A stretch of DNA of 64,000 bases from Marinicauda salina (lineage in GTDB: Bacteria; Pseudomonadota; Alphaproteobacteria; Caulobacterales; Maricaulaceae). Under the pieces are notes generated by a model. It was given only the letters and a program-made list of their open reading frames with translations, made no database searches and was not told the DNA's origin. The stretch spans positions 248,001 through 312,000 of the forward strand of contig NZ_QEXV01000001.1 of assembly GCF_003122085.1 (NCBI RefSeq), written 5' to 3'. Of this stretch, positions 1-64,000 are shown in pieces. Position numbers and translations under genes: made by a program. Each line of letters begins with the position of its first letter. The first letter of the stretch is position 1.

Positions 1-73
1 CCCGCGGCGCGTTTGCGCGCGCCGACGCGGCTGATAGGGTTAACGCCTTCGCCATGTCGAGGGGGGATACGAC

Positions 74-679
74 ATGAATGGCGTCTTCACGGTCTCGGTC
101 CGCTGGCCGCAATTCCTGGCCGGCGTCGCGCTCACCGTCGCGCTGCTCAAGGCGACGGCCTACCTGCCGCCGCAATACTATTTCCAGTTCGTCTTTCTCT
201 GGGACGTCTTCAGCGGAAACCTCGCCGGCAGCCCGGTCGATCTCGCCGTCGCCATCGGGGTGCGCCTCGCCGTGCCGGCGATCGCGGGCTTCGCCGTCGG
301 ACTGATCTCGGGCCGCAACGGCGCGATGACCGCCGGGCTGGCCGCGGCGATGGGAACGGCCGTGCTGTGGTGGCCGGTCTTCTTCTTCTGGGATTTCTTC
401 CAGTCGGCGCCCTATGTCGAGATGCGATGGCTCTTCCTGGCCATGTACCTCGCCTACACGGCGAGCTACGGGCTGATCGCCTGGTGGGCCGCGGCGATCT
501 CGAGCGGCGTATGGCGGCTCTTCCCGTCCTCCGCAGAGGAGGAGGCGGGCGGGGTCCGCGCGGCCGGCTCCTTCCTGTCCTTCCTGCACCCGCGCGTGCT
601 GATCGCCGGGGTGGCGGCGAACCTGACGGCGAGCGGCGTGGCGAGCGGAATCCTCAATGTGGCCAACGGCGGCGGCTAG
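74..679 (+). CDS. Hypothetical polytopic membrane protein
   Basis: A 201-residue protein with about five hydrophobic segments (roughly residues 10-30, 55-78, 85-112, 118-142 and 172-190), so very probably an inner-membrane protein. The segment around residues 95-112 is rich in aromatic residues (tryptophan and phenylalanine). A purine-rich ribosome site (GGGGGG) lies just before the ATG. I do not recognise a family. The gene overlaps the next one by 23 bases in another frame, which suggests translational coupling of the two. Function unknown; high confidence that it is coding because hydrophobic periodicity and GC3 bias match neighbours. Confidence 0.75.
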   Translation: MNGVFTVSVRWPQFLAGVALTVALLKATAYLPPQYYFQFVFLWDVFSGNLAGSPVDLAVAIGVRLAVPAIAGFAVGLISGRNGAMTAGLAAAMGTAVLWWPVFFFWDFFQSAPYVEMRWLFLAMYLAYTASYGLIAWWAAAISSGVWRLFPSSAEEEAGGVRAAGSFLSFLHPRVLIAGVAANLTASGVASGILNVANGGG

Positions 680-1199
680 CCTCCTCGCCCTGGCGCAAGC
701 CGAAGCGGCCGATCCCGCGCAAGGGATCGACCGCATCGCCGAACGCCGCGCCGAGGCGATCCTGGCCGGCCCGATATGGGAAAGCCTCGCCGCCTGCCCC
801 GGCGCGCCCGATCCGCTCGCGCGCGCCCTCGTCGCCGTCGAGAGCGACGCCCGACCCGGTTGGGTCCGCGGCCTGGAGCTCGGCTGGGCGCGCGCGGTCA
901 TGAGAACGACCGGCGACGCCCCCGATCTCACTCTCGGCCCGGCGCAGATCCGCGTCTCCAAGGCCCGCGCGCTGCGTCCCGACCTCGACGACGACGCGCT
1001 TTTGGCCGCGCTTTCCGAGCCCTGCGCGGCGCTCGATCTCGCCGAGGACCTGCTCGATGCGGAGAACGCCGGCGATGAGGAAAGCGCTATCCGCGCCTGG
1101 CGGGGACTGGAGGATCAGCATCCGTCCCGCGACCGCCCCGGCGACCGGCTCTACGCCGCGATCGCGCTCAGGCTCGCGGCCGCCGCCTCACAGGAATGA
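657..1199 (+). CDS. Hypothetical secreted or periplasmic protein
   Basis: A 180-residue protein beginning with a short hydrophobic, signal-like stretch (residues 1-17, ending in an Ala-x-Ala type site), followed by a soluble alpha-helical body. No recognised family; the central part with a conserved-looking glutamate and a pattern resembling lysozyme-like folds is suggestive only. Its last residues (Ala-Ser-Gln-Glu) and stop codon lie inside the left copy of a 28-bp direct repeat, so the same C-terminal codons are also found at the end of the inserted downstream gene. In the ancestral order this gene would have converged with priA, the 3' ends overlapping by 12 bases. Confidence 0.7.
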   Translation: MWPTAAASLLALAQAEAADPAQGIDRIAERRAEAILAGPIWESLAACPGAPDPLARALVAVESDARPGWVRGLELGWARAVMRTTGDAPDLTLGPAQIRVSKARALRPDLDDDALLAALSEPCAALDLAEDLLDAENAGDEESAIRAWRGLEDQHPSRDRPGDRLYAAIALRLAAAASQE

Positions 1200-1208
1200 A
1201 TGCGGCTC
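1181..1208. repeat. Left 28-bp direct repeat flanking an insert (att-like)
   Basis: The 28 bases here are identical to 3076-3103; the match stops at the flanking base on both sides (C versus G on the left, A versus G on the right). The right copy is the native 3' end of priA. This is what a site-specific insertion that duplicates its target core leaves behind. Confidence 0.9.
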
Positions 1209-1306
1209 AGCAAGGTGCTTAGGATGCCGATGGAGGTAACCCGCGGTTGCGGTCGCGACGGAACGCTGTTTACTCGTTTCAGTTGCAGCAGGTTCGGCGA
1301 ATTTGA

Positions 1307-3094
1307 ATGTTTGAAGAATGGTTTTCCGCTACCCCCAGCGCTGACGAGAAGCCGTGGGAGGAGTGGTTTGAGGGGATAAGTTCTGCAGACACTTATCCCT
1401 ATGCATCCGCCATTCCGGATGAGGCTGGTCTATTCGGAGATGGGCTCAAGGCGCTGCTACTGATTCATTTCCGGCCTAACGAGAACCCACCATTTGGCCC
1501 AATGATGGTTATGGAGGGGAAACGCACACCTGACGTGTGCGACATTCCCAAAGATCAGTGCCCAACGCTCGTGCAGCTCGCGGGGCGAATTGATGCCGCG
1601 GCTCCAAGAACGAGGCTTTCAGACCTAGCTTGGGAAGCAGACAAGTCCATTCGCGAAGCCGCTGAGCAGGCAGTTGCTGGCTATCTAGAAATCATCGACG
1701 CTGTCCTAGATGGCCGACTAGCGCACGCGCATTCCGACAGAGGGATAACCTTTCAAACCTGCGGCTTCGTCCGACGAGCGGCGACGATCAGTAGGCAAAT
1801 CGGGGACGATGAGGTTCTCGCCGAGGTCAGATCCCGCGCTGATAAGACCTTCGAAGCGGCACTCTCAAAGGGATCAGCAATCACGCACGCCCTTGCCCTA
1901 GGAACAAACCTAGGCCTTCTGACAAATCTCACTGAACGAGCCGAGGCAACGCTCGAGGCCACTGAGGGAGCCGACGACTTATTTACTGCTAGGGACTATT
2001 GCGTCGCAGCACGACAGGCATTTGCGCGCTCAGAAGATAATGAAAAGGAAACACAAGCAGCCCTCAAAGCTAGCAGCATTTCCGAGCAAATTGCTCGTAC
2101 ATCGACCTCAGCGATGTTCGCGAGCATGTGGCTTCAAACGGCGCTAGATGATTTACAAGGGATTCGTGACCAGAAGAATAGAAAAACTGAGCTATATAAA
2201 AAGCTGATAATTGCTCAAGAAGATTCAATGGAAGAATTTGCTTCTATTGGCGGAAAAACCGATATAACTGAACTTGTTGAGACAACCCGGGACGGACTTA
2301 GCGGCCTCTCCGGAGATGAATTTCTATTAGCATTATTTTCTATAACAAAACCGATATCTATAGAGCATCTTCATGAAGAAGCAAAAAAACAAGCAGCTCA
2401 ATTTCCTCTTGCCACAATTTTCACACCTGAAATTGTAGATGACTCAGGTCGTGTAATCGCCAAACAACCCTCGAAAGATCATCCATCCGGAATACCCACT
2501 GAACTATTACACTCTGTATTCAGATACATGGCCCTCAACTATAATGTTGTTGCTGCTGGGCAAATAAATATAGCAAGACAAATTGCAGCCGCGTCTGAAA
2601 TTGTTTATAGAACAGATATTGATTCACTTATTAAAAGCTCACCGTTTATACCATCAATTCATAGGTATAAGTTTGTACTAGCGTTAAAGTATTTTATGTC
2701 TGGCGAAGATTTAATATCAGGAGGCCTTATTTTGCCATGTTTCGAAGATTGTTTGCGTCATATCCTTCGATCACAGGGGATCGAAACTTCAAAGCGTCAT
2801 TCTGATGGCACTCAGAAACTCGCCACATTGTCGAAGGTTATTGACCATTATCGAGATGCCCTAGAAAGAACTTTTGGTGTTGACTGGGTCTTCGAAGCGG
2901 AAGCGCTATTCGCTAATCCATTGGGGCAGCGGCTTCGACACGATTGGGCGCACGGCCGCGTGTCAGATGGTGCCGCTTATTCAAACCAATTCACATACGC
3001 AAATTGGTTCATACTCCGAGCAGCCCTCCTTCCAACACTCGTAAATCGCGTTCAGAGCGAGGCGGTGGATGAGGGCGCCGCCTCACAGGAATGA
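1307..3094 (+). CDS. DUF4209-like protein with HEPN-type motif, cargo of an insert
   Basis: A 595-residue, mostly helical, soluble protein without signal peptide or membrane segments. Near the C-terminus (about residues 543-549) it has Arg-His-Asp-Trp-Ala-His-Gly, which fits the RNxxxHG-type motif described for DUF4209 and also the R-x4-H pattern of HEPN domains, many of which are RNases in toxin and antiphage systems. The domain assignment rests on this motif and on length, so it is tentative. Base composition and codon use are much AT-richer than all neighbours, indicating horizontal transfer. The stop codon and last residues come from the flanking direct repeat. The N-terminal part contains a repeated Glu-Glu-Trp-Phe pattern. 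An antiphage role is an inference only. Confidence 0.75.
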   Translation: MFEEWFSATPSADEKPWEEWFEGISSADTYPYASAIPDEAGLFGDGLKALLLIHFRPNENPPFGPMMVMEGKRTPDVCDIPKDQCPTLVQLAGRIDAAAPRTRLSDLAWEADKSIREAAEQAVAGYLEIIDAVLDGRLAHAHSDRGITFQTCGFVRRAATISRQIGDDEVLAEVRSRADKTFEAALSKGSAITHALALGTNLGLLTNLTERAEATLEATEGADDLFTARDYCVAARQAFARSEDNEKETQAALKASSISEQIARTSTSAMFASMWLQTALDDLQGIRDQKNRKTELYKKLIIAQEDSMEEFASIGGKTDITELVETTRDGLSGLSGDEFLLALFSITKPISIEHLHEEAKKQAAQFPLATIFTPEIVDDSGRVIAKQPSKDHPSGIPTELLHSVFRYMALNYNVVAAGQINIARQIAAASEIVYRTDIDSLIKSSPFIPSIHRYKFVLALKYFMSGEDLISGGLILPCFEDCLRHILRSQGIETSKRHSDGTQKLATLSKVIDHYRDALERTFGVDWVFEAEALFANPLGQRLRHDWAHGRVSDGAAYSNQFTYANWFILRAALLPTLVNRVQSEAVDEGAASQE

Positions 3095-3103
3095 ATGCGG
3101 CTC
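3076..3103. repeat. Right 28-bp direct repeat, overlapping priA 3' end
   Basis: Identical to 1181-1208. It contains the priA stop codon and the last codons of priA (minus strand) and at the same time the final residues and stop codon of the inserted gene (plus strand). As priA runs through this copy into unique priA sequence, this is the copy attached to the native target. Confidence 0.9.
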
Positions 3104-5263
3104 GATGTCGATGCTGGCGCGGATGCTGGACGGGGTTTTGAAGCGCTCCGCCCAGGCGCGCATATAGGCCGAGACGTCGACCTGGCGGTCGGCCTGGACG
3201 AGGAAGCGCCGCCGCCAGCGTCCGCGCACCACGCCCAGCGGCGGCTCGGCCGGGCCGAACACCTCCACGCCCTCGGCCAGCGGGGCGGCGGCGGCGATCT
3301 CCTTCGCTGCGCGGTCGAGCGTGGCGGGATCCGGCCCCGACAGGATCAGGGCTGCGAGCCGGCCGAAGGGCGGCAGATTGAGCTGCTCGCGCATGAAGCG
3401 CTCGGCGTCGAGGAAGGCCTCGCGGTCGCCGGCGACGAGGGCGGCGATCGCCTCGTGCTCGGGCTGGTGGGTCTGCAAGAGCGCGCGGCCCGGCCGGTCG
3501 GCGCGGCCCGCCCGGCCCGACGCCTGGACGAGCGTCTGGAAGGTCCGCTCGCCGGCGCGCAGATCGCCCCCGGCCAGGCCGAGATCGGCGTCGACGACGC
3601 CGACCAGCGTCAGGCCCGGAAAGTTGTGGCCCTTGGCCGCGACCTGGGTGCCCACGAGGATGTCGATCTCGCCGGCCTCCATGCGTTCGACCAGCGCGCG
3701 CACCGCGTCGGGTCCCTGGGCGGTGTCCGACGAGAACACCTCGACGACCGCGTCGGGAAAGCGCCGGCGGGCCTCCTCGGCGACGCGCTCCACGCCGGGC
3801 CCCACCCCGGTGAGGCTGTCCTCGGCGCCGCACTCGGGACAGGTCTTCGGCTTGGGCATGGAGAAGCCCGTGACGTGGCAGACGAGCCGGCCGGAATAGC
3901 GATGCTCGACCAGCCAGCGATCGGCCTCCGGGCTCTTGAGCTTGTGGCCGCAGGCCTTGCACAGCACCAGCGGCGCGAAACCGCGGCGATTGAGATAGAG
4001 CAGGACCTGCTCGCCGCGTTCGAGCGTGTCGCCCATCGCCGCGACCAGCGGTTCGGACAGCCAGTCGCCCTTTTCCGGCGGGAATTCGCGCAGGTCGATG
4101 GTGTCGATCTCGGGCAGAACGGCGACGCCGGCGCGCGCGGGCAGGCGGATATGGACGTAGCGGCCGGCCTCGGCGTTGACGAGGCTCTCCAGCGAGGGCG
4201 TGGCGCTGGCCAGGATGGCGAGCGCGCCCTCGAGCTTGGCCCGCGCCACGGCGAGATCGCGGGCGTGATAGGCCAGTCCCTCGTCCTGCTTGTAGGTCGG
4301 ATCGTGCTCCTCGTCGACGACGATGCAGCGCAGGTTCGAAAACGGCAGGAACAGCGCCGAGCGCGCCCCGGCGACGATGCGCGCCCGGCCGGTCGCGACC
4401 TCGCGCCAGGTCCGCCGCCGCGCCTTGTCGCCGATGCCGGAGTGCCATTGCGCGGGCCGCGCGCCGAAGCGCTCCTCGAAGCGGTCCATCACCGCCTGGG
4501 TGAGCGCGATCTCGGGCAGCAGGACGAGGATCTGCGCCTCGGGTTCGCGGCGCAGCAGCTCGGCGATCGCCTCGAAATAGACCTCGGTCTTGCCCGAGCC
4601 GGTCACGCCGTCGAGCAGCGCGGCCTGGAAGCCGCCCGCCGAGACGAGCCGCCTGAGCGTCACCGCGGCGGCCTCCTGGGTGTCGCTGAGCGCCACGCCC
4701 TCGCGGTTGGGGTCGGGGGCGTCGAAGGGCGGATCGAGGGGGACGTCCTCTGCGGCGAGCGCGCCGAGCTCGGCCAGCCCCTTGACCACCGAGGCCGACA
4801 CGCCGGCGGCGCGCGCCAGCGCGGCCGCCGTCATCGGCGCCTCCGCCGCGGCGGCGAGCACGGCCTCGCGGGCGGGCGTCATCCGGCCGGGCGTCGCGCC
4901 GGTCGGGCGATAGACGGTCTCCACGGGCGAGGGACGCAGCGCGGCGGGGCTTCTCAGCACCGATCGCAGCACCACGCCGGGCGGCTCGACGAGATAGCGC
5001 GCCGCCCAGTCGACGAAGGTCCGCACGCCGTCGGCCAGGCGCGGACCCCCGGTCGCCGCCTCGATCTCCTTTAGTTGGCGTGACCCGTCGTCTTCGCCGA
5101 GGCGCCAGACGACGCCGGGGACCGAGCGTCCGCCCAGCGGCGCGATCACGTGATCGCCCGGCGCCAGCCGCATCCCCTCGGGGATCGCGTAGTCGAACGG
5201 CTCCGGCAGCGGCAGCGGGAACAGGACCGAGGCGGTCGGACGGGGTCGGTCGGCGGCGGTCAC
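3083..5263 (-). CDS. priA: Primosomal protein N' (replication restart helicase PriA)
   Basis: PriA is the superfamily 2 DNA helicase that recognises stalled forks and reloads DnaB. Visible are the N-terminal DNA-binding domain, Walker A (Gly-Ser-Gly-Lys-Thr near residue 221), the DEEH box (near 316), and the zinc region (about 433-474) followed by helicase motifs with a GTQ-x-x-AKGH segment. I chose the GTG at 5261-5263, giving 726 residues, close to the 732 of E. coli; a TTG start 18 codons upstream is possible. Of the eight zinc cysteines of E. coli PriA, only five are kept: the first and last pairs are intact, the second pair is lost and one of the third pair is threonine. The 3' end lies in the right direct repeat of the upstream insert. 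Confidence 0.95.
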   Translation of the reverse strand: MTAADRPRPTASVLFPLPLPEPFDYAIPEGMRLAPGDHVIAPLGGRSVPGVVWRLGEDDGSRQLKEIEAATGGPRLADGVRTFVDWAARYLVEPPGVVLRSVLRSPAALRPSPVETVYRPTGATPGRMTPAREAVLAAAAEAPMTAAALARAAGVSASVVKGLAELGALAAEDVPLDPPFDAPDPNREGVALSDTQEAAAVTLRRLVSAGGFQAALLDGVTGSGKTEVYFEAIAELLRREPEAQILVLLPEIALTQAVMDRFEERFGARPAQWHSGIGDKARRRTWREVATGRARIVAGARSALFLPFSNLRCIVVDEEHDPTYKQDEGLAYHARDLAVARAKLEGALAILASATPSLESLVNAEAGRYVHIRLPARAGVAVLPEIDTIDLREFPPEKGDWLSEPLVAAMGDTLERGEQVLLYLNRRGFAPLVLCKACGHKLKSPEADRWLVEHRYSGRLVCHVTGFSMPKPKTCPECGAEDSLTGVGPGVERVAEEARRRFPDAVVEVFSSDTAQGPDAVRALVERMEAGEIDILVGTQVAAKGHNFPGLTLVGVVDADLGLAGGDLRAGERTFQTLVQASGRAGRADRPGRALLQTHQPEHEAIAALVAGDREAFLDAERFMREQLNLPPFGRLAALILSGPDPATLDRAAKEIAAAAPLAEGVEVFGPAEPPLGVVRGRWRRRFLVQADRQVDVSAYMRAWAERFKTPSSIRASIDIEPHSFL

Positions 5264-5391
5264 GGGGCGGGATCGGCTCCTGGCGAGGGACGCGAGCCTA
5301 GCAGGCGAATCGGTCAATCGCCGGTGGTTAACGCATTAACAAATCTGTTCTGCGATGAAGGACGCGTCTTTTCCACCGGAGCCTTCCGCGC

Positions 5392-6051
5392 ATGACCGAC
5401 ACCTCCGCTTCCGAACCCGCGCCGCTGCGCCTCGTCGATCCCGCCGCCGTCGCCGACGAGGGCGACCCCTCGCTCGCGATTCCCGAAGAGGACGCCGGAG
5501 CCGACGCCGTCATCGATCTGCACGCCGCCGCGCGCGGCCGGCTGGAAGCCGAGATCGGCCGGCTGAAGGCGACCAACGAGGCGCTGGTCTCGCTGGCCAA
5601 GTCCAATCTCGCCGCCCAGGCCCAGACCCACGCCGCCGTGCTGGCGCTGTTCGAGGCCGAAACGCTGGCCGCGCTGGACCGCAAGCTCGCCGGCCGCATC
5701 GCCGAGACGCTCGGCGTCGAGACGGTGCGCGTCTTCATCGAGGGCCATGCGCCGCTGAAATCGGCCGAGGCCGTGCTCGGCGCGGCGCCGGAGCTCGTCG
5801 GCGCCCTGCTCGGCGATCACGCCGAGCGGCTGGGCCCGGTCGACCGCCGCTTCGCCGACGCGCTCTACGGCCCGCAGGCCGCCCGCATCGAATCCGAGGC
5901 GCTCGCCCGGCTCGAGATCGCCGGACACGAGGGCGTGCTCTGCCTCGGCGCGCGCGAGCGCAGCGCCTTCCAGGCCGACCAGGGCGCGGACCTGCTGCAC
6001 TTCCTGGCCCGCGCCGTCGAGCGCCGGATCACGCCATGGCTGCGGAGCTGA
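5392..6051 (+). CDS. DUF484 family protein
   Basis: A 219-residue protein with an N-terminal coiled-coil-like stretch (about residues 45-75, with a Leu-Glu-Ala-Glu-Ile pattern) followed by a GAF-like domain, the usual organisation of DUF484. Biochemical role unknown. The gene is followed immediately by xerC, whose start codon lies 16 bases before this gene's stop; the DUF484-xerC pairing is common in proteobacteria, which supports both calls. It is transcribed divergently from priA across a 128-bp gap that contains the inverted repeat GTTAACGCATTAAC (5327-5340). Confidence 0.88.
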   Translation: MTDTSASEPAPLRLVDPAAVADEGDPSLAIPEEDAGADAVIDLHAAARGRLEAEIGRLKATNEALVSLAKSNLAAQAQTHAAVLALFEAETLAALDRKLAGRIAETLGVETVRVFIEGHAPLKSAEAVLGAAPELVGALLGDHAERLGPVDRRFADALYGPQAARIESEALARLEIAGHEGVLCLGARERSAFQADQGADLLHFLARAVERRITPWLRS

Positions 6052-6995
6052 ACGCGCCCGATCCGACAACGGACATCGCCGCCGACGCGGCGATCGCAAG
6101 CTTTCTCGCCCATCTGTCCGGGGAACGCCGGCTGAGCCCGCGCACGGTCGAGGCCTATGGCCGCGATCTCTCCGGGCTCGCCGAGTTCCTGACCGGCCAT
6201 CTCGGCGCGCGCCCGCGGCTGGCCGATCTCGCCGGGCTGGAAAGCGCCGACTGGCGCGCCTGGCTCGCCGACCGGCGCCGCGACGGCGTCGGCGCCCGCA
6301 CCCTGCAGCGCGGCCTGTCGGCGGTGCGCAGCTTCTTCGCCTACGCCCGCCGGCGCTGGGGCGTGGAGAACGCCGCGCTCGGCCTGGTCGAGGCGCCAAA
6401 AGCCCCGCGCCGCGCGCCGCGCCCGGTGAGCGAACCCGCCGCGAAGGCGCTGCTCGCCGACGTGCTCGAAGCCGACGGACCGGAATGGACGCGCGCCCGC
6501 GACGCCGCGGTGCTGTCCCTGCTCTATGGCTGCGGGCTCAGGATCTCCGAGGCGCTGGCGCTCACCGGCGCGGACCATCCCCTGCCCGAGACGCTGAGGA
6601 TCGCCGGTAAGGGCGGCAAGACGCGCATCGCCCCGGTGCTGCCCGCCGTCCGCGACGCCGTGGAGCGCTATGCGGCCGCCTGCCCGTTCGACCTGGCCCG
6701 CGACGAACCGCTCTTCCGCGGCGCGCGCGGCGGGGCGCTCGGACCGCGCGCGGTGCAGAAGACGATGGAGCACCTGCGTTCGCGGCTTGGCCTCGCCCCG
6801 AGCGCGACGCCGCACGCCCTGCGCCACGCCTTCGCGACGCACCTGCTCGCCCATGGCGGCGATCTCAGGACCATCCAGGAGCTGCTCGGCCACGCCTCGC
6901 TGTCGACGACGCAGCTCTACGCCGATGTCGAGGCGAGCCGGCTGATGACGATCCACGCCGCCACGCACCCCCGCGCGCGAAAACGGCGCGGCTGA
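6036..6995 (+). CDS. xerC: Tyrosine recombinase XerC (chromosome dimer resolution)
   Basis: A 319-residue tyrosine recombinase that acts with XerD at dif to resolve chromosome dimers. An N-terminal SAM-like core-binding domain (residues about 15-110) is followed by the catalytic domain with Arg (~168, in GLRISEAL), Lys (~192, in GKGGKTR), His-x-x-Arg (~262), His (~285, in LLGHASL) and nucleophile Tyr (~294, in QLYADV). The ATG at 6036 was chosen because it overlaps the DUF484 gene by 16 bases, as expected for a coupled pair, and gives family length. It is a housekeeping gene here and no island adjoins it directly. XerD would be a close alternative, but the DUF484 context favours XerC. Confidence 0.9.
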   Translation: MAAELNAPDPTTDIAADAAIASFLAHLSGERRLSPRTVEAYGRDLSGLAEFLTGHLGARPRLADLAGLESADWRAWLADRRRDGVGARTLQRGLSAVRSFFAYARRRWGVENAALGLVEAPKAPRRAPRPVSEPAAKALLADVLEADGPEWTRARDAAVLSLLYGCGLRISEALALTGADHPLPETLRIAGKGGKTRIAPVLPAVRDAVERYAAACPFDLARDEPLFRGARGGALGPRAVQKTMEHLRSRLGLAPSATPHALRHAFATHLLAHGGDLRTIQELLGHASLSTTQLYADVEASRLMTIHAATHPRARKRRG

Positions 6996-7007
6996 GCGCC
7001 GCGCCGT
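6983..7007. terminator. Hairpin at the end of xerC
   Basis: A perfect 10-bp stem (ACGGCGCGGC paired with GCCGCGCCGT, 5-base loop) spans the xerC stop codon and lies between convergent genes. No T-tract follows, so termination is inferred from position and stem strength only. Confidence 0.45.
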
Positions 7008-7031
7008 CTCCGTCACGGAAGTCGCGAAGGC

Positions 7032-8597
7032 CTATTCGGCCGGTTCGTTCGTCACCGTCAGGCCGAGCCGCTCGGCGTCCATCGCGTTCGGGTCGGCCAT
7101 GATCTCGCCGACCGAGACCGGCTCGTCGGGGGCCACCGAGACCAGCAGCGCGCCGCCCTGGTTGATGAAGCCGGTGAGCGCCTGGCCGAGCGAGGCCACC
7201 AGCGCCTGCGGCGCCTCGGCGGACGCGGCCATCAGGCCCATGCCGACCATGGCGGCAGCCTGCATGCGCAGCTCCTCCGGCGTCACGCCCTGGGCCTCGG
7301 CGCCGGCCTCGAGCGCGCGGTCGAGCAGCGAGCGGTCCTCAAGGCGCATGGAGAAGCTGTGGACCAGCAGCGGCTCGAACACCTCGGGCGGAAGCTCGCC
7401 CGCGTCGAGATCGCCCTCGGCCATCGCGGCGAGATAGCGCTCGGTGTATTCCGTCACGCCGCCGAAATCCTGCTCGAAGCTGAGCCGGAAGCCGTCGCGC
7501 ATCTCGAAATAGTTGTCACCCTCGGTGCGCACGCGGTCGTCGGACGGGTCGTAGACGCTCTCGGCGGCCATCGAGAAGTCGAGGCTCTCATAGCCGAGCC
7601 GCTGCAGGCCGTCGGCGAGTCGCGCGCCCATCGGCAGGTCCGGGTTGGCGCTGAGCGTCATCGAGGGCATGGCGGCCGTCGAACGCACCGCGCCGCGGCG
7701 CTCGTTCACCTCGCCTGAGAACTCCGGCATGGCGATGATCACGCCGCCGGCGTCGACGTCGAGGCCGCGCACGGCGAACATGTCGTAGACGTCGGCGGGG
7801 TTGAACGGATTGGCGAGGTTCACGTTCGGCGCGTCGGCCTTGGCGCCGTCGGCGATCTGGCCGCGCGCGCTTTCGGCGATGGTGCGCACATAGGCCGAGG
7901 ACAGCCCCTCGAGCACGACCTCGTCGAGCGTGACCGTGACCGGTCCGGTTTCCTCGTCGTCGGCCTCGAAGCGGAAACCGCCCATATCGAAGCGCGCCAG
8001 CGTCTCGCCGTCGAACCCGTCGAAGGCGAGCCCGGCGAGCTCCATCCGGGCGTTCTCGCCCTCGGGCGCGACGACCGTCAGCCCGGTCATCGAGACCTCG
8101 GCGAAGCGGTAGCCGGCGAGCTGCTCGTCGGTCAGGCCCTCCGCGTCGGTCTCGTTCTCCGCGCCGGTGAAGAAGTCGGCGACCTGGCGAGCGAGGAACT
8201 CGCCGGGCCGGTCGATGACGAAATGCTCCAGCGAGACCTCGCCGTCGGAATCGGTCATGCCGGCGTTCTCGAGCTCCAGCCGGTCGAACATCACCATTTC
8301 GTCCTCGACGCGCGGCGCGGACAGCACCAGCGTCTCCACGGTCAATGGCGCATCGGCCTCCTCGGTCTCGAAGGTGAAGCCGGAGAAGGTGTAGGTCCCG
8401 TCGGCGAAGCTGCGCTCGTCCCAGCTCGCGCGGCCGGGCTCGGCCAGCCCCATCGCGGCCAGGCCGGCCTCGGCCTCGGCGGCGGAGACCTGGGTGGCCG
8501 CGGCGCGGTCGCCGCGATCCTCGTCGGCGGAGTCCTCGCCGCAGGCGGCGAGGGCGATGGCGAGCGCGCCGGTGACGGCGTAGGCGGCGAGTTTCAT
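7032..8597 (-). CDS. Large hypothetical lipoprotein
   Basis: A 521-residue exported lipoprotein: Lys at position 2, a hydrophobic stretch, and a lipobox ending Ala-Ala-Cys near residue 19 followed by an acidic linker (Gly-Glu-Asp). The body is acidic, with several repeats of a pattern in which a beta-strand precedes Leu-Glu-Gly-Leu or similar, as in beta-rich periplasmic proteins. Start at 8597 because it begins the signal peptide and follows a GGGGA ribosome site; longer forms would bury the signal. No recognised domain; the predicted Asp after the lipid Cys position is Gly, so outer-membrane sorting is more likely than inner-membrane retention. It converges with xerC. Confidence 0.8.
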   Translation of the reverse strand: MKLAAYAVTGALAIALAACGEDSADEDRGDRAAATQVSAAEAEAGLAAMGLAEPGRASWDERSFADGTYTFSGFTFETEEADAPLTVETLVLSAPRVEDEMVMFDRLELENAGMTDSDGEVSLEHFVIDRPGEFLARQVADFFTGAENETDAEGLTDEQLAGYRFAEVSMTGLTVVAPEGENARMELAGLAFDGFDGETLARFDMGGFRFEADDEETGPVTVTLDEVVLEGLSSAYVRTIAESARGQIADGAKADAPNVNLANPFNPADVYDMFAVRGLDVDAGGVIIAMPEFSGEVNERRGAVRSTAAMPSMTLSANPDLPMGARLADGLQRLGYESLDFSMAAESVYDPSDDRVRTEGDNYFEMRDGFRLSFEQDFGGVTEYTERYLAAMAEGDLDAGELPPEVFEPLLVHSFSMRLEDRSLLDRALEAGAEAQGVTPEELRMQAAAMVGMGLMAASAEAPQALVASLGQALTGFINQGGALLVSVAPDEPVSVGEIMADPNAMDAERLGLTVTNEPAE

Positions 8598-8731
8598 GTC
8601 GTCTGTCCCCTTCATTGGCGTGGCCGGCGGCGGCCGGCCGGATTCGCCGCGGACAATAGCGCGGCGGGTTCGGTTTGGCATCAGACGAGAACGCGCGATG
8701 ACAAACGCGACGTTCATGTTCCTATGATCGT

Positions 8732-10714
8732 TCAGCCCCCCAGCCGCTCGAGCAGCGCGCCGATGGGATCGCCCTCGCGGGCCGGGCGCTCAGCCGCCGG
8801 GGCTTCGTCGCCGCGTTCGGCGACATAAGGCGCGGGCTCGACCTGGCCGGGATAGATCGGCGCCGAACCCATGAAATCCGCGAAGATGCGCGCCGGTCCG
8901 GCGCCGCCGACGGCGTGGTCGGTGGGCGAGCCGTCGTCATTGCCCGTCCACACCGCCGCGACCAGCCCCTCCGACCAGCCGGCGAACCAGGCGTCGCGGA
9001 AATCGTTGGTGGTGCCCGTCTTGCCGCGGACCTGGCGGCCGGGCACCTGCGCGCCGCGGGCGGTGCCGTAGCGGCCGGCGGCGTCGAACAGCCGGTTCAT
9101 GTCGGCGATCACGCGCGAGGCAATGATGGTCCGGCCGGGAGCCGGTTCGCGGCGCCAGAGCACGCGCCCGTCGGTCGTCTCGATGGACTCGATGGCGTGG
9201 ACGGCGACGCTGCGGCCGCCATTGGCGAACGGCGCGTAGGCCGATGCCAGCTCGAGCGGGGTGACCTCGTAGGCGCCCAGCGCCAGCGAGCGCGTCGGCT
9301 GCAGCGGGCTCTCGATCCCGAGCCGGCGGGCGGCGCGCTGGACGTAATGCCGGCCGGTCGCCTCGGCGAGCTGGACGGCGATCACGTTCGACGACCGCGC
9401 GAAGGCGCGTTCGAGGCTCATCTCGCCCTCGTAGGTGTCGCCGTAATTCTGCGGCGACCAGTCGCCATAGGCGATCGGTCCGTCGAAGAAGCGGTCGTTC
9501 GGCTCGTAGCCGGACTCGAAGGCCGCCGCATAGACGAAGGGCTTGAAGGCCGAGCCCGGCTGGCGGCGCGCGCTGACGGCGCGGTTATAGGGAGAACTCG
9601 CATAGTCGCGGCCGCCGACCATCGCCACCACGCCGCCGCTCAGGTCGAGCGCGACCAGCGCGCCGGTCTCCGCGCCGCGGGCGAGCTCGGGATCGGCGAG
9701 GCCTGCGGCGAGCGCGTCCTCGGCGGCGCGCTGGGCGTCGACGTCGAGCGTGGTGCGCACGACGAGATCGCCGTCATAGTCGGTCACGCGCTCGCGGACC
9801 TCGGCGGCCGCCCAGTCGGCGAACCAGCCCGCGCCCGGGCTCGACGCGCCGCGCGACACGCGGATCGGCGTCTGCGCCGCGGCGATGCGCTCGTCCTCGG
9901 TGATCCGGCCGCTGGCGTGCATGAGGTCGAGCACGACGGTCGCGCGCACCGCGGCGCGGCGGGCGTCATTGGTCGGCGAATAGCGCGAGGGCGCCTTGAG
10001 CAGGCCCGCCAGCAGCGCCGCCTCGCCCAGCGTCAGATTGTCGGCGGGCTTGCCGAAATAGCGCCGGGCGGCGGCGTCCGCGCCCCAGGCGCCGGCGCCG
10101 AAATAGACCCGGTTGAGATAGAGCGCGAGGATCTCGTCCTTCGAGTAGCGGCGCTCGAGCTCGAGCGCGAGCAGCATCTCGCGCGCCTTGCGCCGGTAGG
10201 AGCGCTCCGGGGTGAGGAACAGGTTCTTGGCCAGCTGCTGGGTGATGGTCGAGCCGCCCTGGACGACCCGGCCGGCGCGGATATTGGCGATCAGCGCGCG
10301 CGCCGTGCCGCGCAGATCGACGCCGTGATGGTCGTAGAAGCGCCGGTCCTCGACGGCGAGCACGGCCTCGACCAGCGTCTCGGGCAGGTCGTCGGCGGTG
10401 ATCGCCTCGCCGGCGCCGTCGCCGCGCGTGGTGATCATGCGGTCATGGCGGTCGAGGAAGGTCACCGCCGCGGTGCGCGGCCGGGTCTCCAAGGAATCGA
10501 TGTCGGGCAGCCCGAGCGCCAGGCCGAACAGGGCCGCGGCGACGAACAGCCCGCCGAACACAACGGCCAGGCCGAGCGCCTTCGCCGCGGTCGGTGCATG
10601 CCGCCGCACGCGCCGCATGATGCGCCCGCGCGCAGGCGCGCGCCGACGCGGCCGCGCGCGGCGCGGGACGCCGCGCCGGGTCGGGCGCTTTCGCGATGTC
10701 GGGCGTCGGGCCAT
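8732..10714 (-). CDS. Class A penicillin-binding protein (PBP1a-type)
   Basis: A bifunctional peptidoglycan synthase of about 660 residues, anchored by one N-terminal membrane helix (about residues 40-65) preceded by a very arginine-rich cytoplasmic tail. The GT51 glycosyltransferase domain shows GGSTITQQLAKN and the following Arg-Lys-x-x-Glu region; the transpeptidase domain shows the Ser-x-x-Lys nucleophile motif (SAFK), Ser-Ser-Asn, and Lys-Thr-Gly (KTGTTNDF). Start placed at 10714, where GGAG precedes the ATG; an upstream in-frame start would add 13 residues. Transcribed in the same direction as the downstream lipoprotein gene with a 134-bp gap. Alternative name within the family (PBP1b, PBP1c) cannot be excluded. 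Confidence 0.9.
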   Translation of the reverse strand: MARRPTSRKRPTRRGVPRRARPRRRAPARGRIMRRVRRHAPTAAKALGLAVVFGGLFVAAALFGLALGLPDIDSLETRPRTAAVTFLDRHDRMITTRGDGAGEAITADDLPETLVEAVLAVEDRRFYDHHGVDLRGTARALIANIRAGRVVQGGSTITQQLAKNLFLTPERSYRRKAREMLLALELERRYSKDEILALYLNRVYFGAGAWGADAAARRYFGKPADNLTLGEAALLAGLLKAPSRYSPTNDARRAAVRATVVLDLMHASGRITEDERIAAAQTPIRVSRGASSPGAGWFADWAAAEVRERVTDYDGDLVVRTTLDVDAQRAAEDALAAGLADPELARGAETGALVALDLSGGVVAMVGGRDYASSPYNRAVSARRQPGSAFKPFVYAAAFESGYEPNDRFFDGPIAYGDWSPQNYGDTYEGEMSLERAFARSSNVIAVQLAEATGRHYVQRAARRLGIESPLQPTRSLALGAYEVTPLELASAYAPFANGGRSVAVHAIESIETTDGRVLWRREPAPGRTIIASRVIADMNRLFDAAGRYGTARGAQVPGRQVRGKTGTTNDFRDAWFAGWSEGLVAAVWTGNDDGSPTDHAVGGAGPARIFADFMGSAPIYPGQVEPAPYVAERGDEAPAAERPAREGDPIGALLERLGG

Positions 10715-10860
10715 GGCCGCTCCGGAGACGGGAGAGCGTGACCCTCGGATCACACTGTGGCGCGGTTAAGGCGGCGTGAACCCTGCGGCGAACGCAGGCG
10801 CGGCTTGCTACGGGCCGTCATGACGTCGATCAACGCCGCAGCGTTCATCAGGAGGGGCCC

Positions 10861-11094
10861 ATGCCGGCGCATCGCGCACGCAATCCGATCGACCTCGTCA
10901 TCCGCGCCGCCGCGCTCGCCGGCCTCGCCGCGACGCTGTCGGGCTGCGCGCTCGTCTTCCCCGAGGGCGACACGGTCTGCCCCGACCAGGGGCCGAACTC
11001 GCCGAGCTGGCCCTATTGCGGCCCGGCCGAACCCGGCGGACCCCAGCCGACCAGCGGACCGCGGCCGGTCCCGTCGGGGACCGATCCGGGATAG
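10861..11094 (+). CDS. Small hypothetical lipoprotein
   Basis: A 77-residue protein with a signal peptide and a clear lipobox (Leu-Ser-Gly-Cys near residue 29). The mature part is Pro- and Gly-rich, with two further cysteines that could form a disulfide. A strong AGGAGGGG ribosome site precedes the ATG. Function unknown. Confidence 0.7.
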   Translation: MPAHRARNPIDLVIRAAALAGLAATLSGCALVFPEGDTVCPDQGPNSPSWPYCGPAEPGGPQPTSGPRPVPSGTDPG

Positions 11095-11184
11095 GGCGAA
11101 TCTGAACGGGCGATGAGCGGACCGTTCGGCTCGCGTTCGGGCGTGGTATGATGGGCTCGCTTCCGGGCTGAGGAGGACGCCGCC

Positions 11185-11436
11185 ATGCCTGAATCCGAAT
11201 TCGCCGCGCTCCCCGTCGAGGTGCAGATCGTCGCCGTGGCGCTGGCCGCGAGCCTGATCGTCGGGATTCCGGTCCGCCTGTTCGGCCTGGCCGCGACGAT
11301 CGGGGGCTTGCGTCTCGCCTTCGGCTTCGCGCGCCGGCATCGATTCACGGTGCTCGTCATCGCGCTGGTCGGCGCCGGCGCCGGGCTGTGGTCGCTGGAG
11401 TCGATCCGCGAGCTGGTCGGCGGGCTGATCTTCTAG
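11185..11436 (+). CDS. Small two-helix membrane protein
   Basis: An 83-residue protein with two hydrophobic segments (about residues 12-40 and 52-70) joined by an Arg/His-rich loop, preceded by a GAGGA ribosome site. No recognised family. Its TAG stop overlaps the TAG stop of the convergent gene: the palindrome CTAG at 11433-11436 ends both. Confidence 0.65.
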   Translation: MPESEFAALPVEVQIVAVALAASLIVGIPVRLFGLAATIGGLRLAFGFARRHRFTVLVIALVGAGAGLWSLESIRELVGGLIF

Positions 11437-12062
11437 TCCGCCTCGTCCGTCGCCGCGTCGGCGTCTCCGTCGATGGGAGCCGGCGCGTGTTCGTGAACGG
11501 TTTCGGCCTCGCCCTCGACGGCCTCGAGGAAATCGAAGCCCATCTCGCTCCCGCCGCCATAGGCGCCGTGCTCGTACTCGCGCGACTGGACCTCGAACCA
11601 GTCGACGAGATGTTCGTGCAGGTGGACGAAGAACGCCTCCAGCTGCGCGTCATCCACGGGCAGGGTGAAGGTGAAACGCTCCCCGCCGCCGGGATAGACG
11701 TCGAAGGCCGGCCCGTTCTTCGCCGCAGTGAGCACCACGCGCATCCAGTCGCCGGTCTCGGAAACCCGCACCGCCACGCCGAAGCTGATCGGCTGGAGCG
11801 GCAGGAAGCGCCGCCCCGACACGGAGAACGCGCCCGAGCGGTAATCGGTCGGCGACCACGGCCCCTTCGGCGGCACGAGATAGGCGCAGCGCTGCTCGCC
11901 GCAGCCCGACAGCCAGCGGCAGAAACCGCTCGCGATCGCTTCGCCGAGCGAGCGCACGCGTGAATAGTTCTCGAGCGCGGCGTCGCCGTAGCGCGCCGCC
12001 GCACGGGCGAGCGCATCGGCGGGGGTCTCGTCCTTTCGCGTCTCCGGGGACTTGTCGTTCAC
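11433..12062 (-). CDS. Hypothetical protein, soluble, acidic C-terminus
   Basis: A 209-residue cytoplasmic-looking protein with an N-terminal charged helix, a middle with two Cys (about 54-59, Gly-Cys-Gly-Glu-Gln-Arg-Cys) and a beta-rich part (90-140), and a low-complexity acidic tail (about 180-209, rich in Asp, Ala and Glu). I do not recognise a family. It is divergent from the glycerophosphodiesterase gene, separated by 63 bp, so both probably share a bidirectional promoter region. Confidence 0.65.
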   Translation of the reverse strand: MNDKSPETRKDETPADALARAAARYGDAALENYSRVRSLGEAIASGFCRWLSGCGEQRCAYLVPPKGPWSPTDYRSGAFSVSGRRFLPLQPISFGVAVRVSETGDWMRVVLTAAKNGPAFDVYPGGGERFTFTLPVDDAQLEAFFVHLHEHLVDWFEVQSREYEHGAYGGGSEMGFDFLEAVEGEAETVHEHAPAPIDGDADAATDEAD

Positions 12063-12125
12063 CGCCGGCTCCCTTCAGTGTGGGTTAAAGGCCCGAGCCC
12101 GTCGCGCCGTTCCGGAAGGATAGCC

Positions 12126-13127
12126 ATGCGATCCGCCCTTGTCGCCGTCGTCGCCGTCGCGCTGGCCGCCTGCGGGGGGTCGGAACCCGAAGCGCCCGAG
12201 ACGCCCGCCTGGAACACGCGCGACGGCGGACCGCCGCAGGTGATCGCCCATCGCGGCGCCAGCGGCGAACGCCCCGAGCACACCGTCGGCGCCTACATAC
12301 TCGCCATCAACCAGGGCGCCGACGTGATCGAGCCCGATCTCCACATGTCGGGCGACGGCCGGCTGATCGTGCGCCATGACGGCTTCCTGTCGCGCTCGAC
12401 CGACATCGCCCGGCGCGCGCGCTTCGCCGAGCGGCGCCGCGAGCTCAAGGGCCGCGAGGACTGGTGGATCCACGACTTCACCGCCCGCGAGCTGGGAACG
12501 CTGCGCGCCCGCCAGACCGAGAACGGGCGCAGCGCGGCCTATGACGGCCAGTACGGCGTGATGACGTTCGACGCCTTCCTCGACCTGATCGCCGAGGCCG
12601 AGGCCGAGTGCGGCTGCACGATCGGGATCGCGCCGGAGGTGAAGCACCCCGCCGAGTACGCCGCGATGGGGCTCGATCCGCTGCCGGCGCTGCTGGCGGC
12701 CCTGTCGGAACACTACACGCTCGGCCCCGACGCGCCGGTCGTGGTCCAGAGCTTCGACCCGGACTTCCTGAGACGCCTGGATTCGGAGACCGATCTGAGG
12801 CTCGCCATGCTCTACGCCGGTCCCGGCGAGGACGGCGCCAACGCCGGCGGGCTGTCGCTGCCGGGCATCGCGCAGTTCGCCGACATCGTCGCTCCGAACA
12901 AGGCGGTGCTGTTCGACCGCGACGGCGAGTCGACGGGTTATGTCGCCCGCGCCCACGCTGCCGGGCTGGACGTCCACGCCTGGACGGTCCGCGACGACCG
13001 GGCGCCGTGGGTCGGCGACACGGTCGAGGACGAACTGCGCGCGCTCTACGACGAGGGCGTCGACGCGGTCTTCGCCGACTTCCCCGAGACCGCGCTCGCG
13101 GTGCGCGAGGACATGGCGGGGGAGTAG
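12126..13127 (+). CDS. Glycerophosphodiester phosphodiesterase, lipoprotein form
   Basis: A 333-residue GDPD enzyme that splits glycerophosphodiesters into sn-glycerol 3-phosphate and an alcohol, acting outside the inner membrane as a lipoprotein (lipobox Ala-Ala-Cys near residue 15). The TIM-barrel signature begins with His-Arg-Gly-Ala at about residue 42 and Pro-Glu-x-Thr, continues with the metal-binding Glu-Pro-Asp (EPDLH) and the second catalytic His in VRHDGFL. Start at 12126 because it opens the signal peptide and follows AAGGA. The length and secretion fit GlpQ, the periplasmic enzyme, better than cytoplasmic UgpQ. Confidence 0.9.
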   Translation: MRSALVAVVAVALAACGGSEPEAPETPAWNTRDGGPPQVIAHRGASGERPEHTVGAYILAINQGADVIEPDLHMSGDGRLIVRHDGFLSRSTDIARRARFAERRRELKGREDWWIHDFTARELGTLRARQTENGRSAAYDGQYGVMTFDAFLDLIAEAEAECGCTIGIAPEVKHPAEYAAMGLDPLPALLAALSEHYTLGPDAPVVVQSFDPDFLRRLDSETDLRLAMLYAGPGEDGANAGGLSLPGIAQFADIVAPNKAVLFDRDGESTGYVARAHAAGLDVHAWTVRDDRAPWVGDTVEDELRALYDEGVDAVFADFPETALAVREDMAGE

Positions 13128-13145
13128 GGCCCGCCTCCCCGGCTT

Positions 13146-13217
13146 GGCCCTTGGACTTGATCCAAGGGCCCACGCTGGAGCGCGGCGAGATGGGTCCTTG
13201 GGTCGAGCCCAAGGACC
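13146..13217. repeat. Palindromic repeat family A, double hairpin
   Basis: Two perfect hairpins: arms GGCCCTTGGA/TCCAAGGGCC (13146-13155 and 13161-13170) and GGTCCTTGGG/CCCAAGGACC (13193-13202 and 13208-13217), each with a 5-base loop. Related hairpins occur at 30627-30651 and 38552-38632. All three lie between convergent genes, so they may work as terminators or REP-like elements. Confidence 0.8.
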
Positions 13218-13233
13218 GAGAGGTGAGAGCGCT

Positions 13234-14205
13234 CTACCCGAAGCGCCGGCCGATCCAGTCGATCAGCAGCGCATTGAGCTCGTCGGGCGCCTCGTACTGC
13301 GTCCAGTGGCCGATATCGTCGAGCTGGTGCATCTCGAGATCGGAACACAGCGCGGGCATCCACGTCGCCAGCCGCGGCGGCAGCATGAAATCGCACTCCG
13401 CCGAGATCATCAGGCACGGCATGGACAGGCGGTGGTCGACCCCGCCCATGCGCTCCCAGTTGGCGTCGAGATTGCGGTACCAGTTGAAGCCGCCGCGAAA
13501 CCCGCTCTTGGCATAGGCCTCGGCGTACTGGCGGCGCTGTTCCGGCGGAACGACGAGCTGATCCTCGGGCCGCGTCCCGCCGCGCGCCATGAAGTCCTCG
13601 AAGCGCTTGGGCAGGTGCGTCGCCGAGGGCGGCAGCTTCTCGAACTCGAGCGCCGGGGGCGGCGCGGCGAAGATGAAGTCGAAGAATTCCCGCTCGCGCC
13701 CGACCCAGAAATCGTCGAGCGCCTCGTCCTGGATGCGGATGATGTAGTGCTCGTCGCCGCCCATGCCGTGCAGCACCTCGGTGGGCGGCTGGGCGCCGCG
13801 CGGCAGGTGGGGCGTGTTGACCCCGACCACGCCCAGGAAGCGCTCCGGGATCAGCATGGCGGCGTGCCACATCAGGATCCCGCCCCAGTCATGGCCGACG
13901 ATGACGGCTTTCTCGATGCCGAGCGCGTCGAGCAGGCCGGAAACGTCGCCCACGAGATGATCGATGCCGTAATCGGCGACCGCCTGCGGGGCGTCGGACG
14001 CGCCGAAGCCGCGATTGTCCGGCGCGATGACGCGATAGCCGGCGTTGGCCAGCGCCTCGATCTGCGACGCCCAGGAGAGCGCCAGCTCCGGCCAGCCGTG
14101 CAGGAGCAGGACAGGCGGGCCGTCTTCGGGGCCGGCCTCGTGGACGGACAGCGTCACCTCGCCGACATCGATGCGGCGGGCGGGCGGCATGGGCGGATGG
14201 GTCAT
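13234..14205 (-). CDS. Alpha/beta hydrolase, epoxide hydrolase-like
   Basis: A 323-residue cytoplasmic alpha/beta hydrolase. It has the oxyanion motif His-Gly-Trp-Pro-Glu (~36), the nucleophile elbow VGHDWGG with Asp as nucleophile (about residue 108), and the catalytic His in DIGHWTQYEAP near residue 302. An Asp nucleophile with HGWP is typical of soluble epoxide hydrolases, where two lid tyrosines open the epoxide; haloalkane dehalogenases are the main alternative. The downstream permease gene starts 10 bp before, on the same strand, so the two may be cotranscribed with the permease first. Substrate unknown. Confidence 0.85.
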   Translation of the reverse strand: MTHPPMPPARRIDVGEVTLSVHEAGPEDGPPVLLLHGWPELALSWASQIEALANAGYRVIAPDNRGFGASDAPQAVADYGIDHLVGDVSGLLDALGIEKAVIVGHDWGGILMWHAAMLIPERFLGVVGVNTPHLPRGAQPPTEVLHGMGGDEHYIIRIQDEALDDFWVGREREFFDFIFAAPPPALEFEKLPPSATHLPKRFEDFMARGGTRPEDQLVVPPEQRRQYAEAYAKSGFRGGFNWYRNLDANWERMGGVDHRLSMPCLMISAECDFMLPPRLATWMPALCSDLEMHQLDDIGHWTQYEAPDELNALLIDWIGRRFG

Positions 14206-14215
14206 GGAGGCTCCC

Positions 14216-15160
14216 TCAGGCGGGACGGCGGGACTTGGCCCGGAACCTTAGAAGATCGGCGACGAACACCGCCAGCCCCGTCCAGATCAGCGCGAAGGTC
14301 ACGAGATGGGCCGGGCTGAACGGCTCGCCGTAGAGAAGCCCGACGCCGAACTGCAGGCTGGGCGCGACGAACTGCAGCACGCCCAGCGTGGCGAAATGCA
14401 GGCCGCGCGCGCCGATGATGAACAGAAGCAGCGGCGCGACCGTCATCGGCCCGGTCAGGACGAGCAGCGCCGCCCGGCCCGGCCCGTCCGTGAAATGGCC
14501 CTCGGCGCCGAACAGCCCGCCGGTCTCGAGGAAACCGATCGCGATCAGCGACGGGATCGCGATGATCGTCGTCTCCCAGAACAGGCCGATGCGGCCGTCG
14601 ACGGCGATCGTCTTCCTGACATAACCGTAGAGGGTGAAGGACGCGGCCAGCACCAGCGAGATCCAGGGCAGCTCGCCGACGACGACGATCTGGTTGATCA
14701 CGCCGAGCGCGGCCAGCCCGACCGCGGCGACGCGCAGGGGCCCGAAGCGCTCGCGGGCGACGAACACGCCCACGGCCACGTTCATCAGCGGGTTGATGTA
14801 GTAGCCCAGCGAGACCGACAGCACCTGGCCGGAATTCACCGAGTAGATGAACAGCCACCAGTTGGCCGAGATCAGCGCCGTCGACAGAACGAGCAGGCCC
14901 ATCGTGCGCGGATCGCGGACAAGCCGCGCCGCCTCGCGGGTCTTCGCCGCGATGAGAAGCAGGCCGAGCAGGGTGAGCGCCGACCAGACTCCGCGCTGGA
15001 GCACGATCTCGGCGGCGCTGGCGAAGCCGAGGAATTTGTAGAAGATCGGCGAGACGCCCCAGATCGCGTAGCCCGCCAGCGCCGCCGCGCCGGCGCGGCC
15101 GGGGTCGAGCCGGCCGGAGGCCGCGGGATCGGCGGCGGGAGCAGATTCGCGTGACGCCAT
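14216..15160 (-). CDS. rarD: RarD-type EamA/DMT family permease
   Basis: About 314 residues with ten hydrophobic segments, typical of the drug/metabolite transporter fold. The segment with Trp-Gly-Val-Ser-Pro-Ile-Phe-Tyr-Lys (about 25-35) and Ser-Ala-Asn-Trp-Trp-Leu-Phe-Ile-Tyr are RarD signatures. RarD proteins are associated with chloramphenicol-sensitive phenotypes, but the substrate is not established. The start at 15160 removes a non-hydrophobic extension; ATG at 15196 is possible. It precedes the epoxide-hydrolase-like gene by only 10 bp. Confidence 0.85.
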   Translation of the reverse strand: MASRESAPAADPAASGRLDPGRAGAAALAGYAIWGVSPIFYKFLGFASAAEIVLQRGVWSALTLLGLLLIAAKTREAARLVRDPRTMGLLVLSTALISANWWLFIYSVNSGQVLSVSLGYYINPLMNVAVGVFVARERFGPLRVAAVGLAALGVINQIVVVGELPWISLVLAASFTLYGYVRKTIAVDGRIGLFWETTIIAIPSLIAIGFLETGGLFGAEGHFTDGPGRAALLVLTGPMTVAPLLLFIIGARGLHFATLGVLQFVAPSLQFGVGLLYGEPFSPAHLVTFALIWTGLAVFVADLLRFRAKSRRPA

Positions 15161-15294
15161 GGCCGCGGACCTAGCGCGCGGCGCCGGCGGCGTCATTCCG
15201 TTTTTTGCAGGGCCCCGCGGGCGGACCCCCGAGCGCCATTAAGATCGATGCGATTTTGCGTTAGATTCCGAGCGCGAACCGGGGAGGACGCACG

Positions 15295-15735
15295 ATGAGA
15301 CGCACGCTTCTTACGGCCGCGCTGGCCGCCGGCGTCACCGCCGCGGCCCAGGCGGAGCATCATGACCATCCGCTGGCGGGAGCCTGGGACGTCGGAGACG
15401 GCCGGACGCTCACGATCCTGCCGGAGGGCTACGCCGTGGGCGTTTACGGCAACGTGGCGATGCACATCCTCGAAGTCGCGATGGAGGGCGACCATCTCGT
15501 CATCTCCGGTCTCGTGCCTCCGCCGGGGGCGGCTCCGTGCGAGACGGACGGGGTCTATGGCTGGTCCATCGAGGACGAGGTGCTCGAACTGACCGTGGTC
15601 GACGACGCCTGCGCCAATCGCGCCGAAGCGCTCGACGGGGCCGCGTTCGCGCGCCGCACGCCGCCGGCGCCGCCCACGGCTGCCGGCGAGGTGGACGACA
15701 GCGCGGACGACGGGGCCGGGGAAGGCGACGGCTAG
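15295..15735 (+). CDS. Small secreted hypothetical protein
   Basis: A 146-residue protein with a signal peptide cleaved after about residue 20 (Ala-Gln-Ala), then a His-rich start of the mature chain (Glu-His-His-Asp-His). The mature part is probably beta-rich with two Cys (about 81 and 104) likely to form a disulfide, and ends in an acidic, low-complexity tail. Upstream is a GGGGAGGA ribosome site. No family recognised; His cluster might bind metal but this is a guess. Confidence 0.7.
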   Translation: MRRTLLTAALAAGVTAAAQAEHHDHPLAGAWDVGDGRTLTILPEGYAVGVYGNVAMHILEVAMEGDHLVISGLVPPPGAAPCETDGVYGWSIEDEVLELTVVDDACANRAEALDGAAFARRTPPAPPTAAGEVDDSADDGAGEGDG

Positions 15736-15805
15736 ACCCGGGCTCCCGCGGACGACGTCACTCCGTTTCTTGCGGGGGGAGGCGGCGTGTGCTCGCCCAT
15801 CCTTT

Positions 15806-15895
15806 CGTCATTCCCGAAGCCGAAGGCTGTCGGGAACCCAGAGACCGAAGGGCGCGGCGCGGCCTCTCTGGGTCCCCGCATTCGCGGGAATGACG
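15806..15895. repeat. Palindromic repeat family C
   Basis: A 90-bp element with outer inverted arms CGTCATTCCCG / CGGGAATGACG and a second nested pair GGGAACCCAGAGA / TCTCTGGGTCCCC. It lies between convergent genes. A partial relative is at 19525-19574. Confidence 0.75.
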
Positions 15896-15920
15896 AAGAG
15901 GGAAAACAACCCCCGAACCG

Positions 15921-16946
15921 CTACGCCTTCAGCCACCCGTTATTGACGCAGGTCTCGGCGATCTGGACGGCGTTGAGCGCCGCGCCCTTGCGGAGATTGT
16001 CCGAGACGATCCACATCGCCAGGCCGTGCTCGACCGTGGGATCGTTGCGGATGCGCGAGACGAAGGTGGCGAACTCGCCCACCGACTCGACCGGCGTGAC
16101 ATAGGCCGGGTCGTCCTCCTCGGCCCGATCGACGACCATCAGGCCCGGCGACTCGCGCAGGAGGTCGCGGGCGTCCTCGGCCGACATCTCGCCGTTCAGC
16201 TCGAGATGGGCGGCCACGCAATGGCCGGCGAAGACGGGCACGCGCACGCAGGTGGCGAAGAGCTTGATCTTCGGGTCGAGGATCTTCTTGGTCTCGACCG
16301 TCATCTTCCACTCTTCCTTCGTGGCGCCGTCCTCCATGAAGGCGTCGATCTTGGGGATGACGTTGAAGGCGATCTGCTTGGACAGGTGCTCGGGCTCGAT
16401 CTCCTCGTTGACGTAGATTCCCTTGGTCTGGTTCCAGAGCTCCTCCATCGCCTCCTGGCCGGCGCCGGAGACCGACTGGTAGGTCGCGCAGCTGGCGCGC
16501 GCGATCCCGACGCGGTCGTGGATCGGCTTGAGCGCGACGACGGTCTGGATGGTCGAGCAGTTGGGATTGGCGACGATCCCGCGCTTCGGGCGGGCCGTCA
16601 GCGCGTCGGCGTTGACCTCGGGCACGACCAGCGGGACGTCGGACTCCATGCGGAAGGCCGAGGAGTTGTCGATCACCAGCGCGCCGGCCTTCGCCGCCTT
16701 GGGCGCGTACTGCCTGGCCGCGTCCGAGCCCGCGCTCATCAGCACCAGGTCGACGCCCGAAAAGTCGAACGTGTCGACGTCCTTCACCTTGAGCGTCTTG
16801 TCGCCGTAGCTCAGCTCGCGGCCGACCGAGCGCCGGGTGGCCAGCGCGATCACCTCGTCGGCGGGAAACAGGCGCTCGGCCAGGATGGTCAGGATCTCGC
16901 GACCGACCAGGCCGGTGGCGCCGAGGACGGCGATTTTGAGGGACAT
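15921..16946 (-). CDS. asd: Aspartate-semialdehyde dehydrogenase
   Basis: A 341-residue enzyme that reduces aspartyl phosphate to aspartate semialdehyde with NADPH, the branch point to lysine/diaminopimelate, threonine and methionine. The N-terminal Rossmann motif is GATGLVG (residues 9-15); the catalytic Cys is in NPNCSTIQ (about 134), and the substrate-binding Arg-x-Pro and catalytic His are in RVPVFAGHC (about 240-248). The ATG follows GGAGG. It lies downstream of mdh on the same strand, but a repeat-filled gap of 121 bp separates them. Confidence 0.95.
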   Translation of the reverse strand: MSLKIAVLGATGLVGREILTILAERLFPADEVIALATRRSVGRELSYGDKTLKVKDVDTFDFSGVDLVLMSAGSDAARQYAPKAAKAGALVIDNSSAFRMESDVPLVVPEVNADALTARPKRGIVANPNCSTIQTVVALKPIHDRVGIARASCATYQSVSGAGQEAMEELWNQTKGIYVNEEIEPEHLSKQIAFNVIPKIDAFMEDGATKEEWKMTVETKKILDPKIKLFATCVRVPVFAGHCVAAHLELNGEMSAEDARDLLRESPGLMVVDRAEEDDPAYVTPVESVGEFATFVSRIRNDPTVEHGLAMWIVSDNLRKGAALNAVQIAETCVNNGWLKA

Positions 16947-16977
16947 TCGGGGCCTCCGGGAGCAGCGCGCCGAGCGG

Positions 16978-17055
16978 CTGTCATCGCCGGACTTGTTCCG
17001 GCGATCCAGCTTCAGGGCGGATTATGGATGGCCGGGACGAGCCCGGCCATGACAG
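16978..17055. repeat. Palindromic repeat family B
   Basis: A 78-bp element that begins CTGTCATCGCCGGAC and ends with the inverted equivalent GGCCATGACAG, with two internal hairpins (CGCCGGA...TCCGGCG and GGCCGGG...CCCGGCC). A second copy is at 19411-19498. Confidence 0.75.
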
Positions 17056-17067
17056 TCAAAGTCGGTC

Positions 17068-18128
<1,061 letters not shown>

Positions 18129-18143
18129 TGCGGCCGCGGCGCG

Positions 18144-19250
18144 TCACGCCGTCTCGTCGTCCTCTTCGCTCTCCGTCCGGCGCTCCGCGGCGAGATAGTC
18201 GTGCGTGCGCATCTCCATCAGCCGCGAGGCGGTGCGCTGGAACTCGAACGCGCCGTCGCCCTCGCGATAGAGGTCGTCGGGTTCGGCGTCGGCGCTCATG
18301 ACGAGCTTGGTCTTCACCTCGTAGAGCGCGTCGATCAGCGTGACGAAGCGCGCGGCCTCGTTGCGCTTCGCCGGGCCCATCACCGGGACGCCGTCGATCA
18401 TGACGGTGTGGAACTCCTTCGCGATCGCGAGATAGTCCGCCGCGCCGAGCGGGCGGGCGCACAATTCCTCGAACGCAAATCGCGCCACGCCGGCGGCCTC
18501 GCGCGGGACCTCGACCTCCCGGCCCTGGACGGCGAGCGTGCAGGCGCGCGGCTGCGCGCCCAGCGTCAGGCGCGCGAAGGCCGCGTCCATCGCCTGCTCC
18601 GTCTCGGCGCCGAGCGGGGCGTAATAGACCGGCGCGGATTCCAGGTTCTCCAGCCGGTAGTCGCGCCCGCAATCGAGCTCCATCACCGCGAGCCTGTCCT
18701 TGATGAGCTCGATGAAGGGCTCGAAGAGCTGGCGGTTGAGGCCGTTCCTGTAGAGATCGTCGGGATGGCGGTTCGAGGTCGCCACCACGACCACGCCCGC
18801 CTCGAAGAGATGCTCGAACAGCCGTCCCAGGATCATCGCGTCGGCGACGTCGGTGACGTGCAGCTCGTCGAAGCAGAGCAGGCGCGTCTGCTTCGCCACG
18901 TCGCCGGCGACGACCGGCAGCGGATCGCGGTCGCGCGTCTCGCGCTGGGCGGCGATGCGTTCGTGCATCTCCAGCATGAACTGGTGGAAGTGGACCCGGC
19001 GCTTCTTCCGGATCGGGGCGGCCTTGAAGAACAGGTCCATCATCAGCGACTTGCCGGTGCCCACCCCGCCCCAGAGATAGAGCCCCTTTGGCGCCGGCCG
19101 CGACCGCCGGAACAGGCCGCCCTCGCCGCCCTTCCAGTCCGCGATCTCGCGGCAGAGCACGGTCAACCGCTCGGCGGCCTCGGCCTGGACCGGGTCGGGC
19201 CTGAGCCGGCCTTCGGCGACGGCGCGGGAAAGGGCTTCGGACGGCGTCAC
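18144..19250 (-). CDS. zapE: Cell division protein ZapE (AFG1-like ATPase)
   Basis: A 368-residue AAA-type ATPase of the ZapE/AFG1 family; the E. coli protein modulates the Z ring, mitochondrial AFG1 acts on respiratory chain proteins. Walker A is GGVGTGKS (about residue 51-58) and Walker B LLCFDELH (about 125). Start assigned to the GTG at 19248-19250, giving family length; AAGGA lies upstream, and a small upstream ORF ends in a four-base GTGA overlap. The gene precedes mdh on the same strand, a conserved alphaproteobacterial neighbourhood. Confidence 0.9.
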   Translation of the reverse strand: MTPSEALSRAVAEGRLRPDPVQAEAAERLTVLCREIADWKGGEGGLFRRSRPAPKGLYLWGGVGTGKSLMMDLFFKAAPIRKKRRVHFHQFMLEMHERIAAQRETRDRDPLPVVAGDVAKQTRLLCFDELHVTDVADAMILGRLFEHLFEAGVVVVATSNRHPDDLYRNGLNRQLFEPFIELIKDRLAVMELDCGRDYRLENLESAPVYYAPLGAETEQAMDAAFARLTLGAQPRACTLAVQGREVEVPREAAGVARFAFEELCARPLGAADYLAIAKEFHTVMIDGVPVMGPAKRNEAARFVTLIDALYEVKTKLVMSADAEPDDLYREGDGAFEFQRTASRLMEMRTHDYLAAERRTESEEDDETA

Positions 19251-19354
19251 GCGCCGGCGTCCTTGAGCCACCAGACGAGCGTCGCCGCGCCGATCAGCGC
19301 GAACGCGATCGCCGCGGCGAGGACGAGCAGGGCGGGGCGTTCGACGCGTCGCAT
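19247..19354 (-). CDS. 35-residue single-pass membrane peptide, coupled to zapE
   Basis: A short ORF starting ATG at 19354: a basic N-terminus (Met-Arg-Arg-Val-Glu-Arg) followed by one hydrophobic segment of about 20 residues and a Trp-Trp-Leu-Lys end. Its TGA overlaps the zapE GTG by four bases, the usual sign of translational coupling. Because it is tiny the call depends on that overlap and the membrane-like sequence; it could also be only a leader. No family recognised. Confidence 0.5.
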   Translation of the reverse strand: MRRVERPALLVLAAAIAFALIGAATLVWWLKDAGA

Positions 19355-19410
19355 GGCGGCTTGATAGCGGGCGCCGGGCGCCGACGCCAAGGGCGGGGTG
19401 ACGATCACCC

Positions 19411-19498
19411 CTGTCATGGCCGGACTCGTTCCGGCCATCCAGGACCCGCCCGCTCAACGCATCGAAGCTGGATCGCCGGGACAAGCCCGGCGATGACG
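19411..19498. repeat. Palindromic repeat family B, second copy
   Basis: Begins CTGTCATGGCCGGAC and ends GGCGATGACG; internal hairpins GGCCGGA...TCCGGCC and CGCCGGG...CCCGGCG. Same architecture as 16978-17055. It opens the gene-free stretch 19355-19721 (367 bases), which holds nothing but repeats of families B, C and D. Confidence 0.75.
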
Positions 19499-19524
19499 CT
19501 GGGAGGAGGACGGCGCGTCTTCCC

Positions 19525-19574
19525 TGGGTTCCCGCCGGAGTTCACCCCCGCGAAGGCGGGGGCGGGAATGACGA
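19525..19574. repeat. Palindromic repeat family C, short variant
   Basis: TTCCCGCC (19529-19536) pairs with GGCGGGAA (19561-19568), with an inner stem CCCCCGC/GCGGGGG; ends in GGGAATGACG as the copy at 15806-15895 does. Part of the repeat cluster in the 19355-19721 gene gap. Confidence 0.6.
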
Positions 19575-19584
19575 ACCACCGCGG

Positions 19585-19712
19585 GGCTCGCCCGATCCCG
19601 TCCTTCGAGACGCCCTGTTCCCTCATGCTGAGGGCGACCCCGGACTTGATCCGGGGGAGCGTCTCGAAGCACGAGGGAACTGGGCTCCTCAGGATGAGGG
19701 GATCGGGCGGGG
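19585..19712. repeat. Palindromic repeat family D, long nested form
   Basis: Nested inverted repeat: outer arms GGGCTCGCCCGATCCC-like (left) and GGGATCGGGCGGGG-like (right), then CCTTCGAGACGC / GCGTCTCGAAGC, CCTCATGCTGAGG, and an inner hairpin CCCCGGAC/ATCCGGGG. Related to 45600-45692 and 30709-30758. Confidence 0.65.
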
Positions 19713-19721
19713 CGAGGCGCT

Positions 19722-20156
19722 CTAAGCCAACGCCCCCAGCACCGTCCGCCACTTGTCCGGCAGCGGCTTTGGGCGGCGCGTCTCGCGATCGACATAGACG
19801 TGAACGAAAAAGCCCTCGGCGATCGCGGCCTCCTCGCCCTCGCGGAAGATCGCGATCTCGTAGCGCACCGAGCTGGTTCCCAGCCGGGCCACGCGCAGAC
19901 CCGCCTCGAGCCGCTCTGGGAACGCGGCGGAGGCGTGATAGCGGCAGCCGGTCTCGACGACGAGGCCGATCGGGTCGCCGTTCTCGATGTCGAGCAAACC
20001 CCGGTCGACCAGCCAGCGGTTCACCGCGGTGTCGAAGAAGGCGTAGAAGCTGACATTGTTGACGTGGCCGTAGACGTCGTTGTCGGCCCAGCGCGTCTCG
20101 ATGGGTTCGAAGGCGCGGAAATCCGCCCGCCGCGCCGGCGCCTCGCGTGAACTCAC
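19722..20156 (-). CDS. Acyl-CoA thioesterase, 4-hydroxybenzoyl-CoA thioesterase family
   Basis: A 144-residue hotdog-fold thioesterase. The signature Arg-Trp-x-Asp-Asn-Asp-Val-Tyr-Gly-His-Val-Asn-Asn (about residues 21-33) carries the catalytic Asp and the GHVNN helix start. It starts with GTG at 20154-20156, overlapping the stop of the alcohol dehydrogenase gene by four bases, so the two are coupled; dehydrogenase first, thioesterase second. Together they could process short-chain acyl or aldehyde intermediates, but the substrate cannot be read from sequence. Confidence 0.88.
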
Positions 20157-21295
20157 AGGATCTCCTCGTACATCGCCACGATGTCGTCGTATCCCATCTC
20201 GCGGGGATTGTTGGGCAGGAGCCGGTCGTTGGCGGCGACGTCCTCGGCCATGCGCGGCACGTCGTTGTGGCTGATCCCCAGCTGGGAGAGCCGCCGCTCG
20301 ATCCCGACATCGTCGGCGATCGCCTCCATCTCGTCGATGAGCGCCGTCGAGTTCGGCTTCAGCCCGACATGGCCGGCGATCTCCGCATACAAATCCTCCG
20401 CCGCCGGCGCGTTGAAGCGCAGCACGGGCGGCAGAACGACCGAGTTCGACAGGCCGTGGGGCACGTGGAAGATGCCGCCGAGCGGATAGGCCATGGCGTG
20501 CACACCCCCGACCGGCGAATTGGAGAAGGCCTGTCCGGCGAGCATCGCGCCGAGCAGCATGTCGCCGCGCGCCTCGTGATCATTCCCGTCGGCGCAGGCC
20601 CGCCGGATGGCGGGGTGCAGCTTCTTCATCGCCGCCAGCGCCAGCGCGTCCGAGATCGGATTCTTGAAGCGCTTGCCGGTGAAGGCCTCGATGGCGTGGA
20701 CCATGGCGTCGATCCCCGTGGCCGCGGTCGTCGCCTTCGGCAGGCCGTAGGTCAGCTCCGGGTCGAGCAGCGCCATGTCGGCGTAGAGCGCCGGCGAGGC
20801 GATGCCGCGCTTCGAGGTCTCGCCGGTCGTGAGCACGGCGACCGAGGTCACCTCCGATCCGGTGCCCGCCGTCGTCGGGATCAGGACCAGCGGCAGACGC
20901 GGCCCCGTCGCCCGGTTCATGCCGTACATCTCCGAGAGCGGCTGGTCGCCGCCGAGCAGCAGCGCGACCACCTTGGCGGTGTCCATCGGGCTGCCGCCGC
21001 CGAAACCGATCACCGCCTCGGCGCCGAAGGCGCGGCCCGTCTCGGCGGCCTCGAGCACCATCGCCTCGGGCGGATCGGCGACGACATGTTCGTAGATCTC
21101 GACGGCGAGACCGGCCTCCTCCAGCCCGGCGAGCGCGGCGTCGAGCAGCCCGGCCTTGCGCACGCCCGCGTCGGTGACGAGCAGGACGCGCCTCGCGCCG
21201 CCCAGCGCCGGCGCGGCGCTGTCGGCGAGACGGGACGCCGCGCCCGTCTCGAAGACGATATGGGGAACGGTGCGGAACTCGAAGGCGGCGGTCAT
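20153..21295 (-). CDS. Iron-containing alcohol dehydrogenase
   Basis: A 380-residue group III dehydrogenase. The NAD-binding motif [10 protein letters not shown] is near residue 98; metal ligands are an Asp and His in [12 protein letters not shown] (about 193-200) and two His in the [12 protein letters not shown] and FHVPHGLSN segment (about 265-280). Members oxidise primary alcohols or reduce aldehydes or act on hydroxy-acids. A GGAGG ribosome site precedes the ATG. Coupled to the downstream thioesterase gene. Possible links to mmsA 3 kb away (aldehyde and acyl-CoA metabolism) are speculative. Confidence 0.9.
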
Positions 21296-21388
21296 GGACG
21301 ATCCTCCGGCGGGAACGGACGCCGGAGCCTAATCCGACCGGAGCGCGGCGCGCCAGAGGCGCGCCGGCTCCACGGTCTCATTCGTCGC

Positions 21389-23488
21389 TCACATCGGCAG
21401 CAGGTCGTAGCGCGCCGCGAACGCGAACAGCGCCATCGCCGCCGCCGAGGTCATGACGAGCCCGATCAGCGAGCCGAAGCGCACCGGGCCGTCGCTCATC
21501 CGCCGACGGATGAGCGCGATCAGCGCCAGCAGGCCGAACGCGCCCGCGGCGACGGCGAGCCAGGACGCGATCCCGCCGACAGGCGCGAGCCCGGCGATCA
21601 GCGCGAACATCGAGATCTCCTGCGCCGCCCAGCCGGCGTAGCCGGCGAGACCCGCGAAGCCGAGCCCGCTCGCCGCAGCGAGAAACGCGAAAAGGCGTGC
21701 GCCGCCGATATCGGCCTTGAGCTCGCTCGCCGACTGGCGGTCGACCAGGCGTGCGCCGGCGCCGAAGACGATCAGGAGAAAGCTGACGAGCAGCACCAGG
21801 ATCGACGCCCCCGCCCAGATTCCGGGCGCGGCGAGCCGCTTCGGATCGATCGCAGCGGCGGCCGCCAGACGGGCCGGCGCCTCGGTGGCGAACAGGTCGA
21901 GATAGACCGGCCGGTCCACCCCCTCCTCCAGGCAGGTCGCGTCGAGCGCGGCCGGATCGGGGTCGTCGAAGAAGGCGTTGAGCACCGGTCCCGCGCAATC
22001 GCTCATCGAGCGCGTCGGCCCGTGGCCGGCGTAGGGAACCTCGATATAGCGGCCGTTCGAAAAGCCCGGCGCGACGCGGCGCGCCAGCGGGGGCGGCGTG
22101 ACCGGATCCCAAGCGCCGTTCACGATCAGCGTCGGGATGTCCGTCTCGACGAGCTGGTAGTCGGCCCGGTCGCGCGGGGCGAGCCCGGCCTCGACGCACA
22201 TCTCGGCGACATAGCGCTGGCCCTCAGGCGTGAAGAAGATGTCCCGGAAGCGGGGATTCTCCGCAAGATCGCTCTCGACGATCTCGCCGGCGGCTGCGAC
22301 ATAGCCGTCATTGCAGCGGATGGCGCTGGCCATGCCCATGCTCAGGCTCATGCCCGCGGGCGCGCCGCCGCCGCCATTGGCGACGAGATCGTAGATCGGC
22401 GCGTCGGGATCGCCCGCCGACCGGATCAATGCATCCATGACCGCCGGGATCGCGGGATGCTCGTCCTGCTCGTACATCATGCCGAAGGGCGCGAAGGCGA
22501 GAATCTCCGCGCCGACGCGCACCTCGCCGTCGGGGAAGAGCTCGGTGTCCTCGACCTCGACGACGACCGGGTTTTCCTTCGCCTCGACCAGCGCGGCGTC
22601 GAAGCGCGCCTCGAGATCGCGGCAGACCTCGGCGTCCTCGCAGGTCGAGAAGATGTTGTCGGCGACGCGATTGGCCCAGCGGCCGATGCGCATGAGATCG
22701 ACCAGGTCGTTGGGCACGATGGCGTCGATCACGAGCGCGCTGATGCCCTCGGGGTCCTCGCGCACGAGCATCTGGCCGAGATGGGAGCCGTAGGAGATGC
22801 CCCAGACGTTCCAGGACTCGAAGCCCAGCGCCCGGCGCAGCGCGCGCACGTCGCGCGCGTTCTCGACCGTGTTGTATCCGGTGAGATCGACGCCGGCCGC
22901 CGCGGCGGCCTCGAAGCAATTGCGGGTGATCTCGGCGGCGTTGCGCTGGGCCTCCTCGATGCCCGCAGCGGTCGCCAGCGCTCGCTCGGTCTGGCCGTAG
23001 TGCGGGCAGAAATCGCCGCTCGCGCCGATGCCGCGCTGCTCGAGAATGTAGAGATCGCGCTGCTCCAGCACGGCGTGCTCGCGCAGCCGGTCGACATAGC
23101 CGCCCACGCCGACGCCGGGTCCGCCGGTGAGATAGATGACCGGATCCTCGCGGTAATCCTCGTCCTCGCCGGTCGCGGCGATCTTGACGTAGTGCAGCCG
23201 GATCATGCGGCTGTCGGGGTCTTCGCGGTTCTCGGGGACCGAGATGAATCCGCAGGCGATGTCGCCGGGCTCGTAATCGATCTCGCTCTTGAAGGGGCAG
23301 ACGAAATCGACCGGCTCGGGAACCGGCCAGTCGAGCGCGGTCGGCGCGGAGTCGGCGCCCGCCTCCGGCGCGTCGGCTGCGGGCTCCACCGCCTCGGCCG
23401 GCGCCTCGGCTTCCCCGGCGTCCTGCGCCATCGCCGCGCCGAGACCGGCGCACGCGGCGAGACCCGCCGCCATCATCATCCTGAACAT
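21389..23488 (-). CDS. Secreted alpha/beta hydrolase (TAP-like) with C-terminal membrane domain
   Basis: A 699-residue protein: signal peptide (about 1-22), an Ala/Glu-rich linker, an alpha/beta hydrolase domain of the proline iminopeptidase/tripeptidyl aminopeptidase type, and about four or five hydrophobic helices in the last 150 residues. The nucleophile elbow is GISYGS (about 230), the acid Asp in NGAWDPVTPP and the His in PYAGHGPTR (about 490). Start at 23488 follows GGGGAGGGG; a start ten residues earlier is possible. Catalytic part likely faces the periplasm and is tethered by the C-terminal helices. Peptidase activity is inferred from family. Confidence 0.85.
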   Translation of the reverse strand: MFRMMMAAGLAACAGLGAAMAQDAGEAEAPAEAVEPAADAPEAGADSAPTALDWPVPEPVDFVCPFKSEIDYEPGDIACGFISVPENREDPDSRMIRLHYVKIAATGEDEDYREDPVIYLTGGPGVGVGGYVDRLREHAVLEQRDLYILEQRGIGASGDFCPHYGQTERALATAAGIEEAQRNAAEITRNCFEAAAAAGVDLTGYNTVENARDVRALRRALGFESWNVWGISYGSHLGQMLVREDPEGISALVIDAIVPNDLVDLMRIGRWANRVADNIFSTCEDAEVCRDLEARFDAALVEAKENPVVVEVEDTELFPDGEVRVGAEILAFAPFGMMYEQDEHPAIPAVMDALIRSAGDPDAPIYDLVANGGGGAPAGMSLSMGMASAIRCNDGYVAAAGEIVESDLAENPRFRDIFFTPEGQRYVAEMCVEAGLAPRDRADYQLVETDIPTLIVNGAWDPVTPPPLARRVAPGFSNGRYIEVPYAGHGPTRSMSDCAGPVLNAFFDDPDPAALDATCLEEGVDRPVYLDLFATEAPARLAAAAAIDPKRLAAPGIWAGASILVLLVSFLLIVFGAGARLVDRQSASELKADIGGARLFAFLAAASGLGFAGLAGYAGWAAQEISMFALIAGLAPVGGIASWLAVAAGAFGLLALIALIRRRMSDGPVRFGSLIGLVMTSAAAMALFAFAARYDLLPM

Positions 23489-23631
23489 GGTTCCCCTCCC
23501 CGTCGCGCGGGCCGCCAACCGCGGCCGCGCCCGCCTGCAACGTGCCGCGGCGGGCGTGCAGGCGCAAGGCGGAGCGGAGACGCTTGCTACCGGCGCCCCG
23601 ATCCGGAGATGCTCCCGCCGGGGGGGAAGCG

Positions 23632-24258
23632 ATGCGGATACTCGCGCTCTGCGGCGTCCTGTCGGCGGCGTGCTTCATCGCCGCCGACGCGCTCGGAATC
23701 GCCCTGCGGCCGGATTACTCGCCCGTGAGCCAGGCGATCAGCGAGCTGCTCGAGCGCGGCGCGCCGAACAAGGCCCTGCTCGACGGCCTCATTCTCGGCT
23801 TCCACGGCCTGGTCGTCCCGTTCGCCTGGGCGCTGCAGCGCGGCCTGCCGCGTGGGCCGGGCGGCCCGACCGGGCCGGCGCTGCTGGCGGCGGCGGGCGC
23901 GACGGGCGTCGTGCTGACGCTTTTCTTCCCCTGCGATCCGGGGTGCGCGCCGCCGGTCACCTGGCGCGGGCTCGCCCATATCCTGATCGCGATCCCGATG
24001 GGCTTCGCCGTGCTGTTCGGCCTGCTCGCCATCGGTATCCGGCTGAGGACCGCGCCGGGATGGCGCGCTCACGCCGCCTACACCGCGGCGAGCTTCGCCG
24101 TCGGCGTCGCGCTCGCCGTCGTCACGGTGGCGATGGCCGAGACGCGCTGGGTCGGCGCGCTCGAGCGCGCGCTGACCCTGTCCTATCTCCAATGGTATGT
24201 CGTCACCGGCGCGCGATTGGCGCTGCGGCCGCCGCCCCCTACTGCATTGTCGGGATGA
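23632..24258 (+). CDS. DUF998 family membrane protein
   Basis: A 208-residue protein with six hydrophobic segments. The loop after helix 1 reads Pro-Asp-Tyr-Ser-Pro-Val-Ser-Gln-Ala-Ile-Ser-Glu-Leu, the recognisable DUF998 signature, and a further loop has Cys-Asp-Pro-Gly-Cys. The start at 23632 follows a GGGGGGGGA site. Function unknown. Its 3' end overlaps the convergent mmsA gene by 20 bases. Confidence 0.8.
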   Translation: MRILALCGVLSAACFIAADALGIALRPDYSPVSQAISELLERGAPNKALLDGLILGFHGLVVPFAWALQRGLPRGPGGPTGPALLAAAGATGVVLTLFFPCDPGCAPPVTWRGLAHILIAIPMGFAVLFGLLAIGIRLRTAPGWRAHAAYTAASFAVGVALAVVTVAMAETRWVGALERALTLSYLQWYVVTGARLALRPPPPTALSG

Positions 24259-25738
24259 CGAAGGCCTGGTCGTCGACCTTGCCGGATGGCCAGCGCTGGG
24301 TGACCGTCTTGATCTTGGTGAAGAACTTCACCCCTTCGGGCCCGTGCTGATTGGTGTCGCCGAAGGCCGAACGCTTCCAGCCGCCGAAGGTGTGATAGGC
24401 CACCGGCACCGGGATCGGCACGTTGATCCCGACCATGCCGACATTGACCTTCGAGGCGAACTCGCGCGCGGCGAGACCGTTGCGGGTGAAGATCGCCACG
24501 CCGTTGCCGTACTGGTGCTCGCTGGGCAGGCGGGCGGCCTCCTCGAGATCCTTCGCCCGGACGATCTGCAGGACCGGGCCGAAGATCTCCTCGTTATAGG
24601 TCTTCATGTCGGGCGTGACCTTGTCGAACAGGCTCGGCCCGATGAAGAAGCCGTTCTCGTGGCCCTGCAGGGTGAAGCCGCGCCCGTCGACGACGAGCTC
24701 GGCGCCCTCGTCGACGCCCATCTGGATGTAGTTCTCGACGCGCTCCCTGTGGGCGGCCGAAACCACCGGGCCGTAGGCGGCGTCGGGATCGGTCGAGGCG
24801 CCGGGCTGGAGCTTCTCGATCTCGGGCAGGAGCTTGTCGATCAGGCGGTCGGCGGTGTCGTCGCCCACCGGCACCGCGACCGGCAGCGCCATGCAGCGCT
24901 CGCCCGCCGAGCCGTAGGCCGAGCCGACGAGATCGTTGACGACCTGGTCCATGTCGGCGTCGGGCAGGATGATGCCGTGGTTCTTCGCCCCGCCCATGGC
25001 CTGGACGCGCTTTCCGTGCGCGGTCCCGGTCGAGTAGACGTGCTGGGCGACGTCGGACGAGCCCACGAAGCTAACCGCCTTGATGTCGGGATGGGTGAGG
25101 ATGGCGTCGACGGCCTCCTTGTCGCCGTGAACGACATTGAGCACGCCGTCGGGCAGGCCGGCCTCCTTCATCAGCTCGGCCAGGCGGACCGGCACGCTCG
25201 GGTCCTTCTCCGAGGGCTTGAGGATGAAGGAATTGCCGCAGGCGATCGCCACGCCGAACATCCACATCGGGATCATGGCGGGGAAGTTGAACGGCGTGAT
25301 GCCGGCGACGACGCCGAGCGGCTGACGCATCGAGTAGACGTCGATGCCCGGCCCGGCGCCCTCGGTGTAGTCGCCCTTCAGGAGATGCGGGATCCCGCAG
25401 GCGAACTCGATCACCTCGAGGCCGCGCTGGACGTCGCCCCTGGCGTCGGCGATCACCTTGCCGTGCTCGGACGAGAGCAGCCAGGCGAGCTCGTCCATGT
25501 GCTCTTCCAGCAGCGCCTTGAATTTGTACATCACGCGGGCGCGGCGCTGCGGATTGACCGCCGCCCACTCCGGCTGGGCGGCCTTGGCGATCTCGACGGC
25601 CCTGGAGAGTTCGTCGCTCGTGGCGAGCTGGACGCGCGCCTGCACCTCGCCGGCGTTGGGGTCGAACACGTCGCCGAAACGCCCGGAGCTTCCCTTGAAG
25701 GTTTCGCCGTTCACGAAGTGATGGATCTCGCGGGTCAT
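24239..25738 (-). CDS. mmsA: Methylmalonate-semialdehyde dehydrogenase (CoA-acylating)
   Basis: A 499-residue aldehyde dehydrogenase that converts methylmalonate semialdehyde (valine catabolism) or malonate semialdehyde to propionyl-CoA or acetyl-CoA, releasing CO2. The family signature Phe-Ile-Leu-Lys-Pro-Ser-Glu-Lys-Asp-Pro is near residue 176, and the catalytic Cys is in GSAGERCMALP (about 285). The ATG follows AGGAGGAG. It is an isolated gene here: no other valine-pathway gene is adjacent. Confidence 0.94.
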   Translation of the reverse strand: MTREIHHFVNGETFKGSSGRFGDVFDPNAGEVQARVQLATSDELSRAVEIAKAAQPEWAAVNPQRRARVMYKFKALLEEHMDELAWLLSSEHGKVIADARGDVQRGLEVIEFACGIPHLLKGDYTEGAGPGIDVYSMRQPLGVVAGITPFNFPAMIPMWMFGVAIACGNSFILKPSEKDPSVPVRLAELMKEAGLPDGVLNVVHGDKEAVDAILTHPDIKAVSFVGSSDVAQHVYSTGTAHGKRVQAMGGAKNHGIILPDADMDQVVNDLVGSAYGSAGERCMALPVAVPVGDDTADRLIDKLLPEIEKLQPGASTDPDAAYGPVVSAAHRERVENYIQMGVDEGAELVVDGRGFTLQGHENGFFIGPSLFDKVTPDMKTYNEEIFGPVLQIVRAKDLEEAARLPSEHQYGNGVAIFTRNGLAAREFASKVNVGMVGINVPIPVPVAYHTFGGWKRSAFGDTNQHGPEGVKFFTKIKTVTQRWPSGKVDDQAFVIPTMQ

Positions 25739-25840
25739 GGGGTCTCCTCCTCGGGCGGGCGCGCGCGGACGCGGCGGCCTTGTCTTTGTGAAGTCGCCGG
25801 AGGGATAGCGCCGCGGAGGGGGCGTGTCGAGGCGGGGCGT

Positions 25841-26203
25841 CTACCCGACGCGGCGCAGCACGATCTCGCGCTCCTCGGCGTCGGGGCCGCGCCAGACATC
25901 GTCCTCGCGCAGCCCCGCCCAGAGCAGGGTCCCGGCCTGGTCGAAAAGCGCCAGCGCCGCGCCGCGCTCGTCCTCCTCCAGCCGCCAGATCGCGGCGCCT
26001 TCGATCGCGAGCGGGCAGCCCGGCGCGGTCAGCGCCAGCCCCGTGACCGCGTCGGGTTCGAGCCGGGAATCGGCGGGCCGCGTGGCGGGATCGGCGAGGA
26101 TCACGCGACAGGTTCCGCCGTCGCCCTCGGCGGCGTAGGCGCCGGGCAGGTCGTCGAGCGTGGACAGGGCGAGAGCGGCGAAGGCGAGCGCGGAAATGAT
26201 CAT
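25841..26203 (-). CDS. Secreted Inh-like protein (AprI/Inh protease inhibitor family)
   Basis: A 120-residue protein with a signal peptide (about 1-20) and an eight-strand-like mature domain with two Cys (about residues 32 and 63) separated as in Inh inhibitors, and the pattern Leu-x-Leu-Phe-Asp-x-x-Gly-x-Leu-Leu-Trp. Members bind periplasmic or secreted metalloproteases, or are related lipocalin-like proteins of outer membranes. No serralysin-like protease is in the window. Family call is by pattern and is moderate. Confidence 0.65.
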   Translation of the reverse strand: MIISALAFAALALSTLDDLPGAYAAEGDGGTCRVILADPATRPADSRLEPDAVTGLALTAPGCPLAIEGAAIWRLEEDERGAALALFDQAGTLLWAGLREDDVWRGPDAEEREIVLRRVG

Positions 26204-26249
26204 GGCCGCACCCTTTCAGGCGGGCGCGATGCTGGCAAGCGCGGCGCGC

Positions 26250-27320
26250 TCATCCCGCCGGGAACAGCGAGCGCGTCCGGTTGGCCAGCGCCACCAGCGA
26301 GAGCATCACGGGGACCTCGACGAGCACGCCCACGACGGTCGCCAGCGCCGCGCCCGAGCCGAGCCCGAACAGGCTGATCGCGACGGCGACGGCCAGCTCG
26401 AAGAAGTTGGACGTGCCGATCAGCGCGCACGGCGCGGCGACGTTGAACGGCACCCGCCAGAAGAAGGCGACGACATAGGCCAGCGCGAACACGCCGTAGG
26501 ACTGGATGAGAAGCGGGACCGCGATCATCGCGATGACGCCGGGCCGGTCGAGGATGACCTGGCCCTGGAAGCCGAACAGCAGCACCACCGTCGCGACGAG
26601 ACCCGCCATGGAGACCGGCTTCACGCGCGCCTCGAAGCGGGCGATGCGGCTCTCGGCGTCGCCGTCGCGGCCGCGGATGAGCGACTGCCGGGTCGCGATC
26701 CCGGCGGCGAGCGGGGCGGCGACATAAAGCCCGACCGACAGCAGCAGCGTCTCCCACGGCACGGAGATGTCGGTCACGCCGAGCAGCAGGGCGACGATCG
26801 GGGCGAAGGCGAAGATCATCACCACGTCGTTGGCGCTGACCTGCACCAGCGTGTAGGTCGCGTCGCCCCGGGTGAGCTGGGACCACACGAACACCATCGC
26901 CGTGCACGGCGCCGCGCCGAGCAGGATCAGCCCGGCGATGTATTGCTGGGCGTCGGCCGGCGAGATGAAGGGCGCGAAGACGACCTCGAAGAAGACGACC
27001 GCCAGCGCGGCCATGGTGAAGGGCTTGATCAGCCAGTTGACCGCCAGCGTGATCGCCAGCCCCTTCGGCCGGTCGCCGATCCGCCGGAGGCTGGCGAAGT
27101 CGACATTGACCATCATCGGGTAGACCATCGCCCAGATCAGCACGGCGACGACCAGGTTCACCGAGGCGTATTCCAGCCGCGACAGGGCCTCGAACAGGCC
27201 CGGCGCCAGCGCGCCCAGCGTCACCCCGCCGAGCATCGCCAGCCCGACCCAGACCGAGAGCCATTTCTCGAAGACGCCGATGCCGCCCGGCGCCGGCGCG
27301 GTGGAGGTGGCGGATTCCAT
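26250..27320 (-). CDS. acr3: Arsenite efflux permease, ACR3 family
   Basis: A 356-residue, ten-helix membrane carrier that exports arsenite. The conserved Cys is in [13 protein letters not shown] (about residue 131), followed by the conserved SANDV segment. Start at 27320 rather than 27335 because GAGG is well placed before it. It is the third gene of an arsR-arsC-acr3 operon; arsC ends 28 bp upstream. The ACR3 type is not an ArsB homologue. Confidence 0.93.
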
Positions 27321-27348
27321 TGTCGGTTGCCTCATGCGGGTTGACGGG

Positions 27349-27822
27349 TCAGCGATGCGCCGCCTCGAGCGCGGCCTTGAGCGCGGCCCGGTCGGCGGGA
27401 TCGGGATCGGCGGCGAGGACGGCCTCGATGCGGGTCCGCAGCGCCCGGTAGGTCTCCTCGAACGCCGCGCGCGCAGCGTCGGGGTCCTCGATCGCGGCGG
27501 GATCGGGCAGGCCCCAGTGGGCGGTCGCCGGCGCGGCGGGCCAGACCGGGCAGGCCTCGGCGGCGGCCGAATCGCAGACCGTGATCACCGCGTCGATCGC
27601 CGGCGCGCCCGGTTCGGCGAAAACGTCCCAGGACTTCGAGGCCAGCCCGTCGACGGCGTGGCGATGGCGCGCGAGCGTCTGAAGCGCCAGCGGATGGGGC
27701 TCGGCCTTGGGCTGCGAGCCCGCCGAGTAGCCGCGATGCCGGCCGCCCGACAGCGCGTTGATCAGCGCCTCGGCCATGATCGAGCGCGCCGAGTTGCCGG
27801 TGCACAGCACGAGGATGTTCAC
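27349..27822 (-). CDS. arsC: Arsenate reductase, low-molecular-weight phosphatase type
   Basis: A 157-residue reductase turning arsenate into arsenite for export. The P-loop Cys-Thr-Gly-Asn-Ser-Ala-Arg-Ser is at residues 6-13 and two further catalytic cysteines occur in [11 protein letters not shown] (about 76-84), the thioredoxin-linked arrangement of the Staphylococcus aureus pI258 class. It starts with GTG at 27820-27822, overlapping the arsR stop by four bases (GTGA). Second in an arsR-arsC-acr3 operon. Confidence 0.9.
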
Positions 27823-28154
27823 GACGCCGTCTCCGCGCAGGCCGGCGCCCGCGCGCCGCACAGCTCGGGCCGGCCGCCGCAGCAATCCTCGGTGAGGAAG
27901 CCGACCAGATCACGGGCGGCGGTCATGTCGAGCGCGTACCAGATCTCGCGCGAGCGCCGCTCGCGGGTGACCAGCCCGGCGGCGACGAGCTTGCCCAGAT
28001 GGGCGGTCATGCTCGACGGCGCGGCGCCGGCGAGCGCGGCCAGCCGGCCGGCGGTCACGCCGTCCGGGGCCTCCCTGGCGAGGCGCCGGAACACGGCGAG
28101 CCGGACCGGGTGGGACAGGGCGGCGAAGGCGTTAAGCGCGGTTTCCTCGTTCAT
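27819..28154 (-). CDS. arsR: Arsenic-responsive repressor, ArsR/SmtB family
   Basis: A 111-residue winged helix repressor that would release DNA on binding arsenite. The helix-turn-helix is around residues 33-60. The Cys ligands are not in the usual DNA-binding-helix motif but at the C-terminus: Cys91, Cys92 and Cys99 (CysCys-x6-Cys), similar to the Acidithiobacillus ferrooxidans ArsR site. The operon arsR-arsC-acr3 is tightly packed. An inverted repeat ATTTCACGAAAT lies 10 bp upstream of the ATG, a candidate operator. Confidence 0.9.
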   Translation of the reverse strand: MNEETALNAFAALSHPVRLAVFRRLAREAPDGVTAGRLAALAGAAPSSMTAHLGKLVAAGLVTRERRSREIWYALDMTAARDLVGFLTEDCCGGRPELCGARAPACAETAS

Positions 28155-28163
28155 GAATTCCGT

Positions 28164-28175
28164 ATTTCACGAAAT
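28164..28175 (-). promoter_or_regulatory. Candidate ArsR operator
   Basis: ATTTC-AC-GAAAT is a perfect 5-2-5 inverted repeat just upstream of arsR; a related half repeat (GAAATG) continues on the right. Position next to the start of an ArsR-type gene suggests autoregulation; not demonstrated. Confidence 0.45.
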
Positions 28176-28375
28176 GACGAAATGCGCAAGTAAGTCAGAC
28201 TAAGGCGAGATCGCGAGGTGTGGTGCCTAGCGCTGCCGCCTGAACGACCCCAGAGCCAAGCACTCAAGGGTGAGTCAAAATGCCTCACCAGAACGAACGT
28301 GCGTTCATTCGGCGAGATTGGTAACGTGATTGTTGCGGGGCTAGCGCACCTGAAGGGGTGTATGCGGCACCGCCT

Positions 28376-28401
28376 AGGCCCCGGCCGGAAGGCTGGGGCC
28401 T
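28376..28401. terminator. Strong hairpin after the DUF3800 gene
   Basis: AGGCCCCGGCC pairs with GGCTGGGGCCT (11 bp with a G-U pair, GGAA loop). It lies directly downstream of the DUF3800 stop on the minus strand. No T-tract is adjacent, so its terminator role is inferred. Confidence 0.5.
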
Positions 28402-28406
28402 CATTT

Positions 28407-29102
28407 CTATGCTCGTATGATACCTAGCGGATCACCCCGGTTCGCCGCTTTCACCATAACCGGTTCGGTGATGAATAGCGATTGTGGGAAATCGTAGGGC
28501 GCAAGCCGTGGGGTCGGGCTATCATGCCTGAGCAGCGTGAACGCGCAACAATCGGCTGCTTGAACGAACAACGAGCGAGCGCTGTCACGATAATTGATGT
28601 CTTCAATTATGCGATCCAGGGGCCGGTTCAGTGGCGGGGTTCCGTACATCGAAGGAATGTGGTTCACGCGGCGCCGCTCGCGCAGCATGGCGTCGTAAGA
28701 CTTTCCTTCGTCTGAAAAAAGCAGTGCGGCACTATCCAGCGCTCTCATATTCCTCTGAATTCGATTCAACAGCCGCTCAAATAGCCGCTCTTCTTTGGAT
28801 TTCTGGCCGCAAGCGTAAAAGATTTGGACTTCGGGCAACAGCGTGATCGATGACAGGAAATAATTGAACAGCCGAACCCTAGCGGCGAGCGGCAAGAACC
28901 GATCCGCCACACGACCACGCTGAGTCAGCCAGTCGGTAGCATGGATCTCCTTGCGAATGAAAACGCCGTCAGACGCCTTCATGTGCCGGCGTGCGCCGAT
29001 GAGATGGTCGAGCGCGTTTTGCCATTGCGTGCTGGGGATTAGGATCGCCGCAAAACAAGCGAGTCTGTCGCCCTTCGAGTCATCAATATACGCGAGGTGC
29101 AT
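28407..29102 (-). CDS. DUF3800 domain protein in AT-richer islet
   Basis: A 231-residue protein that starts with Tyr-Ile-Asp-Asp-Ser, the acidic N-terminal motif typical of DUF3800, with further acidic residues (Ser-Asp-Glu-Gly near 148, Ala-Asp-Cys-Cys near 188) that would fit an RNase-H-like metal site. DUF3800 genes often sit in mobile or defence-related regions. Third gene of a minus-strand set after a zinc-ribbon gene and a small membrane gene. Composition is AT-richer than flanks (27 G/C in 60 bases at 28741-28800, versus 44 in 60 at 30001-30060). Function unproven. Confidence 0.75.
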   Translation of the reverse strand: MHLAYIDDSKGDRLACFAAILIPSTQWQNALDHLIGARRHMKASDGVFIRKEIHATDWLTQRGRVADRFLPLAARVRLFNYFLSSITLLPEVQIFYACGQKSKEERLFERLLNRIQRNMRALDSAALLFSDEGKSYDAMLRERRRVNHIPSMYGTPPLNRPLDRIIEDINYRDSARSLFVQAADCCAFTLLRHDSPTPRLAPYDFPQSLFITEPVMVKAANRGDPLGIIRA

Positions 29103-29119
29103 CTAGATAGCGGAGCAAC

Positions 29120-29329
29120 CTAAGAAAGAACAGAGGAGAGGTGTATATGCCTCGCGCGCGAACTTGAATGCAAACCGGGGCGAGACCGTTTCAAACAGGC
29201 GCTGAAGCTAATTGCCACGCAGAGGCCGCCGCCGAACAAGGAGCCGATAGCGAGGAACAGAAGCTTGGTCAGTGAGCCGGCTTCTTCGTGGGGCTCGAAC
29301 CGGGTTCGCGATCTCACTTGAGCTTCCAT
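29120..29329 (-). CDS. Small putative membrane protein in islet
   Basis: A 69-residue ORF with a charged N-terminus and one hydrophobic helix (about residues 20-45), then a basic Ser-rich tail. Its ATG lies 16 bases inside the zinc-ribbon gene, preceded by GAAGGG, and its end is 17 bp from the DUF3800 start. Coupled position makes it plausible, but no family is recognised and short ORFs can be false. Confidence 0.4.
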   Translation of the reverse strand: MEAQVRSRTRFEPHEEAGSLTKLLFLAIGSLFGGGLCVAISFSACLKRSRPGLHSSSRARHIHLSSVLS

Positions 29330-29559
29330 CCCTTCAGGCCCTTGAAGGCATCACGCAGCTCCCCCTGCATGTGGTCTGCAGCGGCCTTCCGGGCCTTCGC
29401 TTCGATCTCGCCAAAGGTTCCGATCTGAGCCCCGCAGTCCTTACACGACATAACACTGTCAGCAGTGATCTCATCATCGGGCGTTGTGAGGACAGTTCCT
29501 CCGCAGTTACCGCACTCAAAACTGATGTCGATAAAGTCCTCTGACTCTTCTTCTGGCAT
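29314..29559 (-). CDS. Small zinc-ribbon protein
   Basis: An 81-residue protein with two CxxC-like knuckles, Cys-Gly-Asn-Cys-Gly and Cys-Lys-Asp-Cys-Gly, about 18 residues apart, followed by a charged helical tail. This resembles small zinc-binding proteins of prophages (of the ECs_2282 type), which I state cautiously. A good GGAG site precedes the ATG by eight bases. First gene of the three-gene islet; its AT-richer composition supports transfer. Confidence 0.7.
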   Translation of the reverse strand: MPEEESEDFIDISFECGNCGGTVLTTPDDEITADSVMSCKDCGAQIGTFGEIEAKARKAAADHMQGELRDAFKGLKGWKLK

Positions 29560-29661
29560 TTCAGCTACTCCATTTTCAGGCGCGCACTACGCTACCGCGA
29601 GTCGCCGTCCTGCAAGAGTCGCCTACGCTAACCGCTTGCACCCGCCGCGAACCGCGCCACC

Positions 29662-30543
29662 ATGGCGGGGATGGACGACAAGCACGGACTGCCGGCCGCC
29701 TTCGAGGCCGATCTCGCCCCCGGCGACGACCGGCACATCGTCGACCGGCTGATCGAGGAGCGCGCCGAGCGCCTGCGCGAGAACCCCGTGCTGTGGCCGA
29801 TCGTGCGCGCGGTCTTCTACCCGCTGCTGGGCTATCGCAAGGCCGTCGCACTGGCCGACCGGATGGCGGGGATGGACGGCCGCGAGGCGATGGACTTCGC
29901 GGAAGGCTTTCTCGACATGAGCGTCGAGACGCGCGGGCTGTCGGCGGTTCCCGAGCGCGGCGCCTGCGTCGTCACCGCGAACCATCCCGGGGGCATCGCC
30001 GACGGGATCGCTGTGTGGGAGGCGCTCAAGGCGCGCCGGCCCGACGCGGTCTTCTTCGCCAATCGCGACGCCATCCGGGTGTGCGAGGGGCTGGCCGACT
30101 TCGTCATCCCCGTGGAATGGCGCGATCCCGGCAAGTCGCGGGAAAAGACGCGCGAGACGCTCAAGCAGTCGGTCGCCGCCTTTCGGGAGGAACGTTGCGT
30201 GGTGATCTTCCCCGCCGGCCGCATGGCGCAATGGAACTGGGCTCGGCGCGGGCTCGTCGAGCAGGCCTGGCTGCCCACCGCGGTCAGCCTCGCGCGCAAG
30301 TTCGACGCGCCGGTCGTCCCGCTCGGGATCACCCAGCGCATGTCGGCGATGTTCTACGGCCTCGGCCAGCTCCACGAGGAGCTCAAGCACATGACCGTGT
30401 TCCACGAGCTCCTGGCCAAGCGCGGCGCGCATTACCGGCTGAGCTTCGGCGAGGCGCTCGCCGCGGCCGATCTCGCCCCCGACGACGCCGCGGCGACCGA
30501 CGCCCTGCGCGTGGCGAGCGAGCGCTTGGCCTGGGGGCGGTGA
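29662..30543 (+). CDS. Lysophospholipid/glycerol-phosphate acyltransferase (LPLAT superfamily)
   Basis: A 293-residue acyltransferase of the PlsC-like superfamily. Motif I is Ala-Asn-His-Pro-Gly-Gly-Ile-Ala-Asp-Gly (about 109-118; His and Asp catalytic) and motif III Phe-Pro-Ala-Gly-Arg (about 184-188). The H-x5-D spacing is of the type seen in a branch of GNAT/hemolysin-like lipid acyltransferases. Substrate not determinable; transfer of an acyl chain to a lysophospholipid or to an amino-lipid precursor is possible. A second ATG at 29671 could be the start. Its stop lies before a repeat-filled 247-bp gap shared with convergent sdhB. Confidence 0.8.
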   Translation: MAGMDDKHGLPAAFEADLAPGDDRHIVDRLIEERAERLRENPVLWPIVRAVFYPLLGYRKAVALADRMAGMDGREAMDFAEGFLDMSVETRGLSAVPERGACVVTANHPGGIADGIAVWEALKARRPDAVFFANRDAIRVCEGLADFVIPVEWRDPGKSREKTRETLKQSVAAFREERCVVIFPAGRMAQWNWARRGLVEQAWLPTAVSLARKFDAPVVPLGITQRMSAMFYGLGQLHEELKHMTVFHELLAKRGAHYRLSFGEALAAADLAPDDAAATDALRVASERLAWGR

Positions 30544-30626
30544 TGCCCCTCAATCTCTCGGTCCTCGGGCTTCCCCGCCTCCGCGGGGACAGGTGACCCG
30601 GGGACCCAGTTTCAACAAGCGGCCTG

Positions 30627-30651
30627 GGCCCTTGGATCAAGTCCAAGGGCC
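30627..30651. repeat. Palindromic repeat family A, single hairpin
   Basis: GGCCCTTGGA (30627-30636) and TCCAAGGGCC (30642-30651) flank a 5-base loop, exactly the arm of the first hairpin at 13146. It lies between the acyltransferase gene and convergent sdhB. Confidence 0.8.
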
Positions 30652-30708
30652 GAGGCGGATGAAGCTTCACCCCATCCCGGCCCTCCCCTCAAGGGGCGGG
30701 GGCGCGTC

Positions 30709-30758
30709 CCTCCCATCCTTCAAGGCCCGCCTCGCGGCGGGTGCCTCAGGATGAGGGC
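30709..30758. repeat. Palindromic repeat family D, short variant
   Basis: CCCTCCCATCCTTCAAGGCCCGCC ... GCCTCAGGATGAGGGCG: core hairpin GCCCGCC/GGCGGGT and ends CCCTC/GAGGG. Located just beyond the sdhB stop. Confidence 0.55.
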
Positions 30759-30790
30759 GTTGATAACAAGCTGGCGAAGCCGTCCGGCGC

Positions 30791-31570
30791 CTAGGTCTGG
30801 CGCTCGACCATCAGCTCCTTGATGCGCCCGATCGCCTTGGCGGGGTTGAGCCCCTTCGGACACACATTGGCGCAGTTCATGATGGTGTGGCAGCGATAGA
30901 GCTTGAACGGGTCCTCGAGATCGTCGAGGCGCTCGCCGGTCGCCTCGTCGCGGCTGTCGGCGATCCAGCGATAGGCCTGCAGCAGCGCGGCCGGGCCCAG
31001 GAACTTGTCGGAGTTCCACCAATAGCTCGGGCACGCCGTCGAGCAGCACGCGCACAGGATGCACTCGTAGAGCCCGTCGAGCTCCTCGCGGTCCGCCTCG
31101 GACTGCAGCCACTCCTTCTCCGGCGTCGGCGACTTGGTCTGGAGATAGGGCTGCACGCTCGAAAGCTGGGCGTAGAAGTTCGTGAGATCCGGGATCAGGT
31201 CCTTGACCACCGGCTGGTGGGGCAGCGGCGAGATCGTGATCGCGCCGGAATACTCGTCGAGGCCCGAGGTGCACGCGATGGTGTTGCGCCCGCCGATATT
31301 CATCGAGCACGACCCGCAGATCCCCTCGCGGCACGAGCGCCGGAAGGCCAGCGTCGAGTCGATCTCGTTCTTGATGTAGATCAGCGCGTCGAGGACCATC
31401 GGCCCGCCCTTGCGGACATCGACATGGTAGGTGTCCCAGCGCGGGTTCTCGCCGGAATCGGGATCGTAGCGATAGATGCGGACTTCGCGCGTCTCCTCCG
31501 CGCCCTCGGGCTTCGGCCAGGTCTTGCCCTTCTTGACCTGGGAGTTCTTCGGCAGCGTCAGCTGGACCAT
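30791..31570 (-). CDS. sdhB: Succinate dehydrogenase iron-sulfur subunit
   Basis: A 259-residue subunit that passes electrons from SdhA-bound FAD to quinone. Ligands of the [2Fe-2S] cluster are in [12 protein letters not shown] and the following Cys of NTIAC; those of the [4Fe-4S] and [3Fe-4S] clusters in [12 protein letters not shown] and [14 protein letters not shown]. Last gene of sdhCDAB, 21 bp after sdhA, on the minus strand. A repeat-rich region follows. Confidence 0.97.
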
Positions 31571-31591
31571 GATCCCGTCCGTTCTCTTCTT

Positions 31592-33382
31592 CTAGTAAAC
31601 CCGCGCCTTCGGCTCGATGTAGCTGATCTCGTTGGTCATCGTGAAATCGTGGATCGGCCGGTCGTCGAGCGTGACCTTCCCGGTCTCGGCGTCGAGGAAG
31701 GCCAGGGTGTGCTTCATCCAGTTCTTGTCGTCGCGATCGGGATGGTCCTCGCGGGCGTGGGCGCCGCGGGACTCCGTCCGGTTCGCCGCGCCGTTCACGG
31801 TGACCGCGGCCTGGGCGACGAGATTCTCGAACTCCAGCGTCTCGACGAGATCGGTGTTCCAGATCATCGAGCGGTCATTGACCCGGACGTCGCCGCGGCG
31901 GTCATGGACCTCGGCGATGCGCTTGACGCCCTCGTCGAGCACGTCCTGGGTGCGGAACACCGCGCAGTTCTCCTGCATGGCCTTCTGCATGTCGAGGCGC
32001 AGCCTGGCCGTCGGCGTCTCGCCGTCGGCGTGGCGCAGGCGGTCGAAACGCGACAGCGTCGCCTCGCCGGCGTCCTTGTCGAGCGGGGACTGGGAGGCGT
32101 TCGCCTCGACGGTCTCGCCGCAGCGCAGGCCGGCGGCGCGGCCGAACACCACCAGGTCGATGAGCGAATTCGAGCCCAGACGATTGGCGCCGTGCACCGA
32201 CACGCAGGCCGCCTCGCCCACGGCCATCAGGCCGGGCACGACCTTGTCGGGATCGCCGTCGGCCTTGGTGAGCACCTCGCCGTGATAATTCGTCGGGATG
32301 CCGCCCATATTGTAGTGGACCGTCGGCAGGACCGGGATCGGCTCGCGGGTGACGTCGACGCCGGAGAAGATCTTCGCGCTCTCCGAGATGCCCGGCAGGC
32401 GCTCGGCGAGCACCTTCGGATCGAGATGGTCCAGGTGAAGGTGGATGTGGTCGCCGTTCTCGCCGACGCCGCGACCCTCGCGGATCTCGACGGTCATCGA
32501 GCGGGAGACGACGTCGCGCGAAGCCAGATCCTTGGCGCTGGGCGCATAGCGCTCCATGAAGCGCTCGCCCTTCGAGTTGGTCAGATAGCCGCCCTCGCCG
32601 CGCGCGCCCTCGGTGATCAGGCAGCCCGCGCCGTAGATGCCGGTCGGGTGGAACTGCACGAACTCCATGTCCTGCAGCGGCAGGCCGGCGCGCAGCACCA
32701 TGGCGTTGCCGTCGCCGGTGCAGGTGTGCGCGCTGGTCGCGGAGAAATAGGCGCGGCCATAGCCGCCGGTCGCCAGGATCGTCTTCTGGGCGCGGAAGCG
32801 GTGCAGCGTGCCGTCGTCGAGCTTCCAGGCGGTCACCCCGCGGCAGACGCCGTCATCGTCCATGATCAGATCGAGGACGAAATACTCGATGAAGAACTGC
32901 GTCTGATTGCGGAGCGACTGGCCGTAGAGCGTGTGCAGGATGGCGTGGCCGGTGCGGTCGGCCGCCGCGCAGGTGCGCTGGACGGGCCCCTCGCCGAAAT
33001 TCTTCGTCATGCCGCCGAAGGCGCGCTGATAGATCTTGCCGTCCTCGGTGCGCGAAAACGGCACGCCCCAGTGCTCGAGCTCGTAGACGGCTTCCGGCGC
33101 GTGCTTACACAGATACTCGATGGCGTCCTGGTCGCCGAGCCAGTCCGAGCCCTTCACGGTGTCGTACATGTGCCAGCGCCAGTCGTCCTCGCCCATGTTT
33201 CCCAGCGAGGCGGAGATGCCGCCCTGGGCGGCGACGGTGTGCGAGCGCGTCGGGAACACCTTCGAGATGCACGCCGTGCGCAGGCCCGCCTGCGACGCGC
33301 CGAGCGCGGCCCTGAGCCCCGAGCCGCCGGCGCCGACGACGACGACGTCGAAGGTGTGATCGATCCATTCGTATGCGGCCAT
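31592..33382 (-). CDS. sdhA: Succinate dehydrogenase flavoprotein subunit
   Basis: A 596-residue flavoprotein that oxidises succinate to fumarate. The FAD Rossmann motif ([10 protein letters not shown]) is near residue 16; the His for the covalent flavin is in [11 protein letters not shown] (about 47); substrate-binding residues are in [15 protein letters not shown] (about 245) and the C-terminal Arg region. AGGAG precedes the ATG. Gene order C-D-A-B, as usual in alphaproteobacteria. The complex is Complex II in the inner membrane with SdhB, SdhC and SdhD. Confidence 0.97.
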
Positions 33383-33396
33383 GGCCGGTCAGTCTC

Positions 33397-33774
33397 CTAA
33401 GACGCGATCCTGAGAACCGAGTAGACGACGGCGATCCACAGCCCCGCCGCGATCAGCGTGTTGACGATCAGCAGCGCCGCCTTGGTTCCGGATTTGTGGA
33501 TGTAGTCCTCGATGACGACCTGGAGACCGAGGCGCATGTGATAAAACGCCGCGGTCATCGTCAGCAGGGTGACGATCGCGCCGGGAACCGATCCGACCCA
33601 GGCGCGCGCGGCTTCGTAGTCCCCGCCGCCGTGCCTGGCCAGCTGGAACAGGAAGACCGGGACCAGCACGACGAGCGCGATCGCGGTCACGCGCTGGGCG
33701 ATGAAATGGCCGACGCCGGACCTGGCCGAGCCCAGTCCGCGCACCTTCGACAGCGGGGTGCGATAATCCGTCAT
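33397..33774 (-). CDS. sdhD: Succinate dehydrogenase membrane anchor SdhD
   Basis: A 125-residue membrane subunit with three hydrophobic helices (about 32-50, 62-85 and 97-118). Together with SdhC it binds heme b and ubiquinone. The start is the ATG at 33774, sharing one base with the sdhC stop (TGATG), so translation is coupled. Starts before that would read non-membrane sequence in front of the typical N-terminus. Confidence 0.92.
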   Translation of the reverse strand: MTDYRTPLSKVRGLGSARSGVGHFIAQRVTAIALVVLVPVFLFQLARHGGGDYEAARAWVGSVPGAIVTLLTMTAAFYHMRLGLQVVIEDYIHKSGTKAALLIVNTLIAAGLWIAVVYSVLRIAS

Positions 33775-34193
33775 CAGATCAGCCCTCCGCCGAGGATCCA
33801 GATCGCCGCGGTGACCACGACGGCGGCGAGGATGATCAGGCTCGAGCGCCGGTTCGCGCCGGCCGGGTCGAAGCCGAAGCCGGCGTCCCACACCAGATGC
33901 CGCACGCCGTTGAGCAGGTGGTAGACGATCGACAGCGTGAAGCCGATCAGGATGACCGTGACCACAATCCCGGCCGGCCCGCTCATCAGCGATTCGACCA
34001 CGGCGTAGGCGTCCGGGCCGCTCGCCAGCAGAATGAGCCAGATCCCGATCAGGATCGCGCCGAGATAGTTCGCCGCGCCGGTCGCGCGGTGCAGGATCGA
34101 GCTGAGCATCGTGGGATGCCAGCGCCAGACCTGAAGGTGCGGGGACAGCGGGCGCGGATCGGCCCGGCTGGAATCACTGGATTTGGTCGCCAT
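33774..34193 (-). CDS. sdhC: Succinate dehydrogenase cytochrome b556 subunit SdhC
   Basis: A 139-residue cytochrome b subunit. The N-terminal Arg-Pro-Leu-Ser-Pro-His-Leu-Gln segment, the Ser-Ile-Leu-His-Arg-x-Thr-Gly motif (about 39) and a second His in helix two (SIVYHLLNGVRH, about 96; heme ligand region) fit the family; three membrane helices. The ATG at 34193 follows AAGGCG. First gene of sdhCDAB; promoter-like TTGACC-16-TATTGT lies 100 bp upstream. Confidence 0.93.
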   Translation of the reverse strand: MATKSSDSSRADPRPLSPHLQVWRWHPTMLSSILHRATGAANYLGAILIGIWLILLASGPDAYAVVESLMSGPAGIVVTVILIGFTLSIVYHLLNGVRHLVWDAGFGFDPAGANRRSSLIILAAVVVTAAIWILGGGLI

Positions 34194-34291
34194 GAGCGCA
34201 GCGCCTTTTTGAAGACGTGGATCGAACGCGGACGCGTCGGCCGCCGACCCGGAACGCGGCTGGGCGCGGGGGCGGCTCCTCGTCGGGCGTG

Positions 34292-34319
34292 ACAATACTC
34301 CGCGAAGGCGTCGGGTCAA
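34292..34319 (-). promoter_or_regulatory. Candidate sigma70-type promoter of sdhCDAB
   Basis: On the minus strand TTGACC (34314-34319) and TATTGT (34292-34297) are spaced by 16 bases, about 100 bp upstream of the sdhC start. Both boxes are close to the consensus for an otherwise GC-rich region. Confidence 0.5.
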
Positions 34320-34363
34320 ACGCGGGGGCGATCACGCCTCGGCGAGCGGCGCCGACGCAACGC

Positions 34364-35758
34364 TCACTCCATCCTGAGCGAGGCCGGCAGCGCGGACTCG
34401 ACGACATCGCCGTCCTCGACATAGACGGTCCCGCCCTTCATCACGAAATCGACGTCCTGCAGCAGGTTCGGATAGGTCAGCACGTCGCCGTCGACGGCGA
34501 TGATGTCGGCGTACTGGCCCGGCTGGATCCGGCCCCACTCGTCCTCAACGCCCATGAAGACCGACGGCCAGTAGGTCGCCGCGCGGATCGTGTCCATGAC
34601 CGGCACGCCCAGCTCGCGCGTCCACACGTCGATCTCGTTCCAGGTCGACTGGCAGTGGAACTTCATCGGGATGCCCGAGTCCGTGCCGATCAGCATGAGC
34701 ACGCCGGCCTCGCGCAGCTGCTGGAACTTTCGCTCCAGCGTCCGCCGGCGCAGCGGGGTGAGCTGCATGTAGGTCAGCCGGTCGGGATGCTCGATCGACT
34801 GCGCGATGTCGGCGATCGTGTCGAGCTCGAGACCGCGATGCCAGCAGTCGGTGTCGAGACGTTCCGGGTTGTCGCGGGTGCGCTCGTAGTTCCACAGCCC
34901 CTCGATCGTCGGCGTCCAGTACAGCGGCCCGCCGCTGACCCGGCCGCGGGCAGTGCGCGCGACGAGCGCGTCCATCACGTGGTCGGGATATTCCGGCGCG
35001 GTGGTGAGCCCGGTGTGCTCGAAATTGTCCACGCCGATCTCGAGGCCGCGGATGATCTCGGCGGGGCGGTGGGAATGGCCGACGACGCGCAGGCCGTGGG
35101 CGTGCGCCTCCTCGACGACGGCGCGGGATTCCTCGAGCGTCATCTGGTCCTGGTCGACCATCTTGATGACGTCGACGCCGGCCTCGGCGAGCGTGCGCAC
35201 GTGGCGGCGCGCCTCGCGCACCCCGTCGACGCCCCAGCGGAAGGCCTCGGTGCCGGGATACGGCTCCTCCTGGATGAAGGGGCCGGAGACGAACAGTCGC
35301 GGACCGGGCAGCTCGCCTGCGTCGATGCGATCGCGAACGGACAGGCTGGGCTCCAGCGGCGCGCCGAGATCGCGCGCCGTGGTCACGCCCGCCAGCAGGA
35401 GCTGCACCGCCGAGGCGGGCATGATCTCGTCCTCCAGCCGGTCGGCGTAGGCGACGTCCCAGTGGGCGTAGTCGGCGTGGCCGTTGAGCATGAGATGGGC
35501 GTGCATCTCCCACAGGCCCGGCATCACGGTCATCGCCTCGGTCGAGATGACCTCGTAGCCCTCGGGCACCGGCAGGGTGTCGACCGTGCCGACCGCGGTG
35601 ATGCGGTCGTCCTCGACGAGAATGACGCTGTCGGCGATCGGCTCGCCGCCGTTTCCGTCGATGAGCGTTCCGCCCACCAGCGCCCGGCGCTCCTGCGCCT
35701 CGGCCGCCGCGCACAGCCCCAGCGCGACGGCCCCCGCCGCGATCAATCGCATCATCAT
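34364..35758 (-). CDS. Secreted amidohydrolase family protein
   Basis: A 464-residue metal-dependent hydrolase with a signal peptide (about 1-22, ending Ala-Glu-Ala). The metal-binding motif His-x-His appears in EMHAHLM (about 84), a Lys-containing strand VDVIKMVDQD (about 200), and further His in GHSHRP (about 228) and EHTG (about 246), and an Asp in GTDSGIP (about 336). Closest in type to imidazolonepropionase-like or prolidase-like secreted amidohydrolases. Substrate unknown. Divergent from the SDR gene. Confidence 0.85.
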   Translation of the reverse strand: MMMRLIAAGAVALGLCAAAEAQERRALVGGTLIDGNGGEPIADSVILVEDDRITAVGTVDTLPVPEGYEVISTEAMTVMPGLWEMHAHLMLNGHADYAHWDVAYADRLEDEIMPASAVQLLLAGVTTARDLGAPLEPSLSVRDRIDAGELPGPRLFVSGPFIQEEPYPGTEAFRWGVDGVREARRHVRTLAEAGVDVIKMVDQDQMTLEESRAVVEEAHAHGLRVVGHSHRPAEIIRGLEIGVDNFEHTGLTTAPEYPDHVMDALVARTARGRVSGGPLYWTPTIEGLWNYERTRDNPERLDTDCWHRGLELDTIADIAQSIEHPDRLTYMQLTPLRRRTLERKFQQLREAGVLMLIGTDSGIPMKFHCQSTWNEIDVWTRELGVPVMDTIRAATYWPSVFMGVEDEWGRIQPGQYADIIAVDGDVLTYPNLLQDVDFVMKGGTVYVEDGDVVESALPASLRME

Positions 35759-35881
35759 GCTTCCGGTCTCCCCGAACTTCTGGTGTTGTCGAACGATAGG
35801 CGCGGCGCGCAGGCGCGGTCAAAGCCGGCTGGCGGCGGCCGCGCGAAACGCTAGAGTGGCCGGCCGAACGGGAGAGACGGG

Positions 35882-36745
35882 ATGCAGGAAGCGAGAAGCG
35901 CGGTCGTCACCGGCGCCTCGACGGGCATCGGCTACGCCACGGCCGAGTTCCTGAGCAAGAAGGGCTGGCGCGTCTTCGCCGGCGTGCGCAAGGCCGACGA
36001 CGCGACCCGCCTGCAATCCGAACTCGGCGAGCGCGTCACCCCGCTGATCATGGACGTGACCGACGCGGCGACGCTGAACGCCGCGGCCGACGATGTTCGC
36101 GCGGCCCTCGACGGGCGCACGCTGTCGGGTCTCGTGAACAACGCCGGCGTCGCCGTGGCCGGACCCGTGCTGCACATCCCGCCCGAGGAGATGAGCCGCC
36201 AGCTCGACATCAACGTCACCGGCCAGCTGCGCGCGACCCAGGCGTTCGGCCCGCTGCTCGGCGCCGACCGTTCCCTGAAGGGATCGCCCGGCCGGGTCGT
36301 CAACATGTCCTCGGTCGCCGGGCTTTCGGCCGCGCCCATGCTGTCGCCCTACGCCTGCTCCAAGCATGCGCTCGAGGCGTTCACCGAAGCGCTGCGCCGC
36401 GAGTTCATGCTCTACGGGATCGACGTCGTCGCCATCAATCCGGGCCCGATCGCCACGCCGATCTGGGACAAGGCCGAGGAAGGCGACATCGCCGCCTACG
36501 CCGAGACCGATTACGGGCCGGTGATCGAGCGCATCGTCGGCTACATGCTCGAACGCGGGAAGTCCGGCCTGCCGCCGGCGAGGGTGGCGAAGGCCGTCCA
36601 CCGCGCGTTGACCGACGCCCGGCCCAGGCTCAACACCATCGTCACGCCCGAACCCTTCCAGCAATGGCTGCAGGGCGTCCTGCCCCGCCGCATGGTCGAT
36701 CGCATGATCGCCAAACGCCTCGGCCTCGTCCCGGCCGAACGCTGA
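35882..36745 (+). CDS. Short-chain dehydrogenase/reductase
   Basis: A 287-residue classical SDR. The cofactor motif TGASTGIG (residues 10-17), Asn-Asn-Ala-Gly (about 86), catalytic Ser (in MSSVAG, about 142) and Tyr-x-x-x-Lys (YACSK, about 157) are all present. It likely reduces a ketone or oxidises an alcohol with NAD(P). The substrate is unknown. It precedes the DUF885 gene by 19 bp on the same strand, so they may share a transcript. Confidence 0.88.
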   Translation: MQEARSAVVTGASTGIGYATAEFLSKKGWRVFAGVRKADDATRLQSELGERVTPLIMDVTDAATLNAAADDVRAALDGRTLSGLVNNAGVAVAGPVLHIPPEEMSRQLDINVTGQLRATQAFGPLLGADRSLKGSPGRVVNMSSVAGLSAAPMLSPYACSKHALEAFTEALRREFMLYGIDVVAINPGPIATPIWDKAEEGDIAAYAETDYGPVIERIVGYMLERGKSGLPPARVAKAVHRALTDARPRLNTIVTPEPFQQWLQGVLPRRMVDRMIAKRLGLVPAER

Positions 36746-36764
36746 CCATCCAGAGGAGACCGCC

Positions 36765-38519
36765 ATGCGCCGTCTGATCTTCGCCGCCGCCGCCGCATGC
36801 CTCGCATCCGGCGCGGCCCTCGCCGACCCGGCGCAGGACTTCGCCGCGCTCGTCGCCGATTTCGAGGCGCTCACAGAGGAGCGCGACGTCATCACCCGCG
36901 GCCGCGAGGGCGACATGGACGCAGCGGCTTCGTGGCCGGACAATTCGCCCGAGGCGCTGGCCGAGCTCGACGCGGCGATGGCCGAATTCGACGCCCGGCT
37001 CGAGGCGATCAACGCCGAGGCGCTGGAGGGCCAGGACCGCGCCTCCTACGCGGTGCTGGACTATCTGCTCGACAGCGCCGTCGCGCTGCCAGCGAGCGAA
37101 GGCGCGTATTTCCCGTTCACCAATGACAGCGGCTTCCACACCACCGCCTCGTTCACGGCGCTGGCGGAGCGGCCGCGCACGGTCGAACACGCCGAGGCCT
37201 GGATCGACCGCATCGAGGCGCTGCCCGCCTATCTCGAGATCCATCGGGCATGGCTCGCCGAAGGCCTCGAGCAAGGCATGACCCAGCCCGCCGCGATCGT
37301 GCCCGGCGTCATCGACTCGATCGACGCCCAGATCGTCGACGACCCGGCCGAATCCACGCTGATGCGCCCCATCGAGCGCCTGCCCGAGTCCATCCCGGAG
37401 GCCGAGCGGGAACGCCTGCGCGCCGAGGCGCTCGCCGCCGTCGAGGACCACGCCCTGCCCGCGCTGCGGCAGCTCTCCGACTTCTTCAGCGAGGAGTACC
37501 TTCCCGGCGCGCGCGACACGCTCGGCGCCTACGACCTGCCCGGCGGGCGCGACTATTACGCCCGCCTCGTGCGCCATCACACGACGCTCGACCTGACCCC
37601 GGAGGAGGTCCACCAGACCGGGCTCGACGAGGTCGCGCGCATCCGCGCCGAGATGGAGGACGTCATCGACGAGTCGGGCTTCGAGGGCTCGTTCGACGAG
37701 TTCATCGCGTTCCTGCGCACCGACGAGCAGTTCTATCCGGAGACGGAGGAGGAGCTTCTGCGCTACGCGGCGTGGCTAGCCAAGCAGGCCGACGACAAGA
37801 TGCCGGAATTCTTCGACCACCTGCCGCGCCTGCCCTACGGCGTGCGGCCCGTGCCGCCCGAGATCGCGCCGAATTACACCACGGCGCGCTACTGGCCCGG
37901 CGATCTCGAACAGGACCGGGCCGGCGGCTACATGGTCAACACCTATGAGCTCGACCAGCGCCCGCTCTACGAGATGCCCGCGCTGACGCTCCACGAGGCG
38001 GTGCCCGGCCATCACCACCAGGTCGCCGTCGCCCAGGAGCTGGAGGACGTTCCCGACTTCCGGCGCGACAACTACATCACGGCCTTCGGCGAGGGCTGGG
38101 GGCTGTACGCCGAGCGCATCGGCCTCGACATGGGCCTCTACACCACGCCCTACGAGCATTTCGGCCGGCTGACCTACGAGATGTGGCGGGCCTGCCGGCT
38201 CGTCGCCGACACCGGCATCCACTGGTACGGCTGGAGCCGGGCCGAAGCCGAGGCCTGCTTCCTGGATAACTCCGCGCTCAGCCCGCTCAATATCCGAAAC
38301 GAGGTCAGCCGCTACATCTCATGGCCGGGCCAGGCGCTCGCCTACAAGACCGGCGAGCTCTTGATCCGCGAGCTGCGCGCCGACGCCGAGGCGGCGCTGG
38401 GCGAGGATTTCGATCTGGCGCAGTTCCACGACGCCATCCTGTCGGACGGCGCGCTGCCGCTCGACGCGCTGGAGGCGAAGATGCGCGCGTGGATCGAGGA
38501 GCGGCGGCCGGAGGAGTAG
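36765..38519 (+). CDS. Secreted DUF885 protein, metallopeptidase-like
   Basis: A 584-residue protein with a signal peptide (about 1-20) and a zinc-peptidase-like motif His-Glu-Ala-Val-Pro-Gly-His-His-His-Gln (about residues 408-417), with a further Glu-Gly-Trp (about 443) expected as the third ligand region. DUF885 proteins are related to gluzincin carboxypeptidase-like folds; the substrate is unsettled. It is exported. The downstream gap holds family A repeats. Confidence 0.85.
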   Translation: MRRLIFAAAAACLASGAALADPAQDFAALVADFEALTEERDVITRGREGDMDAAASWPDNSPEALAELDAAMAEFDARLEAINAEALEGQDRASYAVLDYLLDSAVALPASEGAYFPFTNDSGFHTTASFTALAERPRTVEHAEAWIDRIEALPAYLEIHRAWLAEGLEQGMTQPAAIVPGVIDSIDAQIVDDPAESTLMRPIERLPESIPEAERERLRAEALAAVEDHALPALRQLSDFFSEEYLPGARDTLGAYDLPGGRDYYARLVRHHTTLDLTPEEVHQTGLDEVARIRAEMEDVIDESGFEGSFDEFIAFLRTDEQFYPETEEELLRYAAWLAKQADDKMPEFFDHLPRLPYGVRPVPPEIAPNYTTARYWPGDLEQDRAGGYMVNTYELDQRPLYEMPALTLHEAVPGHHHQVAVAQELEDVPDFRRDNYITAFGEGWGLYAERIGLDMGLYTTPYEHFGRLTYEMWRACRLVADTGIHWYGWSRAEAEACFLDNSALSPLNIRNEVSRYISWPGQALAYKTGELLIRELRADAEAALGEDFDLAQFHDAILSDGALPLDALEAKMRAWIEERRPEE

Positions 38520-38551
38520 GCGGCCGCGGGACTCGCCGCCTCTCCGGGGTC

Positions 38552-38632
38552 GGTCCTTGGGCTTGACCCAAGGATCCAGACCATCAGGCGCCGCGGACGC
38601 CGGATTGGGCCCTTGGATCAAGTCCAAGGGCC
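38552..38632. repeat. Palindromic repeat family A, double hairpin
   Basis: GGTCCTTGGG/CCCAAGGATC (38552-38561 and 38567-38576, one mismatch) and GGCCCTTGGA/TCCAAGGGCC (38608-38617 and 38623-38632). Same two hairpins as 13146-13217 in the other order. Between convergent DUF885 and acnA genes. Confidence 0.8.
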
Positions 38633-38659
38633 GAACCGAGGCGTGGCGGGCTGTTACGC

Positions 38660-41338
<2,679 letters not shown>

Positions 41339-41404
41339 GACGTTTCCTCTTCGTCGGCGCGGATCCGCGGGGGCGCGGATCCGGCGGGGAGCATTCGGGA
41401 AGGA

Positions 41405-41422
41405 GAGGCGGCGAGCCGCCTC
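41405..41422 (-). promoter_or_regulatory. Hairpin in the acnA leader
   Basis: GAGGCGGC-GA-GCCGCCTC is a perfect 8-bp inverted repeat around 75 bp upstream of the acnA start and downstream of the candidate -10. It could form a leader hairpin or bind a dimeric regulator; no homologous class is known to me. Confidence 0.4.
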
Positions 41423-41436
41423 CGTGTTCGGGCGCG

Positions 41437-41465
41437 GTTTTAGCCGCGCGCCGCCTTCCCTGCAA
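41437..41465 (-). promoter_or_regulatory. Candidate sigma70-type promoter of acnA
   Basis: On the minus strand TTGCAG (41460-41465) and TAAAAC (41437-41442) are separated by 17 bases. Distance to the ATG is about 100 bp. Confidence 0.5.
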
Positions 41466-41532
41466 TGCGATCGCCCGACGCGGGCCGCGACGGGCTTTGG
41501 CGATCGCGGCGAGATCGGCTTATGTGGGGGCA

Positions 41533-42156
41533 ATGTCCGACGCGCCCGCTTCGTTCCCCGCCGCCGCTGTCGACGCCTCCGCCCTCACGCTCGAGCGCGG
41601 CGGCCGGCGGATCGCGCGCGACCTGTCGCTTTCGGCGGGACCGGGCGAGGCGGTCGTCCTCACCGGACCGAACGGGGCGGGCAAGACGACGCTGCTGCGC
41701 GCGCTGGCGGGCCTGATCCGGCCCGAGGCCGGATCGGTCCGGACCACGCCCGAAGACGGCGCGATCGCGCTGCTCGGCCACGCCGATGCGCTGAAGCCCG
41801 GCGAAACCGTCGACGCCGCGCTCGCCTTCTGGGCCCGTCTTCACGGCGCGGAGCCCGGCGCGGTCGAGGCGGCGATGCGCGCCTTCGCCGTCGGCAATCT
41901 GGGCACGCGGGCGTGCGGGACGCTGTCGGCGGGCCAGCGCCGGCGGGTCGCGCTGGCGCGGATCCTGATCTCGAACCGCCCGGTCTGGCTGCTCGACGAG
42001 CCCGCCGCGCCGCTGGACGCGCGCGGCTGCGACCTGCTCGCCCGCGCCGCGGCCGATCATCGCGCCGCCGGCGGCGTCATCGTGGCGACCACCCACGCCG
42101 ATCTCGGCTGGCCCGACGCGCGTATCGTCGAACTCGTCCACGAGGCCGCGGCATGA
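41533..42156 (+). CDS. ccmA: Heme exporter ATP-binding protein CcmA
   Basis: A 207-residue ABC ATPase of the cytochrome c maturation complex CcmABCD, which releases holo-CcmE. Walker [10 protein letters not shown] (about residue 45), signature LSAGQRRR (about 133) and Walker [13 protein letters not shown] (about 152) are visible. Start at 41533, after GGGGG. The stop overlaps the ccmB start (ATGA). The cluster is ccmABCD-ccmG; ccmE, ccmF, ccmH are not in the window. Confidence 0.93.
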
Positions 42157-42821
42157 GCGGGTTCCTCGCGGTGTTCGGGCGCGAGCTGCGCCTGGCCTGG
42201 GCGGGCGGCGGCGGACCGGCCGGACCGGCCGCGTTCAATCTCGCCGCGCTCGCCCTGGCGCCGCTGGCGATCGGCCCCTCGGGCGAACTGCTGGCCGCCG
42301 CCGCGCCGGGCGTCATCGTCTTCGCCGCCCTGCTCGCCGTGCTCCAGCCCGCCGAGCGCCTGTTCGGCGAGGACGCCGTCGACGGCACGCTCGAACTCTA
42401 CGCGCTGTCCGGGGCGGGGCTGACAGGTCTGTGCCTCGCCAAGACGCTGGCCTTCGCGCTGGCGGCCTTCTGGCCCGCCCCGATCATCGCCTTCATCGCC
42501 GGGCTCGCCTACGGCCTGACGCCGGGCGCGGCTGGCGCGCTCGCCGCCGGCGTCGCGCTCGCCGCGCCGGGGATGAGCCTCGTGGCCGCCTTCGCCGGAG
42601 CGCTGGCCGCGGGCGTCAAGCGCGCCGGGCTCGTCATCGCGCTCATCGCCGCGCCGCTCGAGGTGCCCTTCCTCGTCTTCGCCTCGGGGGCGGGACGGGC
42701 CGCATTCGAGGCGACCGGCCGGGCCGACGCCAATCTCATGCTCGCCGCGGCGGGCTCGCTGATCGCGCTCGTCCTGGTGCCGGCGGGGATCGCCGCGGCG
42801 CTGCGCGCGCGGCTGGAATAG
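42153..42821 (+). CDS. ccmB: Heme exporter membrane protein CcmB
   Basis: A 222-residue membrane protein with six hydrophobic segments, typical of CcmB, permease partner of CcmA. The Glu-Asp-x-x-Asp-Gly-Thr-Leu-Glu motif (around 69-77) is a family mark. Four-base overlap with ccmA (ATGA). Confidence 0.92.
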   Translation: MSGFLAVFGRELRLAWAGGGGPAGPAAFNLAALALAPLAIGPSGELLAAAAPGVIVFAALLAVLQPAERLFGEDAVDGTLELYALSGAGLTGLCLAKTLAFALAAFWPAPIIAFIAGLAYGLTPGAAGALAAGVALAAPGMSLVAAFAGALAAGVKRAGLVIALIAAPLEVPFLVFASGAGRAAFEATGRADANLMLAAAGSLIALVLVPAGIAAALRARLE

Positions 42822-42875
42822 GCGCGGCGCCGCGTCGCTTGCCCTGCATCGCAGAGGAGCCTAGGTGGACGGATC

Positions 42876-43619
42876 ATGATCAGCCGCTTCGCCAATCCCG
42901 AGCGCTTCGACCGCCTCGCGCGCGCGGTCATTCCGTGGACCTGGGGCCTCGCGGCGGTCCTGTTCGCGGTCGGAATTCCCTGGGCGCTCGCCTTCTCGCC
43001 GGAGGACTACCAGCAGGGCGACACGGTGCGGATCATGTATGTCCACGTGCCGTCGGCCTGGCTGGCGATGGCGGGCTATGCGGGTCTGGGCGCGTCGAGC
43101 TTCGTCTATTTCGTCTGGCGCCATAACCTCGCCGATCTCGCCGCCCGGGCGATCGCGCCGGCCGGCGCGGTGTTCGCCGCGCTCACGCTGGCGACCGGCG
43201 CGCTGTGGGGCCGGCCGATGTGGGGCGCCTGGTGGGTCTGGGACGCGCGGCTGACCTCGATGCTCGTTCTGCTGCTGCTCTATCTCGGCTACATGGCGCT
43301 GCGCGCCGCGCTCGAGGACGCCCGCCTGGCCGCCCGCGCCGGGGCGGTCCTCGGCATGGCGGGACTGATCAACCTGCCGATCATCAAGTTCTCCGTGGAC
43401 TGGTGGAACACGCTGCACCAGCCCGCCAGCGTGTTCCGGTTCGACGGCCCGACCATCCACGCGTCCAATCTCTGGCCGCTCGCGGTGATGGCGCTGGCCT
43501 TCACCGCGCTGCTCGCCGCGCTCGTTCTGACCCGCATGCGCGCCATGATGCTGGCCCGACGCGCCGAGCAGCTCGAGCGCGCCCGCGAGCGCCGGCTCGA
43601 GGCGGAGGCGGCGGCATGA
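42876..43619 (+). CDS. ccmC: Heme exporter protein CcmC
   Basis: A 247-residue, six-helix inner-membrane protein that attaches heme to CcmE. The WWD domain (Trp-Gly-Ala-Trp-Trp-Val-Trp-Asp, about 114-121) with flanking His residues (about 52 and 182) is present. The gene is 54 bp after ccmB and its stop overlaps the ccmD start (ATGA). Confidence 0.94.
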   Translation: MISRFANPERFDRLARAVIPWTWGLAAVLFAVGIPWALAFSPEDYQQGDTVRIMYVHVPSAWLAMAGYAGLGASSFVYFVWRHNLADLAARAIAPAGAVFAALTLATGALWGRPMWGAWWVWDARLTSMLVLLLLYLGYMALRAALEDARLAARAGAVLGMAGLINLPIIKFSVDWWNTLHQPASVFRFDGPTIHASNLWPLAVMALAFTALLAALVLTRMRAMMLARRAEQLERARERRLEAEAAA

Positions 43620-43804
43620 GCGAGTATTTCGCCATGGGCGGTTACGCCGGCTATGTCTGGGCGAGCTACGCGCTGGCCGCGGCCGGCGTCGGCGCGCTTG
43701 TCGCCGCCGTGCTGGTCGAGCGCGCGAAGGCCCGCGCCCGGCTCGACCGCATCCGCGCGCTGGAGGCCGAAGACAGCGTCGCCGACGCGGGAGGCGAGTC
43801 GTGA
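43616..43804 (+). CDS. ccmD: Heme exporter protein CcmD
   Basis: A 62-residue single-pass membrane protein (helix about 12-35) with a short Tyr-rich N-terminus (Met-Gly-Gly-Tyr-x-x-Tyr-Val-Trp), the typical CcmD pattern, and a charged coiled tail. Overlaps both neighbours by four bases (ATGA and GTGA). Confidence 0.9.
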   Translation: MSEYFAMGGYAGYVWASYALAAAGVGALVAAVLVERAKARARLDRIRALEAEDSVADAGGES

Positions 43805-44355
43805 ACCGCGTCCTGCTCTGGGCCCCGGTCGGCTCGATCGCCATCCTGCTCGTGGTGTTCGCGATCGCGCTATTGCGCCCGTCGGACTCCGACGGCGGCG
43901 ACCCGCTGATCGGCGCGCCGCTGCCCGCGCTTCCGCTCACCGATTTCCCGGGCGGCCGCGGCGACTTCGATCCCGACGCGGTCGACGGGCCTTATCTCCT
44001 CAATGTGTGGGCGTCCTGGTGCGCGCCATGCCGGATCGAGCATCCGCTGCTGATGGCGCTGCGCGAAGACGGCGTGCCGATCTACGGCGTCGTCTATCGC
44101 GACGATCCCGCCGACGCGAACGCCTTTCTCGAGCAGCTCGGCGATCCGTTCGCCGGGCTCGCCGCCGACGCCGAGGGCCGGGCGGCGATCGAGCTGGGCC
44201 TGACCGGCGCGCCGGAGACGTTCGTGATCGACGAGGCGGGGATCGTGCGCGCCCGCTGGCGGGGCGCGATCGACGAGACGACCTGGCGGCGCAGCCTGGC
44301 GCCCGAATTCGAGGCGGCGCGGGCGCGCGCTGGGGCGGACGGCGAAACCGAATGA
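43801..44355 (+). CDS. ccmG: Thiol:disulfide interchange protein CcmG/DsbE
   Basis: A 184-residue periplasmic thioredoxin-like reductant for apocytochrome c, anchored by an N-terminal helix (about 8-24). The active site is Trp-Cys-Ala-Pro-Cys-Arg (about 75-80, WASWCAPC) and the cis-Pro segment is GAPETFVID (about 138). GTG start overlapping the ccmD stop. The DNA just after its stop is a long T/C-rich tract (the MarR polylysine tail on the other strand), which could help end transcription. Confidence 0.9.
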   Translation: MNRVLLWAPVGSIAILLVVFAIALLRPSDSDGGDPLIGAPLPALPLTDFPGGRGDFDPDAVDGPYLLNVWASWCAPCRIEHPLLMALREDGVPIYGVVYRDDPADANAFLEQLGDPFAGLAADAEGRAAIELGLTGAPETFVIDEAGIVRARWRGAIDETTWRRSLAPEFEAARARAGADGETE

Positions 44356-44359
44356 ATAA

Positions 44360-44911
44360 CTATTTCTTTTTTTTCTTCTTTTTCTTCTTCTTGTCTTTTT
44401 CCTTGGCCTTCGCGGCGGCCTTCTTCGCCTTCTCCTTCTCCTTGAGCGCCTCGGCCTTCAGCGTCTCGGCGTCCATGTCGATACGCCGGGAGATGCGCGC
44501 GAGCGCCTCGACGAAGCTCGTCCGCTTGTTCTTGGGCAGGGCGGCGATGATCGCCTCGTCGGCGGCCGCGGCGCCGGCGAGCGCCGTCTGATAGAGCGAG
44601 CGCCCCTCGTCGGACAGACGGATCGAGTTGGCGCGCCCGTCGCCGGGGGCCTTCTCGCGGACCAGCAGGTTCTTCTGCGCCATGCGCGAGACGAGCTCGG
44701 CGAGCGTGGAGCGGTCGATGCCGGTGACCTGGACCAGCTTCGTCTGGCTCAGCCCCTCGTCCCTGGCCACCGCGCTGAGCACGGCGAACTGGCGCTGGGT
44801 GATGCGCATGTCGCCGGTCGCCTCGGCGAACCGGTCGGCGGCGAATTGCTGGGCGCGGTGAAGCAGGTGCCCCGGCGAGGCCGAGAGGTCGAAATCGGGT
44901 TGGTCCGCCAT
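44360..44911 (-). CDS. MarR-family transcription regulator with polylysine tail
   Basis: A 183-residue winged-helix protein: helix-turn-helix region about 45-95 (with the GIDRSTLAELVSRM recognition part) and dimerising helices around it. The last 30 residues are a lysine-rich extension that ends in a run of ten or more Lys, not seen in MarR proteins generally; it is encoded by A/G-rich codons (long T-runs on the + strand at 44366-44395). The gene is convergent with ccmG (4-bp gap) and divergent from a Nudix gene; autoregulation is likely but no operator is assigned. Confidence 0.85.
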   Translation of the reverse strand: MADQPDFDLSASPGHLLHRAQQFAADRFAEATGDMRITQRQFAVLSAVARDEGLSQTKLVQVTGIDRSTLAELVSRMAQKNLLVREKAPGDGRANSIRLSDEGRSLYQTALAGAAAADEAIIAALPKNKRTSFVEALARISRRIDMDAETLKAEALKEKEKAKKAAAKAKEKDKKKKKKKKKK

Positions 44912-45032
44912 AGCTCCCTCATTGTCAGGCGACGGAACATTTTCACACTATCGCGGAAACGCGACTGTTCAATGACACGATCCTCCTGATACGGAGAAAA
45001 AGGATCGGCGCGGACGGCGAGGACGATTACAA

Positions 45033-45572
45033 GTGACTGACTCGGAACCCGACTTCACCCTGGAGACGCCGCCTGACGACGATCGGCCGCGGCGGATCTG
45101 CCGCACCTGCGGCTTCATCGACTACGTCAATCCGCGGATCGTCGCCGGCTCGGTCGTCGCCGACACCGAAGGCCGCATCCTGATGTGCCGTCGCGCGATC
45201 CAGCCCCGCGCCGGCTTCTGGACCCTTCCCGCGGGGTACATGGAGGAAGGCGAGACGGTCGACGCCGCCGCCCGCCGCGAGGCCTGGGAGGAGGCGCGCG
45301 CGAAGATCGATACGCGCGACCTGCTGGCGGTCTATTCGATCCCGCGGATCTCGCAGGTCCAGATCTTCTTCCGGGCCCGGATGGCCGAGCCGGGGATCGC
45401 GGCGGGACCCGAGAGCACGGAGGTCGGCTTCTTCGCCTGGGACGACATCCCGATGGACGATCTCGCCTTTCCCAGCGTGCGCTGGGCGCTCGAGGACCAT
45501 CGCGAGCGGCTTCACGCCGACGCCCCGGCGCCGGCCGTCCGCGCGCAGGGCGCGGATTTCAAGCCGTATTGA
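45033..45572 (+). CDS. Nudix hydrolase
   Basis: A 179-residue Nudix enzyme. An N-terminal stub contains Cys-Arg-Thr-Cys-Gly, half of the zinc ribbon seen in NudC-type proteins, and the Nudix box is Gly-x5-Glu-x7-Arg-Glu-Ala-x-Glu-Glu (about 67-89), intact except that the terminal Gly is Arg. Start is GTG at 45033. Substrate could be an ADP-sugar or dinucleotide; not determinable. Divergent from the MarR gene. Confidence 0.85.
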   Translation: MTDSEPDFTLETPPDDDRPRRICRTCGFIDYVNPRIVAGSVVADTEGRILMCRRAIQPRAGFWTLPAGYMEEGETVDAAARREAWEEARAKIDTRDLLAVYSIPRISQVQIFFRARMAEPGIAAGPESTEVGFFAWDDIPMDDLAFPSVRWALEDHRERLHADAPAPAVRAQGADFKPY

Positions 45573-45599
45573 GGGGGGCGCTCTTCTACTTCCGAAGGC

Positions 45600-45692
45600 C
45601 CTCATCCTGAGGGCCCCGATCCCGGTCCTTCGAGACGCTCGCTTTGCTCGCTCCTCAGGATGAGGGGATCGGGGCGTCTCGAAGGACGAGGG
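45600..45692. repeat. Palindromic repeat family D
   Basis: Nested inverted repeat: CTCATCCTGAGGGCCCCGATCCC...GGGGATCGGGGC and CCTTCGAGACGC...GCGTCTCGAAGG with inner CTCCTCAGGATGAGG; lies between convergent genes. Related to 19585-19712 and 30709-30758. Confidence 0.7.
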
Positions 45693-45704
45693 CCGCCCGC
45701 CCCC

Positions 45705-46046
45705 CTACAACGCGTCCAGGATCTCCGCGGGCGGACGGCCGATGGCGGCCTTCGCCCCGTTGATCAGGACCGGGCGCTCGATCAGCTTCGGGTTCTCCGC
45801 CATCGCCGCCACGAGCCGGTCCTCGTCGGTCTCGTCCTTCAGGCCCAGCTCCTTGTAGAGGGCCTCCTTGGTGCGCATGAGATCGCGCGCCGAGGCGAGC
45901 CCCAGCTTGCCGATCAGCGCCTTCAGCTCGGCCTCGCTCGGCGGCGTCTTGAGATACTCGCGCACCTCGGGTTCGACGCCCTTCTCGCGCAACAGCGCCA
46001 GCGCCTCGCGGGACTTCGTGCAGCGGGGATTGTGCCAGTATTCCAT
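45705..46046 (-). CDS. ArsC/Spx-like thioredoxin-fold protein
   Basis: A 113-residue ArsC-family protein with the motif His-Asn-Pro-Arg-Cys-Thr-Lys-Ser-Arg (residues 5-13; active Cys 9), as in glutaredoxin-linked ArsC and YffB/Spx relatives. A second ArsC, different in fold from the one at 27349. Start at 46046, 2 bp after the stop of the upstream lyase gene, so they form a pair. Arsenate reductase is the family name; function in this pair is open. Confidence 0.85.
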   Translation of the reverse strand: MEYWHNPRCTKSREALALLREKGVEPEVREYLKTPPSEAELKALIGKLGLASARDLMRTKEALYKELGLKDETDEDRLVAAMAENPKLIERPVLINGAKAAIGRPPAEILDAL

Positions 46047-46048
46047 TG

Positions 46049-46930
46049 TCAATCGTCCTCTCCTTGGTCGGCCGCGGCGAGCGCGGCGCGCGCGGCGTCG
46101 AGATGCAGGCGTTCGACCATGCGTCCGTCGACGGACACAGCGCCCCTGCCGGCGTTGGCGGGATCGTCGAACGCGGCGACCACCTTGCGCGCCTCGGCGA
46201 GTTCGTCGGCGCTCGGCGAAAACGCCGTCCGCGCGATCTCGACCTGGGCGGGGTGGATGAGCGTCTTGCCGTCGAAGCCGAGCCGGCGGCCCTCCTCGGC
46301 CTCGCGGCGCAGCCCGTCCGGGTCCGAGAAATCGTTGAACACGCCGTCGAGCGCAACGAGCGCGAAGGCGCGCGCCGCCGCGACGATCCCGGCGAGATGG
46401 GGGAGCAGCGCCGACCGCTCGCCGTCGCAGCGGCAGCGCAGCATGGCGCACAGATCGTTGGTTCCCGCCACCAGCGCCTCGAGGCGGACATCCCGGGCGG
46501 TCTCGCCGATCCGGCGCAGGTCGATCAGCGCCAGCGGCGTCTCGATCATCGCCCAGAGCGGGCCGTAATAGCCCGACGCCGCCAGCCGGGCGTGGGCGCG
46601 CTTGAGGCCGGCCGGGCTTTCGACCTTCGGCAGCACCACGGCGTCCGGCCGCGCCTCGGCGACGGCGGCCGCATCGGCGGCGAACTCGCCCGCCTCGGTC
46701 CCGTTCATGCGGATCACCCGTTCGGCGCCGGCCTCGCGCCACGCCGCCATCGCGTCGGCCGCGGCGGCGCGCGCAGAATCCTTGGCTTCGGGCGCGACGG
46801 CGTCCTCAAGATCGAGGATGAGGACGTCGGCGCCGAGGCCGGCGGCCTTCTCGATCGCGCGCGGCTTGTCTCCGGGGACGAACAGAACGGCGCGGCGCGG
46901 ATGCGGGACGGGTGACGTGTCGCCAGACAT
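46049..46930 (-). CDS. HpcH/HpaI-family CoA ester lyase (CitE/malyl-CoA lyase-like)
   Basis: A 293-residue TIM-barrel enzyme. Motifs: VPGDKPR start (about 17), LDLEDAV (about 39-45), RMNGTE, LPKVESP with the metal-binding Glu (about 118), and DFSDPDG / HPAQVE (about 220-240). It belongs to the citrate-lyase-beta / malyl-CoA lyase group; members cleave malyl-CoA or citramalyl-CoA, a glyoxylate-linked reaction. Start at 46930. Cotranscribed with the ArsC-like gene; divergent from the kinase-DUF429 fusion (24 bp gap). Confidence 0.85.
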   Translation of the reverse strand: MSGDTSPVPHPRRAVLFVPGDKPRAIEKAAGLGADVLILDLEDAVAPEAKDSARAAAADAMAAWREAGAERVIRMNGTEAGEFAADAAAVAEARPDAVVLPKVESPAGLKRAHARLAASGYYGPLWAMIETPLALIDLRRIGETARDVRLEALVAGTNDLCAMLRCRCDGERSALLPHLAGIVAAARAFALVALDGVFNDFSDPDGLRREAEEGRRLGFDGKTLIHPAQVEIARTAFSPSADELAEARKVVAAFDDPANAGRGAVSVDGRMVERLHLDAARAALAAADQGEDD

Positions 46931-46954
46931 GGCCGGAGCGCTTACAACGAAATC

Positions 46955-48538
46955 ATGGAGATGACCACCAGACCCGCGGTCCCGCAGACCGTCACCCTCC
47001 TGACCTCGCAGGTCGCGGGCAGCCGCGTCGGCGGCGGGGTCAGCGCGCATGTCCTGACCATGGGCGGGCTGACGCCGGAATTCGTCCCCACGGTCGTGAT
47101 CGGCCGGCATCCGGGCCTCGGCGTCCCCGGCGGCGGACCGACGCCCGACGCGGTCTTCGCCGGCGCGCTCGACAGCCTCGGCGCCAACGGCAACCGGGCG
47201 CGGGCGGCGGCGATCCTGGCGGGCTATTTCGCGACCCCCGTCCAGGTCGCGGCCGCCGCGGCCTTCATCGACGCGGCGCGCGCCGAGAATCCGGACGTTC
47301 TGGTCGTCGTCGACCCGATCTGCGGCGACGGCCCGGCCGACGCCGACGCGGCGCATCTCTATGTCGATCCCGCGATCGCGGCGGCGATCCGCGATGCGCT
47401 CGTCCCGCGCGCCAACCTGATCACGCCGAACCTGTTCGAGCTGTCCTGGCTGAGCGGAACGCCGCTCGCCTCGAGCGAAGACGCGATCGACGCCGCCCGG
47501 TCGCTGGGCCGGCCCGCCCTGGTCACGTCGGCGCCCGCCGGCGAGGGCCGGATCGGCGTGCTCGCCGTCACCGCCGACGAGGCCTGGCTCGCTGAAACCA
47601 CGCGCTTCGAGACGGTTCCGCGCGGCACGGGCGACCTGCTCGCCGCGCTGGCGCTGTTCGAGCGGCTCGGCGGCGCGACCCTGAGCGAAACGGCCCAACG
47701 CGCTGCGGCGCGTTCGGCGGCTGTGATCCGGCGCACGGCCGAACTCGACGCGTCCGATCTCGTGCTCGACGCCGGCCTGTTCGCCCTCGACGTCGACCCG
47801 ATCGCCGCCCGACGGCCCGGCGCGAAGGGGCCGGCCTGGGTGATTGGGCTCGACGGCTGTCCCGGGGGCTGGCTCGGCGTGCTGATCGATCTCAACGGGA
47901 TCGAACCGCCGCGCGCGCGGCTGTTTCCCGACTTCGCATCCGCACTGGAGGCCGAGGAGCGGCCCCATGTCGTCGCCGTCGACATGCCGATCGGCTTCGA
48001 GGACGCGCCGAGCGGATCGGGCGGACGGGCCTGCGAGCGCGAGGCCCGCGCCATCCTCGGCCCGCGGCGATCCTCGGTGTTCGCCTCGCCGCTTCGACCC
48101 GCGCTCGAGGCGGAGAGCTATGACGCGGCGCTGGCGGCCAACCGCGCCGCGGGCGGGCCGGGCCTGTCGAGGCAGACCTGGAATATCATGGCGCGCATGC
48201 GCGAGATCGACCGCGCGATGACACCGATGCGCGAGGGCTGCGTCCACGAAGTTCATCCCGAGGTCACGTTCGCCACGCTGGCGGGCGCGCCGATGATCCA
48301 CGCCAAGAAGACCGCCGAGGGCCGCGCCGAGCGCCTGGCGGTCCTCATCGATCACGGCCTGCCGCGCGATCTGCTCGATCCCCATCCCTTCAAGCGCCGC
48401 GAGGCCGCGCCCGACGACCTGCTCGACGCGGCGGCCTGCGCGGTCTCGGCGCGGCGGATCGCGGAGGGCGGGGCGCTGTGCCTGCCGGCCGATCCGCCGC
48501 GCGACGCCCGCGGGCTCAGGATGGCGATCTTCGCGTGA
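46955..48538 (+). CDS. Pyridoxal-kinase-like / DUF429 fusion protein
   Basis: A 527-residue two-domain protein. Residues about 10-280 form a ribokinase-type kinase like PdxK/PdxY: Ser-Gln-Val start, Val-Asp-Pro-Ile-Cys-Gly-Asp in the middle, and the anion-hole motif Pro-Arg-Gly-Thr-Gly-Asp (about 224-229). Residues about 288-527 match DUF429: Gly-Leu-Asp-Gly-Cys-Pro-Gly-Gly-Trp (about 291-299), Ala-Val-Asp-Met-Pro-Ile-Gly, a Glu in His-Pro-Glu, and Asp-Asp-Leu-Leu-Asp-Ala; such acidic residues fit an RNase-H-like fold. Fused in one frame without a stop. Whether the two halves act together is unknown. Confidence 0.8.
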   Translation: MEMTTRPAVPQTVTLLTSQVAGSRVGGGVSAHVLTMGGLTPEFVPTVVIGRHPGLGVPGGGPTPDAVFAGALDSLGANGNRARAAAILAGYFATPVQVAAAAAFIDAARAENPDVLVVVDPICGDGPADADAAHLYVDPAIAAAIRDALVPRANLITPNLFELSWLSGTPLASSEDAIDAARSLGRPALVTSAPAGEGRIGVLAVTADEAWLAETTRFETVPRGTGDLLAALALFERLGGATLSETAQRAAARSAAVIRRTAELDASDLVLDAGLFALDVDPIAARRPGAKGPAWVIGLDGCPGGWLGVLIDLNGIEPPRARLFPDFASALEAEERPHVVAVDMPIGFEDAPSGSGGRACEREARAILGPRRSSVFASPLRPALEAESYDAALAANRAAGGPGLSRQTWNIMARMREIDRAMTPMREGCVHEVHPEVTFATLAGAPMIHAKKTAEGRAERLAVLIDHGLPRDLLDPHPFKRREAAPDDLLDAAACAVSARRIAEGGALCLPADPPRDARGLRMAIFA

Positions 48539-48579
48539 GGCGTTGATTCCGGACGCCCGCCCGGCTAACGCCTCGCCCC

Positions 48580-49713
48580 ATGAGCATCGAGATCCACGGA
48601 ACGGTCGCGCCCGGCTTCGAGGCCGTCCGCGACGCCTTCGCCAAAAACTTCGAGACCCGCGACGAGTTGGGCGCCGGATTCGCGCTCGTGCACGACGGCG
48701 AGGCTCTGGTCGACATCCGCGCCGGCTGGGCGGACCGCAAGAAGACGCAGGCCTGGACCGAGCGGACGATCGTCCCGGTCTTCTCCACCGGCAAGGCGAT
48801 CACCGCGCTGGTCGTCGCCTGGCTCGTCGACCAGAACCGGCTCGATTACGACGCACCCGTGGCCGACGTCTGGCCGGAGTTCGGCGCCGAGGGCAAGGAC
48901 CGGGTCACGCTCGCCGAGGCGCTGTCCCACCAGGCCGGCGTACCGGGGATCGCTGACGAGATGGATCCCGGCGACTGGTTCGAGCGCGAGACCATGGAGG
49001 CCCGACTCGCCGCGCAGAAGCCGCTGTGGGAGCCGGGGAGGGGCTCGGGCTATCACCCGATCACGTTCGGCGTCATCGCCGACGCCGTGGTGCGCCGCGC
49101 CGACGAAAAAGGCCGGACCGTGGGCGACATCCTCAAGGACGTGATCGCCGGGCCGCGCAGCCTCGACTTCATGATCGGCGTGCCGGAGGACCAGCACGAC
49201 CGCGCCGCCGAGCACGTCCTGCCGCCGAAACCGCCCTTCCTCGGCGACATGAACGACGCCAAGACGCTGGCCTTCCTCAAGCCCTGGTCATCGCCGGGAC
49301 GGCGCGGGACGGCGACCTGGCGCTCGGCCGAGCTGCCCGCCGCCAACGGCCACGGAACCGCCCGCGCGCTCGCCGACCTAATGAGCGCCTTCGCCTGCAG
49401 CGGACGCCTGCAGGGCGAGGCCTTCCTGTCCGAGGCCGTCGTGAAGGACGCGCTGCGCGAGCGCGTGTCGGGGCCGGACCGGGTGCTGCCCTTCGATCTC
49501 GCCTTCGGCGCGGGCGTGATGATCAACCGCGACAGCGGCGCGCTCGGCCCGGAGCCGAAAACGGTCGGCCATTACGGCTTCGGCGGCTCGTGCGCCTTCG
49601 CCGATCCGGCGCGCGGGGTCTCGGGGGCCTATGTCATGAACCGGCAGATGGACGTGCTCGTCGGCGACGCGCGCGCCGTCGCGCTCATCGAGGCCGCCTA
49701 CGCCGGACTGTGA
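48580..49713 (+). CDS. Serine hydrolase, beta-lactamase/EstB family
   Basis: A 377-residue class C beta-lactamase-related hydrolase without signal peptide, hence cytoplasmic. The Ser-Thr-Gly-Lys nucleophile motif (FSTGK, about 69-73) is visible, then a Tyr in the second motif (GSGYHPIT, about 160) and HYGFGG (about 331) for the third. Most probably an esterase or D-amino-acid peptidase rather than a resistance enzyme. Substrate unknown. Confidence 0.88.
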   Translation: MSIEIHGTVAPGFEAVRDAFAKNFETRDELGAGFALVHDGEALVDIRAGWADRKKTQAWTERTIVPVFSTGKAITALVVAWLVDQNRLDYDAPVADVWPEFGAEGKDRVTLAEALSHQAGVPGIADEMDPGDWFERETMEARLAAQKPLWEPGRGSGYHPITFGVIADAVVRRADEKGRTVGDILKDVIAGPRSLDFMIGVPEDQHDRAAEHVLPPKPPFLGDMNDAKTLAFLKPWSSPGRRGTATWRSAELPAANGHGTARALADLMSAFACSGRLQGEAFLSEAVVKDALRERVSGPDRVLPFDLAFGAGVMINRDSGALGPEPKTVGHYGFGGSCAFADPARGVSGAYVMNRQMDVLVGDARAVALIEAAYAGL

Positions 49714-49723
49714 GTCAAAAGAA

Positions 49724-49750
49724 AACGGGCGCGCCGGCGGCGCGCCCGTT
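49724..49750 (-). terminator. Rho-independent terminator of the cold-shock gene
   Basis: Perfect 12-bp stem (AACGGGCGCGCC / GGCGCGCCCGTT, 3-base loop). Read on the minus strand, it follows the csp stop and is itself followed by TTTTCTTTT, the expected T-tract. It may also stop the hydrolase transcript from the left, with less T. Confidence 0.85.
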
Positions 49751-49773
49751 CCCGTTCCGTTATCCGGCCCGGC

Positions 49774-49986
49774 CTAGTCGGCGAGACGGAGATTGACCGC
49801 CTTCGGGCCCTTGCCGCGCGCGTCGGGCTCGGTCTCGAAGGTGACCCGCTGGCCGTCGGCAAGGCTGTCCAGGCCGGCGTCCTTGAGCGCGGTCACGTGG
49901 ACGAAGACGTCCTTGCCGCCCTCGTCCGGCGTGATGAAGCCAAAGCCCTTGGAGGCGTTGAAAAACTTGACAGTTCCAGTCGTCAT
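49774..49986 (-). CDS. Cold-shock domain protein
   Basis: A 70-residue CspA-family RNA chaperone with RNP1 (Gly-Phe-Gly-Phe-Ile) and RNP2 (Val-Phe-Val-His) motifs: Lys-Gly-Phe-Gly-Phe-Ile at about 14-19 and Asp-Val-Phe-Val-His at 27-31. The start is ATG at 49984-49986. The 233-bp upstream gap to the next (divergent) gene may include a long leader as in csp genes; no specific fold could be assigned. An intrinsic terminator follows. Confidence 0.95.
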
Positions 49987-50219
49987 GAGAGGGATCTTTC
50001 CCAAAACCGCGCCGCGTCCGGCGCATGCGTTTAGTCGCGCTCGGCGTCCCTGAAGCGGCGAACGGACATGTTGTTCGGGGAAAGTCGGTGCGAACGCGTC
50101 ATCGCGTGTCGGTAGTCCAGTATTCCGCCGGGCCTCTCTGCAGGCCGCCCGTAAATGCGATGATATGCTGAAAGCCGGGCGCCTCACAAGCAAAACCCGC
50201 CACAGGAGGCCGCAACCCC

Positions 50220-50519
50220 ATGGTCCGCCGATCCCGTTTCCGCCGCACCGAGCGCGCCCGCGAGGCGCGCCGCCGGGCGCGTCAGGGCTTCGAGCCGGTC
50301 GGCGCGATCAAGTGGGCGGGCCTCGGCGCGGCGCTCCTGATCTTTCTCGGCGTGGCCGCCGGGATGCGCGGCGAGGCCTTCGCGGTGCGCATCGCCGCCG
50401 CCCTCGGCCGCTTCGGATTCCTCGCCGAGCCGGCGGTGTTCGGCGTGTCCTGGCTCGAGATCGCCGGCGTCGGCGCCGCCGTCGTCATGCTCGTCGCGGT
50501 GCTCGTCCGCCTGCGCTGA
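50220..50519 (+). CDS. Small two-helix membrane protein
   Basis: A 99-residue protein: an Arg-rich N-terminus (residues 2-22), then two hydrophobic segments (about 30-48 and 77-97). AGGAGG precedes the ATG by nine bases, and the coding frame has the GC3 bias of neighbours. No family recognised. Confidence 0.65.
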
Positions 50520-50523
50520 GGGC

Positions 50524-51024
50524 TCAGGCGTTCAGCCGCCAGACCGACCAGGCGAGCGCGACGGCGAAGCCGAGCCAGGCGAGCAGCGGGACCAGCAGGA
50601 CGCCCGCCGCCGTCGATGCCCGGAAGGCCGCCCAGGTCGCGACGACGCAGAGCAGCGTCGCGACGATCGTCGTCCAGAAGCCGGCGGCGACGCTCTGCAG
50701 GCCGAAATAGAGTCCCGTCCAGCTCACGCTGACCAGGTACTGAAGCAGGATGAGCGCCCGCGCAGGCCCCTTGCGCGCCGGGTCGTCGCTGCGGTCGACG
50801 AACCAGAGCGCGGCGGCCATCAGTCCGAACAGCCCGACCCAGACCGAACCGATCACGACGCCGCCCGGCGCCCAGCCCGGCTGGGCGAGCCCGCGCGACC
50901 AGGCGATCGCGCCGCCGGAGAAGATCCAGCCGTTCAGCGCGACCGCAATGCCGGTGAAGATCAGGATGTAGATCAGCAGGCGCGCCGCTCCGGCGCGCGG
51001 TCTGCGGAAGATGTTGGTGGCCAC
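50524..51024 (-). CDS. tspO: TspO/MBR family protein
   Basis: A 166-residue five-helix membrane protein related to the translocator protein/tryptophan-rich sensory protein. The family signature Pro-Gly-Trp-Ala-Pro-Gly-Gly-Val (about 47-54), the Trp-rich helices and a Trp-Thr-x-Leu-Tyr-Phe motif (about 100) are present. Start is GTG at 51024, preceded by GGAG six bases upstream. It may bind tetrapyrroles or act in oxidative stress, as for family members. Confidence 0.85.
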   Translation of the reverse strand: MATNIFRRPRAGAARLLIYILIFTGIAVALNGWIFSGGAIAWSRGLAQPGWAPGGVVIGSVWVGLFGLMAAALWFVDRSDDPARKGPARALILLQYLVSVSWTGLYFGLQSVAAGFWTTIVATLLCVVATWAAFRASTAAGVLLVPLLAWLGFAVALAWSVWRLNA

Positions 51025-51152
51025 TCAATGCTCCGTGCCGGCGGGTGAAGGCAAGCTTGCGCGCGAATGTGTCGGACATTGGGCGGCGCTGGACGCCGCC
51101 GCGTCGCGGGCGTATGGCCGACCGACCGAGCATGTCGACCTGGAGAGATTTC

Positions 51153-51701
51153 GTGACCGACGCGCCTGTCATCGAAACCGAGCGCCTGCGCCTCCGCGCG
51201 CCCGAGGAACGCGATTTCGAGGGCATGACCGCGCTGATGAGCGACCCCGTCGCCGCCGAGCATATCGGCGGCGTCCAGACCCCGCCTCAGATCTGGCGTT
51301 CGCTGTGCATGCTGATCGGCCACTGGGCGGTGCGCGGCTACGGCTTCTTCGCCGTCGAGGAGCGAGCCACCGGCGCCTGGGTCGGCCGGGTCGGCCCGTG
51401 GTTCCCCCATGGCTGGCCGCAGCCGGAGGTCGGCTGGTCGATCCTGCGCGAGCACTGGGGCAAGGGCTACGCGACCGAGGCCGCGGCGGCCTCGATGGAC
51501 TTCGCCTTCGACTCGCTGGGCTGGGACGAGGCGATCCATCTCATCGCCGCGGAGAATGCGGGCTCGCAAGGCGTGGCGCGCAAGCTGGGCTCGCGCGACA
51601 CCGGCCGCGACGCCGAGGTCGCCGGCTTCGACATGATCGTCGACGTGTGGGGCCAGACCGCCGCCGAGTGGAAGGAAAACCGGCGCCGCCTCGGGCTGTG
51701 A
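51153..51701 (+). CDS. GNAT family N-acetyltransferase
   Basis: A 182-residue acetyltransferase of the RimJ/RimL type: N-terminal ThrGluArgLeuArgLeuArg, acetyl-CoA loop Trp-Gly-Lys-Gly-Tyr-Ala-Thr-Glu-Ala (about 108-116) and Asn-x-x-Ser (about 135) before the last helix. The GTG at 51153 follows GGAGAG by six bases; longer forms with ATG at 51132 or 51114 are possible. Substrate unknown. Confidence 0.85.
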   Translation: MTDAPVIETERLRLRAPEERDFEGMTALMSDPVAAEHIGGVQTPPQIWRSLCMLIGHWAVRGYGFFAVEERATGAWVGRVGPWFPHGWPQPEVGWSILREHWGKGYATEAAAASMDFAFDSLGWDEAIHLIAAENAGSQGVARKLGSRDTGRDAEVAGFDMIVDVWGQTAAEWKENRRRLGL

Positions 51702-51778
51702 CCCCGCGACGATCGCGCCGGTCGCGCGATCCGCGCCGCGGTTCTAGAGTGAGGCCGAATCGCCGAGGAGGCCCCGTC

Positions 51779-52624
51779 ATGGCCGTGCGCCGCATGCTCG
51801 CCCTGCTCACCGGAACCGAGGCGGACGCGCCGCTCTTGCGCGACGCCTTCGCCGTCGCGTCCCGTCACGGTGCCCGGCTGGACGCGCTCTTCGTCAGGCG
51901 CAGCGCGCGCTCGGGCGCGGACTTCCTCGGCGACGCGTTTTCCGTCTACGGCATGGAGTCGCTGCTCGAGGATCTCGAGACCGCCGGAAGCCAGGCCGCG
52001 ATGGCGGCCAAGTCAGCGTTCGAGACCGCCGCCGGCGCGGCGAAAGAGAAAGCCGTGGGCGGCTTCACCGATTTCATCGGTCTGCCGGCCGACGCGCTCT
52101 CGGCGCACGGACGGCTCTGCGACGTCGTGGTCATGGCCAAGCCCGGCGCCGAGGGCGACCGCGCCCGCGAGGACGCCGCCCGCGCCGCGCTGCTGGAGAC
52201 CGGCCGGCCGGTCCTGCTGCTGCCCGACGCCGGCGCCGAGCCGGCCTCGGGGCGCTTCGCCCGTGTGACGGCGGCCTGGGACGGCTCGCAGGAAGCCGCC
52301 CGCGCGCTCATCGGCGCGCTCGACTTCCTCGCCGACGCCGAAGACGTCGACGTGGTCACGGTCACCGACGAGGGCGCGGCCTCCGAGCTCGGCGGCGCGG
52401 CGGAGCGTTACCTCGATCTCCACGGCGTCAAGGCGGACCTGCGCGAGGAGGACCGCGAAGGCCGACCGATGGGCGTCGCGCTCGCCGAGATCGCGAACGA
52501 GTCGAAGGCCGACCTGCTCGTCATGGGCGGGTTCGGAACGAGCGCCTGGCGCGAGCAGGTCGGCGGCGGGGCGACCCGGCGCGCGATGCGCCACGCGGCC
52601 TGCGCCCTGCTCGTCACCCACTGA
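51779..52624 (+). CDS. Universal stress protein, tandem-domain type
   Basis: A 281-residue protein made of two Usp-like halves; the second keeps the nucleotide-binding Gly-Gly-Phe-Gly-x9-Gly-Gly-Ala-Thr pattern (about 249-264), the first is degenerate. Cytoplasmic; such proteins respond to starvation or oxygen stress. ATG at 51779-51781, preceded by a GAGGAGG site. Convergent with the LytTR gene (6-bp gap). Confidence 0.88.
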   Translation: MAVRRMLALLTGTEADAPLLRDAFAVASRHGARLDALFVRRSARSGADFLGDAFSVYGMESLLEDLETAGSQAAMAAKSAFETAAGAAKEKAVGGFTDFIGLPADALSAHGRLCDVVVMAKPGAEGDRAREDAARAALLETGRPVLLLPDAGAEPASGRFARVTAAWDGSQEAARALIGALDFLADAEDVDVVTVTDEGAASELGGAAERYLDLHGVKADLREEDREGRPMGVALAEIANESKADLLVMGGFGTSAWREQVGGGATRRAMRHAACALLVTH

Positions 52625-52630
52625 TCCGGC

Positions 52631-53371
52631 CTAGAACCAGCCCGCCTCGCGGAGCGCGGGATAATAGGTGCGGCTCACCGGCGCCTCGGCGCCGTCGGCG
52701 AGCACGAGTGTTCCCCGGCCGTCGCCCTTCCTCGCATCGACGACGGCGTCCCGGGCCACCCACCAGGAGCGGTGCGTGCGCGCGCCGTCGAGCGCCTCGA
52801 CGGCGGCGATCGCGTCCCTGAGCCGCATGAGGATGAGCGCGTCGCCCGCCTCGGTGCGCACGCGCAGGTAATGATCCTCGGACTCGAGCGCGAGGAGGCG
52901 CGCCCGGCGCAGGCGCGGCGGCAGCCGGTCGAGCAGGGCGCGCGACGGGCGCGACTCCGCCGTGATGTCGCGGCGCTCCCGCAGGCGGTCGGCGGCCCAG
53001 CTCACCAGCGTGACGAAACCCGAGATGACCAGCACGAAGAAGAACAGGATCGGCGCCTCGCCCCAGCGGATCCGGCCGGCGAGGAGGCCGTTGACCACGG
53101 TGACGATGAGCGTGATCGGGATCGAGACGACGACCGCCGTGACGGCGTAGGGCGTCCAGGCCGGCCACCCCGCTGCAACACGCCCCAGCACGGCCCCGGA
53201 CCCGAAACCGAAGGCGCCGCCGACGGCGATCAGCCCGACCCAGTAGATCCAGACCCACGGCCAACCGAGCCCCTCGGAGCCGAACGGGGCGAGGATGGCC
53301 AGGAAGGTGCCGAGCCCCACCGCGAGAGCGGCGATCTCGAGACAGCTCTTCAACAGCGGATGCGTCGGCAC
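52631..53371 (-). CDS. Membrane-anchored LytTR family transcription regulator
   Basis: A 246-residue protein with four hydrophobic segments (about 8-26, 35-52, 64-86 and 96-116), a linker, and a C-terminal LytTR DNA-binding domain (about 155-246; Ser-Glu-Asp-His-Tyr-Leu-Arg-Val, then Arg-x-x-His-Arg-Ser-Trp-Trp-Val and Val-Ser-Arg-Thr-Tyr-Tyr). GTG start at 53371 after GGAGGG. Such proteins link membrane signals to transcription without a kinase; target unknown, but divergently placed small genes at 53522-54072 are candidates. Confidence 0.85.
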   Translation of the reverse strand: MPTHPLLKSCLEIAALAVGLGTFLAILAPFGSEGLGWPWVWIYWVGLIAVGGAFGFGSGAVLGRVAAGWPAWTPYAVTAVVVSIPITLIVTVVNGLLAGRIRWGEAPILFFFVLVISGFVTLVSWAADRLRERRDITAESRPSRALLDRLPPRLRRARLLALESEDHYLRVRTEAGDALILMRLRDAIAAVEALDGARTHRSWWVARDAVVDARKGDGRGTLVLADGAEAPVSRTYYPALREAGWF

Positions 53372-53521
53372 GCGGCCCTCCGTTCGCGAAGCGCGAATCG
53401 CAGGGTTACCTCCGCTCGCGAAGCCGTCCAGCCCGCTCGCGCAATCGCGCTTTCCCGCCGTCGTCGCGCCCGGCAATCCCGGCTGCATCGTCGATCACGA
53501 CGCACGCAGAAGGGATGCCCC

Positions 53522-53680
53522 ATGAAACGCCTGTTGAAGACCGTCGCCGGTCTGGCGCTGGGCGCAGCCGTGCTTTGCGCCTTCGCGCCCGCCGAGACCC
53601 GCCTAGTCGGCGCGGCCGTCGCCGCCGCGATCGGACCCGATACGGCCGTCGTCATGTCGATCGAGGGAGGCCGGTCATGA
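53522..53680 (+). CDS. 52-residue secreted or membrane-anchored peptide
   Basis: A short ORF with basic start (Met-Lys-Arg-Leu-Leu-Lys), a hydrophobic segment (about 7-24) and a second weaker one. A ribosome site AGAAGGG precedes the ATG and the stop overlaps the next gene by four bases (ATGA), which argues that it is translated. No family recognised. Confidence 0.5.
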   Translation: MKRLLKTVAGLALGAAVLCAFAPAETRLVGAAVAAAIGPDTAVVMSIEGGRS

Positions 53681-54072
53681 ATATCGAGGCCTTCCTCGCC
53701 GCGCCCTGGCACATCCAGCTCCACGCGCTGTCGGCGCTCGCCGCGCTCGGCGTCGGCGCGGTCCAGTTCGGCGCGCCCAAGGGCACGATCCCCCACCGCA
53801 CGCTCGGCTATGTCTGGGTCGGCCTGATGGTCGCGACCGCCGTCACCGCGATCTTCATCCGCCAGCTCAATGACGGGGCCTTCAGCTGGATCCACATCTT
53901 CGTGCCGCTCACCCTGTTCGGCGTCGTCGAGTTGTCCATCCGGGCGCGCCGCGGGCTGACGGGCCGGCACCGGAATTCGGCGCTCGGCATGTTCCTGGGC
54001 GCGCTCCTCGTTCCCGGCGCGCTGTCCTTCCTTCCCGGCCGTCTGATGTGGGAGACGCTCTTCGGCGGGTAA
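53677..54072 (+). CDS. DUF2306 family membrane protein
   Basis: A 131-residue protein with four hydrophobic segments. The motif His-x-x-Leu-Gly-Tyr-Val-Trp-Val (about 43-52) and the nearby Ile-x-x-Leu-Asn-Asp-Gly-Ala-Phe are DUF2306 marks. Coupled to the preceding 52-codon gene and divergent from the LytTR regulator, so possibly its target. Function unknown. Confidence 0.8.
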   Translation: MNIEAFLAAPWHIQLHALSALAALGVGAVQFGAPKGTIPHRTLGYVWVGLMVATAVTAIFIRQLNDGAFSWIHIFVPLTLFGVVELSIRARRGLTGRHRNSALGMFLGALLVPGALSFLPGRLMWETLFGG

Positions 54073-54155
54073 GCATGGCCGAGATCGCCCATGGACCAGC
54101 GCGCAGGACACGCTAGAGTCGTCCGGCATCACGGGCGACGGGGGCTTTCTCAGCG

Positions 54156-54992
54156 ATGATTTCAGCTCTGATAGCGACGCTGGCGCTGCAGGCCGCGCCC
54201 GAGCCGCCCGGCGATCTGGTCGTCGAACTCTGCAACCGGGCGCCGTTCACCGCGGCGGTCAGCCTGACCTATCCGACTCGCGCCGGCGAGCGTCAGCGAG
54301 GCTGGCTCGCGGTCGAGCCCGACTCCTGCCTCCGCGGCGGCGTCGGAGAGACGGTTGGAAGCGCGGCTCTGGTCCATGCGCGATCCGGCTCGTGGGTCTG
54401 GCCCGCACGGGCGCGCCGGGAAGACGCCGAGACGCGATGCGTGTCCGAAGGCGCGCACAATGGCCCGGCCGCCTCGCCTCCATGCACGGCGGACGCACAG
54501 GAGGCCGTCCATGACCGCGTGACGATGACGCGCGACGGCGAGGGCGCCTACCGACTGTCCTATACGATTTCCTGCGAGGCGCTCGGTCAGGAGGCGGCGC
54601 TCTGCGATCGGGCGCCGCGCGCCGCGGACGGTTCCGCCGAAATCCTGCAACGCGTCGAAATTTGCCGCAGCGGCGAGGCCGACATCTTCGTCGGGACCGG
54701 CGGACCCGTCTCGAACCCGCCCGGGTTCGAAGTCGAGCGCTGGACGCGGGCGCCGGGCGGTGCATGCACGGTGATCGCGCGCACATTCTCGGCCGCGGAG
54801 GTTCGCCTCGTCACGCCCATGGCCACGGGAGACGTCGGAGAAATGCTGGATTCGTGCATCGTGACGGACGAAGGCGGAAACCCCTCGCTCGCGCCCATGC
54901 CCGAGCAGGGCTGCGCGCGCGGCTCCCGCGCAGGCGTGCGCACGGCCACCTTCGGTCCGAGCACGGCGCGCTTCCGGATGACGCTGCCTTGA
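54156..54992 (+). CDS. Secreted protein with DUF1036-like N-terminal part
   Basis: A 278-residue protein with a short signal-like start (about 1-14). The stretch Val-Glu-Leu-Cys-Asn-Arg-Ala-Pro-Phe ... Gly-Trp-Leu-Ala-Val-Glu-Pro-x-Ser-Cys (about 24-60) looks like DUF1036 in periplasmic proteins. Several pairs of Cys suggest disulfides. C-terminal part has no recognised family. Moderate confidence. Confidence 0.65.
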   Translation: MISALIATLALQAAPEPPGDLVVELCNRAPFTAAVSLTYPTRAGERQRGWLAVEPDSCLRGGVGETVGSAALVHARSGSWVWPARARREDAETRCVSEGAHNGPAASPPCTADAQEAVHDRVTMTRDGEGAYRLSYTISCEALGQEAALCDRAPRAADGSAEILQRVEICRSGEADIFVGTGGPVSNPPGFEVERWTRAPGGACTVIARTFSAAEVRLVTPMATGDVGEMLDSCIVTDEGGNPSLAPMPEQGCARGSRAGVRTATFGPSTARFRMTLP

Positions 54993-55137
54993 AGCGTTCG
55001 AAGACGCGCAGTCTGCGAGCGAATCCCGTCTTTCGGCGCGCTTGAACCCGTCTCCCGGGCGTGGTGATTTGCGGAGCGCATGCGTCGACTCGCGCCGACG
55101 CCCGCCGCCAGCCGCAACCCCTCGCCCGGAGAGGCCG

Positions 55138-56394
55138 ATGGTCGTCTACCGCAATGTCGCGATGGTCATGGGCAGCAGCGCGCTGTTCCAGACGGCCGCC
55201 GGCGTGCTCGGCGTGGCCATGCCGCTGGCGATGGCCGCGGCCGAATGGACCGGCGCGGCCATCGGCGGCGTGTTCGCCGCCTACGCCGCGGGTTTCATGA
55301 TCGGGGCGTGGTTCGCGCCGTCCGTGATCCGGTCCGTCGGCCATATCCGCGCCTACGCGGCGTTTTCCGGCGCGGCCGCAGCCCTCACCCTGCTGCTGGC
55401 GCTGAGCTTCGGCTTCTGGTGGTGGCTGCTCGCGCGGATCGGCTTCGGCGTCTGCGCTGCCGCCCTGTTCGCCGTCGCCGAGAGCTGGATCGCCGACGCC
55501 ACGCCGGCCGAGCGGCGCGGCGCGGTCATCTCGGCCTATCAGGTGCTCGGCCGGGCGGGCCTCATTCTCGGCCCGTTCCTCATCACGCTGCCGGCGCTGG
55601 ACCTGATCGAGAGCTTCGTCGTCGCGGGCGCCTTTCTCGCCGTTACGCTGATCCCGATCACCGCGACGCGGCGGGCCCAGCCTGCGCTGCCCGAGACCGA
55701 GCGCGTCTCGCCGTTGCGGCTGTTCGCGATCGCGCCGTCGGCGGCGACGGCCTCCTTCGCCGCCGGCGCCATCAACACGGGAACGATCGCCTTCCTGCCG
55801 ATCTGGGCGCAGGGCCTCCACTCCAGCATCAATATCGGCGGGGCGGCGACGGTCCTGGCGGCGGTCTACGGCGTCTCCATGCTCGTCCAGTGGCCGGTCG
55901 GGAGACTGTCCGATCATGTCGACCGGCGATACGTCATCGCCGGCGCGGCCACCCTGTCCGGCGTGTTCGCGCTGGCGCTCGCGGTTTTCGCCGCCCCCAG
56001 CCTCGCCGTCGGCGCGGCGCTGGCCGGGCTGTGGGGCGCGGCGAGCCTGTCCTACTACGCCGTCGCCGTCGCCCATGCGACGGATCGCTCCCGCGTCGAG
56101 GAGCTGCCGGCGATCGCGTCGGGCATGCTCGTCGTCTGGGCGGCCGGCGCGGTCGTCGGACCGATCCTGGCCGGTCTCGCCTTCGGCGGACCGCTGGCCG
56201 GTCGCGGACTCTTCCTGCTGGTTGCGGCGGGCGGCTTCTTCGTCGCCGCGGCGATGCTGTGGCGCGCCCGGAAGCACGAGGCCACGTCGGAGGAGGAGCG
56301 CCATCCCTTCGTCAACCTGCTCGCCACCTCCGCCGAGCTGGCCGAGATCGAGGAACCCGAGCTGCAGGCCGAAGCCGCCGCAGAGAGCCGCTGA
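55138..56394 (+). CDS. MFS transporter
   Basis: A 418-residue, twelve-helix major facilitator. Motif A in the loop between helices 2 and 3 is degraded, but the Gly-Arg-Leu-Ser-Asp-His-Val-Asp-Arg-Arg repeat between helices 8 and 9 (about 254-263) fits MFS. Closest by eye to the YcaD/YfkF sugar- or drug-like branch. Start at 55138 follows GGAGAGG. A 110-residue membrane protein gene starts 4 bp after its stop. Confidence 0.88.
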   Translation: MVVYRNVAMVMGSSALFQTAAGVLGVAMPLAMAAAEWTGAAIGGVFAAYAAGFMIGAWFAPSVIRSVGHIRAYAAFSGAAAALTLLLALSFGFWWWLLARIGFGVCAAALFAVAESWIADATPAERRGAVISAYQVLGRAGLILGPFLITLPALDLIESFVVAGAFLAVTLIPITATRRAQPALPETERVSPLRLFAIAPSAATASFAAGAINTGTIAFLPIWAQGLHSSINIGGAATVLAAVYGVSMLVQWPVGRLSDHVDRRYVIAGAATLSGVFALALAVFAAPSLAVGAALAGLWGAASLSYYAVAVAHATDRSRVEELPAIASGMLVVWAAGAVVGPILAGLAFGGPLAGRGLFLLVAAGGFFVAAAMLWRARKHEATSEEERHPFVNLLATSAELAEIEEPELQAEAAAESR

Positions 56395-56397
56395 GAC

Positions 56398-56730
56398 ATG
56401 CTGATCCTCGTCATCCTCGTCCCGGCGGTCGCGATGGCGACCCTCGCCGTCGTCCTGCGGCGCCGGCTCGCCGGACTGAGTCTGATGACTTGGCTGGGCT
56501 GGCTTCTCGTCGGCGCCGGGCTCCCCGTCCTCGCCGGACAGCTGCTGAGCCTGTCGTTCTCGGGCGCGGTCGAGGCCGAGATCGCCCGTTGCGAAACCGC
56601 CGGCGGCGCCGATTGCGGCGACCCCGCCGTGCTGCTGATCTTTCCGCTGGTCGGCGGGCTGTCCGGCGCGCTGGGCTGGATCGCCGGCGCCATCACCGCG
56701 CGGCTCGGCGGCGGCCGCAATGAGCAATAA
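56398..56730 (+). CDS. Small membrane protein downstream of the MFS gene
   Basis: A 110-residue protein with three hydrophobic segments (about 3-20, 33-55, 78-101), the second followed by two Cys (about 65 and 72). Starts ATG, 4 bp after the MFS stop, so it probably shares its transcript. No family recognised. Confidence 0.65.
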   Translation: MLILVILVPAVAMATLAVVLRRRLAGLSLMTWLGWLLVGAGLPVLAGQLLSLSFSGAVEAEIARCETAGGADCGDPAVLLIFPLVGGLSGALGWIAGAITARLGGGRNEQ

Positions 56731-56748
56731 TCCGTGAGGCCGGCCGCG

Positions 56749-56776
56749 TTGCGCGCGCCTCGACCGGTGTTATAAC
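56749..56776 (+). promoter_or_regulatory. Candidate sigma70-type promoter of sucCDAB
   Basis: TTGCGC (56749-56754) and TATAAC (56771-56776), 16-bp spacer, about 70 bp upstream of the sucC start. The -10 is unusually good for this GC content. Confidence 0.55.
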
Positions 56777-56844
56777 CCGCCGCGGCCTTCCGCCGTCCGG
56801 CCCGCCCGATCCCTCATTTTCGTTCCTGCGAGAGCTGAGCCGTC

Positions 56845-58041
56845 ATGAACATTCACGAATATCAAGCCAAAGCCGTCCTGCGGGAGTTCGAAGCGCCCGT
56901 CGCCGCGGGCGTCGCCGTCGAGCGCGCCGAGGACGCGCTCAAGGCCGCCAAGTCGCTGCCCGGTCCGCTCTGGGTGGTGAAGGCCCAGATCCACGCCGGC
57001 GGCCGCGGCAAGGGCGAGTTCAAGGAAGCCGAGGCCGGCGAGAAGGGCGGCGTCCGGCTGGCCAAGAGCGCCGAGGACGCCGCCGAGCAGGCCGAGGCGA
57101 TGCTGGGCCACACGCTGGTGACCGCCCAGACCGGGCCCGAGGGCAAGCAGGTCAACCGCGTCTATATCGAGGACGGCGCGGACATCTCGCGCGAGCTTTA
57201 TCTCTCGCTGCTGATCGACCGCTCCGTGGGCCGCGTGGCCTTCGTCGCCTCGACCGAGGGCGGCATGGACATCGAGGCCGTCGCCGAAGAGACGCCCGAC
57301 AAGATCCACACCCTGCCGATCGATCCGCTCACCGGCGTGACCGACGACGACGCCGAACGGCTCGCCGACGCGCTTGAGCTGAAAGAGCCGGCTCGCACCG
57401 ACATGATCCGGCTGGCGCGCATCCTCTACGAGGCCTTCACCGCCAAGGACATGAGCCTCTTGGAAATCAACCCGCTCATCGTCATGGACGACGGCCATCT
57501 GCGCGTCCTCGATTCCAAGGTCAGCTTCGACGGCAACGCGCTGTTCCGCCATCCCGACATCCAGGCGCTGCGCGACAAGTCCGAGGAGGACGAAAAGGAG
57601 ATCGAGGCCTCCGAGCACGATCTCGCCTATATCGCGCTCGACGGGAATATCGGCTGCATGGTCAACGGCGCCGGTCTGGCCATGGCGACGATGGACATCA
57701 TCAAGCTGTATGGCGGCGAGCCGGCGAACTTCCTCGATGTCGGCGGCGGCGCGTCGAAGGAGAAGGTCACCGCGGCGTTCAAGATCATCACCGCCGATCC
57801 GAGCGTGCAGGGGATCCTGGTCAACATCTTCGGCGGCATCATGCGCTGCGACGTCATCGCCGAGGGCGTCGTCGCCGCGGTCAAGGAGGTCGGCCTCCGC
57901 GTGCCGCTGGTCGTCCGCCTGGAGGGCACGAACGTCGACAAGGGCAAGAAGATCCTGAACGAGAGCGGGCTCGACATCACCTCGGCCGACGATCTCGACG
58001 ACGCCGCCAAGAAAATCACCGCCGCCGTGAAGAAGGGCTGA
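56845..58041 (+). CDS. sucC: Succinyl-CoA synthetase beta subunit
   Basis: A 398-residue ATP-grasp subunit (ADP-forming) converting succinyl-CoA to succinate with substrate-level phosphorylation. N-terminus Met-Asn-Ile-His-Glu-Tyr-Gln-Ala-Lys and the grasp motifs Gly-Gly-Arg-Gly-Lys-Gly (about 52), Glu-Ile-Asn-Pro-Leu (about 207) and GGIMRCD (about 331) are present. First gene of sucCDAB, 8 bp before sucD. Confidence 0.97.
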
Positions 58042-58049
58042 TCAGACCG

Positions 58050-58958
58050 ATGTCCATCCTCGTCGACAAAGACACCAAAGTCCTCGTCCAGGGCCTGACC
58101 GGCAAGACCGGCACCTTCCACACCGAGCAGGCGCTCGCCTATTACGGCACGCAGATGGTCGGCGGCGTCCATCCCAAGAAGGGCGGCGAAACCTGGACGG
58201 GCGGCATCGAGAGCTACGCCGAGCTGCCGATCTTCGCCTCCGTCGCCGAAGGCAAGGAAAAGACCGGCGCGACGGCCTCGGTCGTCTACGTGCCGCCCGC
58301 CGGTGCGGCGGCGGCCATCATCGAGGCGATCGACGCCGGCATCGAGCTGATCGTGGCGATCACCGAGGGCATCCCCGTCCTCGACATGGTCGAGGTCAAG
58401 CGCAAGCTCGAGGGCTCGAATTCGCGCCTGCTCGGCCCGAACTGCCCCGGCGTGCTCACCCCCGAAGAGTGCAAGATCGGCATCATGCCGGGCCAGATCT
58501 TCAAGAAGGGCTCGGTCGGCGTCGTTTCGCGCTCGGGCACGCTGACCTATGAAGCCGTGTTCCAGACCACCAACGCCGGGCTCGGCCAGTCGACCGCCGT
58601 CGGCATCGGCGGCGATCCGGTCAAGGGCACCGAGTTCATCGACGTGCTGGAGATGTTCCTCGCCGACGACGAGACCGAGTCGATCATCATGATCGGCGAG
58701 ATCGGCGGCACCGCTGAGGAGGACGCCGCGCAATTCCTCGCCGACGAGGCGAAGAAGGGCCGCAAGAAGCCCGCCGTCGGCTTCATCGCCGGACGCACCG
58801 CCCCGCCGGGCCGCACGATGGGCCACGCCGGCGCCATCGTCGCCGGCGGCAAGGGCGGCGCCGACGACAAGATCGAGGCGATGAAGGCCGCCGGGATCAC
58901 GGTCGCCGACAGCCCGGCGCGCATGGGCTCGACCCTGGTGGACGTGCTGAAGGGCTGA
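58050..58958 (+). CDS. sucD: Succinyl-CoA synthetase alpha subunit
   Basis: A 302-residue CoA-binding, phospho-histidine subunit. CoA-binding segment Gly-Leu-Thr-Gly-Lys-Thr-Gly (about 15-21), Gly-Pro-Asn-Cys-Pro-Gly (about 128) and the phosphohistidine loop Met-Gly-His-Ala-Gly-Ala (about 257) are in place. A 152-bp gap to sucA follows, with a perfect palindrome. Confidence 0.97.
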
Positions 58959-58973
58959 GGCGGCGGCGAGTTT

Positions 58974-58987
58974 CGAACGATCGTTCG
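58974..58987. promoter_or_regulatory. 14-bp perfect palindrome between sucD and sucA
   Basis: CGAACGATCGTTCG is a perfect inverted repeat 16 bp downstream of the sucD stop and about 124 bp before the sucA start. It could be an operator for a dimeric regulator of sucAB or a processing site. No T-tract follows, so it is not a typical terminator. Confidence 0.4.
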
Positions 58988-59110
58988 GGAAATCCGCGGT
59001 TTTCGTTGCGCTTCGGCCTTCTCATCGCCCTCCAACAGGCATAGATGTTGTGGGAACCGACCGCGCGTCCGAGACGGCGCGCGGCCGCAACGCATCCCGC
59101 CCGGGCTGAC

Positions 59111-62101
59111 ATGGCTGACCAACGCTCCCCGCAGAACCAGGCCTTCCTGGAGACGTCCTTCCTCTATGGCGGCAACGCCGCCTATCTCGAGCAGATGGCC
59201 GCGCGCTACGCCGCGGACCCGGCGTCGGTTCCGGCGTCCTGGCGCGCCTTCTTCGAGGAGGTCGGCGACGAAGGCGCCGACTCCCGGCACGCCGCCGGCG
59301 GTCCGGCCTGGAAGCGCGCCGACTGGCCGCGCCGCGCCAACGGCGAGACGGTCGCCGCGCTCGGCGATATCGAGACCGAAACCGCCGCCCTGCCCGACGC
59401 CGTCGCCGAGCGCCTCGGCCCCGAGGCGACCGCCGAAGAGGTCCAGCGCGCGGTCCGGGAGTCGATCTCGGCGATCATGCTCATCCGCGCCTATCGCATG
59501 CGCGGGCATCTCGCCGCCGATCTCGACCCGCTCAAGCTGTCGAACTTCGGCGCGCAGCCGGAGCTCGATCCGGAGAATTACGGATTCAGCGGCGCCGATC
59601 TCGATCGCGAGATCTATATCTGCGGCTATCTCGGCCTCGAGACCGCAACGGTCCGCCAGATCCTCGAAATCCTCAAGCGCACCTATTGCGGCACCTTCGC
59701 CGTCGAGTTCATGCACATCTCCAATCCCGAGGAGAAGGCGTGGCTCCAGGAGCGCATCGAGGGGCCGGACAAGGAGATCGCGTTCTCGAAGAACGGCCGG
59801 ATCGCGATCCTCAAGAAGATCATCGAGGCCGAGACCTTCGAGCGCTTCCTGCACAAGCGCTATCCCGGCACCAAGCGCTTCGGCATCGACGGCGGCGAGT
59901 CGATGGTTCCCGCCCTCGAGCAGATCATCAAGCGCGGCGGCGCGCTGGGCGTCAGCGACATCATCATCGGCATGCCCCACCGCGGCCGGCTCAACGTGCT
60001 CGGCGCGGTGATGGCCAAGCCCTACCGGGTCATCTTCCACGAGTTCCAGGGCGGCGCGACCCTCGGCGCCGACGAGTATTCGTCCGGCGACGTGAAGTAC
60101 CACCTGGGCTCGTCGTCCGACCGGACTTTCGACGACAACGAGGTCCATCTGTCGCTGACGGCCAACCCCTCGCACCTCGAGGCGGTCGACCCGGTGGTGC
60201 TGGGCAAGGCGCGCGCCAAGCAGGCGAAATACCGCCGCGAGCAGGGCGAGAACGCCAACACCGCCTCCCAGGTCCTGCCGCTGCTGCTGCACGGCGACGC
60301 CGCCTTCGCCGGTCAGGGCGTGGTCGCCGAGTGCTTCGGCCTGTCCGGCCTGAAGGGGCACCGCACGGGCGGCGCGATCCATTTCATCGTCAACAACCAG
60401 ATCGGCTTCACCACCGACCCGAAGGATTCGCGGTCCTCGCCCTATCCCTCGGACGTCGCGCTCATGGTCCAGGCGCCGATCTTCCACGTGAACGGCGACG
60501 ACCCCGAGGCGGTGACCTTCGCGGCCAAGGTCGCGACGGAGTACCGGCAGAAGTTCGGCAAGGACGTCGTCATCGACATGTTCTGCTATCGCCGCTTCGG
60601 CCACAACGAAGGCGACGATCCCTCCTTCACCCAGCCGATCATGTACAAGGCGATCTCGGATCATCCCACGACCCGGGACCTGTACGCCGAACGCCTGGTC
60701 GAGGACGGGGTCGTCGGCCAGGACGAGGTCGATTCCTGGGTGAAGGAGTTCGAGGACTTCCTCGACGCCGAATTCGACGCCGGCAAGGGCTACGAGACCC
60801 AGAACGCCGACTGGCTCGACGGCGTGTGGTCGGGCCTCGGCCTGCCCGCCGAGGACGATCGCCGCGGCCAGACGGCCGTCGAAACCGACCAGCTCAAGGC
60901 GGTCGGAGAGGCGATGACCGCCACGCCGGACGGGCTCAACGTGCACAAGACGCTCAAGCGCGTGCTCGACAATCGCCGCAAGGCGGTGGAGTCCGGCGAG
61001 AACATCGACTGGGCGACGGCCGAACATCTCGCCTTCGGCACGCTTCTGACCGAGGGCTTCCCGGTGCGCCTGTCAGGCCAGGATTCCGCCCGGGGCACCT
61101 TCTCCCAGCGCCACTCCCACGTCATCGACCAGCAGACCGAGGAGCGCTACACGCCGCTCAACAATCTCGCCGAGGGCCAGGCCCGATACGAGGTCATCGA
61201 CTCGATGCTGTCGGAGGAGGCCGTGCTCGGCTTCGAGTACGGCTACTCGCTGTCGGCGCCCAACACGCTGGTGATGTGGGAAGCCCAGTTCGGCGACTTC
61301 ACAAACGGCGCGCAGGTCATCATCGACCAATTCATCTCCTCGGCCGAGCGCAAGTGGCTCAGGATGTCGGGCCTCGTGATGCTCTTGCCGCACGGCTATG
61401 AGGGCCAGGGCCCGGAGCACTCCTCGGCGCGGCTCGAGCGCTATCTCCAGCAGTGCGCCGAGGACAACATGCAGGTGGCGAACTGCTCGACCCCGGCGAA
61501 CTACTTCCACATCCTGCGCCGGCAGATTCACCGCAATTTCCGCAAGCCGCTCGTGATCATGACGCCGAAATCGCTGCTGCGTCACAAGCGCTGCGTTTCG
61601 CCGCTGTTCGAGTTCGGGCCGGGCTCGTCCTTCCATCGCGTGCTCTGGGACGACGCCGACGCCAAGGTGCGTCAGGATCGCGACGACGTCGCGACCGGGC
61701 GCACGGAGACCGAACTCGTCGCCGACGAGAAGATCCGCCGCGTCGTGCTGTGCTCGGGCAAGGTCTATTACGACCTGCTCGAAGCGCGCGAGGAGAAGGG
61801 CATGAACGACGTCTATCTCCTGCGCGTCGAGCAGTTCTATCCCTTCCCGGCGAAATCGGTGATCGACGAACTCAAGCGCTTCACCGACGCCGACATGGTC
61901 TGGTGCCAGGAAGAGCCGCGCAACATGGGCGGGTGGAGCTTCGTCGAACCCTATCTCGAGTTCTGCCTGGCCAAGGCCGAGACGCGCATGCCGCGCGTGA
62001 TCTACGCCGGCCGGCCGGCCTCGGCCTCGACGGCCACCGGAACCCTGTCCAAGCACCAGGCCCAGCAGCAAGCCCTCATCGACGACGCGCTCGGCGGCTA
62101 G
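59111..62101 (+). CDS. sucA: 2-oxoglutarate dehydrogenase E1 component
   Basis: A 996-residue thiamine-diphosphate enzyme that decarboxylates 2-oxoglutarate and transfers succinyl to the lipoyl group of SucB. The N-terminal Ser-Phe-Leu-Tyr-Gly-Gly-Asn segment, the Gly-Asp-Ala-Ala-Phe-Ala-Gln/Gly-x-Gly ThDP motif (about 393-405) with Asn-Asn-Gln and the Gly-His-Asn-Glu-Gly-Asp-Asp (about 498) are typical. Start at 59111 from family N-terminus. Third gene of sucCDAB. Confidence 0.97.
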   Translation: MADQRSPQNQAFLETSFLYGGNAAYLEQMAARYAADPASVPASWRAFFEEVGDEGADSRHAAGGPAWKRADWPRRANGETVAALGDIETETAALPDAVAERLGPEATAEEVQRAVRESISAIMLIRAYRMRGHLAADLDPLKLSNFGAQPELDPENYGFSGADLDREIYICGYLGLETATVRQILEILKRTYCGTFAVEFMHISNPEEKAWLQERIEGPDKEIAFSKNGRIAILKKIIEAETFERFLHKRYPGTKRFGIDGGESMVPALEQIIKRGGALGVSDIIIGMPHRGRLNVLGAVMAKPYRVIFHEFQGGATLGADEYSSGDVKYHLGSSSDRTFDDNEVHLSLTANPSHLEAVDPVVLGKARAKQAKYRREQGENANTASQVLPLLLHGDAAFAGQGVVAECFGLSGLKGHRTGGAIHFIVNNQIGFTTDPKDSRSSPYPSDVALMVQAPIFHVNGDDPEAVTFAAKVATEYRQKFGKDVVIDMFCYRRFGHNEGDDPSFTQPIMYKAISDHPTTRDLYAERLVEDGVVGQDEVDSWVKEFEDFLDAEFDAGKGYETQNADWLDGVWSGLGLPAEDDRRGQTAVETDQLKAVGEAMTATPDGLNVHKTLKRVLDNRRKAVESGENIDWATAEHLAFGTLLTEGFPVRLSGQDSARGTFSQRHSHVIDQQTEERYTPLNNLAEGQARYEVIDSMLSEEAVLGFEYGYSLSAPNTLVMWEAQFGDFTNGAQVIIDQFISSAERKWLRMSGLVMLLPHGYEGQGPEHSSARLERYLQQCAEDNMQVANCSTPANYFHILRRQIHRNFRKPLVIMTPKSLLRHKRCVSPLFEFGPGSSFHRVLWDDADAKVRQDRDDVATGRTETELVADEKIRRVVLCSGKVYYDLLEAREEKGMNDVYLLRVEQFYPFPAKSVIDELKRFTDADMVWCQEEPRNMGGWSFVEPYLEFCLAKAETRMPRVIYAGRPASASTATGTLSKHQAQQQALIDDALGG

Positions 62102-62146
62102 ACCGCGCCGCCCCGCCCCCTCCCGAACGAAGGACGAGCCCGCCCC

Positions 62147-63712
62147 ATGACCGACATCACCGTCCCCCAGCTTGGCGAATCCGTGTCCGAGGCCACCGTC
62201 GGGACCTGGCAGGTCTCCGAAGGCGACCAGGTGAGCAAGGACGACATCCTGGTCGAGCTCGAGACCGACAAGGTCTCCGTCGAGGTGCGCGCCGAGGAAG
62301 ACGGCGTGGTGAGTTCGATCACCGCCCAGGAAGGCGACACCGTCGAGATCGGCGCCAAGCTCGGCGAACTCGACGCCGGCGCCGAGGGCGGCGCGAAGGC
62401 GTCCAACGAGAAGAAGGCGGACTCCGGGGAGAAGAAGGGCGACGACGGGGACGCGGCCGAGGCCGAGAAGGCCGAGAGCGCCGAAGCGCCCACCGAATCC
62501 GCGGGCGGCGGCGAAGGCGACGTCATCGAGGCGAAAGTCCCGGTGATGGGCGAAAGCGTCTCGGAGGGCACGGTCGGCTCGTGGCTCGTCCAGCCCGGCG
62601 ATTCCGTCGAGCGCGACCAGGCGCTGATGGAGATCGAGACCGACAAGGTCGCCGTCGAGGTCCCCTCGCCGGTCGCCGGCGTACTCGAGGAGCAGCTCGT
62701 TTCCGAGGGCGACAGCGTCGAACCCGACCAGGTCGTGGCGAAGATCCGCGAAGGCGCGGCGGGCGGCGAAAAGCCCGCGGCGAAGGAGACCGAGGCCTCG
62801 AAAGAGGCGGAGAAGCCCGACGCCGGCGACGGCGAAAAGAAGGCGATGCCGAGCGCGAAGCGCATCGCCGAGGAGAAGGGCGTCGATCTCGAGACGGTCG
62901 AGGGCACCGGCAAGGGCGGCCGCGTGACCAAGGGCGACGCGCTGGCCGCGATCGAGGCCGGCGGCCGTCCGCCCGCGCAGCCCGCCGAGTCCAGGGCGCC
63001 GCGCGAGACCGGTCCGCGCGAGGAGCGGGTGAAGATGACCCGCCTGCGCCAGACCATCGCCAAGCGTCTGAAGGAAGCCCAGAACACCGCGGCGATGCTG
63101 ACGACCTACAACGAGGCGGACATGAGCGAGATCATGGCGCTTCGAAAGGCCGTCCAGGAGGACTTCGTCGCCAAGCACGGCGTCAAGCTCGGCTTCATGA
63201 GCTTCTTCGTGAAGGCGTGCGTCAACGCGCTCAAGGAGATTCCCTCGGTCAACGCCGAGATCGACGGGACCGACATCGTCTACAAGAACTATTACGACAT
63301 GGGCGTCGCGGTCGGCACCGATCGCGGCCTGGTCGTGCCGGTCGTGCGCGATTGCGACGAGAAGTCTCTCGCCCAGATCGAGAAGGACATCATGGATGTC
63401 GGCAAGCGGGCCCGCGACGGCGAGCTCACGCTGGACGAGATGCAGGGCGCGACCTTCACGCTGTCCAACGGCGGGGTCTACGGCTCGCTGATGAGCTCGC
63501 CGATCCTGAACGCGCCGCAATCGGGCATTCTCGGCATGCACAAGATCCAGGAGCGCCCCGTCGCCATCGGCGGCGAGGTGAAGATCCGCCCGATGATGTA
63601 TCTCGCGCTGAGCTACGATCACCGCATCGTCGACGGCAAGGAGGCGGTGACCTTCCTCGTGCGCGTCAAGGAAAGCCTGGAGAAGCCGGAACGGCTGATG
63701 CTGGAGATCTAG
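62147..63712 (+). CDS. sucB: Dihydrolipoyl succinyltransferase E2 with two lipoyl domains
   Basis: A 521-residue E2 core. It has two lipoyl domains in tandem: lipoyl Lys42 and Lys167, each in Glu-Thr-Asp-Lys-Val, with Glu/Lys/Ala-rich linkers (about 80-120, 210-240), then an E3-binding domain (about 243-280) and the catalytic domain with Tyr-Asp-His-Arg-Ile-Val-Asp-Gly (about 490). Most SucB proteins have one lipoyl domain (about 400 residues). lpd is not in the window. Ends with a terminator. Confidence 0.96.
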
Positions 63713-63737
63713 GCGTCTCGACCCGACGGCGAAGAAA

Positions 63738-63766
63738 AAGCCCCGCCCGGGTCCCGGGCGGGGCTT
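63738..63766 (+). terminator. Rho-independent terminator after sucB
   Basis: AAGCCCCGCCCGGG pairs with CCCGGGCGGGGCTT, followed by CTTTTTG. Lies 26 bp after the sucB stop; the flanking A-rich stretch would serve the minus-strand gene as well. Confidence 0.9.
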
Positions 63767-63793
63767 CTTTTTGTTCCGACGGGGTTCGGAAAG

Positions 63794-64000
63794 CTAGCCG
63801 TCGAGCCCCTTGCGCGCGCGGCGACCCAGGCGCGCCGCCTCGAAAAGCGCGCCGACCGCGGCGACCTCGACGGTGAAAAGCGCCATCTGGGCCGCGCTCA
63901 GCTGCGGCAGCACGCCGGCCGCCTGGAGTCCCATGCCGATCGCGACGCCGGCGGCGGCCATCACGGCGCCGCCTCGGGCGACTCCGGTGAGCACGGCGCG
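63794..64000 (-). CDS. Membrane-like hypothetical protein, N-terminus possibly beyond the window
   Basis: At least 66 residues, with one or two hydrophobic stretches (Met-Ala-Ala-Ala-Gly-Val-Ala-Ile-Gly and Ala-Leu-Phe-Thr-Val-Glu-Val-Ala) and a basic end (Arg-Arg-Ala-Arg-Lys-Gly). The frame stays open to the window edge, so the true start (a GTG at 63994 is possible) may be outside. No family recognised. Confidence 0.45.
   Translation of the reverse strand, partial: RAVLTGVARGGAVMAAAGVAIGMGLQAAGVLPQLSAAQMALFTVEVAAVGALFEAARLGRRARKGLDG

Follow-up and report, generated by a model that had tools for sequence, protein, structure and literature searches.

We analyzed a 64,000-nucleotide stretch of the Marinicauda salina genome, here called the window, and found a gene on the forward strand (46955..48538) that encodes a pyridoxal-kinase-like domain fused to a DUF429 domain. 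The explanation to which we give slightly better than even chances is that the protein is bifunctional, a pyridoxal kinase joined to a RuvC/RNase-H-type nuclease, that it derives from the fusion of translationally coupled genes, and that its two activities probably depend little on each other. As far as our searches and the accessible texts show, the architecture is on record yet unstudied; its assignment to vitamin B6 and the history of its gene order are new here.

The fused gene and its kinase half

The gene is a single uninterrupted frame in the ORF analysis of the window, with an ATG start and 527 codons before the stop, and it was recognized by its Pfam hits and its fused homologues. Pfam assigned residues 298–515 to DUF429 (PF04250; E=1e-54, 185.9 bits against a cut-off of 23), covering positions 1–213 of the 214 in the profile and so placing the protein in this family, and residues 109–263 to Phos_pyr_kin (PF08543; 40.2 bits against a cut-off of 27). 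The RelA/SpoT family was absent from the Pfam scan of the fusion protein, which thus does not have the dual-domain make-up of RelZ, and among plasmid records none had at least 80% of the protein covered at one place. The original prediction, a ribokinase-type kinase and a full DUF429 domain within one continuous 527-codon frame, was thereby confirmed by the ORF and domain searches and by the NCBIfam and PdxK matches given below.

The kinase half (about residues 9–272; 46979..47770, forward strand) has a ribokinase fold of the pyridoxal-kinase type. Its best NCBIfam model was PRK08176 (pyridoxine/pyridoxal/pyridoxamine kinase; residues 10–272, 168.5 bits), E. coli PdxK (2ddm) matched residues 11–271 at 1.4e-33, and the structure model (pLDDT 93.9, pTM 0.89) matched S. 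typhimurium PdxK (5zwa, E=6.2e-22), with an rmsd of about 2 Å to PdxK chains. With both the best model and the best structure match being pyridoxal kinases, the half falls in that branch. The scores stay below all the NCBIfam equivalog cut-offs (168.5 against 342 bits for PRK08176, 137.8 against 292 for PRK05756, and 84.2 against 144.5 for TIGR00687, the last cut-off being passed in just 6 of 61 relative genomes), which counts against the kinase assignment in our preferred explanation.

Ser18, Gly26, Thr46, Pro53, Asp120, Asp125, Asn159, and Glu162, together with Gly224, Gly226, and Asp227 of the GTGD motif (residues 224–227; 47624..47635, forward strand), were invariant in fused (23/23), adjacent (26/26), and DUF429-less kinases (24/24), and Tyr91 was conserved in all compared kinases except one. 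This pattern, running from Ser18 to GTGD, is the active-site pattern of the pyridoxal-kinase branch of the ribokinase superfamily, and we take Asp227 to be the catalytic base. GTGD had been singled out beforehand as the kinase's anion hole, with the proviso that the N-terminal half might prove not to be a kinase by its catalytic residues; the invariance of these residues speaks for a kinase. PdxK of E. coli and Salmonella shares the fold and the active-site pattern but consists of one domain. In E. coli PdxK a Lys immediately precedes GTGD and is apparently equivalent to the PL-linked Lys233 in the title of the Salmonella entry; here Arg223 stands in its place, at a position that is variable in the family. 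A loop reading SNTPH in PdxK reads GRHPG here, and its G and R each occur in 22 of the 24 DUF429-less kinases. As these sister kinases have the same loop, it is a lineage trait rather than a mark of the fusion, and a fusion-linked change of kinase substrate specificity was ruled out.

A ThiD-type identity of the kinase half was also rejected, given its score with the ThiD (HMP-P kinase) model TIGR00097 (38.6 bits against a cut-off of 204.95) and the presence of a separate ThiD-type gene. The genome has two matches to the pyridoxal-kinase model, the fusion protein and C7:133262, and the latter we assume from its ThiD motif to be the ThiD-type sequence. Genes for PdxH and PdxJ are present, with which a salvage kinase fits. 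Because of these genes and because the only other match is ThiD-type, the kinase half is taken, on sequence grounds, as the genome's pyridoxal salvage kinase.

A related architecture had been mentioned in a 2011 RelA/SpoT survey by Atkinson et al. In half a sentence of its accessible text, the survey names DUF429 with a Nudix or phosphomethylpyrimidine kinase domain in a handful of bacteria, by name the same Pfam pair in one protein, and assigns it to thiamine synthesis without studying it (PMC3153485); the suggestion that the combination would be new is thus not supported. Here, the kinase groups with pyridoxal rather than thiamine kinases, as indicated by the 168.5 against 38.6 bits and the separate ThiD-type gene. 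The main text of a 2014 survey of RNase-H-like proteins gives only NUDIX and RelA/SpoT as partners of DUF429 (PMC3985635), and a search of the available literature for DUF429 together with "pyridox" found no paper. Broader searches on DUF429 and on such fusions led to no relevant papers beyond those cited here.

The DUF429 half and its predicted fold

The DUF429 half (about residues 295–527; 47837..48535, forward strand) was delimited by Pfam and by a structure model. The model of residues 290–527 (pLDDT 96.5, pTM 0.93) had RuvC as its best structural match (6s16; VIA-align Z 8.8, 147 aligned residues, 3.7 Å), with a Z barely above the 7 to 8 typical of the best score for models without a clear match. 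In Foldseek the top nine rows were all RuvC, the best match being weak (E=0.023, probability 0.80). These two values argue against reading the half as a RuvC-like nuclease. The resemblance to the RuvC Holliday-junction resolvases is a match of fold: the Pfam scan gave no RuvC family, DUF429 has its own ExHPE motif, and no solved structure was convincingly related by sequence, the best matches, to plant DELLA proteins (E=0.11), being taken as chance.

In the alignment with E. coli RuvC (1hjr), model positions 5..217 correspond to chain positions 1..156. If the end points are extrapolated without a gap close to either end, Asp300 (47852..47854, forward strand), in the first strand of the half, comes to lie in the model on RuvC position 7. 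The C-terminal helix carries Asp488-x-x-Asp491 (48416..48427, forward strand), whose two aspartates by the same reading correspond to positions 138 and 141; we take these three positions to be the catalytic aspartates of RuvC. Asp343 (47981..47983, forward strand), at the end of a core strand in AVDMPIGF, is a candidate for the fourth residue of the acidic site. The predicted RNase-H fold carrying D300, D343, D488, and D491, with acidic residues on strands 1 and 4 and on the C-terminal helix, is what one would expect of an RNase-H-like nuclease. The motif on which the original prediction had drawn, Asp-Gly-Cys-x-Gly-Gly-Trp, is present as DGCPGGW at residues 300–306, and the acidic residues that it had pointed to are intact on the predicted fold. 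The model also agrees with the accessible text of the 2014 survey, which assigns DUF429 to clade D of the RNase-H-like proteins, the clade that contains RuvC (PMC3985635).

We compared 81 DUF429 sequences (23 fused, 24 adjacent, and 34 without the kinase). Asp343 and Asp488 were invariant (81/81); Asp300 was kept in 22/23 fused, 24/24 adjacent, and 34/34 kinase-less forms, and Asp491 in 80/81 overall and 22/23 fused. Both exceptions occur in L011 (genome G006), a fused homologue that has lost Asp300 and Asp491, both kept in its close relatives L035 and L036, and that represents a natural catalytic-site mutant. The kinase residues of L011 are conserved, and nuclease activity would be dispensable in its lineage. 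Glu432, His434, and Glu436 of the ExHPE motif and Arg460 were also invariant. Many polar residues besides the acidic four are invariant in DUF429, a pattern that is also compatible with an enzyme specific for a small molecule.

The only assayed DUF429 domain found in our literature search, as far as the accessible texts tell, is that of RelZ (MS_RHII-RSD, MSMEG_5849) of M. smegmatis, an N-terminal domain reported to have RNase HII activity and to cut both R-loops and RNA:DNA hybrids, the domain fused to it making (p)ppGpp (PMC7591505, PMC4429107). In isolation the RelZ domains are reported to be inactive, which argues against independence in that protein, and single-stranded RNA is reported to inhibit the synthetase half (PMC7591505). 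Compared by published description rather than by direct alignment, RelZ resembles the fusion protein in joining DUF429 to a nucleotide-using enzyme and differs in having DUF429 at its N terminus and a (p)ppGpp synthetase, rather than a vitamin kinase, as the partner. The mycobacterial RNase HI-CobC fusion (MSMEG_4305/Rv2228c) likewise joins a nuclease of the RNase-H fold to an enzyme of vitamin metabolism, and its domains are described as functionally dissociable in vivo; it differs in belonging to the true RNase HI family, in having a vitamin B12 enzyme, and in being known from Actinomycetales only, according to the part of the source available (PMC7466739). The M. salina genome has one DUF429 gene only, which speaks for our preferred explanation; it already encodes RNase HI and RNase HII, which counts against it.

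Recurrence, gene order, and history

Fused frames were found in 29 distinct assemblies (the window, L018–L036, L009, L011, L012, L173, L177, L178, L192, L197, and L203, with L197 cut by a contig end), the DUF429 tree having 32 fused rows with 3 identical copies. They form three clades of the same class: Maricaulaceae, Robiginitomaculum, and family f91. The linker is of similar length among them, with 39–63 nt between the profile hits. That an assembly or sequencing frameshift had joined two genes, homologues elsewhere being all separate, was the outcome that would have undone the original prediction, and the separate overlapping genes in G013 and G028 could be cited for it; the recurrence of the fused frame in 29 assemblies with a similar linker refutes it for the family, and we give it practically no credence. 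In a further MAG (L037) the fusion is present with a frameshift late in DUF429.

In Hyphomicrobiales and some other Alphaproteobacteria, the two genes are separate and adjacent on the same strand, with the kinase first (26 rows of the kinase tree plus L216), and these forms are 33–50% identical to the halves of the window protein. At 21 of 25 separate-gene junctions (L050 being left out of the set), the kinase stop overlaps the DUF429 start (ATG, GTG, or TTG) by 4 nt, NTGA, in register; the exceptions are L046, L081, L085, and L101. For L038–L067 the overlap was read from sequence and frame, as the profile hit began upstream of the start. Such an overlap makes fusion possible by one frame change.

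At a threshold of E ≤ 0.001, DUF429 was present in 16/61 relatives and in 44/249 genomes of the order, 49/385 of the class, and 49/398 of the phylum. Ten of the 16 relatives have the fused form and three have the kinase as a separate neighbor (G013 and G028, in which the genes overlap, and G002, in which DUF429 is split over contigs); G011, G012, and G016 have weak, distant matches without the kinase. Among the 30 loci listed for the order, 14 were fused, 2 adjacent, and 14 (L172, L179–L191) without such a kinase within about 1.5 kb, the last group being seen with about 1.5 kb per side and compared against one query set only. Among the 30 listed for the class, 4 were fused, 1 was adjacent, and 25 were unlinked. 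Given these misses in relatives, order, and class, the linkage of kinase and DUF429 characterizes certain lineages and is no general rule for DUF429. The proposal that the fusion hints at the job of DUF429 is supported only in part: sister kinases do without DUF429, and only 5 of the 30 inspected class loci lie beside this kinase.

The kinase tree (74 rows) was built by a quick method with SH-aLRT only, and many of its branches are weak; in it the fused label requires three changes, and a separate pair (L002/L003) lies inside the fused clade of Maricaulaceae, which indicates a fission there. In the DUF429 tree (125 rows) the fused forms likewise fall in three clades. Kinases of the same family or order without DUF429 make up 24 rows (L071, L075–L078, L148–L166) and sit mostly in the same slot, so the kinase does not need DUF429. 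The simplest history starts from an old kinase–DUF429 pair that fused repeatedly, visibly split again once, and lost DUF429 several times; alternatively, there may have been independent gains.

Within the window, the fused gene is flanked by a divergent CitE/RipC-like CoA-ester lyase gene (46049..46930, reverse strand; NCBIfam citE 158.9 bits, under the cut-off), conserved beside kinase–DUF429 loci, and by a downstream beta-lactamase/esterase-like (LipL-like) gene (48580..49713, forward strand), conserved in Maricaulaceae loci. The start of the citE-like gene and the ATG of the fused gene are only 24 bp apart (46931–46954), and pLDDT is <50 for residues 1–7 of the modeled protein, so translation may really begin a little further downstream. 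The citE-like gene was divergently upstream in 19/20 fused loci (L018–L037) and in 10/13 adjacent loci (L038–L051, L067; L038 and L040 have <1 kb of contig upstream). Around the 24 DUF429-less kinases, where flanks were short (1.5–2 kb), the beta-lactamase-like gene was downstream in 18/24 and the divergent citE-like gene present in 7/24. Elsewhere in the window, a gene that by eye encodes a MarR-like regulator (44360–44911, reverse strand) has a long lysine-rich C-terminal tail with ten consecutive Lys.

The neighbors in kinase-linked loci are metabolic genes, not nucleic-acid genes, which argues against a nucleic-acid role of DUF429. In the Aestuariivirga-type loci (L039–L045, L051) the operon order is FAD oxidoreductase (sarcosine/glycine-oxidase-like), pyridoxal kinase, DUF429, FolD-like gene, and PLP-dependent serine/threonine dehydratase, with citE-like and MaoC-like genes running divergently. 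The FolD-like gene, which we take to be such from its sequence, was seen in L039, and several of the other operons have a similar-sized gap at its place. In one genome (G429), DUF429 and a PLP-dependent serine/threonine dehydratase are joined in a single frame (L111, 3981–6674, reverse strand; the same gene in L082), so that DUF429 occurs in a second architecture whose partner enzyme depends on B6. Kinase-less DUF429 genes lie directly 3' of isocitrate dehydrogenase genes, of the monomeric and/or dimeric type, in the Reyranella group (L052–L066, L068, L069, L117) and near NUDIX and carbonic anhydrase genes in f6; beyond these groups, the inspected loci had no neighbor in common. A conserved partner of the kinase-less form was accordingly rejected for the loci inspected.

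Competing explanations and significance

In our preferred explanation, the starting point would be an old pair of genes, the kinase followed by DUF429, coupled by the 4-nt stop/start overlap, and a single frame slip there would have produced one protein. The N-terminal half would phosphorylate pyridoxal with MgATP, serving as the B6-salvage kinase of the genome, and the C-terminal half would cut by means of a metal site formed by Asp300, Asp343, Asp488, and Asp491, with RNA:DNA hybrids as the likely substrate by analogy with the published account of RelZ. The fusion would keep the two activities in equal amounts, and they would probably be largely independent; the DUF429-less sister kinases and the reported dissociability of the RNase HI-CobC fusion both speak against a tight link between kinase and DUF429. 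The same observations bear on a reading that we find plausible, if on balance doubtful, namely that the halves are unrelated and were joined neutrally because their genes lay side by side and overlapped. It accommodates the same-slot kinases without DUF429, the separate genes within the fused clade, and the L111 protein, in which DUF429 is fused to another neighbor, and it has a precedent in the RNase HI-CobC fusion, viewed in the accessible text as fixed by drift (PMC7466739). It is harder to reconcile with a pair kept over long distances (33–50% identity) with a conserved overlap and with fused forms in three clades, and it leaves the conserved pairing itself unexplained.

The metabolic company of DUF429 would suit another reading, unlikely though deserving attention, that the domain is a metal-dependent enzyme acting on a small phosphorylated molecule, such as a nucleotide or cofactor, and sharing a metabolic unit with the kinase, where it might, for instance, repair or remove cofactors around the metabolism of PLP, serine, and one-carbon units. 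The recurrent neighbors (FAD enzyme, FolD-like, and PLP-dependent dehydratase, with carbonic anhydrase or NUDIX elsewhere), the in-frame dehydratase fusion of L111 with its counterpart in L082, and the many invariant polar residues are consistent with such an enzyme, but the RuvC-like fold and acidic pattern and the RNase HII activity reported for the RelZ domain are not, and the neighbors vary by lineage and thus indicate no single metabolite. We think it rather improbable that DUF429 completes a B6-centered metabolic unit, as the partner missing so far beside kinase and PLP-dependent dehydratase, and that its RuvC-like two-metal site serves to process one particular nucleotide, cofactor, or RNA in functional coupling with PLP supply. 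Still less probable, in our judgment, is a catalytically idle DUF429 that regulates the kinase in response to RNA or a nucleotide. The L011 protein, in which two of the acidic four are missing and the kinase residues are kept, and the published inhibition of the RelZ synthetase half by single-stranded RNA point in that direction; against it, the fused forms keep Asp300 and Asp491 in 22/23 and Asp343 and Asp488 in 23/23, and the kinase, judging from the DUF429-less loci, presumably works in sister lineages without the domain.

DUF429 is widespread and almost uncharacterized, and its fusions and coupled pairs with an easily assayed, well-understood enzyme make its function testable, with sister species that have or lack DUF429 in the same slot providing a ready-made comparison. 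The assignment to B6 corrects the 2011 hint, as worded in the accessible text, of a partner kinase in thiamine synthesis. If the two activities are independent, the gene would be one more neutral fusion of coupled genes; if DUF429 does belong to a B6-centered unit, this would be the first physiological role outside RelZ for a large unstudied family.
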